Shown one piece after another: positions 1 to 64,000 of a DNA stretch of 64,000 nucleotides. The notes beneath the pieces are model-generated. The model ran no database searches and had not been told where the DNA came from. It saw only the letters and a list, made by a program, of their open reading frames with translations. Made by a program: the position numbers and the translations under genes. Each line of letters starts with the position of its first letter. The stretch's first letter is position 1. This DNA is from Pseudomonadota bacterium (GTDB lineage Bacteria; Desulfobacterota; Desulfovibrionia; Desulfovibrionales; Desulfovibrionaceae), in assembly GCA_018817515.1 (NCBI GenBank), contig JAHIUD010000021.1, forward strand, positions 60,582 to 124,581, written 5' to 3'.

Positions 1-722
1 ATGCGCAAGGGTGGCTCCAGGGCGCAGGCGGCCAGGAGGTCATGGTCAGCGAAGATCGCGGCAGTGGGGCCGTCGGCCATGACGCGGCCCTGGTGCAGAA
101 CCACGGTGCGTTCGCAGAGGTCAAGCACCATGTCCAGGTCATGCGTGGCCAGGATTTTGGTATGCTTGAACCCGCGCAATAGCTCGATCAGCAGGCGGCG
201 TGAGCGGGGGTCAAGGTTGGCCGAGGGCTCGTCCATGACCAGGATGTCCGGCGAGCACGCCAGGACCGTGGCGATGGCCACGGCGCGCTTCTCGCCGCCG
301 GAGAGTCGGTGCGGCGGGCGGTGCTTCAGGTGCAGGGCGTCCACCTGGGCCAGGGCCTGGTCCACGCGCAGGGCGGCCTCCTCTGGCGGCAGGCCGATGT
401 TCAGCGGGCCGAAGGCAACGTCCTCGGCCACGGTGGGCATGAACAGCTGGTCGTCCGGATCTTGAAAGACGAGGCCGACAGTCCGCCGTACTTCGTTCAG
501 GGTGCTGGGAACAACTGGCACGTCACCCACGCGCACGCGGCCCGTCTGGGGCACATGGACGCCGCAGAGGTGCTGGAGCATGGTCGACTTGCCTGCGCCG
601 TTGGCCCCGACAAGGCCCACGGATTCGCCGTGGTGGATGGTCAGGTCGATGCTGTCCAGGGCCGGGGTGCCGTCCGGGTAATGGAAGCTCAGGCCCTTCA
701 ATTCGACGATGTGGTGGCTCAC
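1..722 (-). CDS. cbiO: Cobalt/nickel ECF transporter ATP-binding protein (CbiO-like), truncated by window start
   Basis: Minus-strand reading from GTG at 722: VSHHIVELKGLSFHYPDGTPALDSI...GANGAGKST (Walker A)...LSGGEKR...ILVMDEPSANLDP; overlaps the end of cbiQ. Not in the ORF list because it runs off the window. Confidence 0.9.
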   Translation of the reverse strand, partial: MSHHIVELKGLSFHYPDGTPALDSIDLTIHHGESVGLVGANGAGKSTMLQHLCGVHVPQTGRVRVGDVPVVPSTLNEVRRTVGLVFQDPDDQLFMPTVAEDVAFGPLNIGLPPEEAALRVDQALAQVDALHLKHRPPHRLSGGEKRAVAIATVLACSPDILVMDEPSANLDPRSRRLLIELLRGFKHTKILATHDLDMVLDLCERTVVLHQGRVMADGPTAAIFADHDLLAACALEPPLR

Positions 723-1570
723 TTTAAAACTCCAGGAAAAAGGCCTCCGGCCTTTGCGGCAAGGTACAGGGGCAGGTCGCCCAGATGCTGGGGGATGTTC
801 AGGATGCGCACGGCGAGCAGAAACAGGCCCCAGATGGCGCAGAACCGCCATTCCGCAAGCCCGAAGCGCGAGGTCGGGCGCAGGTCGGGCATGGTTCCGT
901 CAAAACCGCGGCAGAGCATGGCCTGGTGCACGCGTCCGGCGCGGTCCAAAGTGCGCAGGAGCAGGTTGCCGAGCAGTGCACGGTATTCATGGAGAGACGG
1001 GCGGCTGTTCTTTGCGCAGCGCTGGACGCGCGCGTGCAGCATGCGCAGGGCCTCGTCGGCCAGGACGAAGAGGTAGCGGTAGAGAAACTGGAGTTGCACC
1101 AGCAGGGCCGTGGGCATGCCCAGTCGGCCCAGGGCGCGGCAGACCTGATCAAATCCGGTGACGGCCACCAGGACCAGGCCCGTGGTGACGGCCAGAAGCG
1201 AGCGCAGCACGATGGACGTGAAGGAGAGCATGCCGCCGGTGATGACGAGCGGGCCCAGGGTCAGGTGTACGTTGCGGTCGATGAGCGGGTTGAAGATGCC
1301 CACGAACACCACGAAGGGCAGGGCCAGGGCCGCGCGCCGCAGCAGCAGGCCAAGGGGCACGCCGCCCTGCACGGCCAAAAGCAGCGGAAAGGCGGCGAAG
1401 GGCAGCAGGCGTGAGACCTCGTAGCGGCCCAGCGAGAGCATGGAGACAAGATAGGCGAGGGTGACCAGGACCTTGGCCCGGGCGTCCAACCGGTGCAGGG
1501 CGGTGTCCTGGGCGGCCAGGTCGTCCAGGCGGCGAATCTCATGCAGTGCGGTGTCCAGGCCCATGCTCAC
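719..1570 (-). CDS. cbiQ: Cobalt/nickel ECF transporter transmembrane protein CbiQ
   Basis: 283 aa, CbiQ-type membrane protein, between cbiM and cbiO. Confidence 0.88.
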   Translation of the reverse strand: MSMGLDTALHEIRRLDDLAAQDTALHRLDARAKVLVTLAYLVSMLSLGRYEVSRLLPFAAFPLLLAVQGGVPLGLLLRRAALALPFVVFVGIFNPLIDRNVHLTLGPLVITGGMLSFTSIVLRSLLAVTTGLVLVAVTGFDQVCRALGRLGMPTALLVQLQFLYRYLFVLADEALRMLHARVQRCAKNSRPSLHEYRALLGNLLLRTLDRAGRVHQAMLCRGFDGTMPDLRPTSRFGLAEWRFCAIWGLFLLAVRILNIPQHLGDLPLYLAAKAGGLFPGVLK

Positions 1571-1638
1571 CCCGGAAAAGTTGCGGGCAGGGAGAGCCCT
1601 GCCCGCGAGTGGTATATGCTAATTTTCGAGCAGGCGCA

Positions 1639-2697
1639 TCAGGCTTTTCCCGTGGTGCGTCGGCGTAGAACCAGCGCGGCAACACCGGCCAGGCACAGGG
1701 TCATGAAGCCGCCGAGCAGGCCGGAGAGGGTGGTTCCGGCGTTTACGTTGGGCCAGGCTTCGGCCTTCTGTTCCGGCTTGGCCTCGGTTGCGGCGGCTTC
1801 GGTCTGGGCTGATTCTGCAGGCTCCTTGAAATTGTAGTCCGGCAGGAAGGCGATGCGCTTCTGCAAGGAGTCCAGGGTGCCGTGGATGCCGTTCTCCGGC
1901 GCCGCCAACTCCTCCTTGCCGCTGACCTTGCCCATGGACCATTCCAGGCCGTCGGGATCGCTGGCCGCGAACCAGCTCAAACCGCCGCCGATGACCATGG
2001 CCGCCAAGGCCAGGCCGATGATGATGGGGCGAAGGGACCTGGGCTCTGCGTCAGGCTGGACCGCGCCGAAGAGCTCGGGCCGGGCCTTGTGCAGGAACAC
2101 CAGCAAGGTGGCAGTGACCACGCCCTCGACAAGGCCGATGGCCAGGTGGATGGGCTGCATGAGCAGCACGAAGGAACTGAAGGGCAGCTCGCTGATGCCG
2201 GAGCTCACGGTTTCCAAGACCACGCCGAAGGCGCCCATCTGCAGGCCCGCCACCGCGGCGACTATGGACGCCGTCATCAGGCGGCCCTTGCTTGGCGTTT
2301 CGCCGGCAAGTGGCTTGAAGATGAACGGGTAGCAGAGGAAGCAGGGGAAGAAGCCCAGGTTGAAGATGTTGCAGCCCAGGGCCAGCAGGCCGCCATCGGC
2401 GAAGAACAGGGCCTGCACCGCCAGCACCGAGGCTATGGCCAGGAAGGCTGCGTGGGGCCCGAGCAGAACGGCCAGGATCAGGCCGCCGCCCAGGTGCCCG
2501 CTGGAGCCGGTGCCGGGGATGCTGAAGTTGATCATCTGCGCGGCGAAGACAAAGGCTGCAAGCACGCCCATGAGCGGCACTCGGCGGTCGTCCAACGAGG
2601 TTTTCAGGCGGCTTGAGGAGTAGGCGAGCAGGCCTGCGGAAGCGGCCCACATGCTCCCGCCGACAGCGGGGGAGAGTAAGGCATCAGCCATATGCAT
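1639..2697 (-). CDS. cbiM: CbiM/NikM-type substrate-binding membrane protein with C-terminal PDGLE (NikN-like) domain
   Basis: MHMADALLSPAVGG start at 2697 (ORF opens at 2754); C-terminal PDGLEWS motif and terminal TM helix. Confidence 0.9.
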   Translation of the reverse strand: MHMADALLSPAVGGSMWAASAGLLAYSSSRLKTSLDDRRVPLMGVLAAFVFAAQMINFSIPGTGSSGHLGGGLILAVLLGPHAAFLAIASVLAVQALFFADGGLLALGCNIFNLGFFPCFLCYPFIFKPLAGETPSKGRLMTASIVAAVAGLQMGAFGVVLETVSSGISELPFSSFVLLMQPIHLAIGLVEGVVTATLLVFLHKARPELFGAVQPDAEPRSLRPIIIGLALAAMVIGGGLSWFAASDPDGLEWSMGKVSGKEELAAPENGIHGTLDSLQKRIAFLPDYNFKEPAESAQTEAAATEAKPEQKAEAWPNVNAGTTLSGLLGGFMTLCLAGVAALVLRRRTTGKA

Positions 2698-2830
2698 AAT
2701 GTAGTCCTCCTGAAGAAACGAGCTCTTGGACGTCCAGGCCAGTTCTTTATGCACACGACTCTCGTTCGCGTCAACAAAAAAGTCTCACGAACTTGTGATT
2801 AGTGTTACGCAAGGTGCAACGGAGTCAGAT

Positions 2831-4042
2831 TCAGGCGCGCGCTTTGGGGCTCCTGTCAGCCCGGGAGGCTCGCAGGGCCTTGATGCGCAGCGTGCGCAGG
2901 AGTTCGCCGGAGGCTTCGCCCAGGTCGCGGGCCTCAGAGGGTAGGACAGCGGTGAGAGCAGCGTCGAGGTCGGCCTGGGCCTCGGCAAGGTGGTCGGAAT
3001 TAGCGTCAGAGCCCTTGTCGGCCCGACTCTTATCAGCACGAGCCAGCTGGAACATTTCGCGCAGCACCCCACGGCTCTTGAGCCGGAAGAGCAGGTCCAC
3101 GCGGGTGCCGTCGCGCAGCTCCGGGTAGCCTGCGGCCAGCATGTGCCAGCGCGCGGCGTCAGCCCCGGCGTTGACCAGGCGCGTGGGCAGGCGCAAGCGC
3201 AGGCCGAGCGCCTTGGCCAGGGCCTCGCCGCGCTCCTCGTGCCCGATGTGCCGGGGCAGTTCGGCGGCAGGGGTCAAGGTCTTGCCCAAATCGTGGCACA
3301 GGGCCATCCATACGGTCATGGCGTCTCCGGCGAGCCGGTCCATGACTTGGGCCGTGTGCTCAAGCACGCTTGCGACGTGATGCTTGGGCGGCCCGGCCGG
3401 AATGGACGAGGCCTCGGCCAGCTCCGCGAACCACGGGGCGAGGCAGCCGCCCTGGTCCAGGAGGCGCAGGAATTCGCCCGGCCGGGCCCCGGCGCAGGCC
3501 TTGAGCGTCTCCTGGCCCACGCGCTCGGCGTAAGGTTCGCACAGGGTGCCGCTTGCCGCCGTCCGGCGCATGGAGGCGATGAGTTCAGGGTGCGCCGTGA
3601 AGCCGGGCAGCACCGCCAGGAAGCGCGCCGCGCGATAGGCTCGCAGGGGGTCGTCGGCAAGGGAGTGCTCCGAGGCCGGGCGCAGGATGCGTTTCTGGAG
3701 GTCCGCAAGCCCCAGCGGATGGCTGAGCAGGGCGGTCGTTGCGGCTGGCGTTGTCGTTTTCTGCGTCGTCGCGGCATGCATTGTCGCGGGCAGTTCCTCG
3801 GCCAGGGCGTTGATGGTGAAGTCGCGCCATGCCAGGTCCTGCTCCAGGTCCTCGCCGCGCGGGAAGCTGTACTCCTCACCTTTATATATGAAGACGGGAA
3901 AGGTTTTGCCCACGGACTTGGCCGCCGGGTAGGCCTTCAGGAAGTCCTCGACAGTGGCGTCCAGGACAAGATAATCCCTGTCCCGGACAGGGAGTCCAAG
4001 GAGTTTGTTCCGCACGGCCCCGCCGACCAGGAGTATCTTCAT
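2831..4042 (-). CDS. cca: CCA tRNA nucleotidyltransferase with HD domain
   Basis: MKILLVGGAVRNKLLGLPVRDRDYLV (nucleotidyltransferase GG..RD.D); CHDLGK HD motif. Confidence 0.9.
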   Translation of the reverse strand: MKILLVGGAVRNKLLGLPVRDRDYLVLDATVEDFLKAYPAAKSVGKTFPVFIYKGEEYSFPRGEDLEQDLAWRDFTINALAEELPATMHAATTQKTTTPAATTALLSHPLGLADLQKRILRPASEHSLADDPLRAYRAARFLAVLPGFTAHPELIASMRRTAASGTLCEPYAERVGQETLKACAGARPGEFLRLLDQGGCLAPWFAELAEASSIPAGPPKHHVASVLEHTAQVMDRLAGDAMTVWMALCHDLGKTLTPAAELPRHIGHEERGEALAKALGLRLRLPTRLVNAGADAARWHMLAAGYPELRDGTRVDLLFRLKSRGVLREMFQLARADKSRADKGSDANSDHLAEAQADLDAALTAVLPSEARDLGEASGELLRTLRIKALRASRADRSPKARA

Positions 4043-4095
4043 GCGTCAACCTAGCAGTTTGCGGTCTGGATGGAAAGCCGCCAACGGCCCTGGAG

Positions 4096-5034
4096 ATGTC
4101 CATGCCCGCTGAATCGCGCGCAAATATCCATGGCGGCCTGCGCATTCTGGCCCAGGGCCTGTCCTCCAATTTGAACGGCCTGGCCGAGCCCCTCACCCCA
4201 GCGCAGCTCGCTGCCGTGCACCCATACTGGGCCACGGACGTGACTTTGCTGGCCCCCTGGCGGCTTGAGCAGGGCCTGGTCTGGCTGCCGGACTCGCAAC
4301 CCCTGGGGCTGCAAGGTGTGGATATCGTGGTCTGCGGCCCGTGCGCGTCCACCATGGATGTGGCCCGCGAATTGGTGGCGCAGGGAAGGCTTGGCGCTTT
4401 CGGCAGCGTCATCGCTCCTGCACAGACCGGTGGGCGTGGGCAATTGCGCCGGACCTGGCTTTCGGCCCCTGGCAATGTGCTCGCCACGCTGGTTCTGCCG
4501 CCTGCCGAGGGCCTCTGGAACGATCTTCGGCCCCTGGTCCTCGGGCACCTGCTGGCCGAGGCTCTGGAGGGCGTTTGCGAGGGTGTCTGCGTCAAGTGGC
4601 CGAACGATCTTCTGGTCAACGAGCGCAAGATCGGCGGAATCCTCGTGGAGGAGCGCCCTGGCTGCGTTCTTGCGGGGCTTGGGCTGAATCTGGGCTGGGC
4701 CCCGCGCGAGGAAGACCTTCGTCCCGGGCATTGTGTTGCGGCTGGCTCATTTAGGCTCCCGCCCGGCGTTTCCGGCGCCCTTGGGCTCTGGCGGATGCTT
4801 GTAAATCGGCTGGAAACGGGTTACGTCACCCTTCTTGAAACTTTCAGTCCCAGTGATTTCCTGACGATCTTCCAGTCCAGGCTTGCCTGGAAGGGGCGGC
4901 GTGTCCTTGTGTGCGAGGGGGCGGGCGTTCGGTACGAGGCGACCATCAGGGGAGTTTCCGGAAAAGGCGAGCTGGTTTTGGATTGTGATGGCAAGGAAAT
5001 TCTGTTCCTTGCTGGTGACGTGACGCCCCTGTGA
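4096..5034 (+). CDS. birA: Biotin--[acetyl-CoA-carboxylase] ligase
   Basis: QTGGRGQLRRTW biotin-ligase motif, VKWPNDLLVNERKIGGILVE; immediately upstream of a biotin-dependent carboxylase. Confidence 0.92.
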   Translation: MSMPAESRANIHGGLRILAQGLSSNLNGLAEPLTPAQLAAVHPYWATDVTLLAPWRLEQGLVWLPDSQPLGLQGVDIVVCGPCASTMDVARELVAQGRLGAFGSVIAPAQTGGRGQLRRTWLSAPGNVLATLVLPPAEGLWNDLRPLVLGHLLAEALEGVCEGVCVKWPNDLLVNERKIGGILVEERPGCVLAGLGLNLGWAPREEDLRPGHCVAAGSFRLPPGVSGALGLWRMLVNRLETGYVTLLETFSPSDFLTIFQSRLAWKGRRVLVCEGAGVRYEATIRGVSGKGELVLDCDGKEILFLAGDVTPL

Positions 5035-5091
5035 ACCCAGGCGTAGCGGTTCGAGGGGCGACAAGATGAATATAAGGGGGAACGTTTCCGC

Positions 5092-8000
5092 ATGAAGCCG
5101 ATGTCGTTCGAGCAGGTTCTGGAAATCGTCAAGGGCAAGCCCATTCTGGTGGCCAACCGGGGAATCCCGGCGCGGCGCATCTGCCGTTCCATAACCGAGA
5201 TGTTTGAGGCCGTGGCCGTCATGACCGCGACCGACGTCGACAAGACGTCCCCCGCTACCACCGGCGCCCATGAGCTGCTCCTTTTGGGCGAAGACCCGCG
5301 CGCGTATCTTGAGATCGACCGCATCATCAAGATGGCCAAGGATCGCGGCATCGTGGCCATCCACCCCGGCTGGGGCTTCGGCAGCGAGGACGACTCCTTC
5401 CCCAAAAAATGCGAGGACGCGGGCATCATCTTCATCGGCCCCAACCAGGGCCCCATGCGCCTTCTGGGCAACAAGGTCGCGGTGCGCAAGCTGGCCGAGG
5501 AGATCGGCGTGCCTGTGGTGCCCGGCTCGCCCGAGGCCGTCAGCATCCCCGAGGCGCGCAAGATCGCCAAGGAGATCGGCTTTCCCATCATGCTCAAGGC
5601 CGAGGGCGGCGGCGGCGGGCGCGGCATCTATGAGGTCTACGAGGAATCCCAGCTGGAGAGCGCCTTCACCAAGGCCTCGGCCCTGGCCAAGGCCAGCTTC
5701 GGCAATCCGCGCCTGTACGTGGAAAAACTATTGACCTCCGTGCGGCACATCGAATTTCAGACCGTGGCCGACAAGTACGGCAACGTCTTCGTCTTTGACG
5801 AACGCGATTGCTCCGTGCAGCGCAACCACCAGAAGCTCATCGAGATCACGCCCTCGCCCTGGCCGGTTTTCACGGAAAAGCTGCGCAACGAACTCAAGGG
5901 CTACTCCGAGAAGCTCATCAAGGCCTGCGGCTACCACTCGCTGGCCACGGTGGAGTTCCTGGTGGACAAGGACGGGCGGCCCTACCTCATCGAGGTCAAC
6001 ACCCGCCTGCAGGTTGAGCACGGCATCACCGAGTGCCGCTACGGCATCGACCTTGTCGAGGAGCAGATCGCCATCTCGTTCGGCTCCAAGCTGCGTTTCA
6101 ACGAGAAGAACACCAAGCCCTACCTGCACGCCATGCAGGTGCGCGTGAACTGCGAGGATCCGCAGGACGACTTCTCGCCCAACGCGGGCACCATCACCCG
6201 CTACGTCTCCCCCGGCGGCCAGGGTGTGCGCATCGACTCCTGCATCTGCGCGGGCTACCGCTTCCCGTCTCGCTACGACTCCGCCGCCGCACTGCTCATC
6301 ACCTACGGCAGCAGCTGGGACAAGACCGTAATGCTCATGCGCCGCGCCCTGCGCGAGTACATGATCAGCGGCGTCAAGACGACCATCAACTTCCACCGCC
6401 AGGTCATCAAACACCCGGACTTCGTTTCCGGCGACTACGATACCAACTTCGTGCGCCTGAAAAAGGCCGAGCTCATGACCTACTCGGACCACGAGCCGGA
6501 GCGCGTGCGCCTCTCGCGTCTGGTGGCCGAGATCTCCGCCAAGGGCTACAACCCCTACGTCTCCCTGGGCGAGTACCGTGGCCGCGCGGACAAGCGCGTG
6601 GGCCGCTTCCAGCTGGTCAAGGCACCGGAGGCCTTTGACGCCGCCTTTGAGCCGCGCATCACCCGCGCAATGACCCGCGACAACATCCTGAGCGCCCTGC
6701 GCGAGGACCGCGGCAAGGGGATCATCCACTTCAGCGACACCACCACGCGCGACATCACGCAAAGCAACAGCGGCAACCGCTTCCGCCTGGCCGAGGACCG
6801 CATCATCGGACCCTACCTGGACCGCTGCGGCTTCTTCTCGCTGGAGAACGGCGGAGGCGCGCACTTCCACGTGGCCATGCTGGCCAACATGACCTACCCC
6901 TTCACCGAGGCCAAGGAGTGGAACCAGTTCGCGCCCACCACGCTGAAGCAGATCCTTATCCGCTCCACCAACGTGCTGGGCTACAAGCCGCAGCCCAAGA
7001 ACCTCATGCGCCTCACCGGCGAGATGATCTGCGAGCACTACGACGTCATCCGCTGCTTCGACTTCCTGAACCATGTCGAGAACATGCGCCCCTTTGCGGA
7101 AGTGGTGCTGAGCTCAAAAAAGCACATCTTCGAGCCCGCGCTGTCCCTGTCCTGGTCCAAGGGTTTTGACGTGGAGCATTACCTCGGCGTCACCGAGGAC
7201 ATTCTGACCATGTGCGCGGACGTGCTCGGCGTGTCCAAGAAGAAGGCCAGCCAGGTCATCATCCTGGGCCTCAAGGACATGGCCGGAATGTGCCCGCCGC
7301 GCTTCATGCGCCAGCTCATCGGCGCCCTGGTCAAGAAGTACCCGGACCTGGTTCTGCACAGCCACCGCCACTACACCGACGGCCTGTTTGTGCCCACCAT
7401 GGGCGCGGCCGCGCAGGCCGGAGCGCATATCGTGGATACGGCCATCGGCTCTGCCGTGCGCTGGTACGGCCAGGGCGAGGTGCTCTCCACGGCGGCCTAC
7501 ATCGAGGAGGAGCTGGAGGGCCTGTCGACCCTGCTCGACAAGGACATGATCCGCTCCACCAACTTCACGCTCAAGCAGATCATGCCCTACTACGACCGCT
7601 ACTGCGCGCCGTACTTCCAGGGCATCGACCACGACGTGGTGAACCACGCCATGCCCGGCGGCGCGACCTCCTCCTCCCAGGAAGGGGCGATGAAGCAGGG
7701 CTACATCCACTTGCTGCCTTACATGCTCAAGTTCCTGGCGGGCACACGCAAGATCGTGCGCTACCACGACGTCACCCCGGGCTCGCAGATCACCTGGAAC
7801 ACCGCGTTTTTGGCCGTCACCGGCTCATACAAGCGCGGCGGAGAGCGTGAAGTGCGCCGCCTGCTGAACATCCTGGACATCGTGAACCTCGCGCCCGAGG
7901 CCGAACTGACCGCGCACGAGCGTGAGGCCCGGCTCGACCTCTATTGCGACAGCAACGACGCCTTCCGCAATCTGCTCCTCGGCAAGTACGGCAAGCTGCC

Positions 8001-8799
8001 CCTGGGCTTCCCGGCGGACTGGGTCTACCAGAGCGCCTTTGGCGCGGACTGGAAGGACGCCATCGCCAACCGCACTGAGGCTTCGCCCCTGGAGACGCTG
8101 CCGGAGATGGACCTGAAGGCCGAGGAACAGGCCCTGGCCGTGCGTTTGGGCCGCAAGCCCACGGACGAGGAGTTCGTCATCTACCTGAACCATCCGGGCG
8201 ACGCGCTCAAGACCATCGAGTTCTGCGAGAACTACGGCGACGCCAACAACCTGCCTGTGGACGTGTGGTTCGAGGGCCTGGAGAAGAACGAGAAACTCTT
8301 GTTCCAGAGCGCCTCCGGCAAGCCGCACGTCATGCAGATCCACGACATCTCCGAGCCCGACGAGCAGGGCATGAGCATGGTGCGCTACACCGTGGACAAC
8401 GAGAGCGTGACCTACCAGGTGAAGGTGCGCGACGGCGTGGCCTCGGACCGCGATACCGTGGAGATGGCCGACCACAAGAACCCGTACCACATTGCCTCGC
8501 CCAGTAACGGCGACCTCTGGGTCATGCACGTGCGCGCGGGCGACCACGTGAAGCTGGGCGAAGAGATCTGCAACATCTCCATCATGAAGCAGGAGAAGAG
8601 CGTCTATGCGCCCGCGGCCGGCATGGTTTTGCGCGTGCTGAAAAACGCCAACTACCAGGAAGACAAGATCATGGTGCCGGTGAAGGAAGGCGAGCTGCTG
8701 GTCGAGCTTGGCCCGGTGCAGGATTGCTGCAACACCTGCAAAACGCCCCTGCTGAGCGGAGACTTCAAGTTCTGCCCGGGTTGCGGGCAGAAGATCTAG
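5092..8799 (+). CDS. pyc: Pyruvate carboxylase (BC-CT-BCCP) with C-terminal zinc-ribbon tail
   Basis: 1235 aa; biotin carboxylase ATP-grasp (LIEVNTRLQVEH), carboxyltransferase region, BCCP-like domain (ISIMKQEKSVYAP), C-terminal CNTCKTPLLSGDFKFCPGCGQ. Confidence 0.92.
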   Translation: MKPMSFEQVLEIVKGKPILVANRGIPARRICRSITEMFEAVAVMTATDVDKTSPATTGAHELLLLGEDPRAYLEIDRIIKMAKDRGIVAIHPGWGFGSEDDSFPKKCEDAGIIFIGPNQGPMRLLGNKVAVRKLAEEIGVPVVPGSPEAVSIPEARKIAKEIGFPIMLKAEGGGGGRGIYEVYEESQLESAFTKASALAKASFGNPRLYVEKLLTSVRHIEFQTVADKYGNVFVFDERDCSVQRNHQKLIEITPSPWPVFTEKLRNELKGYSEKLIKACGYHSLATVEFLVDKDGRPYLIEVNTRLQVEHGITECRYGIDLVEEQIAISFGSKLRFNEKNTKPYLHAMQVRVNCEDPQDDFSPNAGTITRYVSPGGQGVRIDSCICAGYRFPSRYDSAAALLITYGSSWDKTVMLMRRALREYMISGVKTTINFHRQVIKHPDFVSGDYDTNFVRLKKAELMTYSDHEPERVRLSRLVAEISAKGYNPYVSLGEYRGRADKRVGRFQLVKAPEAFDAAFEPRITRAMTRDNILSALREDRGKGIIHFSDTTTRDITQSNSGNRFRLAEDRIIGPYLDRCGFFSLENGGGAHFHVAMLANMTYPFTEAKEWNQFAPTTLKQILIRSTNVLGYKPQPKNLMRLTGEMICEHYDVIRCFDFLNHVENMRPFAEVVLSSKKHIFEPALSLSWSKGFDVEHYLGVTEDILTMCADVLGVSKKKASQVIILGLKDMAGMCPPRFMRQLIGALVKKYPDLVLHSHRHYTDGLFVPTMGAAAQAGAHIVDTAIGSAVRWYGQGEVLSTAAYIEEELEGLSTLLDKDMIRSTNFTLKQIMPYYDRYCAPYFQGIDHDVVNHAMPGGATSSSQEGAMKQGYIHLLPYMLKFLAGTRKIVRYHDVTPGSQITWNTAFLAVTGSYKRGGEREVRRLLNILDIVNLAPEAELTAHEREARLDLYCDSNDAFRNLLLGKYGKLPLGFPADWVYQSAFGADWKDAIANRTEASPLETLPEMDLKAEEQALAVRLGRKPTDEEFVIYLNHPGDALKTIEFCENYGDANNLPVDVWFEGLEKNEKLLFQSASGKPHVMQIHDISEPDEQGMSMVRYTVDNESVTYQVKVRDGVASDRDTVEMADHKNPYHIASPSNGDLWVMHVRAGDHVKLGEEICNISIMKQEKSVYAPAAGMVLRVLKNANYQEDKIMVPVKEGELLVELGPVQDCCNTCKTPLLSGDFKFCPGCGQKI

Positions 8800-8824
8800 C
8801 CCGTCCGCTCCGTTACGACCATCG

Positions 8825-8844
8825 ATTGTTGTATCTGCAATTGA
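8825..8844. repeat. 20-bp repeat copy 1 (attgttgtatCtgcaattga)
   Basis: Second copy at 8966-8985 differs at one base. Confidence 0.8.
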
Positions 8845-8879
8845 GTGGGCGAAGCCACACGCACAGCGCGCTGGCAGTC

Positions 8880-8910
8880 AAGAGGGGGTCGCATTATGCG
8901 ACCCCCTTGT
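8880..8910 (+). terminator. Intrinsic terminator downstream of pyc
   Basis: gggggtcgcattatgcgaccccc near-perfect hairpin followed by ttgt. Confidence 0.7.
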
Positions 8911-8965
8911 CGTTTGTATCGAGCTGAATCGTCCATCCTCACCGCTTTCCTGGCCATTCTCCTTA

Positions 8966-8985
8966 ATTGTTGTATGTGCAATTGA
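8966..8985. repeat. 20-bp repeat copy 2 (attgttgtatGtgcaattga), upstream of ppsA
   Basis: 19/20 identity to 8825-8844; partially palindromic. Confidence 0.8.
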
Positions 8986-9143
8986 CGAATCGCCGACAAT
9001 CAGGGTATCAGCAAAAAAGACAATACGGCGTTGCGCGTCCTGGTCCCAAACCACGGGTTTCTCGTGAACGGGATGGGGCGCGCTTGTGTCCCAAGATTCG
9101 GCCCGCCGGGCCCTGATGCCCCCAAGATGTCAAGGAGGAGAGC

Positions 9144-12100
9144 ATGGCCAAGACCAAGAAGGACCTGGGCGCAAAGCCCGCTGGGACTGCCGATGAATCC
9201 AAAAACAAGCCAGCTGCAAAGCCGGACCTGACCCAGAAGATCGTCCTCACCGGCGCGGACATTGTCCAGATCGGACCCGACGCCGAACTGCTCGTGGGCG
9301 GCAAGAACTACAACACCGCCATCATCAGCCAGGTTCAAGGCATCCGCGCCCCGCAGTTCAGGGCCATCTCCTCCAATGCCTTCCACATGCTGCTTGATGA
9401 GACCAAGGTCAACGCGGCCCTTGTGCGCTCCATCGTGGACAAGGAATACAACGCCACCGACTGGAACGACGACGAGGTCAACCGCGACGTCGAGTTCTTG
9501 CGCAAGTTCACCCGCCGCATCGCCAAACGCATCACGGCTGAAATGCCCAAGAATCCCGGAACGCTCATCAAGCTGCGTACCTTCGTGAACAACGTGGTCG
9601 AAGGCTTCGCCACCTCGCCTGAGGGCATCGACCAGCTGCGCAAGCGTTCCGTGCTCGTGCAGGCCGCCATCCTCTCTGTGGAGCCTCCCCAGGAGGTCGC
9701 GGAGTCCGTGCGCCGGGCCTATCTCGACATCTGCGCCGACGCCGGGCTGGAAAACGAGCCCGTGGCCGTGCGTTCCTCCGCCGCCGGGGAGGACAGCCGC
9801 AAGAAGGCCTTTGCCGGCCTGCAGGACACGTACCTGAACATCGTGGGCGAGGACCGCTGTGTCGAAGCCTACCACTGGGACTGCGCCTCGGCCTACAACC
9901 TGCGCAGCATGACCTACCGCCGCGAGGCCATCCTCGACGCCGTGCACAAGGCCGAACGCACCGGCGACGACAGCATCGCCGAGACTGCCAAGAAGGAATG
10001 GGCCATCGAGAACACCTCGCTCTCGGTGTGCATCATGCGCATGATCAACCCGCTGATCTCCGGCACGGCCTTCAGTGCCGACACGGCCACCGGCTGCCGC
10101 GGCACCGACCGCAACGACCTGGTCTCCATCGACGCAAGCTACGGCTTGGGCGAGGCCGTGGTGGGCGGCATGGTCACCCCGGACAAGTTCTATGTCTTCC
10201 AGCGCGACGACGGCTCCGAGGTCGTGGTCCGCTACATGGGCTGCAAGGACATGAAGATCGTCTACGACGAGGACCTTGGCGGCACCAAGGACGTCCCCGT
10301 CGACGAGAACGAGATCTTCCGCTGGGCCCTTTCCCTGGCCCAGGCCGAAGAGGTCGCCCGCGGCGTGCGCGGCATTTCCAAGGCCTACGGCGGCATGATC
10401 ATGGACACCGAGTTCTGCATCGACTCCGCCGACCGTCTGTGGTTTGTCCAGGCCCGGCCCGAGACGCGCTGGAACGACGACTTCGACAAGCACCCGGACA
10501 CCATCTTCATGCGCCGCAAGGAAGTGGACCCCAAGGCCCTGGCCGATGCCGAGCTGATCCTTGAGGGCAACGGCGCTTCGCGCGGGGCCGGGCAGGGGAC
10601 TGTGAAGTTCCTGCGCTCCGCGCTTGAGCTCAACAAGGTCAACAAGGGCGACATCCTGGCCGCCGAACGTACCGACCCGGACATGGTGCCGGGCATGCGC
10701 ATCGCCAGCGCCATCCTGGCCGATGTCGGCGGCGACACCAGCCACGCGGCCATCACTTCCCGCGAGCTGGGCATCCCGGCGGTCATCGGCCTGCAGCGCC
10801 TCGAGGTCATCCGCTCCCTGGACGGCCAGGAGGTCACCGTGGACGGCTCGCGCGGGCACGTGTATCGGGGCAGCCTGCCTCTGGTGGACGTGGGCGGCGA
10901 GATCGACGTCAGCAAGCTTCCTTCCACCAAGACCAAAGTCGGCCTGATCCTGGCCGATATCGGCCAGTCGCTGTTCCTCTCGCGTCTGCGCCACGTTCCT
11001 GACTTCGAGGTGGGCCTGCTGCGCGCCGAGTTCATGCTCGGCAACATCAGCGTGCACCCGCTGGCGCTGGAGGCTTTTGACCGCGGCGTCCTGAACTCCC
11101 TGGTGGACGCCAAGCTGCGCGAACTGGACGGCATCCTCTCCAAGGTCATGAAGGAGCAGCTCTCAAGCGGCCTCATCAACATGCGCATCAAGCTGCGCGA
11201 CTACGTGGGCCTCGTCACCGGCCTGGGCAAGGAGCTGGCCTCGCTGAGTGAGCGCGAGAACACCAAGGGCACCGACGAGGTGCTGGCCCTGCACCGCCGC
11301 TTGCGCGAGCTGGACAAGAAGCTCGACGAGCACATCGGCTTCGCCACCGAGCGCCTGGAGACCCTCAAGACCTCGGTGTCCCTGAAGAAGCACATTGCCG
11401 TCATCATGGGCTACACCGATGTTGTGGATAATATCCACGAGACCTACACCGAGGCCCAGAAGCTCAAGCAGGACCACGAGCGCGAGATCGAGAAGATCGC
11501 CGCGCGCATCAAGGATGAGCCGGGCGTCATCGAGATGCTGGAGCGCATCGCCGCCCTGCGCGAGGAAGTGGCCCTGAAGATGGGGCTTAAAAGCGAGATG
11601 GACGAGGTGCGCACCCTGCCCGAGCGCATCCGCAAGCTGCTTGAGTCGCGCGGGTTCCGCACCGGCAAGGAGCACTACATCCAGACCCTGGCCCAGGGCC
11701 TGGCGCTTTTTGCCATGGCCTTCTACGGCAAGAACATCGTCTACCGCACCACGGACTTCAAGACCAACGAGTACCGCAACCTGCTGGGCGGCCTGCTCTT
11801 CGAGCAGCACGAGGACAACCCCATGCTGGGCTTCCGCGGCGTGTCGCGCAACATCCACGACTGGGAGCTGGAAGCCTTCAAGCTCGCGCGCGGCATCTTC
11901 GGCGGCAAGAATCTGCAGATCATGCTGCCCTTCGTGCGCACCCTGGAAGAGGCGCGCAGCATGAAGCGCTACTTGAAGCAGGTGCACAACATCGAGTCCG
12001 GCAAGGACGGGGTGAAGCTCATCCTCATGGCCGAGATTCCTTCCAACGCCATTCTCTGCAAGGAGTTCCTGCAGGAGGTGGACGGCTTCTCCATCGGCTC

Positions 12101-12740
12101 CAACGACATGACCCAGATGGTGCTGGCCACCGACCGCGACAATTCGCGCCTGCAGCACATCTATGACGAAGAGGACCCGGCGGTGGTTTGGGCCATTCTG
12201 GTGACCATCTTCGCTGGCCAGAAGTACGTGAAGAAGGTCGGCTTCTGCGGCCAGGGCGTGTCCAACAGCGAGATCCTGCGCGGGCTGGTGGCCATCGCCG
12301 GCATCGACTCCGCCTCTGTGGTGCCCGACACCTACCGCAAGACCAAGGTCCAGATGGCCGAGGTCGAGGCCCTGGAAATCCCGGTGTCCGGCCTTGGCGA
12401 GTGGCTCAAGGAACAGCACTTCCGCCGCCTGCGCTCCCTGCTCGATGAGCACGGCTACGGCCACATCCTCAAGCGCTACAACACCGCCGAGGACATCATG
12501 GAATGGTACGAGGGCGAGCTCGACCGCTTCAGCGAGCAGCTGCGCGACAACATCGAGAACCCCAAGGAAGCCTTCTACCGCCAGGAGATGGACCACTTCC
12601 GCGCCACCTTCCACAAGCCGGTGATCTACTCGAGCTGGAACTGGACCTACACCGTGGAGGACGCCATGCACCACGCCGGGTTCGCCACCTACGACGAGCA
12701 GGCCAAGGCCATGGCCGTCAAGCGCTCCATGCAGTGGTAG
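9144..12740 (+). CDS. ppsA: Phosphoenolpyruvate synthase-like PEP-utilising enzyme, 1198 aa
   Basis: PPDK/PPS N-domain (EPVAVRSSAAGEDS), phosphohistidine motif GGDTSHAAITSRELGIPAVIG, C-terminal barrel GSNDMTQMVLATDRD and GFCGQG. Confidence 0.88.
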   Translation: MAKTKKDLGAKPAGTADESKNKPAAKPDLTQKIVLTGADIVQIGPDAELLVGGKNYNTAIISQVQGIRAPQFRAISSNAFHMLLDETKVNAALVRSIVDKEYNATDWNDDEVNRDVEFLRKFTRRIAKRITAEMPKNPGTLIKLRTFVNNVVEGFATSPEGIDQLRKRSVLVQAAILSVEPPQEVAESVRRAYLDICADAGLENEPVAVRSSAAGEDSRKKAFAGLQDTYLNIVGEDRCVEAYHWDCASAYNLRSMTYRREAILDAVHKAERTGDDSIAETAKKEWAIENTSLSVCIMRMINPLISGTAFSADTATGCRGTDRNDLVSIDASYGLGEAVVGGMVTPDKFYVFQRDDGSEVVVRYMGCKDMKIVYDEDLGGTKDVPVDENEIFRWALSLAQAEEVARGVRGISKAYGGMIMDTEFCIDSADRLWFVQARPETRWNDDFDKHPDTIFMRRKEVDPKALADAELILEGNGASRGAGQGTVKFLRSALELNKVNKGDILAAERTDPDMVPGMRIASAILADVGGDTSHAAITSRELGIPAVIGLQRLEVIRSLDGQEVTVDGSRGHVYRGSLPLVDVGGEIDVSKLPSTKTKVGLILADIGQSLFLSRLRHVPDFEVGLLRAEFMLGNISVHPLALEAFDRGVLNSLVDAKLRELDGILSKVMKEQLSSGLINMRIKLRDYVGLVTGLGKELASLSERENTKGTDEVLALHRRLRELDKKLDEHIGFATERLETLKTSVSLKKHIAVIMGYTDVVDNIHETYTEAQKLKQDHEREIEKIAARIKDEPGVIEMLERIAALREEVALKMGLKSEMDEVRTLPERIRKLLESRGFRTGKEHYIQTLAQGLALFAMAFYGKNIVYRTTDFKTNEYRNLLGGLLFEQHEDNPMLGFRGVSRNIHDWELEAFKLARGIFGGKNLQIMLPFVRTLEEARSMKRYLKQVHNIESGKDGVKLILMAEIPSNAILCKEFLQEVDGFSIGSNDMTQMVLATDRDNSRLQHIYDEEDPAVVWAILVTIFAGQKYVKKVGFCGQGVSNSEILRGLVAIAGIDSASVVPDTYRKTKVQMAEVEALEIPVSGLGEWLKEQHFRRLRSLLDEHGYGHILKRYNTAEDIMEWYEGELDRFSEQLRDNIENPKEAFYRQEMDHFRATFHKPVIYSSWNWTYTVEDAMHHAGFATYDEQAKAMAVKRSMQW

Positions 12741-12781
12741 GAATTGCCTTGGGCGGTGTAATCCGTCCTTGCAAGTAAGCA

Positions 12782-12815
12782 AACGGCGGTCTGGAAACAG
12801 GCCGCCGTTCTTCTT
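12782..12815 (+). terminator. Intrinsic terminator downstream of ppsA
   Basis: aacggcggtctg-gaaa-caggccgccgtt hairpin then cttcttt. Confidence 0.75.
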
Positions 12816-12828
12816 TGGCTGGGGGGGG

Positions 12829-13185
12829 CTAGTCCTCGAAGGCGGGTATCTTGAGTTCGGCGTCGATCTGGTCGGCATCGGGCGCGTTGTAGCGCACCAG
12901 GTTGCGCAGGTGGAAAAAGCTCTCCTCGTCCATGGGTTTGAAGTCGATGGCGACCCCATGCGCGTCGCTGCGGATGACCTGGCATTCGATCTCGATGCTG
13001 GCCTCGGGGGAGAGGTCGATGCGCACAACGCCGAGCTCTCCGGTGCGGATTTCAGCCTGCGGTCCGGCGAGCATTCCCTTCAGGCTGATGTTCTGGGTGA
13101 CCAGCGGGTGCAGCACGGACCCCTGCCGGAGAAAATTCGCGATGATATGTGTGGTGACCCTGCTGCGGCGGCGGTGATTGTCCAT
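12829..13185 (-). CDS. PilZ-domain protein
   Basis: MDNHRRRSRV (RxxxR) and NISLKGM ((D/N)xSxxG). Confidence 0.8.
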   Translation of the reverse strand: MDNHRRRSRVTTHIIANFLRQGSVLHPLVTQNISLKGMLAGPQAEIRTGELGVVRIDLSPEASIEIECQVIRSDAHGVAIDFKPMDEESFFHLRNLVRYNAPDADQIDAELKIPAFED

Positions 13186-13248
13186 GAGGGGATCCTTCTC
13201 AGGGCATTTTGAGGATGCTTGAATATTAGTCCGGAAAAGATTGCACCG

Positions 13249-14160
13249 TCAAGCTATGGGGGTCTGCTCCGTTGTCGTGGTCGATTGTTCCAGGCGCAGC
13301 AGGCGCAAGTTCGGCAGGGTGATGCCAAGGAGGATCAGGACCATGCCCGCCACCTGGATGGGCACGATGGCCTCGCCCAGGACCAGGGCCGAGGCCAGCA
13401 CCGTGGTGATGGGCTCGATGGTGGAACAGATGGAGGCCTTGGCGCTGCCAACTAGTTCCACGGCCCGGTAAAGCAGCGTCACGGCCAGGGCTGTGGGCAC
13501 AAGCCCCAGCAGCACGCTTAGGGCCTTGCCTGCCGCGTCGAGCCCAAAAAAGCCCGTTGGCGGCGCAACGACTGTGTAGACCAGGGCCGTGGCGAGAACC
13601 ACGTAAAGTGAGATGGTGCGCGGGTTTTCGCCCTTGAGCAGGTACTCCAGGCAGATCAGGTAGAGCGAGAAGATGAGCATGGACGCCACGGCCAGGGCCA
13701 GTCCGGTTTGACTGATGCTGCGCAGGAAGGCGTCGAAAAAGACCAGGCCGCAACCGGCCACCAGCAGGGCCAGGGACAGGGCCACCAGACGGTCCAGGCG
13801 GGTCTTGAAGAGCAGGGCGGACAGAAGCGTGACGGCCACGGGGTAGAAGTAGAGGATGAGTGAGGTTGTGGCCGCCGGGATGAATTTGAGGGAGGCCATA
13901 AAGCAGAAGCTTTGCACCGGGTACAGGCCGATGCCCAGAACCGCGGCCTTGAGCAGGGTCTTGGGCCGGGCCCGCAGCACACTGCGGTCGGTAAGCGCGA
14001 ACCAGCCAAGCAGCATGATGCTGGCGAAGCCGAAGCGGTATTGCAGGATCTCCGTGGGCGCAAAGCCGCGCGCCAGGGCGAGCTTGCCCAGGACGGCGAG
14101 CATGCCGAAGCAGGCTGCAGACAGCGCTGCATAGATGAAACCCTTGGACCCGTGACTCAC
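13249..14160 (-). CDS. EamA/DMT-family transporter
   Basis: GTG start at 14160 (VSHGSKGFIYAALSAACFGMLAVLGKLALARG), AAGGGTGG upstream; two EamA-like halves; the longer ORF to 14562 runs over the upstream gene. Confidence 0.85.
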   Translation of the reverse strand: MSHGSKGFIYAALSAACFGMLAVLGKLALARGFAPTEILQYRFGFASIMLLGWFALTDRSVLRARPKTLLKAAVLGIGLYPVQSFCFMASLKFIPAATTSLILYFYPVAVTLLSALLFKTRLDRLVALSLALLVAGCGLVFFDAFLRSISQTGLALAVASMLIFSLYLICLEYLLKGENPRTISLYVVLATALVYTVVAPPTGFFGLDAAGKALSVLLGLVPTALAVTLLYRAVELVGSAKASICSTIEPITTVLASALVLGEAIVPIQVAGMVLILLGITLPNLRLLRLEQSTTTTEQTPIA

Positions 14161-14239
14161 TATACCACCCTTTTCTCGCGTCGGCAGTGAGCTACTAGAA
14201 CTTCTCGCGGAGGGCAAGGGCGCGCCCGGGAAAGTGTCG

Positions 14240-15640
14240 TTAAAGCTCTGTTGTGAACGAGTATTTGACCAGGTGGGGCTCCTGGCCGGTGTTCGCAGGC
14301 ACGTCCACAGTGAACTCAAGCACCCCGGACGAGGGCCTGGACCATTTCTGGGAGGCGTCCTGCACCTTCCACTTTCCGGGCATGAGCTCCTGAAGCACGA
14401 TGCGCTGGCTCTGTTTCTTCGAATTGCGCACTCGCAGCTCCCAGGTCCCCTTGTAGCTGTTCTTGCCGGTCTTCTCGAAGTCCAGGACCACGCGCTCCAC
14501 CGTGATGTCGAAGGCCTGGCCCAGGCGCAGCTCGACGTTGCCGCCGACCGGTGTGCGCTCAAGGGGTGCTTCGCCCAGGAAGTGCTTGACGCCCGCCTCG
14601 TCCTGGATGGCCCTGAGAGTGCCCTGGGGCAGCGGCAAACCTAAGCCCACGGCCTCGGCATTCCGAAAAGAGATCATGGCGTCGAGCCGTTCCTTGATGG
14701 GATCTGCTTCACGGCCGGAGGGCAGGGCGTTGGCCCGGCCAAGCAGCTTGCGGTTTACAGTGAGATGGCCTGATTGGAACAGCTGCACCTGCCTGGATTG
14801 CTGGTTCAAAAGCGTCACCGGGCGCTTCAAAGGGTACAGATGGTACTCGAAGAGCTCCTCAGGCGCCGCGCTTGCTGAGTCCATGGCCTCGGGCACGGCC
14901 ATGGCCTTGGCGGCGTACATGGCCCGGGGAGCGAATTGCGCGACGCTGCGCGGCTCCCCGGCCAGCAGCTCGACCTTTGCCTCGCTGAAGTCCGCGCCGG
15001 AGCGGTTCTGGAGGGTCACCCAGCCGGTGAGCCTGCCACCGGTGGCGGCTTTGTTCATGGCCAGAACGTAGTCCATGCGCCAGGACAGCTCGCGGGCGAT
15101 GTAGCAAAGCTCGATGTCCTGCTTGGCTGGGCCGGAATTGTAGACGTTCATGGTCAATCTGGGACGCGGGGACAGGCCCTTGGGCACCTCGGGGTAGAGG
15201 ATGGCGTCATAGGGCCCGGCGTAGACTGCGCCGTCGATGAGGAACACCGGCGCCTCGTCGATGGAAAGAATTGTTGCTTGTTTCTGTACACGTCCATCTC
15301 TTGTCTTGCCATCAGGCAAAACTAGCGTAATCTGTTTGCCTAGGTTCCTGCGCAGAAGGTTTGTCGGGGTAAGCAGGTCGTCGTCCAGGGCAAGGTCGCG
15401 GATTTCGAGATCGCGCGGGGCTGTCAGGGAACGCACTTGCAGGCTGTGCGCGTCGATGGTGTTCGGCAGGCCGGGCAGGAGCAGGCTGCCATCACCCTTG
15501 GCCAAGGTGACGGTCCTGAGTTCGGTCACCAGGGCCTGGCCGTTTTGTTGCACAACAAGGCGCACCTTCCTGGATTCCTGGGCGCAGATCTGGGTGGGAA
15601 AGGCAATGAGCAAGGCAACGGCAAGAAGCAGATATTTCAC
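14240..15640 (-). CDS. DUF4139 domain-containing exported protein
   Basis: Signal peptide MKYLLLAVALLIAFPTQICAQ; WRMDYVLAMNKA...GWVTLQNRSGADFSEAKVELLAGE typical of DUF4139. Confidence 0.85.
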   Translation of the reverse strand: MKYLLLAVALLIAFPTQICAQESRKVRLVVQQNGQALVTELRTVTLAKGDGSLLLPGLPNTIDAHSLQVRSLTAPRDLEIRDLALDDDLLTPTNLLRRNLGKQITLVLPDGKTRDGRVQKQATILSIDEAPVFLIDGAVYAGPYDAILYPEVPKGLSPRPRLTMNVYNSGPAKQDIELCYIARELSWRMDYVLAMNKAATGGRLTGWVTLQNRSGADFSEAKVELLAGEPRSVAQFAPRAMYAAKAMAVPEAMDSASAAPEELFEYHLYPLKRPVTLLNQQSRQVQLFQSGHLTVNRKLLGRANALPSGREADPIKERLDAMISFRNAEAVGLGLPLPQGTLRAIQDEAGVKHFLGEAPLERTPVGGNVELRLGQAFDITVERVVLDFEKTGKNSYKGTWELRVRNSKKQSQRIVLQELMPGKWKVQDASQKWSRPSSGVLEFTVDVPANTGQEPHLVKYSFTTEL

Positions 15641-15920
15641 GGAATCCTCCGGGCATTGCTGGGTGATTATTCAGTGTGCAGAGTCTTCCGTATCAGGTTC
15701 CCGCGCATTGTCCAAGCCTGCTTGTCAGGCTTATGAAATAGTCTAAAGAAGTTGTTGTTATAGATATTTTCTTTAGTTGCAAGATTGTTGCAAATGAGTG
15801 CTTTACAAACGGGCACCTCTTGATTCAATAAGTATTCCTGTCTCCGTTGGCTGCGTAAACGGGACAACGAGACGGATAAGAGCGCCCAACTCCCGGCGCT
15901 GATGAGGAGATATCAGCAAT

Positions 15921-16778
15921 ATGTTTGCGATCATCGGAGTTTTCATTGTTCTTGGCTGCGTCATCGGGGGCTACGTCCTCGAGGGCGGTCCGCTAGGCGT
16001 CTTGATGCAGCCCATCGAGCTCTTGATCATTGGTGGTGCGGCGATCGGTTCATTTTTCATCGCCTCGCCCAAGAGCATCATCTTTGGCACCATGAAAAAG
16101 GCCTTCAAGGTCTTTACCGCCTCAGAGGCCAGCAAGCAGACCTTTCTGGATATCCTGAGCGTCATCTACACCCTGATGAACATGGCCCGGCGTGACGGCA
16201 TCGTGTCCATCGAGTCGCATGTGAACAAGCCCGACGGCAGCGCGGTGTTCACCAAGTTCCCCTCGGTCTTGAAAAACCATGAGGTGCGCGACTTCATCTG
16301 CGACAACTTCAAGGTGCTCCTTGCCGGCAATATCGAGCCGCACCAGTTCGAGGCCCTCATGGACATCGACATGGCCGCTTCGCACAAGCACGAGTCCAAC
16401 ACGCCAAACGCCATCAACAAGGTGGCCGACTCCCTGCCTGGCCTGGGCATCGTGGCCGCGGTGCTCGGCGTCGTGCTCACCATGGGCAAGATCAACGAGC
16501 CGCCCGAGGTGCTGGGCCACAGCATCGGCGCGGCACTCGTGGGCACCTTCCTCGGCATTCTCATGTGCTACGGGTTTGCTGGTCCCATGGCCCAGAACCT
16601 TGAGTATCAGGTGAAGGAGACCCATTCCATGCTGGAGGTGGTGAAGTCCGGACTTGTGGGCTTTGCCAGCGGATTCCCGCCGATGCTCGCCGTAGAGGCT
16701 GCCCGCCGCGCCGTTTCTGGCCCGGCCCGCCCCACCTTTGAAGAACTGGAAGGAGCCCTGAAGGGTGGCCAAAAGTAA
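15921..16778 (+). CDS. motA: Flagellar motor stator protein MotA
   Basis: VADSLPGLGIVAAVLGVVLTMGKI, GTFLGILMCYG; followed by motB. Confidence 0.95.
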   Translation: MFAIIGVFIVLGCVIGGYVLEGGPLGVLMQPIELLIIGGAAIGSFFIASPKSIIFGTMKKAFKVFTASEASKQTFLDILSVIYTLMNMARRDGIVSIESHVNKPDGSAVFTKFPSVLKNHEVRDFICDNFKVLLAGNIEPHQFEALMDIDMAASHKHESNTPNAINKVADSLPGLGIVAAVLGVVLTMGKINEPPEVLGHSIGAALVGTFLGILMCYGFAGPMAQNLEYQVKETHSMLEVVKSGLVGFASGFPPMLAVEAARRAVSGPARPTFEELEGALKGGQK

Positions 16779-17541
16779 GGGTACCCAGAACATAATCATC
16801 ATCAAGAAGGGTGGTGATGGGCACGCGGCCCACCACGGCGGGAGCTGGAAGGTGGCCTACGCCGACTTCGTCACGGCCATGATGGCCTTTTTCCTGCTCA
16901 TGTGGCTCATCGCGGCCCTGAAGCCGCAGCAGAAGGAGTCCCTGTCCATCGTGTTCAAGGATGTGAAGCAGGACGCCTCGCAGGTCACCAAACAGGTGGT
17001 CATGCCGGTCTTCATCCCCAAGGACGCCAAAGTCGGCACGACTGAGATGAATCTCTCCGAGAAGGACCAGCTCAAGTATCAGGTGGCCCTTCTGGTGAAG
17101 GAGCTTTTGGCCAAGGACCAGGAGTTGCAAAACAATTCCGGCATCAGCTCCGACAACGCGGGCGTGCTCATGCAGGTGAACAACTCCGTCATGTTCGCGC
17201 CCAATTCCGCAGTGCTTAAGCCGGAGGCCGCGAAACTGCTCGACGGCGTGGCCGACATCCTTCTGGCCCAGAAGGTGGACCTGGTCATCCGCGGCCACAC
17301 AGACGACACCGAGACCGGCAACGGACTGTATCCTTCCAAATGGGAGCTCTCCGCTGCCAGGGCCGCAGCCAGCCTGCGCTACATCCTGGCCAAGGGCAAC
17401 GGCGCCATCGCCGCAACGCGCATGCGCGCCGCAGGCTATGCCGATTCCCGCCCCCTTGTGCCGGTTTTCGACGATGCCAGCCGTACGGCCAACAGGCGCG
17501 TGGAGTTCTATTACCACAGCCCGGAGACAGAGACCTGGTAG
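16765..17541 (+). CDS. motB: Flagellar motor protein MotB (OmpA-like)
   Basis: SWKVAYADFVTAMMAFFLLMWLI TM with conserved D; OmpA-like C-terminus; overlaps motA; GTG start. Confidence 0.95.
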   Translation: MAKSKGTQNIIIIKKGGDGHAAHHGGSWKVAYADFVTAMMAFFLLMWLIAALKPQQKESLSIVFKDVKQDASQVTKQVVMPVFIPKDAKVGTTEMNLSEKDQLKYQVALLVKELLAKDQELQNNSGISSDNAGVLMQVNNSVMFAPNSAVLKPEAAKLLDGVADILLAQKVDLVIRGHTDDTETGNGLYPSKWELSAARAAASLRYILAKGNGAIAATRMRAAGYADSRPLVPVFDDASRTANRRVEFYYHSPETETW

Positions 17542-17565
17542 GGCTCGCAGTTTTTTTACACCAAC

Positions 17566-17594
17566 AAAAAGGCGCCCCGGAGGGCGCCTTTTTT
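17566..17594. terminator. Intrinsic terminator after motAB
   Basis: aaaaaggcgccccggagggcgcctttttt. Confidence 0.85.
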
Positions 17595-17613
17595 CGTGCT
17601 GCGGGTGCGGCCC

Positions 17614-18618
17614 CTAGCAGGAGCGGAAGTTCAGGTCCACGATGAGGTTGCGGTGCTCGTCGTGGCCCTCGAGGCGGCCCTTCTTCATGGCGTCGTACAT
17701 GTGCAGGAAGACCTTGCCGGGTTCGCTCTTCTCGTCGTTCAGGAAGTAGGTGTGGCCGTTTGGACGGTCGTATTTGTTGTTCACGTCGTCGCAGTCCACG
17801 GAGTAGACGTTCTTTGGCGTCAGGTGGATGTGCTCCGGCCCGGTGTGCCCCAGGCGGCGCGAGGCCGAGTCCGCCCCGAGGGGGCCCACCGTTCCGGTGC
17901 CGAGGATGCGGTCGTCGGTGGCGTAGTAGACGATGACGTTGCGCGTGCTGTGGCAGATGAAGCGGCCCTCGCGGCTGTTCTCCAGGGACTCGTTGAACAC
18001 ATCCGCGGCGACCATGAAGATGTTGCGGAACATGAGCGGCACCTGGGCCTTGCGGTGGTAGCGCGACCAGCAGAACAGGGCCTGGCGCAGCACGCGGTTG
18101 CCCATGGAGTGCGCAAGCACGCTCATGCGCTTGAGGCAGGGGGCTTCGCCCGACTTCACGGACTCGCGCCAGACCAGGAACTTCTCCAGGGCGCGGGCAA
18201 AGGCGATGCCGCTGGCTTCGGCGGCTATCTGGTCCTCGTGGAACTCCTTGAGCACAGCCGAGCCGTTGTCGCAGGGCCAGATGACCGGGACCACGTCCAC
18301 CAGCCCCTTGTCCTGTTCATCGAACAGCGCCTGGAGCTTTTCGGTGACGGGGAAGATGTGCTCCTCGGGGAACTGGGCGGAATCATGGATGTAGAAGAGT
18401 ACCTGACGCGCCGGGGACTTGCGCATGGCCTTCATGAAGTTTTCGTTGCCCAGTTCTACATAGGCCTTTTTGGCGTCGTCGCGCCAGCAGAAATAGACTG
18501 ATTGCGCCGCTTCGTTGTTGTCCAGGTCGAAATTCACCTTGCGCATGTCAGAGGATTTGTTGCCCTCAACGAACGGCCTGTTGGTGATGAAGAACATGCG
18601 TGTCTCCTTTTGGCTCAA
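17614..18618 (-). CDS. Alpha/beta hydrolase (DUF900-like)
   Basis: Nucleophile-elbow-like AHSMGNRVLRQAL; VLFYIHDSAQ region. Confidence 0.7.
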   Translation of the reverse strand: MSQKETRMFFITNRPFVEGNKSSDMRKVNFDLDNNEAAQSVYFCWRDDAKKAYVELGNENFMKAMRKSPARQVLFYIHDSAQFPEEHIFPVTEKLQALFDEQDKGLVDVVPVIWPCDNGSAVLKEFHEDQIAAEASGIAFARALEKFLVWRESVKSGEAPCLKRMSVLAHSMGNRVLRQALFCWSRYHRKAQVPLMFRNIFMVAADVFNESLENSREGRFICHSTRNVIVYYATDDRILGTGTVGPLGADSASRRLGHTGPEHIHLTPKNVYSVDCDDVNNKYDRPNGHTYFLNDEKSEPGKVFLHMYDAMKKGRLEGHDEHRNLIVDLNFRSC

Positions 18619-18860
18619 TCGCGAAACGTATCAGTGTATCTGATGAATCTACCCCCAATGACAAGGCCTTGTCCAGCATTTGACGAAACGACATAACGCA
18701 AGAAATGGCGCATGCGTTGCGCGCGGCGCGTTTGTGTGTCGCGCTGTGCGCAACTGCTCTAGGCTGTTTCCGCGTCAGACAGTGATTTGGGATCCACGCC
18801 TGAAGCGCGCGAGAGGGGCAGGCAAGCGTTGTCTCGCCAGCGCTGTACGGCGCCGCACGG

Positions 18861-19505
18861 CTATGCGCAGCGCGGCACCAGAAGCTCGAAGTGTTGCGTC
18901 TCCGGCAGATAGCTGAACAACTCGCCGGACTCGAAATCAAAGTACCAGCCGTGCAGGTAGAGCTGGCCCGCCTCGACGCGCTTGCGCAGCCAGGGGAAGG
19001 TCAGCAGGTTCTCCAGCGAGATCAGGATGGCGGCCTGCTCGCAGGCGCGTTCCTGCACCTGGGGGGCGCTTCCCGCCAGATCCGTCAATACCTGCTCGCG
19101 CGCCTTGGCCGCGATGTTCACCCAGGAATCGATGAAGGCGCCGGAGTGGCCGCCGCCGCCCTCACGCAAGAGGGCCTTGATGCCGCCGCAGTTGCAGTGG
19201 CCGAGCACGATGATGTGCTCCACCTCAAGGGAGCGCACAGCGAACTCCACGGCCGCGCTGACGCCGTGGTGGCCGCCGTCGTCCTCGCAGGGGGGCACCA
19301 GGTTGGCCACGTTGCGCACCACGAAGAGGTCGCCGGGAGCGCACCCGGTGAGCAGGGCCGGGTCGACGCGTGAGTCGGAGCAGCCGATGAGCAAGGCGCG
19401 CGGCTTTTGCTCCTCGCGCAGGTCCTCAAACACAGTGGAGTCCGCGCAGAAATAATCCTTCTGGAACCGCTTGAACCCGAAGATGAACTTTGCAATGTCG
19501 CTCAT
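18861..19505 (-). CDS. Beta-class carbonic anhydrase
   Basis: GCSDSRVDP, VVRNVANLVPP, HIIVLGHCNCGGIKAL; start MSDIAKFIFGF at 19505. Confidence 0.95.
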   Translation of the reverse strand: MSDIAKFIFGFKRFQKDYFCADSTVFEDLREEQKPRALLIGCSDSRVDPALLTGCAPGDLFVVRNVANLVPPCEDDGGHHGVSAAVEFAVRSLEVEHIIVLGHCNCGGIKALLREGGGGHSGAFIDSWVNIAAKAREQVLTDLAGSAPQVQERACEQAAILISLENLLTFPWLRKRVEAGQLYLHGWYFDFESGELFSYLPETQHFELLVPRCA

Positions 19506-19613
19506 GAGCTTCCTGTGAGTTTCATATGTGGGATTGATTCTGACGCGTTGGGCTTGGGCCCAGGAAAACATGAGTGCTCTGGCGTAAAATCCTTGCGGAG
19601 TCAATTGCCGCGG

Positions 19614-22600
19614 CTAGAGCGGTTCCATGCAGGCCTTCAGGCGGATGGCCTGGGGCACGTCCTTCAGGAGCATGGGCCTTGAGCAGAGGTAGCCCTGGCC
19701 CAGGTCGCAGTGCATGTCGCGCAGGAGGATGCGCTGTGCCTCGGTCTCGATGCCTTCGGCTACGGTTCGCAGGCGCAGGCTGCGGGCCAGGGTGATGATG
19801 GCCCGGACGATCTCCCGGTCCTCGCTGCTGTCGGTCATGCGGCTGACAAAGCTCATGTCCACCTTGAGCCTGTCCAGGGGCAGCTTTTGCAGCGCGCTCA
19901 TGGACGAATACCCGGTGCCGAAGTCGTCGATGGCGATGCCCACGCCCTTTTCCTTGAGCCTGTGCAGGATGTGCGCCGAGGCCTCGGGGTGCTTCATGAT
20001 GGAGGATTCGGTAATCTCGATGACCAGGGAGGAGGGCGGCAGGCCGCTGCTCAACAACGTCTGCTCGATCTGGTCGGCCAGGCCCTGGCGCGAGAACTGC
20101 CGGGGCGAAAGGTTCACCGAGACGGTCAGGTGGTCGTTGGTGGGCAGATCCAGCAGCAGCTCGACCATGTCCTTGCAGGCCTGGGTCAGGGCGAAGTTCC
20201 CAAGCTCAAAGATGAAGCCGGACTCCTCGGCCAGGGGGATGAACTCCACTGGGTTCACGATGCCGCGCTGAGGGTGGCGCCAGCGGATGAGGGCCTCGAA
20301 GCCGGCCAGGCGTCCGCTGTCCAGGTTGAAGATGGATTGGTAGACCATGAAGAACTCGCCGGCCTCCAGGCCGCGAAGCATGTCGCTTTGCAGGCTCATG
20401 GTCTGGATGGCCGCCTCGTGCATGCCTTTGCGGTAGGCCACAATCCTGTCGCGCCCGGAAAGCTTGGCGCGGTGCAGGGCGATGTTGGCGTTGCGCAGCA
20501 GATCCTCGGCCGTGCAATTGTCCTGCGGAGCGTAGGCGATGCCGTAGCTGGCCTCCACCTGGATCTCGTGGGTGCCGATGGTCATGGGCGTCTTCAGGCT
20601 TTCACGCACGCGTTTGACGGTGCGCACGGTTTCACGCGCGGTGAGCTCTTCCATGACCAGCGTGAACTCGTCGCCGCCGTAGCGGCAAACCGTATCCACC
20701 CGGCGGGCGCATGAGAGCAGCCGCTGGGCCACCTCACGCAGGAGCAGGTCCCCGGCCTCGTGGCCCAGGCTGTCGTTGATGACCTTGAAGCGGTCCAGAT
20801 CGATGAAGACCACGGAGAAGCTGCTCTCCGGCTTGCGGGCAGAGCGTTCGTTGGCCTGGGCGATGCGGTCCAGGCACAGGGTGCGGTTGGCCAGTCCGGT
20901 GAGGGGGTCGTGCAGGGCGCGGAACAGGAGCTGTTCCTCCAGCTGCTTGTGGCCGGTGATGTCGGCGAAGATGGTGGAGAACCCGCCATCTCCCCAGGGC
21001 GCTATGGAGATGGAAAAGTGCTTGCCCATGGGCGGGAAGTAATGCTCCACGTGCGAGGGTGTGCCCGTGAGCGCCACAGCAGCGAATTCTTCCAGGAAGG
21101 GCGCGGCGCCGGTTCCGTATACCTCAGAGGCGAGGCGTCCGCGCACCATCTCGGCCTTGAAGCCGAGGATGCGCTCAAAGCTCGTGTTCACGTTCTGGAA
21201 GGTGTAGTCCATCAGAACGCCTGCGGCGTCGTACACCAGGCTGTGCAGGGCCACGCCCTCGGTCATGTTGTCGAACAGTGAGTTGAACTGCCGGACGCTC
21301 TCCTCCAACGCCAGCTCCGCCCGCCTGCGCTCGGTGATGTCCTCGATGGTGCCGTCGATGTAGGCCGGGACTCCGTTCAGGTCAAAGTGCAGAGCGGCGT
21401 TGACGATGGACTGGAAGACGCTGCCGTCCTTGCGCAGGAAACTGACGTCCATGCGCGTTCCTGCGGGGTGTGCGAGCAGGGCGTCCAGCAGGCGTTGGCG
21501 GTCTTCCCGGTGCTCATACACGTCAAGCCCCAGATCATGCACGCCTGTGATGAACTCCTCCGCGCTGGCGTACCCGTGCATGCGCGCCAGGGTCGGGTTC
21601 GCGTCGATGACGCCGCCGGAGAAGCTGGAGCGGAAGATGCCCACAGGGGTGTTGTTGAAGATTGCCCGGAACTTGGCCTCGCTCTGCTTGAGGGCGGCCT
21701 CGGCCTGCTTGCGCTCGGTGATGTCGCGGACGTTGACGATGATCCCGCGGATGTCCGGGTTGTTCAGCTGGTTTGTTCCCCAGGCCTCAAGATACACCCA
21801 GGAGCCGTTCTTGTGCCGGTGCCGATATTGCGTTCCCCCAGTCCCCTCGTTGAGAATGGTCGCAAAGGCTGCGGCAACTTTCTCCTGGTCGTCCGGGTGG
21901 AGCATCTCCTTGATGACCGGAGTGCCGATCAGCTCGGCAGGCTCGTAGCCGAGCATGCGCTCCACTGCATCGCTGACAAATCGCTGAATGCCGTTCCTGT
22001 CAAGGATTGTGATGGAGTCGGAGGAGTAGCGGATGAGTTCTGAGAAGCGTCTTTGGCTGGCTTGCAGCGCTTCCTCCGCGTTCTTGCGCTCGGTGATGTC
22101 GCGGAAAGTGCCCTCGATGCCGAGCACGTTGCCATCCAGGTCGAGGTTCAGCCTGGAGGAGGTGGAGACATGGACCGGGCTGCCGTCCTTGCGCTTCAGC
22201 ACGAGCTCGTAGTCGCGAACCTCGCCATGCTTCTGGAGCATGAGCAGCAGGACCTTGCGCTCCTTTGGGTGCATCCAGGCGTCTTCAATGGGCTGTCCGA
22301 GCATCTCCTCCATGGAGGCGTAGCCCAGGAGCCGGACCCCGGAGGGACTGATCATGTCGAGCAGTCCATTGGCGTCGCTGCGGTAGAAGACGTCGGTAAT
22401 GTTTTCAATGACGGAGCGGTACTTGTTTTCGCTCTCCCGCAGGGCCACTTCGCTCTCACGGCGCTTGGCGATCTCTCTCTGCAGCAGGTAGTGCCGGAAC
22501 ACGAGGTAAAGGCTGAAGGCGGCGATAGCCAGGATAGCGGCGGAAAGGGGCAACAGATAGTCGCGGAAGCGCTTCAGGCTGGCCAGCACCTCGGCTTCGG

Positions 22601-23471
22601 GCGTGGCCACGCAGATGCTCCAGAAGGTGTTCTCAATCTTGATGGGCTGGAAGGCTGCGAGCTTGTGCAGGCGCTCAACCTGTATGTTGCGGATGTGGTC
22701 GAAGGTGAAGGCGCCTGTGCCGGACTCGCCGCGCAGCATGCGCACTGAGAGGGCAGCCAGGCTGGGAAACTCGGCGGTGGCCTCGCGGATGTTCTGCCCC
22801 ACGAGGTCATTCACCGGGGTGTACAAGATGACGCCCTTTTCGCTGAGCACGAAGGCGTAGCCGTTCTCGGCCACGCGGATGCCCTCCAGGTAGCGTTTGG
22901 AAATCACGTCAAAGGCAATGAGCATGGCCAGGGAGCCCTTATAGTCGTCGCCTTGAAACACCGGAACGTGCAGTGCGATGGCGGGATATCCCTGGACGGA
23001 CTTGAAGACGTCGCTGACCACTGGCCTATGTTCGTTCATGATCCTGCGGACATGGGCCTGGTCCGAGACGTTGCGCCCGATAACCGACGCGTCCGGTGTG
23101 GAGAAGACGATGCGTCCCTGGGCGTCAACGCGGGTCAGCGCCAACACTTCTCCAAAATTCTCTGCCAGGAAGACGCGCATCATGGCCTCGCCCTCCGGGT
23201 CCAGGGCGATGATGTGCGGGTTGTGGACCAGGGTCTCCATTGTCTTTTTGTGGTGGCTGAAAAAATCCTGGATGCCCTGCGCCGCCTGCTTGGCCAGGGT
23301 CTCCTGCTGCACATCAAGAGCCTCGATGGCCTCGCGCTTGACCTCTGAATACGCCCCGAGCAGAAGCGCGCCACAGGTCAAAGCCGTCACGAGGAGCAGG
23401 CCAAGGAGGAGGCGTTGTTTCATGAACAGCCTATGTTGCGACGCAGGGGGGACGCCTGTTTGCTTAGTCAT
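19614..23471 (-). CDS. Membrane sensor with extracellular Cache-like domain, multiple PAS domains, GGDEF and EAL
   Basis: 1285 aa; RYGGDEF with RRVD I-site, FEALIRWRHP, DDFGTGYSS, repeated PAS/PAC (DITERK). Confidence 0.92.
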   Translation of the reverse strand: MTKQTGVPPASQHRLFMKQRLLLGLLLVTALTCGALLLGAYSEVKREAIEALDVQQETLAKQAAQGIQDFFSHHKKTMETLVHNPHIIALDPEGEAMMRVFLAENFGEVLALTRVDAQGRIVFSTPDASVIGRNVSDQAHVRRIMNEHRPVVSDVFKSVQGYPAIALHVPVFQGDDYKGSLAMLIAFDVISKRYLEGIRVAENGYAFVLSEKGVILYTPVNDLVGQNIREATAEFPSLAALSVRMLRGESGTGAFTFDHIRNIQVERLHKLAAFQPIKIENTFWSICVATPEAEVLASLKRFRDYLLPLSAAILAIAAFSLYLVFRHYLLQREIAKRRESEVALRESENKYRSVIENITDVFYRSDANGLLDMISPSGVRLLGYASMEEMLGQPIEDAWMHPKERKVLLLMLQKHGEVRDYELVLKRKDGSPVHVSTSSRLNLDLDGNVLGIEGTFRDITERKNAEEALQASQRRFSELIRYSSDSITILDRNGIQRFVSDAVERMLGYEPAELIGTPVIKEMLHPDDQEKVAAAFATILNEGTGGTQYRHRHKNGSWVYLEAWGTNQLNNPDIRGIIVNVRDITERKQAEAALKQSEAKFRAIFNNTPVGIFRSSFSGGVIDANPTLARMHGYASAEEFITGVHDLGLDVYEHREDRQRLLDALLAHPAGTRMDVSFLRKDGSVFQSIVNAALHFDLNGVPAYIDGTIEDITERRRAELALEESVRQFNSLFDNMTEGVALHSLVYDAAGVLMDYTFQNVNTSFERILGFKAEMVRGRLASEVYGTGAAPFLEEFAAVALTGTPSHVEHYFPPMGKHFSISIAPWGDGGFSTIFADITGHKQLEEQLLFRALHDPLTGLANRTLCLDRIAQANERSARKPESSFSVVFIDLDRFKVINDSLGHEAGDLLLREVAQRLLSCARRVDTVCRYGGDEFTLVMEELTARETVRTVKRVRESLKTPMTIGTHEIQVEASYGIAYAPQDNCTAEDLLRNANIALHRAKLSGRDRIVAYRKGMHEAAIQTMSLQSDMLRGLEAGEFFMVYQSIFNLDSGRLAGFEALIRWRHPQRGIVNPVEFIPLAEESGFIFELGNFALTQACKDMVELLLDLPTNDHLTVSVNLSPRQFSRQGLADQIEQTLLSSGLPPSSLVIEITESSIMKHPEASAHILHRLKEKGVGIAIDDFGTGYSSMSALQKLPLDRLKVDMSFVSRMTDSSEDREIVRAIITLARSLRLRTVAEGIETEAQRILLRDMHCDLGQGYLCSRPMLLKDVPQAIRLKACMEPL

Positions 23472-23615
23472 CAGCGACTGTTTGAGAGTACAGGTCTGTT
23501 ACTATTCTTTTTGTTGCAAAGTCATGCCGAAGTCAATGCGCTGGTACAACAATCCCTGGGGAATTGTTGAACCGGCTATAGGCCCTGTACAAGGTGGGTA
23601 GGACGGTCAACAAGA

Positions 23616-25574
23616 TCAGGGGGCGGCGTCAAGCTCCGCCAGTCGCGCCTCAACCTGTTCCCAACGGGCAAAGGCCTCCTCCAACTCGGCTTCCATGGCC
23701 ACCAGCTCGTTGCGCGCGGAGGTAAGCACCTTGGGCGCTTTCTTGTAGAGTTCCGGGTCGGCCAGGCGCTCCGTGGCCTTGGCGATGTCCTGCTCCAGAG
23801 TCTCGATGCGCGCGGGGAGGGAAGTGCGTTCCTGCAGGAGCGCCTCTCTCTCACGCTGCTCCTTGAAGCTGAGTTTGCGCGGTTTCGCCGTTGAAGAAGT
23901 CGTTGAAGAAACAGTTGTCTCCAAAGCCAGAGGCTGCTTGACCAGCGCGGGTTTGGCCGATGCCTTAAGCGTTGTTGAATCCGTCGGCGCGGGCCTCTGG
24001 CGCAGCCAGTCGTCGTAGCCGCCGATGTATTCCGCCACTGCGCCTTCGCCCTCGAAAACCAGGGTGCTTGTCACCACGTTGTTCAGGAATGCGCGGTCGT
24101 GGCTCACCAGGATCAGCGTGCCGGGATATTCCATGAGGCGGTCCTCAAGGAGCTCCAGGGTCTCGGCGTCCAGGTCGTTGGTGGGTTCGTCCATGACCAG
24201 CACATTGGAGGGCCGGGTGAACAGGCGCGCAAGGAGCAGGCGGTTGCGCTCACCGCCGGAGAGCACGCGCACCGGGCTGTTGGCCCGCTCGGGCGCGAAA
24301 AGGAAATCCTTCAGGTAGCCCATGACATGGCGCGTGTGGCCGTTGATGGTGACCTGGTCGCTGCCCTCGGCCACGCTCTCGCGCACGCTCTTGTTCGGGT
24401 CCAGCTCCTCGCGGTGCTGGTCGAAGTAGGCCACCTCCATGTTCGTGCCCAGGCGCACGGTGCCGCTGTCGGGCTTGATCTTGCCCAGCAGCACCTGAAT
24501 GAGCGTGGTCTTGCCAGCGCCGTTGGGGCCGATGAGACCCAGCTTGTCGCCGCGCATGATGGACAGGTTGAGGTTCTGGAAAACCGGGGTCCCCTCTGGG
24601 CCGTTGTCCCAGCAATAGGAAACGCCCTTGGCCTCCACCACAAGCTTGCCGGAGCGTTCGGCCTCCTGCACGATGATTGTGGCCGTGCCTGTGCGTTCGC
24701 GCCGCAGCGCGCGCTCGTCGCGCAGCTTCTTGAGCTCGCGCACACGCCCCTCGTTCCTCGTGCGCCGCGCCTTGACGCCCTGGCGCACCCAGACCTCCTC
24801 ACGGGCGAGCTTCTTGTCGAACTCGGCCCAGGTTTTTTCCTCGGAGGCCAGCTGGGCTTCCTTGCGCGTCAGAAATGTCTCGTAGTCGCAGGACCAGTCG
24901 GCCAGCTTGCCGCGGTCCAGCTCGATGATGCGCGTGGCGATGCGCCGCAGGAACATGCGGTCGTGGGTGATGAAGATGAGCGTGCGCACGTGGCGCAGCA
25001 GGAAGTCTTCCAACCAGGAGATGGAGTCGATGTCCAGGTGGTTGGTGGGCTCGTCGAGCAACAGCACGTCGGGGTTGCCCACCAGTGCGCGGGCGAGCAG
25101 GGCCCGGCGCTTGAGTCCGCCGGAAAGGTCTTCGAAGCGCTGGTCAGGATTCAGCGCCAGGCGCGAGATGGCTGTGTCCACATCCGCCAGGGACTCCCAG
25201 CCGCCGACCTCGGACAGGGCCGTCTGCGCATCGGCCAGGCGGTCCATGTCGCCGCTGGCCAGTGCGCGGTGGTGCTCGGCAATGTGCTCGCCCACTTTGC
25301 CCAGGCCCTGGGTCACAACCTCATATATGGTGCCGGTGAGCACCTCCGGGACCTTTTGCGACAGGCGCGCCACGGTGAGCCCGGCGGACCGCGCTATCTC
25401 GCCCGAATCCGGGGTCAGGTCGCCGGAGAGCAGGCGCAACAGCGTGGACTTGCCCTCGCCGTTGCGGCCCAGGAGACAGATGCGCTGGCCCGGCTCCACC
25501 TGAAAGGAGATGCCGTCGAGGAGTCGGGGTCCGCCAAAACTCATGGAAAGATTATTTACGCTGAAGAGTGCCAT
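23616..25574 (-). CDS. uup: ABC-F family ATPase, Uup-like
   Basis: Two ABC domains (GRNGEGKST, GPNGAGKTT; LSGGLKRR, LSGGERNR) plus C-terminal coiled coil; start MALFSVNNLSMSFGG. Confidence 0.9.
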   Translation of the reverse strand: MALFSVNNLSMSFGGPRLLDGISFQVEPGQRICLLGRNGEGKSTLLRLLSGDLTPDSGEIARSAGLTVARLSQKVPEVLTGTIYEVVTQGLGKVGEHIAEHHRALASGDMDRLADAQTALSEVGGWESLADVDTAISRLALNPDQRFEDLSGGLKRRALLARALVGNPDVLLLDEPTNHLDIDSISWLEDFLLRHVRTLIFITHDRMFLRRIATRIIELDRGKLADWSCDYETFLTRKEAQLASEEKTWAEFDKKLAREEVWVRQGVKARRTRNEGRVRELKKLRDERALRRERTGTATIIVQEAERSGKLVVEAKGVSYCWDNGPEGTPVFQNLNLSIMRGDKLGLIGPNGAGKTTLIQVLLGKIKPDSGTVRLGTNMEVAYFDQHREELDPNKSVRESVAEGSDQVTINGHTRHVMGYLKDFLFAPERANSPVRVLSGGERNRLLLARLFTRPSNVLVMDEPTNDLDAETLELLEDRLMEYPGTLILVSHDRAFLNNVVTSTLVFEGEGAVAEYIGGYDDWLRQRPAPTDSTTLKASAKPALVKQPLALETTVSSTTSSTAKPRKLSFKEQREREALLQERTSLPARIETLEQDIAKATERLADPELYKKAPKVLTSARNELVAMEAELEEAFARWEQVEARLAELDAAP

Positions 25575-25670
25575 GCCGGGCTTCGTATGCTGGCACACTC
25601 GCCGGGTCAAGGTCTGGATGGGGGAGCAGGCCGGATTGGGGCGTTGTTGTTGGTGAAGGTCCGAGGCGCC

Positions 25671-25702
25671 AAAAGAAAACCCCGGACGCTCTTTCCGGGG
25701 TT
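25671..25702 (-). terminator. Distal copy of the tmRNA terminator (island left edge)
   Basis: aaaagaAaaccccggacgctctttccggggtt, 31/32 identical to 32252-32283. Confidence 0.8.
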
Positions 25703-25730
25703 TTTCTTTAAATTCTGGTAGTCTCGTTCT

Positions 25731-25775
25731 TTGCTGGAAAATCTTGAAAGGACATTTGGGGCGGAGTCAATCGAA
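25731..25775 (-). repeat. Decayed copy of the tmRNA 3' end / att site
   Basis: Minus strand TTCGATTgaCTCCGCC...AAGATttTCCAGCAaAG matches tmRNA TTCGATTccCTCCGCC...AAGATcgTCCAGCAcAG. Confidence 0.6.
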
Positions 25776-26071
25776 TTTTACAGCTAACATTCTGTTAATA
25801 CGTTGTTTATTAAATGCGAAAATTTGTAGTTGCACGTTTTGTTGTACGGTTGCGTATGAGGTTGCCCTTCACTCGGTCTAACTGTTCTGGTCGAAAGCTG
25901 ACCCTCACCAAGAAGGGAGCCCGTCGAATTGTGCTCGACATGCTCAGAGCAACAATCGTTTCCTCGGTAGCAATTTCTCTGTGATACCAAAACTGATACC
26001 ACCGATTTCGGCGCTGCCCCTTTTCCCGCTGGCGGAAGCTATCATGACAAAACCACCGGGCAAACTAGGAA

Positions 26072-26773
26072 TCAGAATGAACGTTGATTCCAATTGGAAA
26101 AGGTGGCCTTGATATACGAAAGGAACTCAAGTCCAAACTGAGTAATTTTATATAATGAAGCATCTTGCGGCCCAGATACAGCAAGCACTCCAGATGTTAT
26201 GAGAAAGCCAAGATAATCTTTTATCTGATAAGATGTGTTGTTTGCAATGAGCTGATGCTTTGCATAGTGCCATGAAATCTGTGACATTTGAACTGGTGCA
26301 TCTGGATTGTCTGCCAGTTGCTCAAGAAGCGAAATCTGCGTTCCATAAATTCTATTCATCAGCCATTCTGCCCTGTAAAGAGAATTGATACGCCTGTATT
26401 CGATGACAGTCTGTATCGGGTTTTTACGTGCGTAATCAACAGCGGCAATTCCTTGAGGGTCATTTGCTAATTCAGGAGGCAGCGGTGGCTGTGGATGTTG
26501 AGGCGCAACTGAATCCGCAGCAACTGTTGGCTGAGCTTCTACAGCTTTTGCAAATAAGTCTTCACCTACGCCTTTAGATTCTTGCTGCTGTTCACGGTGG
26601 GGAGCATTAAATTCGTTACCCATAATGCGTGCAGAGACGAGACGTTTCAGGAAGTCTTCAATTGCCTTGCGGAAAGTGAACGTCAGCAATATCGCAATAA
26701 CCAGTGCTATCGGGGGCCAACTCAAAACCACCTTCACAAATGATAGCAACATCGCCCAATCAATATTGCACAC
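26072..26773 (-). CDS. Membrane-anchored protein of unknown function with C-terminal winged-helix-like region
   Basis: N-terminal TM helix (LSWPPIALVIAILLTFTF); C-terminal ISWHYAKHQLIANNTSYQIKDYLGFLITSGVLAVSG; probable GTG start 26773 after AAGGGGG. Confidence 0.6.
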   Translation of the reverse strand: MCNIDWAMLLSFVKVVLSWPPIALVIAILLTFTFRKAIEDFLKRLVSARIMGNEFNAPHREQQQESKGVGEDLFAKAVEAQPTVAADSVAPQHPQPPLPPELANDPQGIAAVDYARKNPIQTVIEYRRINSLYRAEWLMNRIYGTQISLLEQLADNPDAPVQMSQISWHYAKHQLIANNTSYQIKDYLGFLITSGVLAVSGPQDASLYKITQFGLEFLSYIKATFSNWNQRSF

Positions 26774-27027
26774 TAAGGCCCCCTTCACGTCGATTACGTG
26801 ACACGCGCAGCACAAACAGACACTAAGTCAATTTTGAAATATCTGATAACGCAAACTCCGCCGTCTGGCTAGGGGGAGGCTCACTGCTCGCAAAAAAAGG
26901 GAGAGACAGGTTGTCCCATCCCTCCCCTAAGAAATCTTCCCTCGCCGTGAAACATCGGTCTCGTGAAACGTAGAAATTTAACCCTTTTGAGGGCTTCTGA
27001 GCGGCGAGGCAGGGTGAATGCCTTCGG

Positions 27028-27441
27028 CTATTCCTGCGAGGGCTCCTGAGGTGCCACAAGCCTCCCTGTGACGGGTTCCCTGCGCTGCTTATTGGCTTGA
27101 GCCCGCCGCGCCTCCCGGTATTCCTCCGTGATACGCCGCTTACCCATGCGGTGAGGCCAGAGGGCGCACGGTGGGTTATCGAGAAAGGGCTTGTACGCCG
27201 TACAGGTTCTTACTTCTTCCGCGCTTCCTGCACAGTCCAGGCACTGAGCGCGGATGGTACGAAGGGCCGTATCAGCTCCGGGCTCGGATTGGGACAGCCG
27301 GAGCGGGTAAGCGGGGCAGGTCGTTACCGGGCAGTTGGCGGGGTTTTCATCGCCGTTGCACCATCGGCAGTTCTTGCGGATTGCAGTACGGGGAGAGAAG
27401 CGCTTGCCCTCGTACACAGGGCTTTCGTTGCTGTTCTTCAT
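27028..27441 (-). CDS. Cys-rich (putative zinc-binding) hypothetical protein
   Basis: 137 aa with CRWC, CPVTTC, CLDC...C...C pairs. Confidence 0.65.
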   Translation of the reverse strand: MKNSNESPVYEGKRFSPRTAIRKNCRWCNGDENPANCPVTTCPAYPLRLSQSEPGADTALRTIRAQCLDCAGSAEEVRTCTAYKPFLDNPPCALWPHRMGKRRITEEYREARRAQANKQRREPVTGRLVAPQEPSQE

Positions 27442-27454
27442 GTCCAGCCCCTCC

Positions 27455-27661
27455 CTACTGAGCGCCCAGGCTGTCGATGAGGACGCGGATATCTTCAGCC
27501 CGCCAAGCTGTCATACGAGCGCCCAGCTTCACAGGCTTGGGGTAGCGGCCCGCTTTCACTCCGGCCCACCACGTCGAGCGCCCCACAGGGATGAGGGAGA
27601 GCACTGCGGGTTCCCGCAGAAAGCCAGTGGTGGGGATGCGTAATGGTAAGACTTCAATCAT
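27455..27661 (-). CDS. AlpA-family phage regulatory protein
   Basis: 68 aa: FLREPAVLSLIPVGRSTWWAGVKAGRYPKPVKLGARMTAWRAEDI; typical AlpA layout. Confidence 0.85.
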   Translation of the reverse strand: MIEVLPLRIPTTGFLREPAVLSLIPVGRSTWWAGVKAGRYPKPVKLGARMTAWRAEDIRVLIDSLGAQ

Positions 27662-27762
27662 TTTGGAATCTCCTTTGAGAGGCTAGAGTTTGGCCCAACT
27701 GCGGGCAGGATGAAACGCGGTCCTTAGCCGGGGAAGACCCCAGGCCAGAGCCACAAATGAGA

Positions 27763-27794
27763 AACGCCGCCTCCCAGTGGTGGGAAACGGCGTT
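27763..27794. promoter_or_regulatory. Stem-loop upstream of the AlpA-like gene
   Basis: aacgccgcctcccagtggtgggaaacggcgtt nested inverted repeat. Confidence 0.5.
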
Positions 27795-27898
27795 ACGTCC
27801 GGTGGGTGAGTCGTGGGCTATGAGGACTGAGGAGCCGAGCCGAGAGGACGGCGCAGCACCGCCTATGGGCAGCTATGAGGAGCTTTGGGAACCGGGAG

Positions 27899-28075
27899 GT
27901 ATGCTGGTCTCACCCGTGCCGCCAAACGCGCTCCAAAGGGCAGGATTTGAACGGCTCACGGTTGGGAACGGCTCATTTTGAGGAGCAAAGGGTGCCTATG
28001 GGGGGAATCTGAGCGTGGGATGAGGGACAAGCCCCCTCGCACTTATGATTTGAAAATTTCAAACCAGGGAATCTA
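27899..28075. repeat. Island repeat X, copy 1
   Basis: Shared blocks gctggYctcacc, cggctMattttgag, atggggggaatcYgagcg, caagccccctcg with 29500-29680. Confidence 0.6.
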
Positions 28076-28341
28076 CGCGGCGAGGCTCTGAGGGATACCC
28101 AGGTACACAATCTGCCCTTTGGAACAGATGGAGGGGAAGTCGCGCATCCTGTACCGTTACTGTTCGCGCATGCCCACCGCGCTTGGGCCTCTTTCTCTTC
28201 CTTCGTGAGAAGAACATCGAGTTCAACCTCGTCCGTGAAGGTGTTTTCGTCGAACACTTCCTCATAACTCTTGGCATACACAGCCTCAAGCTCTTCAAAG
28301 GAAACATCCTTATGTGCTTCATCAATCATGGGGAACAACAC
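27973..28341 (-). CDS. Small acidic hypothetical protein
   Basis: 122 aa ORF; start GTG/ATG 28341-28329 after AGGGAG; overlaps repeat X copy 1 so its C-terminus is uncertain. Confidence 0.35.
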   Translation of the reverse strand: MLFPMIDEAHKDVSFEELEAVYAKSYEEVFDENTFTDEVELDVLLTKEEKEAQARWACANSNGTGCATSPPSVPKGRLCTWVSLRASPRRFPGLKFSNHKCEGACPSSHAQIPPIGTLCSSK

Positions 28342-28438
28342 TCCCTAGCACAGCTCGATAGCATCCCTCCCAAGGAACACTCGGTAGCAACCCTGGGTAG
28401 TAATACTATGGAACAATGCTAATCTTTAATACTAAGAT

Positions 28439-28489
28439 GGAACCAAAGGCACCTTCTCCTGGTGTAGAATAGGAACCACAAGGAATAAC
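28439..28489. repeat. Island repeat Y, copy 1
   Basis: ggaaccaaaggcaccttctcctggtgtagaataggaaccacaaggaataac. Confidence 0.8.
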
Positions 28490-28568
28490 TGCGGTTTTCA
28501 GAAGTTTTCCACAGATTTCAGGAATTTCCCGGAGGTTCCCCTATATTTATACGCTAAGGCCATATCAG

Positions 28569-29099
28569 CTACCCCTCCTGCGCGATGGGGACGATCTTGG
28601 ACTCGGTGTCCTTGAACCGGGCCTTACCATCCTTGCGAAGCTGCGAGAGCTTACCCTCAAGGGAACCCACACGGTTGTCAGCGGTGTCGCTCTTGGCTCC
28701 CATGTAGGGGTGTTCCTCGATCAGCTTGGGCCACACCTCGTTGACGATGGTGGCTCCCACGTTGCAGCGTAGGTCTTTCTCGATAGCGCACGAGAACACC
28801 TCGTAGTCCTCCGCCGAGGTGACGCAGGCCACATCATGGAGGTACTTAGCCAGGGCAGCTCCCCTGATCTTCTCGTCTGCGATGTCGGCCAGTGTGTCCA
28901 CCAGCCACTTGTCAGACTTGCAGGAGAACACGGTCCCCTGCTTGGGGGTAGACGTGGTGTAGAACAGCACCTTGGGGGACAGTGTGAGGTACAAGTACCT
29001 CTTGACCAGTTCGTGGTGCTTGTAGGTGGCAACAATGGCCTCCTTCTCCTTGAGAGAAGCTGTGGACCTCAGCTCTGTGAGCAGTGTGTGCAGAGTCAT
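28569..29099 (-). CDS. Phage ATP-dependent DNA ligase N-terminal-domain-like fragment lacking the KxDG adenylation domain
   Basis: ATG 29099 after AAGGAG; SAEDYEVFSCAIEKDLRCNVGATIVNEVWPKLIEEHPYMGAKS resembles phage ligase N-domains; stops before any nucleotidyltransferase core. Confidence 0.55.
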   Translation of the reverse strand: MTLHTLLTELRSTASLKEKEAIVATYKHHELVKRYLYLTLSPKVLFYTTSTPKQGTVFSCKSDKWLVDTLADIADEKIRGAALAKYLHDVACVTSAEDYEVFSCAIEKDLRCNVGATIVNEVWPKLIEEHPYMGAKSDTADNRVGSLEGKLSQLRKDGKARFKDTESKIVPIAQEG

Positions 29100-29170
29100 G
29101 GTGTGAACTCCTTGTGGGTAACAGGTGGTAGGGTAGCTCTCCAGGGGTACTGGTGAGTGGGTAACAAGAG

Positions 29171-29220
29171 GGAACCAAGGCTCCTTCTCCTGGTGTAGAA
29201 TAGGAACCATAAGGAATGAC
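29171..29220. repeat. Island repeat Y, copy 2
   Basis: ggaaccaaggctccttctcctggtgtagaataggaaccataaggaatgac; 27-nt core identical to copy 1. Confidence 0.8.
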
Positions 29221-29265
29221 AGCATTTTTTGGGCATATTTTCGGGCACGCTGAGGTCGTATCCTT

Positions 29266-29422
29266 ACGGATTGCGACGAGCTTTGATGTAGCATATGATA
29301 TAGTCCCTGTAGTCGTGCGCCCTCGGCTGGTTGACATTTCCGCAGTCTTTGAACCGCTCTTTCCCGTCCTTGCGGAGCTTCGAAAGCTTCCCTTCGAGGT
29401 AGCCGATACGGTTTTCAGCGGA
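29266..29422 (-). pseudogene. Fragment paralogous to the tail of the 28569-29099 ORF
   Basis: SAENRIGYLEGKLSKLRKDGKERFKDCGN versus TADNRVGSLEGKLSQLRKDGKARFKDTES; no start codon found nearby. Confidence 0.5.
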
Positions 29423-29499
29423 GGGGGAGAGAGGAGAGCAGGGACAACGCGGCGTAGGGCCACCTCACGAGGTGGTAGGCGCTTCCTGCGAGCGGGGAG

Positions 29500-29680
29500 A
29501 TAGGCTGGCCTCACCTTCGAGCATTCAAAGCGTCTGTACGGCTAATTTTGAGCGTTTCACCTAGGGGGGGAGCGCCGATTTGAAGCGCAAGGGGGCATGG
29601 GGGGAATCCGAGCGCAGGAGCCTGTGCAAGCCCCCTCGGATTAGCATACTCGAAATTTAGAACCTGAGCCGACCGGGCGG
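29500..29680. repeat. Island repeat X, copy 2
   Basis: See 27899-28075; gggggg...gcgcaggagcctgtgc...cccccc pairing potential. Confidence 0.6.
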
Positions 29681-29907
29681 GGGAGACAAGGGGGATAAAT
29701 CGCGCTGGGCAGTTCTAAGCTTTCATGCCAGCGTGTGAGCGTATACTCCTAATGATTCTCAGTAAATCAGCGATTCGCTCTTGACATCACTTGCCGAATT
29801 GATATAGCGGATAGGAAGTAATATTTGCTGTGGAGCGCTGGAGTCACGGTCTTCACAATGGTTGCTTTAGTTGTATCCTGAATGTTCTTCAGGACTAAGG
29901 GAGGGTA

Positions 29908-30183
29908 GTGATGGCTTTTCTCGGTATTGTTATTGGGATGATGCTTGATGTTATCATCGTACCAGCTATTTTCATCGGGATTTATTCACGGAATATTTTG
30001 ATGGCAACATTGCTTGGCGCAGTGAGTGGCGTTGCAATGCACGTCTTGACTTCATTCTTTTGGATTACTCAAAAGCCAGTGGTGCTGATTATCCCGCATA
30101 TTATCGCTGGATGCTTGTTGTCACTTATTTTCTATGGTGCGGCTTGTGCTGTCAGAAAGCGCAAAGCTGCAAGACATAACTAA
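29908..30183 (+). CDS. Small membrane protein of unknown function
   Basis: 91 aa, about three hydrophobic segments. Confidence 0.55.
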   Translation: MMAFLGIVIGMMLDVIIVPAIFIGIYSRNILMATLLGAVSGVAMHVLTSFFWITQKPVVLIIPHIIAGCLLSLIFYGAACAVRKRKAARHN

Positions 30184-30237
30184 CTTGCCTATTTGTCGAG
30201 TTAGGTCAGAACAGGCTCTGGAGACTAGGAGAGTGAC

Positions 30238-30591
30238 ATGGTTTACCTGATCGCAGTTCTCATGGGGTATTTTGTAGGAACGAACGCGATTGTTGAAAGG
30301 CAAGTTAAAGCATCTGCTGGCTGTGGGTACTACAATTCAACTCTTGGAACCCTATCTGCGCTCGGTGGCTTTGGCGGTTGGTTTTGTGCGATACCAGCAG
30401 CGTATTTCGTTGGATCGGCATGGGGCAATGGCGTTGTGGATGGAGTGCTCTTCATCCTTGCCGTCCTAGGGGGAGCATTCGCTTCTGGATTTCTCAGGAG
30501 AAACCCCTTGAATTACCTGCTGAGTGCGTTGACTCTCCCGGCCAATGTCGCGTTGGTTTTCGTCGTGTATACACTCTCAAAGCGCTGGTAG
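30238..30591 (+). CDS. Small membrane protein of unknown function
   Basis: 117 aa, several hydrophobic segments; gaggag-like RBS upstream. Confidence 0.6.
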   Translation: MVYLIAVLMGYFVGTNAIVERQVKASAGCGYYNSTLGTLSALGGFGGWFCAIPAAYFVGSAWGNGVVDGVLFILAVLGGAFASGFLRRNPLNYLLSALTLPANVALVFVVYTLSKRW

Positions 30592-30624
30592 CCGTGCGCA
30601 TGATTTCCGGCCTCAGAGGGAACA

Positions 30625-30921
30625 ATGCCTAAAGCTGCGATATACACGACCGCCGCAATGCTTATCCTCGGAGCACTCCCGTTGCCCTATGGCTATTACA
30701 TGCTTCTGCGCATCATCGCCTGTGGAGCCTTCGCCTATGCTTGCCTTATCGCCTACAGAATGCGGGGCGGCTTACTACCCTGGGCCTATGGCCTCTTTGC
30801 GGTTGTCTTCAATCCCCTCATCCCTATCCGCCTCAGCAAAGGCAAATGGATGGTTGTTGACATCATCGCAGGGGCGACCCTGATTTTGACCGCCAAGAGC
30901 ATCAGTTCCCAAGAGAGATAG
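30625..30921 (+). CDS. Small membrane protein (DUF6804-like)
   Basis: ALPLPYGYYMLLRIIACGAFAY...FNPLIPIRLSKGKWMVVDI. Confidence 0.6.
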   Translation: MPKAAIYTTAAMLILGALPLPYGYYMLLRIIACGAFAYACLIAYRMRGGLLPWAYGLFAVVFNPLIPIRLSKGKWMVVDIIAGATLILTAKSISSQER

Positions 30922-30925
30922 CCGC

Positions 30926-32146
30926 TCACTCCTCGCCAATCGCTTTAAACAGGGGCACAACCTTGCCTCCCTCGCGGAGCGCGTCTATGTGGTCAGCCCA
31001 TGCTTGCATCATCTTCCGTCGCTCCGGCAGGAACTCCGCAAAGTTGTAAGCGGCTCGGACGTTGTTCCGCTCAGCGTGGGCCAACTGGCGTTCAATGGCG
31101 TCACGATTCCACCCCAACTCATTGAGCAGGGTAGAGGCGATGCTGCGGAAGCCGTGCCCGGTCATTTCGTCCTTTGCGTAACCAAGACGGCGCAGGGCGG
31201 CGGTAACGGTATTTTCGGACATGGGACGGGAGGCCGTGCGCTCACCTGGGAACACATAGCGACCCGTCCCCGTAAGCGGCTTGATCTCTTCCAAGACGGC
31301 CAGGGCTTGCTTGCTCAGAGGGACAATGTGCTGAGTGCGCATCTTCATCTTGTGGGCAGGGATGCGCCACTCTGCGGCCTCTTCGTTGATCTCGGACCAC
31401 TCCGCATGGCGTAGTTCTCCGGGGCGAACGAACACCAACGGAGCCAGTCGAAGAGCACAGCGCGTAATGAGGCTTCCCTTGTAGGTTTCGATGGTGCGGA
31501 GGAGTTCGCTAACCGCCCCCGGCTCAGTGAGGCTGGCGTGGTGCTTTTCGTTGGTGGGGGAGAGTGCCCCGCGCAGATCGCGTGTAGGGTCCGAATCGGC
31601 CAAGCCAGCGGCCACGGCGTAGCGAAACACCATGCCGATGTTCCCCACAAGGCGGTGGGCTGTTTCAATGGCTCCCCGTGATTCCACGCGGCGGGCCACA
31701 GACAGGACTTCGGGCGGGAGGATGTCCCGGATAGCCTTGGAACCAATCCAGGGGAAGGCGTCTTTCTCAAGGCTGGTCATAATGCGAGCGGCATGGCCCG
31801 GTGTCCACTTGGAGTTGAACTTCTCATGCCACTGGCGGGCCACAAGCTCAAAGGTCTCTATCTGCTGCTGCTCCTGTACGCGAGCATCCTTCCTGGCGTT
31901 GCTGGGGTCTATCCCTTGGGCGATGAGCTTGCGGGCTTCCTCGCGGCGCTCACGGGCCTGGACAAGGGAGATTTCGGGATAGGTGCCGAGGGAGATTCGG
32001 TTGGGCTTGCCGCCGAAGGTGTAGCGGAGTCGCCACCACTTGCCGCCCTTCGGGGAGATTTCGAGATTGAGGCCGCGTCCGTCATTGAGGACGTATGTCT
32101 TGTCCTTGGGCTTCGCGTTGCGAATGGCGGTATCCGTTAGAGCCAC
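30926..32146 (-). CDS. P4-type tyrosine site-specific integrase
   Basis: N-terminal Arm-DNA-binding domain (ALTDTAIRNAKPKDKTYVLNDGRGLNLEISPKGGKWWRLRY) and catalytic residues R (FVRPGELR), HGFR, QLAHAE, Y (RAAYN); GTG start 32146. Confidence 0.93.
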   Translation of the reverse strand: MALTDTAIRNAKPKDKTYVLNDGRGLNLEISPKGGKWWRLRYTFGGKPNRISLGTYPEISLVQARERREEARKLIAQGIDPSNARKDARVQEQQQIETFELVARQWHEKFNSKWTPGHAARIMTSLEKDAFPWIGSKAIRDILPPEVLSVARRVESRGAIETAHRLVGNIGMVFRYAVAAGLADSDPTRDLRGALSPTNEKHHASLTEPGAVSELLRTIETYKGSLITRCALRLAPLVFVRPGELRHAEWSEINEEAAEWRIPAHKMKMRTQHIVPLSKQALAVLEEIKPLTGTGRYVFPGERTASRPMSENTVTAALRRLGYAKDEMTGHGFRSIASTLLNELGWNRDAIERQLAHAERNNVRAAYNFAEFLPERRKMMQAWADHIDALREGGKVVPLFKAIGEE

Positions 32147-32204
32147 CGGGCTTTCCCCCTTCACGCCGTACAAGTTGAAAGGGATTTTGGGCTGATTGAG
32201 GCGT

Positions 32205-32230
32205 GTTGTACAGATATCTATACGTACAAC
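32205..32230. promoter_or_regulatory. Inverted repeat upstream of integrase
   Basis: gttgtac-N12-gtacaac. Confidence 0.5.
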
Positions 32231-32251
32231 TCCCGGATGTCAACGAACGAT

Positions 32252-32285
32252 AAAAGACAACCCCGGACGCTCTTTCCGGGGTTAC
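32252..32285 (-). terminator. tmRNA-proximal terminator (duplicate of 25671-25702)
   Basis: aaaagaCaaccccggacgctctttccggggtt. Confidence 0.75.
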
Positions 32286-32338
32286 CCTTTGAAATCACTG
32301 GATTTCTGTACTGTGTTGGGCTGTGCTGGACGATCTTC

Positions 32339-32694
32339 TGGTGGAGGCGGAGGGAATCGAACCCTCGTCCGAGAACGCTTTGCTCGAGGTATCTACAGGT
32401 TTAGTCCGGGTTTGATTCTCGTCGCCATGCGTGCCCCCGAACAGGTATCATGTCGACATGTCCGCCTTGTGCCGCGTGCATACGGCGGACGCCATCTGCA
32501 CGCCGACCCGATGGGGTTTGTCGATCCTAACAGACGTATCGGGTGTCAGTCAGAAGGATCGTGACTGGTTATTAAGCAGCCAGAGCGTAATCGTAGTCGT
32601 TGGCACTTGAGTGCTTGCCGCTTTTTACGAGGCCAGCGGCGCCTCGACCTGCAACCTCGGCATCGACTGTCCCCGTCGAAACCGGTGCGCCCCC
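32339..32694 (-). ncRNA. ssrA: tmRNA (transfer-messenger RNA), tag ANDYDYALAA
   Basis: 5' GGGGGCGCACCGGTTTCGACGGGGACAG..., tag GCC AAC GAC TAC GAT TAC GCT CTG GCT GCT TAA (32572-32604), 3' GGTTCGATTCCCTCCGCCTCCACCA; 5' and 3' ends pair. Confidence 0.97.
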
Positions 32695-32757
32695 ATATCA
32701 AAGAACGTCTTGCTAAAAGATAAGCCTTTACCCAGCGAAGGCAAGTACCAAAAACAA

Positions 32758-32785
32758 AACCGCGCCCGAAAGCGCGGTGTTTTGT
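32758..32785 (-). terminator. Terminator downstream of tRNA-Met
   Basis: accgcgcccgaaagcgcggtgtttt read on either strand. Confidence 0.65.
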
Positions 32786-32789
32786 CTTG

Positions 32790-32866
32790 TGGTAGCGAGG
32801 GAGGGAATTGAACCCCCGACACTGCGGATATGAGCCGCATGCTCTGACCGACTGAGCTACCTCGCC
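32790..32866 (-). tRNA. tRNA-Met (CAT)
   Basis: GGCGAGGTAGCTCAGTCGGTCAGAGCATGCGGCTCATATCCGCAGTGTCGGGGGTTCAATTCCCTCCCTCGCTACCA cloverleaf, encoded CCA. Confidence 0.95.
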
Positions 32867-33053
32867 ACATTTCCCTCAACGGGAAGGGCCTTATAGCCAT
32901 TCTCCAAACGCTTGGCAAGGGGGTTTCACGCGCCAATTTTCATTGGGCTTGATTCTTCTATCGCTTGGGAGCAAAACCTCCGCGTTGCCAGATGTGCCGC
33001 GCTGGTGTACGTTTTGCATAACATAGCCGTGCGTTGCAAAGAGAGGAGAAATT

Positions 33054-33245
33054 ATGACGACCGTGATTCCCCAGAGCGAACTGACCAAGCGCGCCATCGA
33101 CTGGATCTGCGAAAATCAGATCGCCGTTGATGACCCCGCTTCCCGGCGCAAGGCCATCGAAGAGGCCGCAGCCCGTTTCAATCTTGGCCCCCTGGAAGAG
33201 GAATTCCTCGAGCGTTTCTTTAAAGGTGATTCTGCAAACGGATAA
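33054..33245 (+). CDS. Small hypothetical protein
   Basis: 63 aa, gagaggag RBS; immediately upstream of lptF. Confidence 0.65.
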   Translation: MTTVIPQSELTKRAIDWICENQIAVDDPASRRKAIEEAAARFNLGPLEEEFLERFFKGDSANG

Positions 33246-33250
33246 AATAG

Positions 33251-34414
33251 TTGAAGATCATACACCGACAAATATTCAAAGAGCATCTCTCGCTGTTTCT
33301 GCTCATCGGCTCCTGCCTGCTGGGTCTAATCCTGGTGGGCCGGATGCTCCAGCTGCGCGAAATGTTGCTGTCACAGAACCTGGGCGTCTTCGACGTCCTG
33401 CGTCTGTTTTTCTACTTGAGCCCCGTGTTCCTGCTCATGCTCACGCCCATCGCCTGCATGCTCAGCATCTTCCTCACCTTTCTGCGCATGAGCGCGGACC
33501 GCGAGCTCACCGCACTCAAGGCGAGCGGTGTCAGCCTGTACCAACTGCTGTTTGCTCCCCTGGTCTTTGGCTCGCTGTGTACGCTTTTCAGCCTGTATAT
33601 CGCCTTGTTCGGGCTGTCCTGGGGCATGGAGCAGTTCAAGCACTCGCTCTTGGAGTTCGCCCGCACAAAGACCAAGCTGTCGCTGCAATCCGGTGTTTTT
33701 AATCAGGAGTTTCCGGGCCTGACGATCTACGCCCAGAAGGTCAATCTGGAGTCCGGCGACATCAAGTTCGTCTTTGTGCAGGACAAGACCAACAAGGGCT
33801 TCACCACCACGGTCATCGCGCCCGAGGGCTCGGTGACCACGGACGCCGAGAAGGAGCAGATCAAGGTCGTGTTCAAGAACGGCCGCATCTTCCGGCGTGT
33901 GGGCGAGACCCTCGATGTCCTGCATTTCGGCAGTTACGCCGTGCGCCTGCCGCTGGGCAACATGCTGCGCAAGATGGGCTTTGAGCGCACCTCGCCCAAG
34001 GAGCTCTCCTTCGCCAGGCTGCTGGCGTACGACTCAGACCCGGAGCTCATGAAGGAGTTCGACCAGTCGCGCCAGCTCAAGGTCAAGGTGGAGATCCAGA
34101 AGCGCCTGGCCCTGCCGTTGGCCTGCCTGATCCTGGGCTTGTTCTCGGTGCCTGTGGCCTGCGTCTTCCACGCCTTCAAGCAGCAGTTCGGCATCGTCCT
34201 GGCGCTGGGGGTGTTCCTGGTCTACTATTCCCTGCTTTCCGTGGCCGAGAGCCTGGGCGAGTCGCAGCTTGTTCCGGCGTACATCGGGGTCTGGATCCCC
34301 AACCTGCTCTTCCTTGGCGTCGGTTTGATCTTCCTGCGCCAGGCCGTGCGTGAGCGCATTCCCGGCTTCGTGCTCTGGGTGCTCCAGAAGTTGCGTCAAA
34401 GGAGCATGGCATGA
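33251..34414 (+). CDS. lptF: LPS export permease LptF (YjgP/YjgQ family)
   Basis: YjgP/YjgQ permease topology; overlaps lptG. Confidence 0.88.
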   Translation: MKIIHRQIFKEHLSLFLLIGSCLLGLILVGRMLQLREMLLSQNLGVFDVLRLFFYLSPVFLLMLTPIACMLSIFLTFLRMSADRELTALKASGVSLYQLLFAPLVFGSLCTLFSLYIALFGLSWGMEQFKHSLLEFARTKTKLSLQSGVFNQEFPGLTIYAQKVNLESGDIKFVFVQDKTNKGFTTTVIAPEGSVTTDAEKEQIKVVFKNGRIFRRVGETLDVLHFGSYAVRLPLGNMLRKMGFERTSPKELSFARLLAYDSDPELMKEFDQSRQLKVKVEIQKRLALPLACLILGLFSVPVACVFHAFKQQFGIVLALGVFLVYYSLLSVAESLGESQLVPAYIGVWIPNLLFLGVGLIFLRQAVRERIPGFVLWVLQKLRQRSMA

Positions 34415-35568
34415 GGCTGCCGAGCCTGCGCCTGAGCGCGCTGGGCGCCTACGTGGTGCGCCAGAACCTGTTCCTCATGGCCACCTGCCTTGGGGCGGGC
34501 ACGTTCATCTATCTTTTGACCGACCTCTCAGACCGGCTGGAGCATTTCCTGGACGCGGGCCTTGGCGTGCGCCAGATTCTGACCTATTTCGCGGTGAAGA
34601 TTCCGCTGATCTTCTCGCAGATTCTGCCTGCCGTGTTTCTGCTGGCCGTGGTCCTGCAGATCGGGCTTATGGTTCGCAGCCGCGAGATGATGGCCCTGCG
34701 CGCGGGCGGTGTGTCCATCCGCTGGTTCGTGAAGTTCTTTTTGATCTATGCGTTGGTTTGGAGCGTCGGGCAGTTGGTGTTCTCACAGTACATCGCCTCC
34801 TACGGCGAACAGGAAGCCACCCGCATCTGGCGCGAGGAGGTGCGCAAGCGCCAGCTCGACAAGCGCGTTCTGAAGAACCTCTGGTTCCGCGAGGGGCCGT
34901 ACATCGTGCATGCCGGTGAGGCCCAGCCCACGCAGAGCCGCGTCAATGACGTGACGGTGTACGAGTTCGACCGCGACACCAACCGGCTCTCGCGCATCAT
35001 GACGGCCAAGAAGGGCCTGGTGGACGAGCACGGCTGGGGGCTTCTCGACGTGTGGGAGATCGAAACCGCTGACTTCGCGGCCATGAAGCTCTTGACGCAT
35101 TTCATTCCGCTGCGTCAGGACATGCGCGGGTTTTTGACCGCAGACTTCACCGACAAGGCCGATCTGCCCTTGCAGACCCTGGGCAAGGTCATCGACGAAC
35201 TGCGCGAGTCCGGCTCCAACGTGGAGCGCCTGCGCACGGCCTGGCACGGCAAATGGTCCTACGCCTTCTCCATGGTCACCATGGCGCTCTTGGCCCTGGC
35301 CATGTGCACCCTTTTCGAGAACCTGTACGTGAACCTCGTGCTCAGCCTGCTCGTCATCTTCGGCTACTACGGGTGCTATGTCCTGGGCATCACCACAGGG
35401 CAGAAGGGGCTCATGGCGCCAATGCTCGGAGCGTGGCTGGCCAATCTCGTGTTCAGCGTGGCGGCGATGTCGCGCCTGACGTGGGTTTCGGTGCCCTGGC
35501 TGGGCATCCGCGCGCACCGCCTGAACGTGCGCCTGCAGTTGATGTTCGCCAGGGAAGAGCGGGACTAG
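34411..35568 (+). CDS. lptG: LPS export permease LptG (YjgP/YjgQ family)
   Basis: Second YjgP/YjgQ permease, ATGA overlap with lptF. Confidence 0.88.
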   Translation: MRLPSLRLSALGAYVVRQNLFLMATCLGAGTFIYLLTDLSDRLEHFLDAGLGVRQILTYFAVKIPLIFSQILPAVFLLAVVLQIGLMVRSREMMALRAGGVSIRWFVKFFLIYALVWSVGQLVFSQYIASYGEQEATRIWREEVRKRQLDKRVLKNLWFREGPYIVHAGEAQPTQSRVNDVTVYEFDRDTNRLSRIMTAKKGLVDEHGWGLLDVWEIETADFAAMKLLTHFIPLRQDMRGFLTADFTDKADLPLQTLGKVIDELRESGSNVERLRTAWHGKWSYAFSMVTMALLALAMCTLFENLYVNLVLSLLVIFGYYGCYVLGITTGQKGLMAPMLGAWLANLVFSVAAMSRLTWVSVPWLGIRAHRLNVRLQLMFAREERD

Positions 35569-35592
35569 CGTCGGGACGGTGTTTCGTCCTGA

Positions 35593-36192
35593 TTATTCTT
35601 CCGGCTGGGCTGGGCGGGCGGCCAGGCTGTCCAGGGCGTCCCACAGGGCTTCGCGGCCATGGCCGTTGACGCTGGAGAAGCAGATGGGCGTGGCTTGACC
35701 TCCGAGCAGATCGCGCCATTCGCGCTGCCGGGCCGATGCTTCGCGCTGTTTCACCTTGTCACATTTGGTCAGCACGGGCAGGATGCGGATGCCCGCGTGG
35801 CGCAGCCAGGCCACCAGCTCCAGGTCGCTCTTCTGCGGCGGCACGCGCACGTCGATGAGCAGGGCCACGGCCTTGAGCCCCGGGCTCTTGGTCAGGAACT
35901 GCTCGATGAGCTGGCCCCATTTGGCGCGTTCGGACTGGGAGCGCCTGGCGTAGCCGTAGCCGGGCAGGTCCACCAGGGTGTAGCCGCCGGGCTCGATCTT
36001 GTAGAAGTTGACGCTCTGCGTCTTGCCGGGCGTGGAGCTGGTCTTGGCCAAGCCCTTGCGCTGCGCCAGGCAATTGATGAGCGAGGACTTGCCCACGTTG
36101 GAGCGACCGGCCATGGCTACTTGCGGCTCGTCAGTGGGCAGGAGCTGGGATAGTTCATACGCGGTTTTGACTAAGTCGAAAGTTCGATTCAT
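35593..36192 (-). CDS. engB: Ribosome biogenesis GTPase EngB/YsxC
   Basis: AMAGRSNVGKSSLIN, DLPGYGYARRS, TKCDK; start MNRTFDLVKTAYELS at 36192. Confidence 0.92.
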   Translation of the reverse strand: MNRTFDLVKTAYELSQLLPTDEPQVAMAGRSNVGKSSLINCLAQRKGLAKTSSTPGKTQSVNFYKIEPGGYTLVDLPGYGYARRSQSERAKWGQLIEQFLTKSPGLKAVALLIDVRVPPQKSDLELVAWLRHAGIRILPVLTKCDKVKQREASARQREWRDLLGGQATPICFSSVNGHGREALWDALDSLAARPAQPEE

Positions 36193-36291
36193 AATACTCC
36201 GGTGCCGGGACTTGTGCCCGGTGCGCAGTAAATGGTGGCTTTTTCGGTCCGCGTCAAGCGGGCATGCACCCCTAAACCCCAGGCGGCAGCC

Positions 36292-36765
36292 ATGAAGACT
36301 CGCAAATACCTTGTCCTGAACGGTCCCAACCTGGGCCACATCGGCGAACGTCAGCCCGAGATCTACGGCTCTCAAGGGCTGGACAGCCTGCCCGGCCTGC
36401 TCAAGGAACTCAGCGGCGAGGCGGCCGAGGGCATCGAGCTTTTATACCACCAGTCGAATTTTGAGGGCAACCTCATCGACCGGCTGGAAAAGGCCCGGCG
36501 CGAGGGGCTGGACGGCGTGGCCTTCAACGCCGGGGCGCTGACGCACACAAGTCTGGCCATCGCCGACTGCCTGGCCTGGATCGGCATACCCTGCGTGGAA
36601 GTGCACCTGTCGAACATCTTCGCCCGCACGGACGAGCCCCTGCGCCAGAAGAGCCTCATGGGGAAATCGTGCATCGGAGTTGTTGCCGGTTTCGGCATTC
36701 TCGGGTATGCGTTGGCCGTCCTGGCGCTTGAGCGCCATAATGCTGCGGGCCAGGATAAAAAATAA
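36292..36765 (+). CDS. aroQ: Type II 3-dehydroquinate dehydratase
   Basis: VLNGPNLGHIGERQPEIYG, NAGALTHTS, VEVHLSNIFAR; start at 36292. Confidence 0.88.
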   Translation: MKTRKYLVLNGPNLGHIGERQPEIYGSQGLDSLPGLLKELSGEAAEGIELLYHQSNFEGNLIDRLEKARREGLDGVAFNAGALTHTSLAIADCLAWIGIPCVEVHLSNIFARTDEPLRQKSLMGKSCIGVVAGFGILGYALAVLALERHNAAGQDKK

Positions 36766-36826
36766 TTAGGTGTGGCAATGGGTTGCCAAAAGCCTGAAGC
36801 CCCGCCACGTATGCACCGGAGGTTGA

Positions 36827-37390
36827 ATGTATTCCACGTCTGATTTCCGTCGCGGTCTGAAGATCGAGATGGACGGCAAGCCTTATGAAATCGTTGATTT
36901 TCAGCATGTGAAGCCAGGCAAGGGCGGCGCCTTCGTGCGCACCAAGCTCAAGCACATCCTCAATGGCCGTGTTGTGGACCAGACCTTCCGCTCCGGCGAG
37001 AAGGTCGACAAGCCCGACATTTCCATGCAGGACATGCAGTACCTGTACAAGGAAGGCGACGACTTCGTGTTCATGGACATGGAGTCCTACGAGCAGAAAC
37101 ACATCCCGGCCACCCAGGTGGGCGAGAAGGGCGGCTACATCAAGGAAGGCGAGACCCTGAAGGTCCTGCTGTACAATGGCGAGCTCTTCGACATGGAGCT
37201 GCCCGCGTCCGTGGTGCTGGAGATCGTCGAGACCGAGCCCGGCGTGCAGGGCGACCGCGTGACCAACGCCAACAAGCCCGCCAAGATGGAAACCGGCATC
37301 ATGGTCAACGTGCCGCTGTTCATCGCCCAGGGCGAGCGCATCAAAGTCGATACCCGGACCGGCGAGTACATCAGCCGCGACCGGGATTAG
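36827..37390 (+). CDS. efp: Translation elongation factor P
   Basis: [18 protein letters not shown] (K34 loop), EF-P C-terminus. Confidence 0.96.
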
Positions 37391-37392
37391 CA

Positions 37393-39732
37393 GTGAAGGC
37401 CTCCGGCCCGGGGTGCAAACGCTCCGGGCCGGGCGCATCCCAGGCCGCCGCGACGCCACGCCGCAGGGGCGCGAAAGTGGAGGGTAGGGCCACGGACAAG
37501 ATAAAATTTCGCATGGAAATCAAGGGGCTGGTCTACGTCTTTGTGGCCGCCTTCCTGTTCTTGTGCATCTTTTCCTTCCATCCGGACGACCCCACCTTGA
37601 ATCAGGCCGTGAGCGCCACCTGGAAGACCAGCAACATGGCTGGCACCGTGGGTTCGTACATCGCTGGTTTCCTTGTGGAGCTTTTCGGCATCGGGGCCAT
37701 CGCCTGGCCTTTGCTGTTGGCCTACCTGGGCCTGGTCCAGTTCTCCGACCGTCTGCGCCTGCCCCTGTTCCGCTGGCTCGGGGTGACCACCTTCATCCTC
37801 TGCATCATGGCCTGGGTCAGCGCGCCCTGGGCCAAGCCCGCCTCGAACATAAAGCCCGCACTCACCGCTGGCGGCCTCCTCGGCAAATATCTTGCCGGCA
37901 CGTCCCTGGCGCTGCTCAGCCCCTGGGGCTCGGTGCTGTTCTGGCTCTTTTTGACTGTCGCTTCCGTGCAGGTTGGTTTCCAGGTGAGCTGGGCCACGCT
38001 CTTTAAACGGCTCAAATCTTTCGCCTACGACCAATGGTGCAAGTACCGCGAGCGCAGCCTGCGCCACCGCAGCGCCGAGGCCAAGCCCGGCAACGCCGAG
38101 AAGTCGGCCAAGCCTGACAAGGCCGACACCTTTGGCAAGCCCGATGCAGACGCTGTCAAGGTCCCCCGCAAGGCCGAGGCCGCGCCCTATGTGGAGCCGG
38201 ACCTGACTGGCGACAATCTGGTGCTCAAACCCTTTGAGACTCCCAACAACAAGAAGAAGGCTCCGGTCCAGGCGCACCCCACGTCCCACGCCGACCTGCC
38301 AAGCTCCGAGCTTTTGCGCGAGGCCCCGCAGCATCAGGCCGTGGCCGACCCGAAAATTCTCCAGGCAAAGGCCCGCCAGCTTACCGCCTGCCTGGCCGAC
38401 TTCAACATCCAGGGCGAGATCCAGCAGGTGCTGCCCGGTCCTGTGGTCACCATGTTCGAGTTCAAGCCCGCGCCCGGCGTCAAGATCAGCACCATCGCCG
38501 CCCGCAACGACGACATCGCGCTGTCGCTCAAGGCTCTGGCAGTGCGCATCGAGGCGCCCATCCCGGGCAAGGATTCCATCGGCGTGGAGATTCCCAACGA
38601 GAAGCGCCAGACCGTGTCCCTGCGCGAGATCATCGAGTCTCCGGTGTTCGCCATGGCCCGCTCGCCCTTGGCCCTGGCCCTGGGCAAGGACATCCAGGGC
38701 GCGCCGCAGATCGCCGACCTGGCCACCATGCCGCACCTGCTCGTGGCGGGCGCCACCGGCGCGGGCAAGAGCGTGTGCCTCAACGGCTTTTTGGTCAGCA
38801 TCCTGTTCAAGGCCACCCCCGAACAAGTCAAACTCCTGCTCATCGACCCCAAGCGCATCGAGCTGGCCATCTACTCCGATCTGCCGCACCTGGTGCACCC
38901 GGTGGTGACGGACATGAACCTGGCCAAGAGCGCGCTGGAGTGGGCCATGTGCGAGATGGATTCGCGCTACGAGACCCTGCAGCGGCTCGGCGTGCGCAAC
39001 ATCGAGGGCTACAACCAGAAGCTGGCCGAGATGGGCGACAAGCGCCCCGAAGAGTTCGCTGACCTTGCGCCCCTGCCGTATCTGGTCATCGTCATCGACG
39101 AGTTGGCCGACCTGATGATGACCTCGGCCAAGGACGTGGAGACCTGCATCGTGCGCCTGGCGCAGCTTGCCCGCGCGGCGGGCATCCACATGATCCTGGC
39201 CACCCAGCGGCCTAGCGTCGATGTGGTCACCGGACTCATCAAGGCCAACTTTCCCACGCGCATCTCCTTCCAGGTGACCAGCCGCCACGACTCGCGCACT
39301 ATCCTGGATACTGTCGGCGCAGAACGTCTGCTGGGCAAGGGCGACATGCTCTACAAGTCCGGCGGAGCCAAGCTGCGGCGCCTGCACGGGGCTTATGTGG
39401 ACGAGACCGAGATCGAGGCTGTGGTGGCCCACTGGAAGGCAAGACAACCCCAGCAGTTTGACCTGGATTTCTCCGAGTGGCGCAAGGACGGCGAGGCCGC
39501 CGGCCCGGGCGGCCAGGGCGGCGGGGAATCCGGCACGGCAGACGACCCCATGTATGCCGAGGCCGTGGAGTTCGTCACCAGCCAGGGCAGGGCGTCCATC
39601 TCGCTTATCCAGCGCCGCTTCCGCATCGGCTTCAACCGCGCGGCCCGCTACATCGAACAGATGGAAGCCGACGGCCTGCTCGGCTCAGCCGATGGCAGCA
39701 AGCCCAGAGTGGTCATGCGAGGACGCGAGTAG
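37393..39732 (+). CDS. ftsK: DNA translocase FtsK/SpoIIIE (start may be 37513)
   Basis: N-terminal TM helices, GATGAGKSVCLN Walker A, C-terminal gamma winged helix (AVEFVTSQGRASISLIQRRFRIGFNRAARYIEQMEADGLL). Confidence 0.93.
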   Translation: MKASGPGCKRSGPGASQAAATPRRRGAKVEGRATDKIKFRMEIKGLVYVFVAAFLFLCIFSFHPDDPTLNQAVSATWKTSNMAGTVGSYIAGFLVELFGIGAIAWPLLLAYLGLVQFSDRLRLPLFRWLGVTTFILCIMAWVSAPWAKPASNIKPALTAGGLLGKYLAGTSLALLSPWGSVLFWLFLTVASVQVGFQVSWATLFKRLKSFAYDQWCKYRERSLRHRSAEAKPGNAEKSAKPDKADTFGKPDADAVKVPRKAEAAPYVEPDLTGDNLVLKPFETPNNKKKAPVQAHPTSHADLPSSELLREAPQHQAVADPKILQAKARQLTACLADFNIQGEIQQVLPGPVVTMFEFKPAPGVKISTIAARNDDIALSLKALAVRIEAPIPGKDSIGVEIPNEKRQTVSLREIIESPVFAMARSPLALALGKDIQGAPQIADLATMPHLLVAGATGAGKSVCLNGFLVSILFKATPEQVKLLLIDPKRIELAIYSDLPHLVHPVVTDMNLAKSALEWAMCEMDSRYETLQRLGVRNIEGYNQKLAEMGDKRPEEFADLAPLPYLVIVIDELADLMMTSAKDVETCIVRLAQLARAAGIHMILATQRPSVDVVTGLIKANFPTRISFQVTSRHDSRTILDTVGAERLLGKGDMLYKSGGAKLRRLHGAYVDETEIEAVVAHWKARQPQQFDLDFSEWRKDGEAAGPGGQGGGESGTADDPMYAEAVEFVTSQGRASISLIQRRFRIGFNRAARYIEQMEADGLLGSADGSKPRVVMRGRE

Positions 39733-39764
39733 GCGATTTCAGGACCAGTACACCGGCCAATGAA

Positions 39765-39797
39765 AAGCCCCTTGCGGAAGTGTTCCGCAAGGGGCTT
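39765..39797. terminator. Bidirectional terminator between ftsK and tRNA-Pro
   Basis: Perfect 15-bp stem aagccccttgcggaa-gtg-ttccgcaaggggctt. Confidence 0.85.
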
Positions 39798-39805
39798 GTA
39801 CTTTC

Positions 39806-39882
39806 TGGTCGGGATGAGAGGATTTGAACCTCCGGTCTCCGCGTCCCGAACGCGGCGCTCTACCAGTCTGAGCCACATCCCG
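39806..39882 (-). tRNA. tRNA-Pro (CGG)
   Basis: CGGGATGTGGCTCAGACTGGTAGAGCGCCGCGTTCGGGACGCGGAGACCGGAGGTTCAAATCCTCTCATCCCGACCA. Confidence 0.95.
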
Positions 39883-40072
39883 TTGTGAGAGGAGGCATTT
39901 AGCCGAATCCAAAACAAAAGGCAAGCATCGGAACTGGAATTTCTCCCGCCGGGGCATTGGCTCGTGACAGCAGCAACGGCCCTTAGCGTTGGACAACAGA
40001 CAAGATTTATGAGAGCATTACGAAGATTACGAACATAATGCGCGAAGAGCCAGCCACTGAAAGGAGCGCTGT

Positions 40073-41164
40073 GTGATCAAGGTTGTTGTCGTTGATGATT
40101 CGGCTTTCATGCGCAAGGCCATCAGCACCATGCTCTCCAAGGACCCGGAAATCGACGTTGTGGCCACCGCCCGCGACGGCGAGGAAGGCCTGGAGATGAT
40201 CCGCAAATATAATCCCGACGTTGTGACCATGGACATTGAGATGCCCCGCATGGACGGGCTCACGGCGCTTCGGCACATCATGATGGAGATGCCCAGGCCC
40301 GTGCTCATGGTCAGTTCGCTCACCAACGAGGGCGCAGAGGCCACCCTGAAGGCGCTGGACCTCGGGGCCGTTGACTTCATCCCCAAGCAGCTGTCCAAGG
40401 TCTCGCTTGATATCGTCAAGATCGAGGCCAACCTCATCGCCAAGGTCAAGATCGTTGCCTCGCGCAAGCTGATGCACTCCCGCGCCAGGACTACGCCCAT
40501 GGCCCGCGCGCCCCTGGCCACGCCGTCCGCACAGCCGTGTCCCGGCCCGACCCGGACCGCTCCCGCGCCCACCGTGCCCTGCGGCTCGGCCAAGCGCGAC
40601 GTGGTGGCCATCGGCGTCTCCACGGGCGGCCCTCCTGCTGTGCAGAAGGTGCTTTCGGCCCTGCCAGCCGATTTTCCTGCCAGCATCGTCATCGCGCAGC
40701 ATATGCCCCAGGCCTTCACCGGTCCCTTTGCCAAGCGGCTGGACGGGCTGTGCAAGATCAGCGTCAAGGAAGCCGAGCCAGGCGACCGCCTGAAGGCTGG
40801 CTGCGCGTACATCGCCCCTGGCGGACGGCACCTTGTCTTGAAGCAGATGATAAGCCGCGTGGACCTGGAGATAACCTCCGAACCGGCCAGCTCCCTGTAC
40901 AAACCCTCGGCCAACGTGCTCATCGGATCAGTGGCCAATGCCGTGGGACGCCGCGCCCTGGGCGTGATCCTGACCGGCATGGGCAACGATGGCATGGAGG
41001 GAATTCGTGCCCTGAAGGAGAAGGGCGGCCGCGCCCTGGCGCAGAGCGATGCGACCTGTGTTGTGTATGGAATGCCAAAAGCCATAGTTGATGCTGGACT
41101 TTCGGACGAAATAGTTGATATTGATGACATGGCCCAGGCCATTATGAATAACCTTTACCTGTAA
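40073..41164 (+). CDS. cheB: CheB protein-glutamate methylesterase
   Basis: Receiver domain VVVVDDSAFMRKAI; CheB_methylest GVSTGGPPAVQKVL, AQHMPQAFT; GTG start after AAGGAG. Confidence 0.95.
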   Translation: MIKVVVVDDSAFMRKAISTMLSKDPEIDVVATARDGEEGLEMIRKYNPDVVTMDIEMPRMDGLTALRHIMMEMPRPVLMVSSLTNEGAEATLKALDLGAVDFIPKQLSKVSLDIVKIEANLIAKVKIVASRKLMHSRARTTPMARAPLATPSAQPCPGPTRTAPAPTVPCGSAKRDVVAIGVSTGGPPAVQKVLSALPADFPASIVIAQHMPQAFTGPFAKRLDGLCKISVKEAEPGDRLKAGCAYIAPGGRHLVLKQMISRVDLEITSEPASSLYKPSANVLIGSVANAVGRRALGVILTGMGNDGMEGIRALKEKGGRALAQSDATCVVYGMPKAIVDAGLSDEIVDIDDMAQAIMNNLYL

Positions 41165-41235
41165 TGGGCGCTACCGCAGCGGCTCGCCGCCGTTGCGTAT
41201 GATACGAGAGCAAGATTCTGGAGGGGCGCGAGCAA

Positions 41236-43164
41236 ATGACCGATTGCAAAGAAATCCTGCCGATGCTGACAAGTCCCGAGTCGGACGTGTTGCGCGAGGG
41301 AGCCTACCTGGCTGGGGAGGCCCATTGCGAAGACGCCGTCCCGCTGCTTGTCGAAATGCTCAAGAGCAGCAACATTGGCGTTCAAGAGGCCGCGGACAAC
41401 GCGCTGCGCATGATCGGGGGCAAGGAGGCTGTCAGCGGCGTCATACCGCTCCTGCAGTCTGACGAGGCCCCGGTCCGCAACGGCGCAATGGACATCCTGC
41501 GCGCCCTGGGCGGCAATGAGTTGCAACTGCTCATTCCGCTTCTGAAGGACGAGGACGTCGACCTGCGCATCTTCGCCAGCGACATCCTGGGCTCGGCCGG
41601 CAACGTCATGGCCGTGGCTCCGTTGTGCGAGGCCCTGCTCAAGGATCCCGAGGTCAACGTGCGCTACCAGGCCGCCGTGAGCCTGGGCAACCTCGGCCTG
41701 CCCGAGGCCGCCAAGTGCCTGAACCAAGCCATGCGCGACGAGGAATGGGTCCAGTACTCGGTCATCGAGGCCCTGGCCAAGATTGGGCATGCGAGTTCCG
41801 TGGACGCCATGGTGAAGGCCATGAGCCATTCCTCGGAACTCGTGGTCTCCATGATCATCGACGCCCTGGGCGAGATGGGCAACGTCAAGGCCGTGACCCT
41901 GCTGCTGCACCGCATGGAGTCCTCGCCCACGGCCCTGCGCAACAAGATCGTCAAGGCCATCGTGAACATCCTGGGCGCCAAGCTGGTGAACCTGCTGCCC
42001 AAGGCCGAGCGGGAGAATTTCCGGGAATACCTGCTGGTGGCCCTGGAGGATGAGGAGACCGAGGTCCAGGACGCGGCCATCCTCGGTCTGGCCGCCATGG
42101 GCGGCGACGACGCCGCTGCCGGAGTCTTCTCCATCGCCAGCAAGCTCGACCCCGACAAGGACCAGGACCGCCTGGAACACATCCTGGAGAGCCTTTCGCA
42201 CATGGGGCTGACCGAGGTGCTGCGCACCTCGCTTAAGGGTGAAGACCAGGCCCAGGCGCTTCTCGCCGTGGAGACCCTGGACCGCGTGTCCGATCCTGAG
42301 GTCGAGGAGCTGCTGACCAAGGCTTTCTGGGCCAATCAGGTTGTTGTGCAGCGCAGCATCATCGCTGTTCTGGCGCGCGTCGCCGGGCCTGGCGCCAGCG
42401 ACTTCTTCATGGACATTCTGGCCAAGCACCAGGACGGCAAGGTGCTCAAGTCCGCCGCGAGTTTCCTGGGGCAGAACCTGCGCCATGCCCCGGCCGCAAA
42501 TGCGCTCTTCGCCCTGCTGGACCATCAGTACGACGACGTCAAGGAGGCCGCGCTGGACGCCTGCGTTGCCATCGACGGCCCCGAGATGCAGGCGCGCTTC
42601 CAGAAGCTCTACCAGGGCATCGATCCGCTCAAACGGCTCATGGCCGTGTACGCACTGGGCAAGATGGACGCGGCGGGGAACCTCACCATTCTCAAGTCCG
42701 CCCTGGAGGACGAAAGCCCGGAGATCCGCAAGCACGCCCTTGAGGCTGTGGCCTCCCTGTGCCATGACTCCGAGGTTTGGCTTGATCTGCTGGCCTCGCG
42801 CCTGCTCGATGAGAACCGCGACGTGCGCCAGACCGTTGTCGAGATCATGGGGCAGTGCTTTTCCACCTCCGCCATCCCGCACCTTTTGCACGCCCTGCAC
42901 GACGACGATGACTGGGTCAAGGTGCGCACCCTGGAGGTCCTCGGCCAGCACAGGGTCATGGACGCCATCCCAGAGGTAGTCGGACTGCTGGAGAATCCCA
43001 ACAAGCTGGTGATCATCCGCACCATCGAGTGCCTGGGCAGCATCGGCGGCACTTCGGCCTTCCGTGCGCTGTTGGCCATCTCCGGCAGCGAGGACTACGA
43101 AATAATGGACGCCGCTGAGGCTGCCATCGCCAAGTTGCAAGGTGAGCAGGAGGAGGGAATCTAA
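41236..43164 (+). CDS. HEAT-repeat protein in chemosensory operon
   Basis: 642 aa of tandem helical repeats (VQEAADNALRMIGGKEAV...). Confidence 0.85.
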   Translation: MTDCKEILPMLTSPESDVLREGAYLAGEAHCEDAVPLLVEMLKSSNIGVQEAADNALRMIGGKEAVSGVIPLLQSDEAPVRNGAMDILRALGGNELQLLIPLLKDEDVDLRIFASDILGSAGNVMAVAPLCEALLKDPEVNVRYQAAVSLGNLGLPEAAKCLNQAMRDEEWVQYSVIEALAKIGHASSVDAMVKAMSHSSELVVSMIIDALGEMGNVKAVTLLLHRMESSPTALRNKIVKAIVNILGAKLVNLLPKAERENFREYLLVALEDEETEVQDAAILGLAAMGGDDAAAGVFSIASKLDPDKDQDRLEHILESLSHMGLTEVLRTSLKGEDQAQALLAVETLDRVSDPEVEELLTKAFWANQVVVQRSIIAVLARVAGPGASDFFMDILAKHQDGKVLKSAASFLGQNLRHAPAANALFALLDHQYDDVKEAALDACVAIDGPEMQARFQKLYQGIDPLKRLMAVYALGKMDAAGNLTILKSALEDESPEIRKHALEAVASLCHDSEVWLDLLASRLLDENRDVRQTVVEIMGQCFSTSAIPHLLHALHDDDDWVKVRTLEVLGQHRVMDAIPEVVGLLENPNKLVIIRTIECLGSIGGTSAFRALLAISGSEDYEIMDAAEAAIAKLQGEQEEGI

Positions 43165-44043
43165 ATGTCAGCCCTCTTCTCCACATCGACGTCCGTTGGT
43201 GGCGATCTCAAGATAAGCGACGCCGAGTTTGTGCAGCTGCGTGATTTCATCTACGCCCAGTGCGGAATCTACGTTGCGGACAACCGCAAGTATCTGCTCG
43301 AGAACCGCTTGGCCAACAGGCTCAAGCTGCTCAATCTGAAGAACTTTGGCGAATACTACCATTACCTCCAGTACGACACGAACAAGAAGGCCGAGCTCAC
43401 CAAGCTCTTTGAGGTCATCACCACCAACGAGACGAGTTTTTACCGCAACCCGCCGCAGCTCAAGGTCTTCCAGGAGAACATCCTGACCGAGGTCATCGGC
43501 GAGATGCGCAAAAAGGGCGACAAACGCCTGCGCATCTGGTCCGCAGGTTGCTCCACGGGCGAGGAACCCTACACGCTCGCCATCATCGTCTCCGAGGTGC
43601 TCAAGGGCGAGCTGGCCAGCTGGGACGTGAAGATCACCGCCAGCGACCTCTCTGAGCGCGTGCTCGAAGCCGCGCGCAAGGGCGTGTACAACGAGTATAC
43701 CCTGCGCACCACGCCCAAGGAGCTTCTGCCGCGCTATTTCGACAAGGACGGCGAGAATTACCGGATCAAGCCGGAACTCAAGCGGCTGATCTCCTTCGGC
43801 CAGCTGAACCTCTCCGACCGCGTTGCGCTCAAGCGCGTGGAGCGTTCCCAGCTTGTCTTCTGCCGCAACGTCATCATCTACTTCGACGACGAGATGAAGA
43901 AGAAGGTCATCGGCGCGTTCTACGACAACCTGCAGCCGGGCGGCTACATGCTCATCGGCCATTCGGAGTCGCTGCACAACATAACGCGCTCATTCAAGCC
44001 CATCCACTACCCCGGGGCCATCATGTACAAGAAGGAAGCCTGA
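43165..44043 (+). CDS. cheR: CheR chemotaxis protein methyltransferase
   Basis: FEVITTNETSFYR, IWSAGCSTGEEPYTLA. Confidence 0.95.
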   Translation: MSALFSTSTSVGGDLKISDAEFVQLRDFIYAQCGIYVADNRKYLLENRLANRLKLLNLKNFGEYYHYLQYDTNKKAELTKLFEVITTNETSFYRNPPQLKVFQENILTEVIGEMRKKGDKRLRIWSAGCSTGEEPYTLAIIVSEVLKGELASWDVKITASDLSERVLEAARKGVYNEYTLRTTPKELLPRYFDKDGENYRIKPELKRLISFGQLNLSDRVALKRVERSQLVFCRNVIIYFDDEMKKKVIGAFYDNLQPGGYMLIGHSESLHNITRSFKPIHYPGAIMYKKEA

Positions 44044-44064
44044 TGCGGATGGGCATCAGGCAGG

Positions 44065-44865
44065 TTGCGGGAGCGGGGTAGGGCATTGGGCGCCAGGGTC
44101 CTCGCCATAGCGAATCAGAAGGGGGGCGTGGGCAAGACCACCACTGCCTTGACCCTCGGGGCGGCCCTGACGATTCTTGACAAGCGGGTGCTGGTCATGG
44201 ACCTCGACCCGCACGCCAACGCCTCGGTGCACCTCTCCTATTTCCCGGAGACGCTTGAGGCAACGGTGTACGATCTTTTCCAGGAGGAGCAGGCCGGACG
44301 CGAGGTCTGGGAGCGCATCCTCAAGAAGGGAGTGGACGGCGGGTTCGACTTCGCGCCTGGTTCCATCAGGCTTTCCGAGCTTGAGGTGGACTTAAAGGAG
44401 CGCAAGAACAAGGGGCTGATCCTGAACGTCGCCCTAGAGGACCTGCGGGAGCGCTACGACTACGTCCTGCTGGACTGCCCGCCCCATGTGGGCATCCTGC
44501 TGGTGAACGCCCTGGTGGCGGCGGATCTGGTGCTCATCCCCATCCAGACGGACTTTCTGGCTCTGTACGGGATCAGGCTTTTGTTCGACACCATCAGGCT
44601 TCTCAACCGGGTTTTGCCCAGACCGGTGCGCTACATGGCCCTGCCCACCATGTATGACAAGCGCACGGCGGCTTGCAGGCGCATCCTGCGGATCATGCGC
44701 GACAAGCTGGGGGACAGGGTGCTTGAGACGGTGATCCATTTTGACACGAAATTTCGAGAGTCCAGCGCAGGCGGCAAGGTTATTTTTGATGTGGACCCCA
44801 AGGCGCGCGGCGCCGTTGAATACCTGAACCTGGCAAGAGAGATTGTGCGCAATGAAAACCCCTGA
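44065..44865 (+). CDS. ParA/MinD-family ATPase associated with chemosensory operon (start may be 44086)
   Basis: IANQKGGVGKTTTALTLG deviant Walker A, DLDPHANAS. Confidence 0.92.
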   Translation: MRERGRALGARVLAIANQKGGVGKTTTALTLGAALTILDKRVLVMDLDPHANASVHLSYFPETLEATVYDLFQEEQAGREVWERILKKGVDGGFDFAPGSIRLSELEVDLKERKNKGLILNVALEDLRERYDYVLLDCPPHVGILLVNALVAADLVLIPIQTDFLALYGIRLLFDTIRLLNRVLPRPVRYMALPTMYDKRTAACRRILRIMRDKLGDRVLETVIHFDTKFRESSAGGKVIFDVDPKARGAVEYLNLAREIVRNENP

Positions 44866-45535
44866 ACAATACTTCGTCGATGATGTCCGTCTGCCCGACG
44901 TCACCGACCCTGACCGCAGCCTGACCGGCGCCGAGGAAGCATTTCTGGAGAAGTACCTGGGGGTGGACCGCGAAAAGGTCCTGGCCCAGGCCAGAAGGGT
45001 CGACCCGCGCGGCGATGATGCGCTGGCCGGGTTCTCGGATCCCTCCGAGGCCCGCTCGGAAGAGCATTCCGACGAGAACATGCGCAATCAGGAGAACATC
45101 CGCCTCGTGAGCTTCTCGCTCATGAACCGCGAGTACGCGCTGCCCATCACGGTGATCCAGGAGGTCATCCGCTACGTCAAACCGACCAAGCTGCCCGCAG
45201 CGCCATATTTCATTTCCGGGATCATAAACCTGCGCGGGCGGGTGACCCCGCTTGTGAGCCTGCGTATGCTCATGGGCATCCCTGGCGAGCAGGAGGACCG
45301 TTTCATCGTCATCTGCCGCCACCGGGGCTTGCAGATCGGACTCATGATCAACGCCGTATCCACCATGTATCTCGCCTCCGGCGACGAGCTTGAGTGGAAC
45401 GTGGAAGGCAACATCGGCGTGTCCGCGCATCTTCTCATGGGGCTGTATAAATCCGGTGAGCGCTTGATCAGCATCCTTTCTATCGACAATCTGGTCCACG
45501 GAGTACTCCAGGGGGGAGGTTCATCTCATGCCTAA
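44852..45535 (+). CDS. cheW: CheW-domain protein with N-terminal extension
   Basis: VSFSLMNREYALPITVIQEVIRYVKPTKLPAAPYFISGIINLRGRVTPLVSLR. Confidence 0.92.
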   Translation: MKTPEQYFVDDVRLPDVTDPDRSLTGAEEAFLEKYLGVDREKVLAQARRVDPRGDDALAGFSDPSEARSEEHSDENMRNQENIRLVSFSLMNREYALPITVIQEVIRYVKPTKLPAAPYFISGIINLRGRVTPLVSLRMLMGIPGEQEDRFIVICRHRGLQIGLMINAVSTMYLASGDELEWNVEGNIGVSAHLLMGLYKSGERLISILSIDNLVHGVLQGGGSSHA

Positions 45536-45896
45536 ACATATTCTGATTGTGGACGATTCTAAGACTGTAAGGAATCTCGTGGCCTTCATCATGAAGAAGG
45601 AAGGGTTCCGCGTGACCACGGCCGAGGACGGCCTTGACGGATTGGAGAAACTCTACGCGGCGGACCTTGTAGATCTCATCGTCAGCGATGTGAACATGCC
45701 CCGCATGGACGGCTTCACCTTCATCAAGAACGTGCGCGAGCAGGAGGCCTACCGGGACATTCCCATCATCGTCCTGTCCACGGAAGGCCAGGACAAGGAC
45801 ATCCAGACCGGGCTGACACTTGGCGCCAACTTGTACATGGTCAAGCCGGCCCAGCCGGAAAAGATGGTCCGCAACGTAAAGATGCTCCTGGGCTGA
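45528..45896 (+). CDS. cheY: CheY-like response regulator
   Basis: ILIVDDSKTVRNLVAF, VSDVNMPRMDG, KPAQPEKM. Confidence 0.93.
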   Translation: MPKHILIVDDSKTVRNLVAFIMKKEGFRVTTAEDGLDGLEKLYAADLVDLIVSDVNMPRMDGFTFIKNVREQEAYRDIPIIVLSTEGQDKDIQTGLTLGANLYMVKPAQPEKMVRNVKMLLG

Positions 45897-45971
45897 AGCC
45901 CTTGAGCGAACGTTCCGCCCCGGTTCAGGACAGTGTGCCGGGCGGACACATGAGAGCAGGCAGGTATCTCG

Positions 45972-48900
45972 ATGAGCCAAGAATACCTTGATCCAGAGAT
46001 ACTCTCTGACTTCTTCATAGAAGCCAAAGAGCACCTTGAGACCATCGAGCCGAACCTTCTCCAGTTGGAGAAGAATCCGGAGAACCTCGGCCTCTTGAAC
46101 GAGATTTTCCGCCCAATGCACTCCCTCAAGGGCGCTTCGGGCTTTCTTGGTCTGCACAAAATCAACGGCCTGGCCCACAAGGCCGAGAACATCCTTGATG
46201 AACTGCGCCAGGGCGCCATGGCCGTTAATTCGGTCATCATGGACGTCATCCTTTCCGCCACCGACGCGCTCCGCCAGATCGTAGAAAACCTGGAGAACAC
46301 AGGTCTTGAAGGCGATGTGGACACAGCGACCATCATCGCGCGCATCGAGAGCATCCTGGCGGGCGAGTTCTCCGCTCCCGCGGCCGAGGCGCTCCCTGAC
46401 GCCACGGACCCCGCTGATGCCCCTGCCGACCCCGACGAACCAGCCATTTCCGAGGACTTGGCCGAGCCGGAGGAACTGGATCTCATGCCCGAGTCCGCTC
46501 CTACGGCTGATGACGTTCCGCTGAATATCCGCTGGCAGAACGTCCATCTTGAGCCCAGCCCGGGCTTTGACTCCACGCCGTACATTCTGACCACGGTTGG
46601 CGAGGGGCACCTCACCGACTTTCTTGAGGAGTCGCGCGACCTTGTGGGCAGCCTCAACGAGGGCCTGCTGGAACTTGAAAAGAACCCCGACGGCGGCGGC
46701 GAGCTCGTCAACGACATCTTCCGCTATTTCCACAACATCAAGGGCAACAGCGGCATCATCGGTTATCGCGAGCTCAATGCTCTGACCCATGAGGCCGAGA
46801 CCCTGCTGAACCGCGTCCGCAAGGGCGAGATGCGCACCAGCCGTGCAGTCATCGACCTGCTGCTGGCCGTGGTGGACTTGATCGAGGAGCTCCTGGGCCG
46901 CATCGAGGTTGAAGGCATGAAGGCCACGCCCAAGGACATCACGGTCATGGCTGCGGTGCTCCAGGCCACAACCGAGGCCGGTGAGCTCGCCGTGCCGGAG
47001 CAGTACAGGGCCATGCTCGCGCCAGACTCCGTCGCAGCGGCGCCGGTATGGGAGGCCCCCGCGCCTGATGCCGAATCCGATTCCGATCCGGTTGTCGAAC
47101 CGGTTGTAGAATCGGGAGTCGAGCCTGCGCCTGCGTCCGCAGCTTCTGACGACGAGCAGGCCGTGGCCCCGGCCACGACCACCTCGGCCAACGGCTTCGA
47201 CGCCGAGGACGTGGACATCTTCGAGCAGACCGTGCTGCACCAGGTCAAAAGCCTGGAGATGGCATTGGATATGCTCAGACAAGACGCCTCGCAGCGTGAC
47301 ATCATCGACGGGCTGTACCGCAGCCTGACGACTTTGCAGAACTCCAGCGGCTACATGGGCCTGGCCGAGATCAAGGGCTATTCCGAGCGTACCGCCGGGA
47401 TGGTGGACCAGGCACGCAAGGCTGACATGGATTTTGATCTCATGCTGGACATCCTGTCCCAGGAGATCGCCATCCTCACGGACATGGTCATCAAGGCCCT
47501 GGCAGAAATGAAGGGCGTTTCGCCGGAATCCCTGGTGCAGTCTGCCGCGTCCGGGTCTGAACCCGCTCCCGCCCCGGCTCCTGAACCCAAGTCTGCGCCC
47601 GAGCCCGAGCCCGAGCCCAAGCCCGAGCCGAAACCCGCGCCAAAGCCCGAGCCCAAGCCGGAACCCAAGCCGGAACCCAAGCCGGAACCCAAGTCCGAAT
47701 CAAAGCCAGCGCCGAAGCCAGCAGCAACGGCCGCGCCAGCTCCCGCTCCCGTGGCTGCGAGACCTGCCGCCGCGCCCCCCACTGCCGCCCAGGCCGCCTT
47801 CGAGGCTGGCCAGCCCCAGCAGAAGGGCGCCACAACCATTCGCGTGGACCACGAGAAGCTTGACCATCTGATGAACCTCATCGGCGAGCTGATCATCAAC
47901 CGCAACCGCTACTCCATGATCGCGCGCGCCCTGGCCGAAGGCCTGGAAGACGTCAACGACGTCGCCCAGCAGCTCACCGAGACGACGTACGCCATGGCCC
48001 GCATCTCCGACGACCTTCAGGACACCATCATGAAGGTGCGCATGGTGCCGGTGCATACGGTGTTCTCGCGCTTCCCGCGCCTGGTGCGCGACCTCTCGCG
48101 CAAGAGCGGCAAGCAGGTGGAGCTCATCACCGAGGGTGAGGAGACCGAACTCGACAAGAGCGTGGGCGAGGAGATCGGCGATCCGCTGGTGCACCTTATC
48201 CGCAATTCGCTGGACCACGGCCTGGAGTCGGAGGACGAGCGCATCGCTGCGGGCAAGAACCCCAAGGGCCATGTGTGGCTGCGCGCCTACCACAAGGGCA
48301 ACTCCGTGGCCATTGAGGTCGAGGACGACGGTCGCGGCATCGATGCGGAAAAGATGCGCGCGGTGGGCGTCAAGAAGGGGTTGTGCACCGCTGAGGAAGC
48401 CAAGCTGCTGGACGACCGTCAGGCCGTGGACCTCATCTTCGCGCCTGGCTTCTCCTCGGCTGAGAAGATCACCGACGTGTCCGGCCGAGGCGTCGGCATG
48501 GACGTGGTCAAGACCAACATCAAGAACCTCAAGGGCAGCATCCAGATCAACACCGAGGTCGGCCGGGGCACGCGCTTCACCCTGACCTTGCCGCTGACCC
48601 TGGCCATCATCGATGCCCTCATGGTCCAGGTGGGCGACGGCACCTACGCCATCCCGCTCGACGCCGTGAGCGAAACCACCAAGATCGAAGTCGAACGGCT
48701 CTCCGAGGTCAACCACCGCAAGGCCCTGACCCTGCGCGGCGAGGTCCTGGGCATCATTGAGCTCTCGGAGCTCATGGGCCTGCCCGGCAACCCCGAAAAT
48801 CGCGAGATCCTGCCCGTGGTCATCATCCACGACAATGACCGCAGGCTCGGCATCGTGGTGGACAAGCTCTTGGAACGCCAGGAGATCGTCATCAAGCCCC

Positions 48901-49043
48901 TTGGCCAGTACCTGAACACCTTCGAGATCAACGGCATCTCCGGCGCCACCATCATGGGTGACGGCTCCGTGGTGCTCATCCTCGACCCCCACGAGGTCTA
49001 CCGCCTGGCCACGGCCACCACCAAGCAGTCCGGTCACGACTAG
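45972..49043 (+). CDS. cheA: CheA histidine kinase, 1023 aa, multiple Hpt domains
   Basis: Hpt MHSLKGASGF and FHNIKGNSG, third Hpt-like region; P3-P4-P5 domains; HLIRNSLDHGLE H-box/N-box region. Confidence 0.95.
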   Translation: MSQEYLDPEILSDFFIEAKEHLETIEPNLLQLEKNPENLGLLNEIFRPMHSLKGASGFLGLHKINGLAHKAENILDELRQGAMAVNSVIMDVILSATDALRQIVENLENTGLEGDVDTATIIARIESILAGEFSAPAAEALPDATDPADAPADPDEPAISEDLAEPEELDLMPESAPTADDVPLNIRWQNVHLEPSPGFDSTPYILTTVGEGHLTDFLEESRDLVGSLNEGLLELEKNPDGGGELVNDIFRYFHNIKGNSGIIGYRELNALTHEAETLLNRVRKGEMRTSRAVIDLLLAVVDLIEELLGRIEVEGMKATPKDITVMAAVLQATTEAGELAVPEQYRAMLAPDSVAAAPVWEAPAPDAESDSDPVVEPVVESGVEPAPASAASDDEQAVAPATTTSANGFDAEDVDIFEQTVLHQVKSLEMALDMLRQDASQRDIIDGLYRSLTTLQNSSGYMGLAEIKGYSERTAGMVDQARKADMDFDLMLDILSQEIAILTDMVIKALAEMKGVSPESLVQSAASGSEPAPAPAPEPKSAPEPEPEPKPEPKPAPKPEPKPEPKPEPKPEPKSESKPAPKPAATAAPAPAPVAARPAAAPPTAAQAAFEAGQPQQKGATTIRVDHEKLDHLMNLIGELIINRNRYSMIARALAEGLEDVNDVAQQLTETTYAMARISDDLQDTIMKVRMVPVHTVFSRFPRLVRDLSRKSGKQVELITEGEETELDKSVGEEIGDPLVHLIRNSLDHGLESEDERIAAGKNPKGHVWLRAYHKGNSVAIEVEDDGRGIDAEKMRAVGVKKGLCTAEEAKLLDDRQAVDLIFAPGFSSAEKITDVSGRGVGMDVVKTNIKNLKGSIQINTEVGRGTRFTLTLPLTLAIIDALMVQVGDGTYAIPLDAVSETTKIEVERLSEVNHRKALTLRGEVLGIIELSELMGLPGNPENREILPVVIIHDNDRRLGIVVDKLLERQEIVIKPLGQYLNTFEINGISGATIMGDGSVVLILDPHEVYRLATATTKQSGHD

Positions 49044-49071
49044 CGACCTGCCTCGCATGCGGCAACGCAAT

Positions 49072-49098
49072 GGGACAGCCTTCGGGCTGTCCTTTTTT
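49072..49098 (+). terminator. Intrinsic terminator downstream of cheA
   Basis: ggacagccttcgggctgtccttttttt. Confidence 0.85.
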
Positions 49099-49109
49099 TG
49101 TGGAGTGGA

Positions 49110-50078
49110 TCAGCCTGCGTAGAAGTGTATCAGCGCGGCGGACAGCGAGGTCGTGAGGCCCAGCCAGACCAGCAGGAGCGCGCCATGCACCAGCATGGGG
49201 CTTGAGCAGGGGCGTTTGCTGCGCGCCAGCAGGCCCCAGAGGATGCAGGCGGCAAGAATGCTCACGCCGCAGGCGATGAGCAACGCCATGACGGTCCTTG
49301 CATCATTGGGCGTGCCGGGCAAGTCGGTGAGGCGTCCCCAAAGCGCTGGCAGAAACGAGAGGGCCAGCAGGCCGGAGCGCAGGGACGAACGCGCCGCAAG
49401 ACGCATGGCGTGGGCAAAGGCCTCGCGGCCAAAAGGCTCCCGGTCACGCCGCAGCAGCAGGTATTCCAGGCTCCAGGCTCCGGCGCACATGACACCGGCA
49501 AGGCTGCTGGCCAGCACCGCGGCAAAGAGCATCGGCGCAGTGGATGTGAGGGTGGGCGTCATGAGTGGCGCAAGGGCGATGCCTCCGGTGGACGCAGCGC
49601 CGAGCACGGCCTGGGCCTGGGCTGCCAGATCGCGCAGCAGGGAGAGGCAGAGCCAGAGGATGGCCAAGGACAGCATGGTCAGCGCGGCGGCTGGGGGCAG
49701 CGAGTTCACGCGCTGGGGGCGGTATGATCCGCGCGAGTGGCGCAGCACGGTCAGCGATACGCAGTAGGCCATGATGACCAGCACAAGCAGGGCCGGGACG
49801 AGCGGGGCCACAAGGAGCCAGTCTCTGAGCCAGGGCAGGCGGTACAGAGCAAGACCGCACACGGCGGACAGCACCACGCCGCTTAACAGCGCACAGGTCA
49901 GGGCCATGCGCAGGAGCCTGCGTGCATAGGCCTCGGGATGCTGGGTGCCGCGCACCTGGCCCACGGTCAGGCAGATGGACGCCAGCATGGGCGCTCCCAG
50001 GGCCGCCAGCCCGAAGAACAGGAAGAAGGCCGGTGCGGCCAGGGCTGCAGGGATGCGCAAAAGTTCGAAATTGAGCAT
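49110..50078 (-). CDS. Polytopic membrane protein of unknown function
   Basis: 322 aa, many hydrophobic segments. Confidence 0.6.
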   Translation of the reverse strand: MLNFELLRIPAALAAPAFFLFFGLAALGAPMLASICLTVGQVRGTQHPEAYARRLLRMALTCALLSGVVLSAVCGLALYRLPWLRDWLLVAPLVPALLVLVIMAYCVSLTVLRHSRGSYRPQRVNSLPPAAALTMLSLAILWLCLSLLRDLAAQAQAVLGAASTGGIALAPLMTPTLTSTAPMLFAAVLASSLAGVMCAGAWSLEYLLLRRDREPFGREAFAHAMRLAARSSLRSGLLALSFLPALWGRLTDLPGTPNDARTVMALLIACGVSILAACILWGLLARSKRPCSSPMLVHGALLLVWLGLTTSLSAALIHFYAG

Positions 50079-50217
50079 GTTGGCCTTTGTTTAATTGATG
50101 TTGCACATCTTTTGCCGCATTTTTCCAGCGCAGGCAAGCCGCCCGGTCCCGGCAGCACCTGAGGATTCTTGCCAAAACTTCTTCTCTGGCCTAAGGAGTT
50201 GTGAACAGGAGAGGCGA

Positions 50218-51054
50218 ATGCGTCACAAAGCTCTGATCGTTACTCTGCTCGCGGTGTCCCTTTGCGGCTGCGCTGGCAAGATGGACGCCAAGCGCGGACT
50301 CAGCGAAGAGTGGCGGTTGCGCAGCCTTGAGGAGAACTTCCTCAATTTCAAGGAAGGGCAGCGTGATCAAGAGGAGCGCGGTCGCGACCAGCAGCGCAAG
50401 TTGAATGATCGCCTGAAGGCTGTGGAGGACTCTGTTCAGCGCATACAGGAGCAGCTTGGCGCAGGCGGCGTACCCATGCCGAAGAAGCAGGCCATGGCTG
50501 AATCTGCCCCGCCCGCTGCGAGCGCTCCTGCAGCCCCAGCCGTGGTCAATGCGCAGCCTGACGCGCCCCAGACTGAGTATGCCCCAAGTCCGGCACCGGC
50601 CTCGGCCGAGCATGCTGCCCCTCCGGCCATGACCCAGCCCACCCCAAGTTCCACACCCAGTGCCACGCCCAGCGCGGCGAGCGGCTCCGCCCTGTACACC
50701 GAAGGCATGACCCTGGTGGCCGCAGAGCACTCGGAGGAAGGCCGCAAACTTCTGCAGGAATTCGTGTCCACCGAGCCGAACAGCCTGCTGATCCCCAACG
50801 CCCTGTACTGGATCGGCGAGAGCCACTACGCCGAGAAGAACTATCCCCAGGCCATCCTGGCCTTCAAGGAAGTGACCAGGCGCTACCCGAAGCACCACAA
50901 GTCCGCGGCCGCACTGCTCAAGATCGGCATGTCCTACGCCATGCTGGGCGAGAAGGACAACGCCTCCCTGTATTTGCGCGCTCTCTTGCAGGACTTCCCC
51001 AAGTCTGAGCCCGCGCCCCTGGCCCGCAAGAAGCTCGCGGAGCTGGGGCGTTGA
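50218..51054 (+). CDS. YbgF/CpoB-like TPR lipoprotein
   Basis: Lipobox-like MRHKALIVTLLAVSLCGCAG, coiled coil, then TPRs (LYTEGMTLVAAEHSEEGRKLLQEFV...). Confidence 0.8.
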   Translation: MRHKALIVTLLAVSLCGCAGKMDAKRGLSEEWRLRSLEENFLNFKEGQRDQEERGRDQQRKLNDRLKAVEDSVQRIQEQLGAGGVPMPKKQAMAESAPPAASAPAAPAVVNAQPDAPQTEYAPSPAPASAEHAAPPAMTQPTPSSTPSATPSAASGSALYTEGMTLVAAEHSEEGRKLLQEFVSTEPNSLLIPNALYWIGESHYAEKNYPQAILAFKEVTRRYPKHHKSAAALLKIGMSYAMLGEKDNASLYLRALLQDFPKSEPAPLARKKLAELGR

Positions 51055-51121
51055 TCCTGGCGGCTCCGTCCGGGCCGCCGCAGGTTCGTCAATTCTCGGT
51101 AGGTCAAGTGGTGGTGCTGCC

Positions 51122-52336
51122 ATGAGCCTGGACGCGGCCAAGGAATTCTTCTCCTGCCTGGCCTTGCGGCACACGCCGGGGCTTGGCCCGCGCTCCTGGA
51201 AGAGCGTGCTCGCAGGCTACGAGAGCGCCTACGATGCCGTGTCCGATGCCCGCAACTGGTCCAGCCGCAAGCTTTTGCCCAAAAATCGCGTAGAGGTCTT
51301 TCTCGCCGAGCCCTGGCGGCCCGGCGCCGAGGCCGAATACCGGGCCGCGCGCACCTTCGGGGCCCGGATCATCACCTGGTTTGACCCCAAGTATCCCAAG
51401 CGCCTGCGCGAAATACCCGATCCCCCGGTCCTCTTGTATGTCAGCGGCGATGTGAGCCTGCTGCGCAACCCGTCCGTGGCCGTTGTGGGCGCGCGCGAGT
51501 GCACCCTGCTTGGCCTGCAGTCCGTGCAGCGCATCAGCGCGGAACTGTCGCGCTTCGGCATAACCGTTGTCTCCGGCCTGGCTGCGGGCATCGACCGCCA
51601 GGCGCACATGGCCGGGCTTTCCGGCATCGGCAGCTCCATCGCCGTCCTTGGGGCGGGGCTTGATGTGCACTATCCGCCGGAGAACGAGGACGTGCGCCAG
51701 GCCTTGGAGCAACGCGGCCTGGTGGTCAGCGAGTTCGGCCCCGGCACCAGGCCCGAGGCCCGCAATTTCCCCTTCCGCAACCGCATCATCAGTGGCCTGT
51801 CCCTGGGCGTGCTGGTGGGCGAGGCCGCAGCCCGCTCCGGCAGTCTCATCACGGCGCGGCTGGCCACGGAGCATGGCCGCGAGGTCTTTGCCCTGCCTGG
51901 TCCGCTGGGTCAGCCGACCTTTGCCGGGTGCCACCGGCTCATCAAGCAGGGCGCTGCCCTGGTGGAAAGCGCCGAGGACATCGTGCGCACCCTGCGCTAT
52001 CAGTTCAGCGCGGAGCTCCAAAGCGTGCCCAAGGCACTGCCTGCGGATGCCCAGACGGCCACGGCTCCCCAAGCGTCTCCCGCTGCCGCCACTGCCTATC
52101 CCAGGCCGCCTGCCGCGACCGCCCCGGTGCCTGCGCAGCTCAAGGCCCTGCCCGAGAACCTGACGGACGACGAGCGGACCTTGCTTACCGGCCTGACCCA
52201 GGAGGGCAAGGTCCACATCGATACGCTCATCCAGACCCTGGGCTGGGAGAGCCACATGGTGAGCCGGCGGCTGCTCGTGCTGGAGATGCAGGGGCTTGTA
52301 CGCCAGTGGCCGGGCATGTACTATAGCTTGACGTGA
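51122..52336 (+). CDS. dprA: DNA-processing protein DprA
   Basis: VAVVGARECTLLGLQSVQRI, VSGLAAGIDRQAHMAGL, NRIISGLSLGVLVGEAAARSGSLITARLATEHGREVFALPG. Confidence 0.93.
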   Translation: MSLDAAKEFFSCLALRHTPGLGPRSWKSVLAGYESAYDAVSDARNWSSRKLLPKNRVEVFLAEPWRPGAEAEYRAARTFGARIITWFDPKYPKRLREIPDPPVLLYVSGDVSLLRNPSVAVVGARECTLLGLQSVQRISAELSRFGITVVSGLAAGIDRQAHMAGLSGIGSSIAVLGAGLDVHYPPENEDVRQALEQRGLVVSEFGPGTRPEARNFPFRNRIISGLSLGVLVGEAAARSGSLITARLATEHGREVFALPGPLGQPTFAGCHRLIKQGAALVESAEDIVRTLRYQFSAELQSVPKALPADAQTATAPQASPAAATAYPRPPAATAPVPAQLKALPENLTDDERTLLTGLTQEGKVHIDTLIQTLGWESHMVSRRLLVLEMQGLVRQWPGMYYSLT

Positions 52337-52370
52337 TGATACTCTCACCTTCCCGAGTTCAGGAGCCTCA

Positions 52371-52703
52371 ATGCAGAAAATCCCACTCACTCTCGCCCAG
52401 CCGGGCATGAAGCTGGCCAAGGCCATCACCAAGGCCAACGGCATGGCCATCGTGGGCTCCGGTGTCGAGCTCACCGAGGCCCTCATCGACAGGCTCGACG
52501 GCATGGGCATCGACAAGATATTCGTGGTGGGCGACGCCGTGTCCGCGAGCCAGAACCCGTCCGAGCGCGCGCTGCGGCTGGATCATCTTTTTCGCCGCCT
52601 GGGCGACGATGCCTATATGGTCAAGGTCAAGGCCCACCTGCGCGAATATTTCACCATCAAGGCCGCCGCTGACGCAGCCGTGGCTGCGCAGGACAAGGGG
52701 TAG
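52371..52703 (+). CDS. Hypothetical protein resembling the N-terminal domain of HD-GYP proteins
   Basis: LAQPGMKLAKAITKANGMAIVGSGVELTEALIDRLDGMGIDKIFV; upstream of HDOD gene. Confidence 0.6.
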   Translation: MQKIPLTLAQPGMKLAKAITKANGMAIVGSGVELTEALIDRLDGMGIDKIFVVGDAVSASQNPSERALRLDHLFRRLGDDAYMVKVKAHLREYFTIKAAADAAVAAQDKG

Positions 52704-52705
52704 CC

Positions 52706-53584
52706 ATGGAAGAGGACCTCAAGACCAGCGCCAAGGGCAAGATTCTCTCCATCCGCGATTTGCCCACCTTGCCCCGCGTCCTCGACGAGGTCTCGCGCCT
52801 CGTCCAGAACCCGAACACCACCATCGAGGCCATCGCCAAGGTCATCTCGCGCGACCAGGTGCTCTCGGCCAAGGTGCTCAAGATGGTCAACTCGCCGGTG
52901 TACGGATTTCCCGGCCGCATCAGCTCCATCCAGCATTCCCTGGTGCTCCTGGGCTTCAACGTCATCCGGGGCGTCATCATCTCCACCTCGGTCTTCGACA
53001 TCATGGCCAAGGCCATGGAGGGCCTGTGGGAACACAGCATCGGCTGCGCCCTGGCCACGGGCCTCATCGCGCGCAAGGCCGGACTGAAAGACCCCGAGGA
53101 GTACAGCGTGTGCGGGCTGCTGCATGACCTGGGCAAGGTCGTGGCCGCCGTGCAACTGCCCGACCTGCACAAGGCCGTGGGCGAGACCGTGCGCAGCCAG
53201 GACCTGCGCTGGCTGGAGGCTGAGAAGGCCGTGCTGGGCTTCGGGCACGACCGCATCAACTCCTGGCTGGCCGAGCACTGGCACCTGCCCCCGAACATCA
53301 AGGAGGCCATGGGCTCGCACCACTTCCCGGAGCGCGCCCAGCTCTATCCGCTGCACGCCGCCGCCGTTCACGTGGGCGACTTCGTGGTCCGTGTCTTCGA
53401 GTATGGTTCCGGCGGCGACGACCAGGCCGTGCCGCTCAACCCGCAGGCCCTGAAAACCCTGAACATCAGCCTGTCGGACCTGGACAGCGTGCTGGACGGG
53501 TTCGCGGAAGACCTGTCCGAGGTCTCCGGCGTCAACTTCATGCCCGAGGATGGCCCCGCGTCGAGCGGCGCCGCCGCAGGCTGA
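52706..53584 (+). CDS. HDOD-domain protein
   Basis: LPTLPRVLDEVSRLVQNPNTTIEAIAKVISRDQVLSAKVLKMVNSPVYG; GLLHDLGK. Confidence 0.9.
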   Translation: MEEDLKTSAKGKILSIRDLPTLPRVLDEVSRLVQNPNTTIEAIAKVISRDQVLSAKVLKMVNSPVYGFPGRISSIQHSLVLLGFNVIRGVIISTSVFDIMAKAMEGLWEHSIGCALATGLIARKAGLKDPEEYSVCGLLHDLGKVVAAVQLPDLHKAVGETVRSQDLRWLEAEKAVLGFGHDRINSWLAEHWHLPPNIKEAMGSHHFPERAQLYPLHAAAVHVGDFVVRVFEYGSGGDDQAVPLNPQALKTLNISLSDLDSVLDGFAEDLSEVSGVNFMPEDGPASSGAAAG

Positions 53585-53595
53585 CGGAGCACATC

Positions 53596-54546
53596 GTGGC
53601 CCTCACGCTCTTCCCCCGCCAGCAGCACGGCATCCTGCTCTCCCCGGACCCGGAGCTCGCGGCGCTGTTCCGCAGCCTCTGGGATCTCTCGGAGGTGGAA
53701 TGGCTGGTCATCGAGCGTGGGCGGCGAGCCATGGAGATCATCTTCAACGAGCCCCCGGACATCCTGGTGGTGGACAACCGCCTGACGGACATCAGGAGTA
53801 CCGAGGTGGCGACCATCGTCAAAAGCGAGAATGTCTACCGCCAACTGCCGGTGATCCTTTGCCTGGACTCCGATGATTTTGAGCAACCCTGGAACTGGAA
53901 CGAGATAGAGGCCGACGACTTTCTGGTGCGACCCTTCCTGCCCACCCAGGCCCGCGAGCGCGTGCACCTTACCCTGTGCCGCGCCTCTCGCGCCATGGAT
54001 GCCAATCCGCTGACCAAGCTGCCTGGCAACACCTCCATCATCAGCCGCATCCAGGACTTGATCGACCGCCAGGACGACTTCGCGCTGGCCTATTGCGACC
54101 TGGATTACTTCAAGTCCTTCAACGACAAGTACGGCTTCTCGCGCGGGGACGAGGTGCTCATGATGACCGCTCGGGTCATCGTCAACACCATCCGCGGCTT
54201 CACCGGGGTGCGCAGCTTCGTGGGCCACGTCGGCGGCGACGACTACGTGTTCATCGTGCCTGCGGACATCGCCGAGGAGGCCTGCAAACGCGTTGTGGAG
54301 GCCTTTGACGGCATTGTGCCGCACTTCTACGACGAGGTTGACCGGGAACGCGAGAGCATTGTCTCCACCGACCGCCAGGGCGAGGTGCGAACCTTCCCGC
54401 TCATGGCCTTGTCCATCGCCGTGGTCTTCAACACCGGCGGGCGGCTCAAGCACTATGGCGAGGCCTCGGCCATCGCCATGGGCCTGAAGAAGAAGGCCAA
54501 GGAAAACGTGAAGAGCTGCTATGTCCTCGACAGGCGCTCCCCGTAA
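53596..54546 (+). CDS. GGDEF-family protein (GGDDY variant) with receiver-like N-terminal domain
   Basis: YCDLDYFKSFNDKYGFSRGDEVL and HVGGDDYVFIV. Confidence 0.85.
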   Translation: MALTLFPRQQHGILLSPDPELAALFRSLWDLSEVEWLVIERGRRAMEIIFNEPPDILVVDNRLTDIRSTEVATIVKSENVYRQLPVILCLDSDDFEQPWNWNEIEADDFLVRPFLPTQARERVHLTLCRASRAMDANPLTKLPGNTSIISRIQDLIDRQDDFALAYCDLDYFKSFNDKYGFSRGDEVLMMTARVIVNTIRGFTGVRSFVGHVGGDDYVFIVPADIAEEACKRVVEAFDGIVPHFYDEVDRERESIVSTDRQGEVRTFPLMALSIAVVFNTGGRLKHYGEASAIAMGLKKKAKENVKSCYVLDRRSP

Positions 54547-55549
54547 AGCTCCGGGCGGGCCGGGCGCAGCCCTGCCGGAGGTCTGCCAGGGCTTCCTCGC
54601 CTACCTGGAGATAGAGCGCGGCTATTCCCTGGCAACCGTGCGCGCCTACGCCGCCGACCTGGACCAGTTCGAGGAATTTCTCTCCCGCCGCGCGCGCAGC
54701 CTGAAGGACTACGAGAGCATCAGCCGCGAGGACGCTACGGCCTTCCTGGCCGAGCTGCACCGACTGCGCCTCAAGAAATCAAGCATGGCCCGCAAGCTCT
54801 CCAGCCTGCGCAGCCTGTTCACCTACCTTTTGAAGAACCAGCTGCTGCAGAAAAGCCCGCTCACCGGCTTGCGCAACCCCAGGCAGGAGCAGCGCCAGCC
54901 GCGAGCGCTCAACGTCGACCAGGCCGTGGCCGTCATGGAGGGCCAGGTGCCCCCCGGCGCGCAGGGCCTGCGCGATCTGGCCCTGGCGGAGGTGCTCTAC
55001 GGCTCCGGCCTGCGCGTGAGCGAGGCCCTGTCGCTCAGCGTGGACGACGTGCGTACCGACCGGGGCTTTGTGCGCGTGCGCGGCAAGGGCAACAAGGAGC
55101 GCCTGGCGCCCTTGAGCGAGGCCGCCAAGGAGCGCCTTGTGGAGTACCTGCGCGTGCGCCACGAGATGGTTTTGGTTCCAGAGGCCGGGGGCGAAGAACA
55201 GGCGCTGTTCCTGGGCGCACGCGGCGGACCGCTGACAAGACGCGAGGCCCAGCGCATCATCGCGAGGCTGGCTACGGGCGCCGGCATCGGCCAGGACGTG
55301 CATCCGCACACCCTGCGCCACAGTTTCGCCACACACCTGCTCCAGGCCGGGGCCGACCTGCGCAGCGTGCAGGAGATGCTCGGTCATTCGCGGCTGTCGA
55401 CCACGGAGCGCTACACGCACCTGGATCTGCGGCGCATCATGGAGATCTACGACAAGGCCCATCCCCATGCCGACAGGGGGCATGGCCCGGACGCGGGTGC
55501 GGAAGGCGGCGCGAAGAAGTCCGCCGGGCGCAAGCCGGAGTCGAAATGA
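54521..55549 (+). CDS. xerC: Tyrosine recombinase XerC/XerD-like
   Basis: LYGSGLRVSEALSL, HTLRHSFATHLLQAGADLRSVQEMLGHSRLSTTERYTHLD. Confidence 0.92.
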   Translation: MSSTGAPRKAPGGPGAALPEVCQGFLAYLEIERGYSLATVRAYAADLDQFEEFLSRRARSLKDYESISREDATAFLAELHRLRLKKSSMARKLSSLRSLFTYLLKNQLLQKSPLTGLRNPRQEQRQPRALNVDQAVAVMEGQVPPGAQGLRDLALAEVLYGSGLRVSEALSLSVDDVRTDRGFVRVRGKGNKERLAPLSEAAKERLVEYLRVRHEMVLVPEAGGEEQALFLGARGGPLTRREAQRIIARLATGAGIGQDVHPHTLRHSFATHLLQAGADLRSVQEMLGHSRLSTTERYTHLDLRRIMEIYDKAHPHADRGHGPDAGAEGGAKKSAGRKPESK

Positions 55550-55631
55550 GGGAGATGCTTTTGGGAGGTTTTGACTGCGCTTGAGGGGGGGCGGAGGAGT
55601 CTCTCCTCATCCGTGCCTATGCTGCAACGAA

Positions 55632-55659
55632 AACGGCGCGCCCAGATGGACGCGCCGTT
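55632..55659. terminator. Terminator between convergent xerC and ppiB
   Basis: aacggcgcg...cgcgccgtt stem. Confidence 0.7.
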
Positions 55660-55697
55660 GCTGTTTTGGGCGTATGCCCGCGCAGGCTTCGGGGCGA

Positions 55698-56207
55698 TTA
55701 CACTTCGAAGCGGCGGATGCTGATGATGGAGATGGGGTCCTGGGGCACGTCGCCGTGGCCCATGTAGTTCTTGGTGCGCACGGTGCTCATCTTGGTGGCC
55801 ACATCCTGGCCCTCGGTGACCTTGCCGAACACGGCGTAGCCGTAGCCCTGCGGGTTGGGTGCGGTGAAGTTCAGGAAATCGTTGTCCTTCACGTTGACGA
55901 AGAACTGGCTGGTGGCGCTGTGCGGGTCCATGGTGCGGGCCATGGCCAGGGTGAAGGCCAGGTTGGGCAGGTCGGCGCTGGCCTCGTTCTTGATGGGCGC
56001 CTTGTTGGGCTTCTCGCGCATCATCATGTCCATGCCGCCGCCCTGGATCATGAAGTTCTTGATGACACGATGGAAGATCAGCCCGTCGTAGAACTCGTCG
56101 TCCACGTAGGACAGGAAGTTGGCGACGGTTTCCGGAGCCTTGTCGGCGTAGAGTTCCACGAGCATTTCACCCATGGAGGTCACGATGAGCACGTTGGGAT
56201 TGGACAT
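55698..56207 (-). CDS. ppiB: Cyclophilin-type peptidyl-prolyl cis-trans isomerase
   Basis: FYDGLIFHRVIKNFMIQGG, SATSQFFVNVKDN. Confidence 0.95.
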   Translation of the reverse strand: MSNPNVLIVTSMGEMLVELYADKAPETVANFLSYVDDEFYDGLIFHRVIKNFMIQGGGMDMMMREKPNKAPIKNEASADLPNLAFTLAMARTMDPHSATSQFFVNVKDNDFLNFTAPNPQGYGYAVFGKVTEGQDVATKMSTVRTKNYMGHGDVPQDPISIISIRRFEV

Positions 56208-56257
56208 TCTTTCTCCTTAGGTCCGCCGCGCGTGTTTCGCCCGGCGGTGTGTAGTCT

Positions 56258-57406
56258 CTATTTGTTGGCGAGCAGGGCGTTCTTGCGTTCCCAGAACTCG
56301 GCAAATTCCTTCTTCAGGCTGTCGATGAGCTCCTTGACGCTGATGATCTTGTCAACGCGCCAGACGTTCTCGCCGCAGAAGGCGAAGCCGTTCTTCAGGG
56401 TGCCCCTCTTGGCGCTCACCAGGGCCTGGGAGATGCAGTACGGGGCGTTGTCCACATCACAGGTCTTGACGCAGTGGAACGGGCATTTGAAGGGCTTTTT
56501 GCGGCCCTCGCGCACGGCCTTGATGAAGTCGTTCAGGATGGCGCGGCCGGGCATGCCTACCGGGCTCTTGATTACGGTGACGTCTTCCTTCCGGGCCGCG
56601 ATAAAGGCCTCCTTGAAGGCGATGTTGGCGTCGCATTCGTGGGTGGCCACGAAGCGGGTGCCCATCTGCACGCCGGAGGCGCCCAGCTCGAGGTACTTGG
56701 CGATGTCCGCGCCGGTGTAGATTCCGCCAGCGGCGATGACCGGAATGCGGCGTCCGCTCTCGGCCTCAAAGGGCTTCACGGCTTCCACGACCTCGGGCAG
56801 GATCTTTTCCAGGGCGAAGTTGGGGTCGTTCAGTTCCTCGGGCTTGAAGCCCAGGTGCCCGCCAGCCATGGGGCCTTCCACCACGAAGCCGTCGGGCAGG
56901 TAGTCATACTTGGCCAGCCACTTCTTGCAGAGGACGGCGGCTGCGCGACCGGAGGAGACGATGGGCACGAGCTTGGTGCGCACCGTGGAACGCAGCTCCT
57001 CGGTCAGGTCTTCCTTGAGGTACTTGGGCAGATCGAGTGGCAGCCCGGCGCCGGAGAAGATGATGTCCGCGCCTTCGCGAATGGACGTGCGCACGAGGTC
57101 CGCGAAGTTGGTGAGAGCGACCATGATGTTCACGCCCAGAAGGCCCTGGGTCATTATTTCCTTGGCTTTGCGAATCTCGTCGCGCAGGGCGCGGATATTG
57201 GCCTCGGTGGGGTTGCGGCCCACATCCGGCTCGCCCATGCCGATCATTGCGGCGGCGATGATGCCTACACCGCCTTCGTTGGCCACGGCCGAGGCGAGTC
57301 CCGAAAGGGAAATGCCGACGCCCATGCCGCCCTGGACAATGGGAATCTGTGCGATACTATCGCCAAAGTGCAGTTCAGGTAGCTTGATCATGGTCATGGT
57401 CCTCAC
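56258..57406 (-). CDS. Nitronate monooxygenase family flavoprotein
   Basis: IPIVQGGMGVGIS, GHLGF, PVIAAGGIYTGADIAKYLELGASGVQMGTRFVATHE. Confidence 0.9.
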   Translation of the reverse strand: MRTMTMIKLPELHFGDSIAQIPIVQGGMGVGISLSGLASAVANEGGVGIIAAAMIGMGEPDVGRNPTEANIRALRDEIRKAKEIMTQGLLGVNIMVALTNFADLVRTSIREGADIIFSGAGLPLDLPKYLKEDLTEELRSTVRTKLVPIVSSGRAAAVLCKKWLAKYDYLPDGFVVEGPMAGGHLGFKPEELNDPNFALEKILPEVVEAVKPFEAESGRRIPVIAAGGIYTGADIAKYLELGASGVQMGTRFVATHECDANIAFKEAFIAARKEDVTVIKSPVGMPGRAILNDFIKAVREGRKKPFKCPFHCVKTCDVDNAPYCISQALVSAKRGTLKNGFAFCGENVWRVDKIISVKELIDSLKKEFAEFWERKNALLANK

Positions 57407-57469
57407 TTGTGTTGAGGGCTTGTTCCGTGTTTTTCGATTCTTGTCAAGGCGTCAGAAACTGTTAGGGCT

Positions 57470-58690
57470 CTAGAGCTTCGAGAGCCTTGGCATTACGTAT
57501 TTGTCAAGCAGCATGCCGGAGAAGAAAAGCGAGCTGGTGAAGGCCGGGGAGATCGAGTTGAGCACATGCACGCTTGATTCCGTGCCCTCGATAACAAAGT
57601 CCATTACCAGTTCATTCTTCTTCACGTCAACCAGCTGTGGCCGGATGCCCGCCTTGGGCGAGTTCTCGATGTCGTCGGCGGACAGTTCCTTCACCAGCTT
57701 GCGGGCATCGTTGAAAAAGTACTTGAAGGAATACTTGCGTGGTTCTTCAAGGGCCACCTCGCGGAATTTCTTGTTGCGCAGGAAGAGCAGGGCATCGCGC
57801 AGCAGAATCGCCGGTGCCTCGGAGTCGATGCCTGACAGGATGCCGTAGTTTTCGCGGCCGAGCGCCGGGATGGCCGTGGGGCCGAGATACACGTCGCCGT
57901 GCGCCCCGCGCGTGAAGTGCACGCCAAGAAAGGGGTTCTTGATGTTCGGCACCGGGTAGATGCTGCCACGGATGGTGTGGGCCTTCTCAGCCTTGAGCTT
58001 CTTGTAGATGCCCTTGAAGGGGATGAGCTGGTAGTCCTTTCCCAATCCGAAGGCATGAGCCACAATATCGCCGTAGGCACCGGCGGCGTTGAGGAAAAAG
58101 GCGCAGGAGATGTCGCCGTTGGTGGTGCGGATGCGCAGGCGTTTGCCCTCGTCCGGGGCCTGGCTGAGAAAGCGGGTGTCGAAGCGGATGCGCACCTTGC
58201 CGGACTCCAGCAGCTCCTTCTGGATGCTCTTCAGGATGGCCTTGGGATCCACCACGGCGGTATAGTGAGAGAACAGTGCCTGCCCGGCGCTCTTGGCATT
58301 GGGCTCGATCTCGGCCAGTTGCGCGTCGTCGATGAGGTCCACCTTGGCCCCGTTCTGGGTGGCGCGGGCGTAAAGCTCGCGCAGGGTGGGCAGCTCGGAT
58401 TCGTCGCGCGCCACGATGACCTTGCCGGTTTTGAGCAGGGGCAGGCCGCGCTCCTCGCAGTACTGCTTCATGCGGAAGTTGCCCTGCAGGCAGGACTGCG
58501 CGCGCAGGGAGCCGGGGGCGTAGTAGATTCCGGCGTGCAGCACGCCGCTGTTGCGGCCCGAGGCATGTCGTCCCGCCTCAGGCTCCTTGTCGATGATCAG
58601 GATGTCGTCGTGCCCGGCTGCCACCAGGTCGCGGGCCACGGTGAGGCCGACGATGCCCGCACCGCAGATGAGGATGCTCGCAGTGATCAT
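57470..58690 (-). CDS. lhgO: L-2-hydroxyglutarate oxidase-like FAD-dependent oxidoreductase
   Basis: ILICGAGIVGLTVARDLVAAG, GRNSGVLHAGIYYAPGSLRA, GVHFTRGAHGDVYLGPTAIPA. Confidence 0.9.
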   Translation of the reverse strand: MITASILICGAGIVGLTVARDLVAAGHDDILIIDKEPEAGRHASGRNSGVLHAGIYYAPGSLRAQSCLQGNFRMKQYCEERGLPLLKTGKVIVARDESELPTLRELYARATQNGAKVDLIDDAQLAEIEPNAKSAGQALFSHYTAVVDPKAILKSIQKELLESGKVRIRFDTRFLSQAPDEGKRLRIRTTNGDISCAFFLNAAGAYGDIVAHAFGLGKDYQLIPFKGIYKKLKAEKAHTIRGSIYPVPNIKNPFLGVHFTRGAHGDVYLGPTAIPALGRENYGILSGIDSEAPAILLRDALLFLRNKKFREVALEEPRKYSFKYFFNDARKLVKELSADDIENSPKAGIRPQLVDVKKNELVMDFVIEGTESSVHVLNSISPAFTSSLFFSGMLLDKYVMPRLSKL

Positions 58691-58708
58691 GTAACCTGTT
58701 CCTTGGGT

Positions 58709-59152
58709 TCAAGAATCGCAGAGAAGTTCAAAGCCGGTGGCCGGATCGCGCCTACGCGTCATGTCCAGGCCCAGCAGCTCTATAATCATGAATTCGCCGA
58801 TGGTCCAGACATCGATTCCAGGGCGGATGCAGCCCACCCGCGCCTCCTCGCCCCGGCCAAAGGCCCCGTGCATGTGCAGCCTGGGCCGCCCCTCGGCGTC
58901 CGGGAACAGGGTGCCCACGGCCATGACCTCCTGGGCTCCGGTCAGGGCGGTGAGCACGGCCACGGGGGGCTTTGCCGCGCCATCCTCCGGCCCGGTGACG
59001 ATGGTGGCTCCGTCAACACCGCCCACCAGGGCGCAGAAGGCCCGGCTCACGCCGCGCTCGGTGGCGAAGGCCTCCACGCAATCCGGCAGGCGCTCCCCGT
59101 CTTCCAAGCGCAGCACAAAGACCCGGCCCAGGGTTCCCTCGGCAACTTTCAT
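58709..59152 (-). CDS. PPC/DUF296 domain protein
   Basis: RVFVLRLEDGERLPDCVEAFATERGVSRAFCALVGGVDGA...HMHGAFGRGEEARVGCI. Confidence 0.85.
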   Translation of the reverse strand: MKVAEGTLGRVFVLRLEDGERLPDCVEAFATERGVSRAFCALVGGVDGATIVTGPEDGAAKPPVAVLTALTGAQEVMAVGTLFPDAEGRPRLHMHGAFGRGEEARVGCIRPGIDVWTIGEFMIIELLGLDMTRRRDPATGFELLCDS

Positions 59153-59179
59153 CAGGTGTACTCCAATTGATTTATGCGA

Positions 59180-62100
59180 TTATCCGTTGCACGGCCCCTG
59201 GTAGTCGCACCAGTCGCAATGCTTGCCGCTGCGCGCCGGGAACTCCGGCGTTGCCAACAGGTGCCCCAGCAGGAAGCCCACCAGGGCCGGAACGCGCTCC
59301 TGGATGACGCGGGCGCGCTCGCCTGCGTCGGCTTCTTCCGGAAAAAACGCTCGCTCCTGACCATCGCTCTTGAGGGCAACCCAGGCGGCGTTCACTGGCC
59401 GCCAGCTTCCGCTGGCGCCGAGCAGGTGCAGGTACAGCGGCAACTGCACGTCCAGCCCGGCATCGGCCAGTTCGCTCAGCAGCGCAGCTGCCTCGGACGA
59501 GCCCGGCTGGCAGGCGGCCATGCGTTCAAATATTTCGGCGTCCAGCCAGGGCGCGCCGCCGCCAGCCTTCACTGTGCCGGTTTTGTAGTCCAGCACCACA
59601 TGCCCGTCCTCGTGCCCGTCCTTGTGCCCGCCCTCATGTCCGTCCTCTGCACGGGGTTCACGCAGGTCCACCCGGTCGATCTGCCCATGCAGGCGTATGT
59701 CCAGGCCCGCAACGCCAAGCTGCGTCTCCACGACATGCTCCAGGGCGACAACCGTCGTGGCGGGCGTTGCTGCTAGGAAGCGGCGCAGGCGCTCGCGCGC
59801 GGCGGCCAGCAGAGCCACGCGCCCGTCGTAGGGCAGGTTCAGGGCCTCGGCATCCGCAGCCAGGGCCTCTTCCAGCAGGGCAAAGAGCGCCGCCTCGTCA
59901 AGGCGTTGCGGGGTAAGCATTTGCCCTTGCAGCGGGGTGAAGAAATCGCGCAGCACGCGGTGTACCATGTCGCCGAACAGGGCTCGGTCGCCGTCTTCGG
60001 CCACCTCCTGCATGGGCCGCAGGTTCAACACGCGGCGGAAAAACGCCTTCTTGGGGCAGTTGAGCCAATCCTCCAGGGCAGACGGGGTCACGCCCTTGTC
60101 GAGCAGCCGGGCAGACAGCCGCTGACGCATGGCTTCGGTGACGCGGATGGCCGGACGTTCCGGCAGGATGGCCGCCACCGGAAAGCTCACGGCCATCAGG
60201 GGGGCGTCGGCCATGCACTCCGGCTGGGGCTTGACCAGCTCGCCCGTGGCCCGCTCCAGCTCCCAGAGCATCTGCTCCACGTAACGGCTGCGCACGCTCT
60301 TGCCTTCCAGCGCGCCGGGGCGGACACCGGCCTGGTACAGCACGCAGACCTCCTGCGCGCCCATGAGCAGCCGGTAGAAGTTGTGCGCGGCCACGTTGTC
60401 GCGCTCGCGCGCGCCGGGCAGACCCAGGGCCAGCCGGAGCGGGTCGGGCAAGAGCGGGTCCGGGGCGTTTGCGCCGGGCAGGTTCTCCTCGGTGGCGTCC
60501 AGGATGAACAGGCGCCGGAAGCGCAGCAGGCGCGTTTCGAGCATCCCCAGCACCTGCATGCCAGCAAGCGGCTCGGGCTCGAAGGATACGCGCTCGGCGT
60601 CCAGCAGGTGCCGCAGGATGAGGAACAAAAGGCCCTGGTCGTATTCCTCGTCGGCCAGGATGCTGCCGGTGAGTTCCGGCACCACGGACTGCCACAGGCG
60701 CAGCAGGCATTCGGCGTCGATGAGCAGGTGCTGCCAAGCCTCGCCGCCCCGGCGGCGCAGCAGTTCGCAGAGTCCGGCCACGGCCTGGCCGGTCTGGCGC
60801 AGGGTGGTCAGGTTGGCGAAGCGGGTGAAGCAGGCATCCAGCACCTCCTGGTGCAGCTGGCGCAGTTCCTCTTCCGCCACCTTGGTTTCGTCGGGATCAA
60901 AGGCCAGGGCCCATTCAAAGGGCGATTGCAGCGCGCTGGACGAGCGGATGTGGCGTTCCCAGGACTGGTAGGCGCTGCGCAGCGGGGATTCCTCGCCAAT
61001 GCGCAGCATGCGCAGAAGCGGCTGGCGGGACAGCGCAATGAGGTCGCGCCAGAGGAAGCGGCCCGCGCCGTCGCCATTCTCGTGCAGCCCCCGGTTTTCG
61101 TGCAAGACGAGGATGGCCTCCAGCAGCTGGGCCAGGGCCGAGCGCGCCAGCGGGTAGCCCATGCTGATGTTGACATCAACGGCCGGCAGGTGGTGCATCA
61201 CCGGGATCAGCGCGCCAGGATCAGGCAGCACTATGGCTGTGGACTGCGTGTCGTCGAGCTGGGCCAGTTCTCGCTCCAGGGCGTAGAGCTGCGAGTGCAG
61301 GTCAAAGCCTTCGTAGAAGCGGCGCACCTGGGGCGCTGAAGTAGCTGGGACCTCGACTTCCAGCACGGCCTGGGCGTGCCAGGAGCGCAGAACCTTGGCG
61401 TGCTCGCGCGCGGGCCAGGAAATTTCACCGCCAAGAGCCAGGGCCGGGTCCGAATGCCAGAGCACGAGCGCCCCGGAGCGTTCCCAGAGCCTGCGCAGCA
61501 CGGCCTCCTCGGTGGGGGAGAGGGCGTGGAATCCGGCGAAGATCAAGCGCTCGCCTTCAAGGCTGGACTCGACCTCGTCCAGACGCTCGGAGAGCCACAA
61601 GGCGTCCAGGCCCGAGGTGGTCCAGCCGCGTTCGAGCATCCCGGCCTTGTACGCCGCGTCGATGCCGCCAAGCTGGCCAAGCAGGGCCTCGGCCCAGGGC
61701 AGCACAGAGCCTTCAAGGTGGCCCAGGTCCTGCGGGGTGATGGCATGGCGCGAGAGCTCCTCCAACAGCGAGGCCAGCCGAGCGCCCCAGGGGAAGAAGG
61801 CTCGCGCCGTGTCGTCGAGCTTGGCAAAGGAGCCGTTGCCCTGGTTGTCCGTCAGGCCTAGCCTTCGCACCACGTCGTGCAACAGGCCGATGCGGTCGAG
61901 CTTTCCGGCGCGGCGCGGCGGGTCGGGGCATCGGTCCTGGCCCAAGTCCTGGCGTAATCCGCGCAGGAACTCATCCAGCGCCTGCATGCGTGGCAGCAGC
62001 ACAGGCCTGGGCAGGTCGGCGCGAGCGGCCAGGGCGGCACGCAAGTGCCGGGCCGGGCGGTTGTGCGGAAAGACGATGCGCGTGCGCGACAGGTCCAGGC

Positions 62101-62194
62101 GTGGGGCTTCGGCCACGAGCCGGTCCGCCAGGGCGGTGATGAAGTCCGCAGACCAGGGAACGACATGGACGGGGTTGGGGCGCACTGGGTTCAT
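59180..62194 (-). CDS. AddB-like PD-(D/E)XK nuclease with probable Fe-S cysteines
   Basis: LNCPKKAFFRRVL...VVLDYKTGTVKAGG...HCDWCDYQGPC; adjacent to AddA-like helicase. Confidence 0.85.
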   Translation of the reverse strand: MNPVRPNPVHVVPWSADFITALADRLVAEAPRLDLSRTRIVFPHNRPARHLRAALAARADLPRPVLLPRMQALDEFLRGLRQDLGQDRCPDPPRRAGKLDRIGLLHDVVRRLGLTDNQGNGSFAKLDDTARAFFPWGARLASLLEELSRHAITPQDLGHLEGSVLPWAEALLGQLGGIDAAYKAGMLERGWTTSGLDALWLSERLDEVESSLEGERLIFAGFHALSPTEEAVLRRLWERSGALVLWHSDPALALGGEISWPAREHAKVLRSWHAQAVLEVEVPATSAPQVRRFYEGFDLHSQLYALERELAQLDDTQSTAIVLPDPGALIPVMHHLPAVDVNISMGYPLARSALAQLLEAILVLHENRGLHENGDGAGRFLWRDLIALSRQPLLRMLRIGEESPLRSAYQSWERHIRSSSALQSPFEWALAFDPDETKVAEEELRQLHQEVLDACFTRFANLTTLRQTGQAVAGLCELLRRRGGEAWQHLLIDAECLLRLWQSVVPELTGSILADEEYDQGLLFLILRHLLDAERVSFEPEPLAGMQVLGMLETRLLRFRRLFILDATEENLPGANAPDPLLPDPLRLALGLPGARERDNVAAHNFYRLLMGAQEVCVLYQAGVRPGALEGKSVRSRYVEQMLWELERATGELVKPQPECMADAPLMAVSFPVAAILPERPAIRVTEAMRQRLSARLLDKGVTPSALEDWLNCPKKAFFRRVLNLRPMQEVAEDGDRALFGDMVHRVLRDFFTPLQGQMLTPQRLDEAALFALLEEALAADAEALNLPYDGRVALLAAARERLRRFLAATPATTVVALEHVVETQLGVAGLDIRLHGQIDRVDLREPRAEDGHEGGHKDGHEDGHVVLDYKTGTVKAGGGAPWLDAEIFERMAACQPGSSEAAALLSELADAGLDVQLPLYLHLLGASGSWRPVNAAWVALKSDGQERAFFPEEADAGERARVIQERVPALVGFLLGHLLATPEFPARSGKHCDWCDYQGPCNG

Positions 62195-64000
62195 GGCTTC
62201 ACCTCAGACTTCAAGGCGACAGGCTCCATGACCCGGCGGTCCAGGTACACCAGCAGCCCGCGCGGATCCTTGCCCAGCGCCTGCGGAAGCTGACGCGCGA
62301 GCCTGAGGTAGGCCCGCAGCTGCATCGCGTGCTCCGCTTTGGCCTGGCCGGTCTTGAATTCCAGCACCACCGGGCCGCTTGGGGTGAAGTGCAGCAGGTC
62401 GGGCCGCTGGAACGCGTCGTCGTCGGTAAGGATCGTCAGCTCGCCCTGGCCCTGGCCCAGGTGGGGCCGCGCCTCGGGTCGAGTGAGCAGCCAGCGCAGC
62501 ATGTCCGCGACCTCAAGCCGAAGAGTCTGGCGGTCTTCGTTCGACAAGGCGCGCAACTCAGGAAATTCCTCCAGGGCCAGCGTGGCGGCGCGGTGGGCGT
62601 TGGCCTCGTCGTCGACCTCGGTCGTGCCTGAAATATCCCCAGGCCTACGCAGCAGCTCCACGGCCTTGTGCGCCACCTTGCCGCGCGCGCGACCGTCAAA
62701 GGCGGCGTCCTCCACGGCGTGGCGGAACACGCGCAGGCGCGGCAGCCAGGACTGGAACTCCGGTGGGGCTTCCCGTGGCAGGATGACCTCGACAGGGGCG
62801 GCTACAGGCAATGAAGCTAGCTCAAGGCTGGCCACGCATTCATCCGCGATCTTGCTCGCCGGGGGTTTGCCCAGGGTCAGTCCGGCCTCTTCCGGCGGGA
62901 TGTTCAGCAGGGTCTTGAGGATTGCCGGGACGGGCCCGGCGTTGCTGCGGCCGCCAGTGCTGCGCCCGGCGATGCTGTGACCACCGATGCCGGGCACGAA
63001 AACGTACAGTTCCTCTTCGGCGCGGGTCCAGGCCACGTAGAGCAGGTTCATCTGCTCCAGCAGCAGCGCGGCATTGCGCTGGTGGTAGGGCCGCCCCAGG
63101 GCCTTGGTGAGGCGCGTCAGCACGCGGTGGCCGTGCAGGTCCAGGGGCCGGTACTCGGCCATGCGCCCGGCGGACCAGTTGTGCAGCGGGATGATGGTCA
63201 CCGGGAACTGCAGGCCCTTGGCCTTGTGGATGGTCAGGATGCGGATGGCGTCCGCCGCCTCGGGCAGGGGGACTTTCTCCTCTACGCCCGCCTCGGCCCA
63301 GAACTCCAGGAACCGGGCCAGCGAGCCCAGGCCCTTGCTCTCGGCCAGGTGGATGACCTCCAGGAACCGGCGGACGTAGAGTTCCGCGCCGGGGTGGCGC
63401 CTGAGCACCTGGAAAGTGCTTAGCGCCGCCTGGGCCAGATCATAGGGCCGCATGAGCGCAGCGCGCTTCATGAATGGGGCGATGAGCAGCGCGTGTACCT
63501 CCGGGAAGTCCTTGCGGAAGCGTGAGAGCAGACCGGGCTTGGTATCGGCGCAGGCCCAGTCCAGGATGTCCGGCAGAGTGAGGCCGCTCTCGGGCAGGAA
63601 CAGTTCGCGCCCGCTGATGAGCTCGAAGAAGGCGGTGTCGTCGCCGGGGCAGTCGAGCACGCGCAAAAGCGCGGTCAGCTGGCGCACAAGCGGGTGCCGG
63701 GACAGGAGCAGGCTGTTCTCGGTGATGATGGGCAGGCCCTCGCGCACCAGGCGTTCGCAGACCAGGTCCGCGTGCTTGCCCGTGCGCACCAGCACGGCGA
63801 TGTCGCCCAGCCTGCGGCGCGGCAAAAGCTCCTCGCGCAGGGTCTGCACGAGGGCGTCCATGCTCTGGGCCTCCACCTCGGCGGCCTTGCCCGGCGGCAG
63901 CAGACGCACCTGAACGAGGCCTGGTTCGGGCCCCTGCTCTTGCGCGGGCTTGCCTGGCTTTGGCGGCGGCACCTGCTGGGCCGACCCGGCAAAGGCCGCG
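62191..64000 (-). CDS. AddA/UvrD-like helicase-nuclease, truncated by window end
   Basis: ATG-start ORF begins at 63972 but the frame continues to the window edge; UvrD C-terminal motifs (IRILTIHKAKGLQFPVTIIP, NLLYVAWTRAEEELYVF), nuclease motif VVLEFKTGQAKAEH. Confidence 0.85.
   Translation of the reverse strand, partial: AAFAGSAQQVPPPKPGKPAQEQGPEPGLVQVRLLPPGKAAEVEAQSMDALVQTLREELLPRRRLGDIAVLVRTGKHADLVCERLVREGLPIITENSLLLSRHPLVRQLTALLRVLDCPGDDTAFFELISGRELFLPESGLTLPDILDWACADTKPGLLSRFRKDFPEVHALLIAPFMKRAALMRPYDLAQAALSTFQVLRRHPGAELYVRRFLEVIHLAESKGLGSLARFLEFWAEAGVEEKVPLPEAADAIRILTIHKAKGLQFPVTIIPLHNWSAGRMAEYRPLDLHGHRVLTRLTKALGRPYHQRNAALLLEQMNLLYVAWTRAEEELYVFVPGIGGHSIAGRSTGGRSNAGPVPAILKTLLNIPPEEAGLTLGKPPASKIADECVASLELASLPVAAPVEVILPREAPPEFQSWLPRLRVFRHAVEDAAFDGRARGKVAHKAVELLRRPGDISGTTEVDDEANAHRAATLALEEFPELRALSNEDRQTLRLEVADMLRWLLTRPEARPHLGQGQGELTILTDDDAFQRPDLLHFTPSGPVVLEFKTGQAKAEHAMQLRAYLRLARQLPQALGKDPRGLLVYLDRRVMEPVALKSEVKP

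Follow-up and report, generated by a model that had tools for sequence, protein, structure and literature searches.

The 64-kb window (the whole stretch of DNA analysed here) carries a mobile Humidesulfovibrio island of the CP4-57 type, 6.59 kb long and lying within the 3' end of the tmRNA gene, which is most probably a compact integrative cargo island of CP4-57/IntA type without replication or transfer genes. Attachment-site copies, integrase domains and location all bear out an earlier sequence-only reading, which had proposed a P4-integrase island at ssrA.

Island ends at the tmRNA gene

The true ends of the island are two copies of the tmRNA 3' end, such that it spans about 25767-32352 and runs in the order att, terminator, int, slot 1, phage-packaging remnants, alpA, Cys-rich protein, slot 2, att. 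GC content is 0.542 in the island (25776-32338) versus 0.636 elsewhere in the 64-kb window, with no other 6.5-kb stretch below 0.609 in a scan of the window, and the low GC is concentrated mainly in the cargo slots. The low-GC segment of ~6.5 kb that had been placed between uup and ssrA is therefore upheld, as is its border at ssrA, but its left end lies near 25767, at the displaced tmRNA 3' end, rather than at 25671. In keeping with the Islander principle, an intact RNA gene stands at one end and a 3'-end fragment in like orientation at the other, with a tyrosine integrase gene within the island. The ends and their neighbours are as follows.

23619-25568, minus strand: uup, neighbouring gene beyond the distal end
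25678-25702, minus strand: second copy of the ssrA terminator (exact 25-mer), outside the island
25755-25851, minus strand: att-proximal arm, conserved with sister island G002:C12
25760-25775, minus strand: displaced attachment core TTCGATTGACTCCGCC; the tail beyond it lacks tmRNA nt 70-73
32215-32243, minus strand: candidate int promoter TTGACA-17-TAGATA, read by eye and absent from the promoter-scan list
32259-32283, minus strand: ssrA terminator carried by the island (exact 25-mer)
32339-32694, minus strand: ssrA (tmRNA), the target gene (ARAGORN; Rfam RF00023, 195 bits)
32346-32361, minus strand: resident attachment core TTCGATTCCCTCCGCC
32790-32866, minus strand: tRNA-Met, neighbour beyond ssrA

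The attachment core reads TTCGATT(GA/CC)CTCCGCC at 25760-25775 and 32346-32361, and a search allowing ≤2 mismatches gave 3 matches in 64 kb against 0.07 expected; the final ssrA bases, from about 32352 down, come from the island. For the exact 25-mer terminator pair, 0.00 are expected by chance in the window. A 45-bp direct repeat (25671-25715 and 32252-32296) was rejected as the attachment site, being the ssrA terminator hairpin. The tail-terminator-int order was found at 13/13 loci tested, and TTGACATC lies 94-95 nt past the RNA gene in most sister islands. Although the integrase does sit beside ssrA, it does not abut the tmRNA CCA end as had been claimed: the gene lies 196 bp beyond ssrA, and the island-borne terminator and promoter-like sequence intervene.

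Backbone, cargo slots and phage remnants

Within these ends we recognise the following features.

26072-26815, minus strand: slot 2 cargo, 247-aa protein with a single TM helix and a C-terminus resembling a winged helix
26897-26928, minus strand: terminator ending the alpA-Cys operon, kept in G002
27028-27441, minus strand: Cys-rich protein, 137 aa, eight invariant Cys; conserved alpA partner
27455-27661, minus strand: alpA, excisionase/regulator (Pfam E 8.6e-8, over the gathering score)
27886-28039, minus strand: repeat R, second copy (comparison with sister island L160)
27973-28341, minus strand: remnant of a T7-like terminase large subunit gene start, visible only through L160
28569-29099, minus strand: truncated remnant of a phage ATP-dependent ligase N-terminus (phrog_114, E 3.6e-22)
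29345-29421, minus strand: terS C-terminus-like segment, first copy (L160 comparison)
29487-29638, minus strand: repeat R, first copy (L160 comparison)
29908-30183, plus strand: slot 1 cargo, small membrane protein, 91 aa (ORF)
30238-30591, plus strand: slot 1 cargo, small membrane protein, 117 aa (ORF)
30625-30921, plus strand: slot 1 cargo, DUF6804 membrane protein, 98 aa (Pfam E 1.6e-22)
30926-32143, minus strand: P4-type tyrosine integrase, CP4-57 IntA-like (Arm-DNA-bind_3, Phage_int_M and Phage_integrase)

Domain searches and ORFs thus confirm the P4-type integrase, AlpA-like regulator and Cys-rich protein of the sequence-only reading, together with its TM protein, three small membrane proteins and phage remnants (the ligase N-terminus plus terS/terL pieces). 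As in other CP4-57-type ssrA islands, an IntA-family integrase adjoins ssrA, judged by domains and location, and alpA is present. By its sequence the integrase is a member of the CP4-57 IntA family but of another equivalog, because its score against NCBIfam PRK09692 (327 bits) falls under the curated cut-off of 434. A model of the Cys-rich protein (pLDDT 73) gave no match with E <2 in a fold search, and comparison with PDB sequences gave no credible match.

Slots 1 and 2 both flank the backbone and hold interchangeable cargo. Among 15 genus genomes the DUF6804 protein occurs in the window only, the 117-aa protein has weak relatives in 2/246 other family genomes, and the 91-aa protein had no family match in profile searches (including Pfam, PHROGs and NCBIfam). 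Viral-contig scans with the 247-aa, 117-aa and DUF6804 proteins returned no match; a structure prediction of the 247-aa protein was discarded (pLDDT 39). PADLOC found no credible defence gene within the island (best E 0.008), as the sequence-only reading had held, whereas sister islands do carry recognisable ones: L161 has CBASS in slot 2 and L160 has type IIG restriction there, and the slot is empty in G002:C12. Position suggests that the slot genes may be cargo of the phage-defence or superinfection-exclusion type.

The terS and terL pieces were recognised via L160, and the ligase remnant carries a second copy of the terS tail (28608-28684) as a fusion. We discount a KxDG-like motif in this ORF as spurious, since the tail of the ORF is the terS-like segment also present in L160. 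Profile searches of the island ORFs gave no match to a relaxase, transfer or replication gene (the last already reported missing), which sets the island apart from integrative conjugative or mobilizable elements.

Excision, relatives and rival readings

The sequence shows that the island lies in the ssrA acceptor end and that the old tail and terminator stand displaced at the far end; the int end brings a replacement tmRNA tail, the ssrA terminator and then int, such that the tmRNA is restored upon integration. AlpA probably acts as excisionase/activator with the Cys-rich protein as its likely partner, the pieces of terS, terL and ligase are presumably relics, and movement would need a helper or passive DNA transfer because replication and transfer genes are lacking.

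Nucleotides 70-73 are absent from the displaced tail, among them the U of the G3-U70 pair, and the tail is thus damaged from nt 70 as in CP4-57-type islands (the E. coli tail was re-read as a control). Excision would give a tmRNA lacking both the G3-U70 pair and an encoded CCA, and CTCCGCCTCCACCA would not be kept. Because of this lesion, excision should inactivate the host tmRNA, by analogy with CP4-57 and CP4So, where such damage is experimentally proven (PMC10107115, PMC5148205), and island retention would therefore be tied to tmRNA function. ARAGORN still calls a tmRNA at the in silico excision junction, so it is the published mutants that support the predicted loss of function. Tails of relatives hold 11 single deletions, 11/11 compatible with position 70, with no single deletion elsewhere in positions 64-75 and no single substitution in the 17-nt window. 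Because Islander already describes the position-70 lesion, we dropped the idea that it is a new rule; the damage among relatives is confirmation, not discovery.

Of 72 relatives of the same int family with upstream sequence, 20 target tmRNA and 48 tRNA. Sister islands have the int-alpA-Cys backbone in common, with cargo swapped between conserved pieces. The comparison of the uup-ssrA interval that had been suggested showed it to be variable, with the 247-aa, 117-aa and DUF6804 proteins missing from 14/14 congeners, but no empty site (ssrA joined directly to uup) was found among congeners. In most of these uup is not adjacent to ssrA, an isochorismatase-like gene precedes uup in most, and the ssrA-uup neighbourhood is common only to a small subclade; G014 has ssrA without an integrase within 7 kb, but its surroundings differ. 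When distal copies were sought less strictly, by local alignment, no significant copy emerged at most loci; many contigs stop before the distal end.

That the island is dead, with integrase and alpA inactive and the displaced tail decaying without selection, is the strongest rival, though we think it rather unlikely. Related ssrA loci do contain broken integrases (split in G003, with a stop in G019) and the phage genes here are remnants, but the reading frames of int, alpA and the Cys-rich gene are complete, their terminators are retained, and neutral decay predicts no fixed lesion site, yet all 11 single deletions fit position 70. Somewhat more doubtful is a bolder version of the cargo-island reading, in which the island holds host ribosome rescue hostage, its loss bringing death or poor growth, and both slots encode undescribed phage-defence genes. 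The slot genes concerned would be the one for the 247-aa TM/winged-helix-like protein and the three membrane-protein genes that include DUF6804. A search of the genome for ArfB found none, and an NFACT/RqcH-like protein is present.

A decayed P4- or PICI-like phage satellite of a former T7-like helper, with the terS/terL segment as its leftover packaging module, is improbable. It would fit the terS tail and terL start, which occupy the same place between repeat R copies in the window and L160, and the primase/helicase-like genes read by eye in some sister islands. P4-like satellites have at least five of int, psu, delta, sid, alpA, epsilon and alpha (PMC8628076), whereas Pfam and PHROGs searches found only int and alpA here; moreover, the terminase pieces are truncated, the window copy having lost more than the L160 copy, and no capsid-size or helper-control gene is present. 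Between the two origins first offered, decayed satellite or small cargo island, the shared backbone with swapped cargo and the absence of five of the seven P4-satellite components favour the cargo island. Ordinary vertically inherited ssrA-uup DNA of locally low GC is scarcely credible: the restriction of that neighbourhood to a small subclade makes gain and loss hard to polarise, but the tmRNA-end direct repeats, the integrase, cargo turnover, cargo absence from every congener and the clear GC shift contradict it, and the same genes do not recur at uup-ssrA in all relatives.

Comparison with known systems

The integrative cargo island resembles CP4-57 of E. coli K-12 in its ssrA 3' end target, IntA-family integrase, alpA and tail damage at nt 70, and the defence-type cargo of CP4-57 (AbpAB, RnlAB) counts as a further likeness. 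Unlike the 6.6-kb window island, CP4-57 is 22 kb, has yfjI (DUF3987) and many further genes, no recognised Cys-rich partner gene, and a tail lesion of 1 nt rather than 4 nt. CP4So of Shewanella oneidensis likewise combines a P4-type integrase and AlpA at ssrA, and its excision takes out the wobble U and abolishes tmRNA (PMC5148205), but it is 36 kb and H-NS regulated in the cold. P4-like phage satellites are alike in P4-type integrase and AlpA and keep defence genes in a hot spot adjoining int (PMC8628076); the window island lacks their psu, sid, delta, epsilon and alpha. The Dehalococcoides ssrA-specific islands, tandem cargo islands past ssrA with 3'-end repeats (PMC3146451), are alike in ssrA-end repeats and cargo but their recombinase, DsiB, is of the serine type and not a tyrosine integrase.

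At 6.6 kb and with int and alpA intact, the island is a compact object for asking whether tmRNA-targeting islands resist loss, and its two cargo slots, which hold CBASS or restriction in sister islands, are a source of uncharacterised genes for defence assays. In Desulfovibrionaceae, as in gammaproteobacteria, the ssrA hot spot appears to operate with a tail that repairs itself, a terminator carried by the island and a lesion at position 70.

Layout, composition and ends of the island

Our evaluation of the island, which lies in a draft host genome of 3.6 Mb (114 contigs, ~95% complete), recovered all of the components named in the sequence-only reading: an integrase beside ssrA (the tmRNA gene), AlpA, a Cys-rich protein, a TM protein, three small membrane proteins and phage remnants.

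Features of the island and its flanks (window positions)
32694-32339, minus: ssrA (tmRNA)
32283-32259, minus: terminator downstream of ssrA
32243-32215, minus: TTGACA-17-TAGATA sequence, read by eye and absent from the promoter-scan list
32143-30926, minus: P4-type integrase (int), intact
30925-29808: cargo slot 1, here holding the membrane trio
30921-29908, strand opposite to int: three small membrane proteins, the last being DUF6804
Between membrane trio and alpA: phage-remnant zone
27661-27455, minus: alpA
27441-27028, minus: Cys-rich gene, 137 aa
26928-26897, minus: terminator after the Cys-rich gene
26891-25852: cargo slot 2, here holding the 247-aa gene
26815-26072, minus: 247-aa gene
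25775-25760, minus: displaced tmRNA 3' end, followed by the second ssrA terminator and then uup
25702-25678, minus: second exact copy of the ssrA terminator

The lower GC content noted earlier also held (54.2% versus 63.6%), with every other 6.5-kb stretch of the window being higher; by part, the two cargo slots accounted for the low values (0.50 and 0.47), and int (0.61) and alpA-cys (0.60) were near the host. An Rfam tmRNA_permuted match just over threshold (32572-32852, across the ssrA end and a tRNA-Met) was taken as spurious, ssrA here being a normal one-piece gene.

The attachment core is found as a resident copy at ssrA (TTCGATTCCCTCCGCC, 32361-32346) and as a displaced copy at the far end (TTCGATTGACTCCGCC, 25775-25760), and its pattern, allowing ≤2 mismatches, occurs 3 times in 64 kb versus 0.07 expected. 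These cores bound an island of about 25767-32352 (6.59 kb), and the left end had previously been placed at what proves to be the terminator repeat. The same core form was seen at the distal ends of other ssrA islands, both in relatives (G002:C12, TTCGATTGACTCCGCCCC; G003, TTCGAGTGACTCCGCC) and outside the genus (Nitrosovibrio, TTCGAGTGACGCCGCC; Methylophaga, TTGGATTGACGCCGTC). A regular expression built from these distal sites matched 6 times in the loci examined, 6/6 at ssrA-island distal ends, which, given its derivation from the sites themselves, serves as a consistency check and no test.

Replacement tails and damage to the displaced tmRNA end

Each ssrA island of this type supplies its own tail, consisting of TCCACCA, ~15-60 nt, a terminator hairpin and then int, and tmRNA survives integration because the island brings this tail. 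A hairpin with T-rich tail was present at 13/13 loci tested (weak in G029, a relative), motif TTGACATC lies mostly 94-95 nt past the tmRNA end in ssrA islands, and terminators of two families (AACCCCGG...CCGGGGTT and GCCCCGCGAAAGCGGGGT) are seen repeatedly across the genus. Two comparison loci (L046 5449-11597 and L048 13695-18203) hold large PAS sensor-gene units with ssrA terminator copies and att remnants on both sides and no integrase of their own in view.

The displaced tail reads CTCCGCC/CCAAATG versus CTCCGCC/TCCACCA in the resident copy, such that nt 70-73 are missing. The tmRNA obtained by joining the flanks in silico has lost U70 from the G3-U70 pair, has a mismatched first pair and encodes no CCA; ARAGORN still calls a tmRNA at this junction, so function is not settled by the gene finder. 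Experiments on CP4-57 and CP4So have shown that tmRNA activity is abolished when this U is lost on excision, and damage at the same place in other gammaproteobacterial ssrA islands is tabulated in the literature (PMC10107115, PMC5148205). The host encodes SmpB, two RF-1-domain proteins with RF1- and RF2-sized frames and an NFACT/RqcH-like protein, with no third RF-1-domain protein as a possible ArfB in the ~95% complete genome. If tmRNA matters in this host, losing the island would be costly.

We evaluated such lesions across 98 RNA-gene/integrase pairs (L045-L262; 766 kb downstream; tmRNA, tRNA-Ala, tRNA-Met and tRNA-Leu targets) in a 14-nt window (63-76) with position not fixed. This revealed 11 single deletions; position 70 fits every one of them, 9 uniquely, although these are not 11 independent events, since some loci are close relatives and the E. 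coli K-12 control (resident CGCCAGC/TCCACCA, displaced CGCCAGC/CCACCA) is among them, and the idea itself came from ssrA cases. Three copies were intact, and no single deletion fell elsewhere in the 14-nt window, nor did any arise in shuffles. A later set (L263-L437) added 13 new pairs and 2 displaced copies, in both of which the lesion fits position 70 (ambiguous over 69-71). A lesion site fixed in this way speaks against neutral decay of the displaced tail. Islander already mentions such nt-70 damage, leaving its cause unexplained. Some displaced tails have lost more, with 4 nt missing in both the window and G002:C12 and, by eye, 12 nt missing in G003 and 19 nt in G002:C1. These larger lesions seem to begin at the same base, which suggests that they arise by loss from the integrase cut.

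Integrase relatives, cargo slots and phage remnants

Among the closest 80 integrase relatives in named genomes, 72 had enough upstream sequence; the RNA gene preceding them, in most cases by 160-300 bp, was tmRNA for 20 and a tRNA gene for 48. Within the genus, ssrA acts as a hot spot, with tandem islands in G002 and G003 and, directly at the G002 ssrA, a further, different integrase (~603 aa). In L047 (7468-9279), L051 and L027, the ssrA 3' end is directly adjoined by a second large, unrelated-looking integrase, which puts the number of integrase types using this site in the family at two or more. Integrases related to this one (58% and 54%) mark two further islands in the host genome (L167, G000:C72 and L168, G000:C76); one of these islands lies at tRNA-Ser and has an AlpA-like segment together with a gene resembling a methyltransferase. 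An 'Alphaproteobacteria' MAG contig (L065, JAQUHK010000163.1), probably a misbinned Desulfovibrionaceae contig, carries ssrA and integrase DNA 76-79% identical to the window, and its cargo beside int differs, being DNA methyltransferase-like.

Aligning sister islands to the window revealed that int, the zone around repeat R (which flanks the phage remnants) and alpA-cys-terminator (to 26892) are conserved, with the stretches between them replaced from island to island. Slot 1 holds, by eye, a Sel1-like protein in L160 (the G014 island) and a lipoprotein-like protein in L161 (G002:C8 2695-9095, at tRNA-Leu). Slot 2 is empty in G002:C12, where the alpA-cys end directly meets the conserved att-proximal 97 bp; it carries Vsr, Dcm and a type IIG enzyme (E 1.2e-195) in L160, and in L161 a complete CBASS pair, cyclase (E 4e-80) and 4TM effector (E 1.7e-74), located past the Cys-rich gene and directly before the distal att. 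Cargo of other ssrA islands includes type III Mod/Res in G003, the set NotI, Dcm and Abi_alpha in G001, an Mrr-type enzyme in G002 and type I restriction in L166. The window's own slot genes gave no credible match in a defence-system search, and their position suggests that this cargo may be defence-type. A single weak relative of the 247-aa protein was found in 246 other family genomes (L174 6113-6769, a lone gene within a riboflavin operon) and one in 395 other genomes sampled from the phylum. DUF6804 genes also occur on plasmids: in Paenibacillus close to a SIR2 and ATP-binding protein pair, and on the Agrobacterium At plasmid close to a restriction endonuclease (L192/L191 loci).

The Cys-rich protein, present in 75/247 family genomes, adjoins alpA within the genus and may be a partner regulator of AlpA. 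Its 8 invariant cysteines suggest two putative zinc sites, and a fold search with its moderate model (pLDDT 73) returned no match.

Between its two repeat R copies, L160 holds a terminase small subunit C-terminus (phrog_891, E 2.1e-9) and a large subunit N-terminus (phrog_17672, E 3.5e-73; podophages, 59-63% identity). The window has two terS-tail copies, the second fused to a ligase N-terminus, and a terL start with an internal deletion, recognisable only via L160. We take these pieces for relics. They could also represent a captured packaging signal, but continuing loss of the phage pieces argues against this. A 60-nt repeat (85-88%; 28434-28498 and 29166-29229), possibly a phage regulatory sequence, lies ahead of the ligase fragment and terL remnant.

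ALTERNATIVES: rival readings and known islands

The sequence-only reading had proposed comparing the uup-ssrA interval in relatives, which yielded no exact empty site: only a small subclade has ssrA linked to uup, and the G014 ssrA, followed by a P-type ATPase gene with no integrase within 7 kb, lies in other surroundings. The island could conceivably be dead. As for its having been called a decayed satellite or a small cargo island, the satellite fails the P4-like definition, with 2/7 components, and the slots replaced between sisters favour the cargo island, whose cargo is worth testing. The island is a compact CP4-57-type ssrA island, a kind already known and here precisely bounded, and it shares with other such islands the nt-70 damage of the displaced tail, which spans 4 nt in the window versus 1 nt in E. 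coli K-12.
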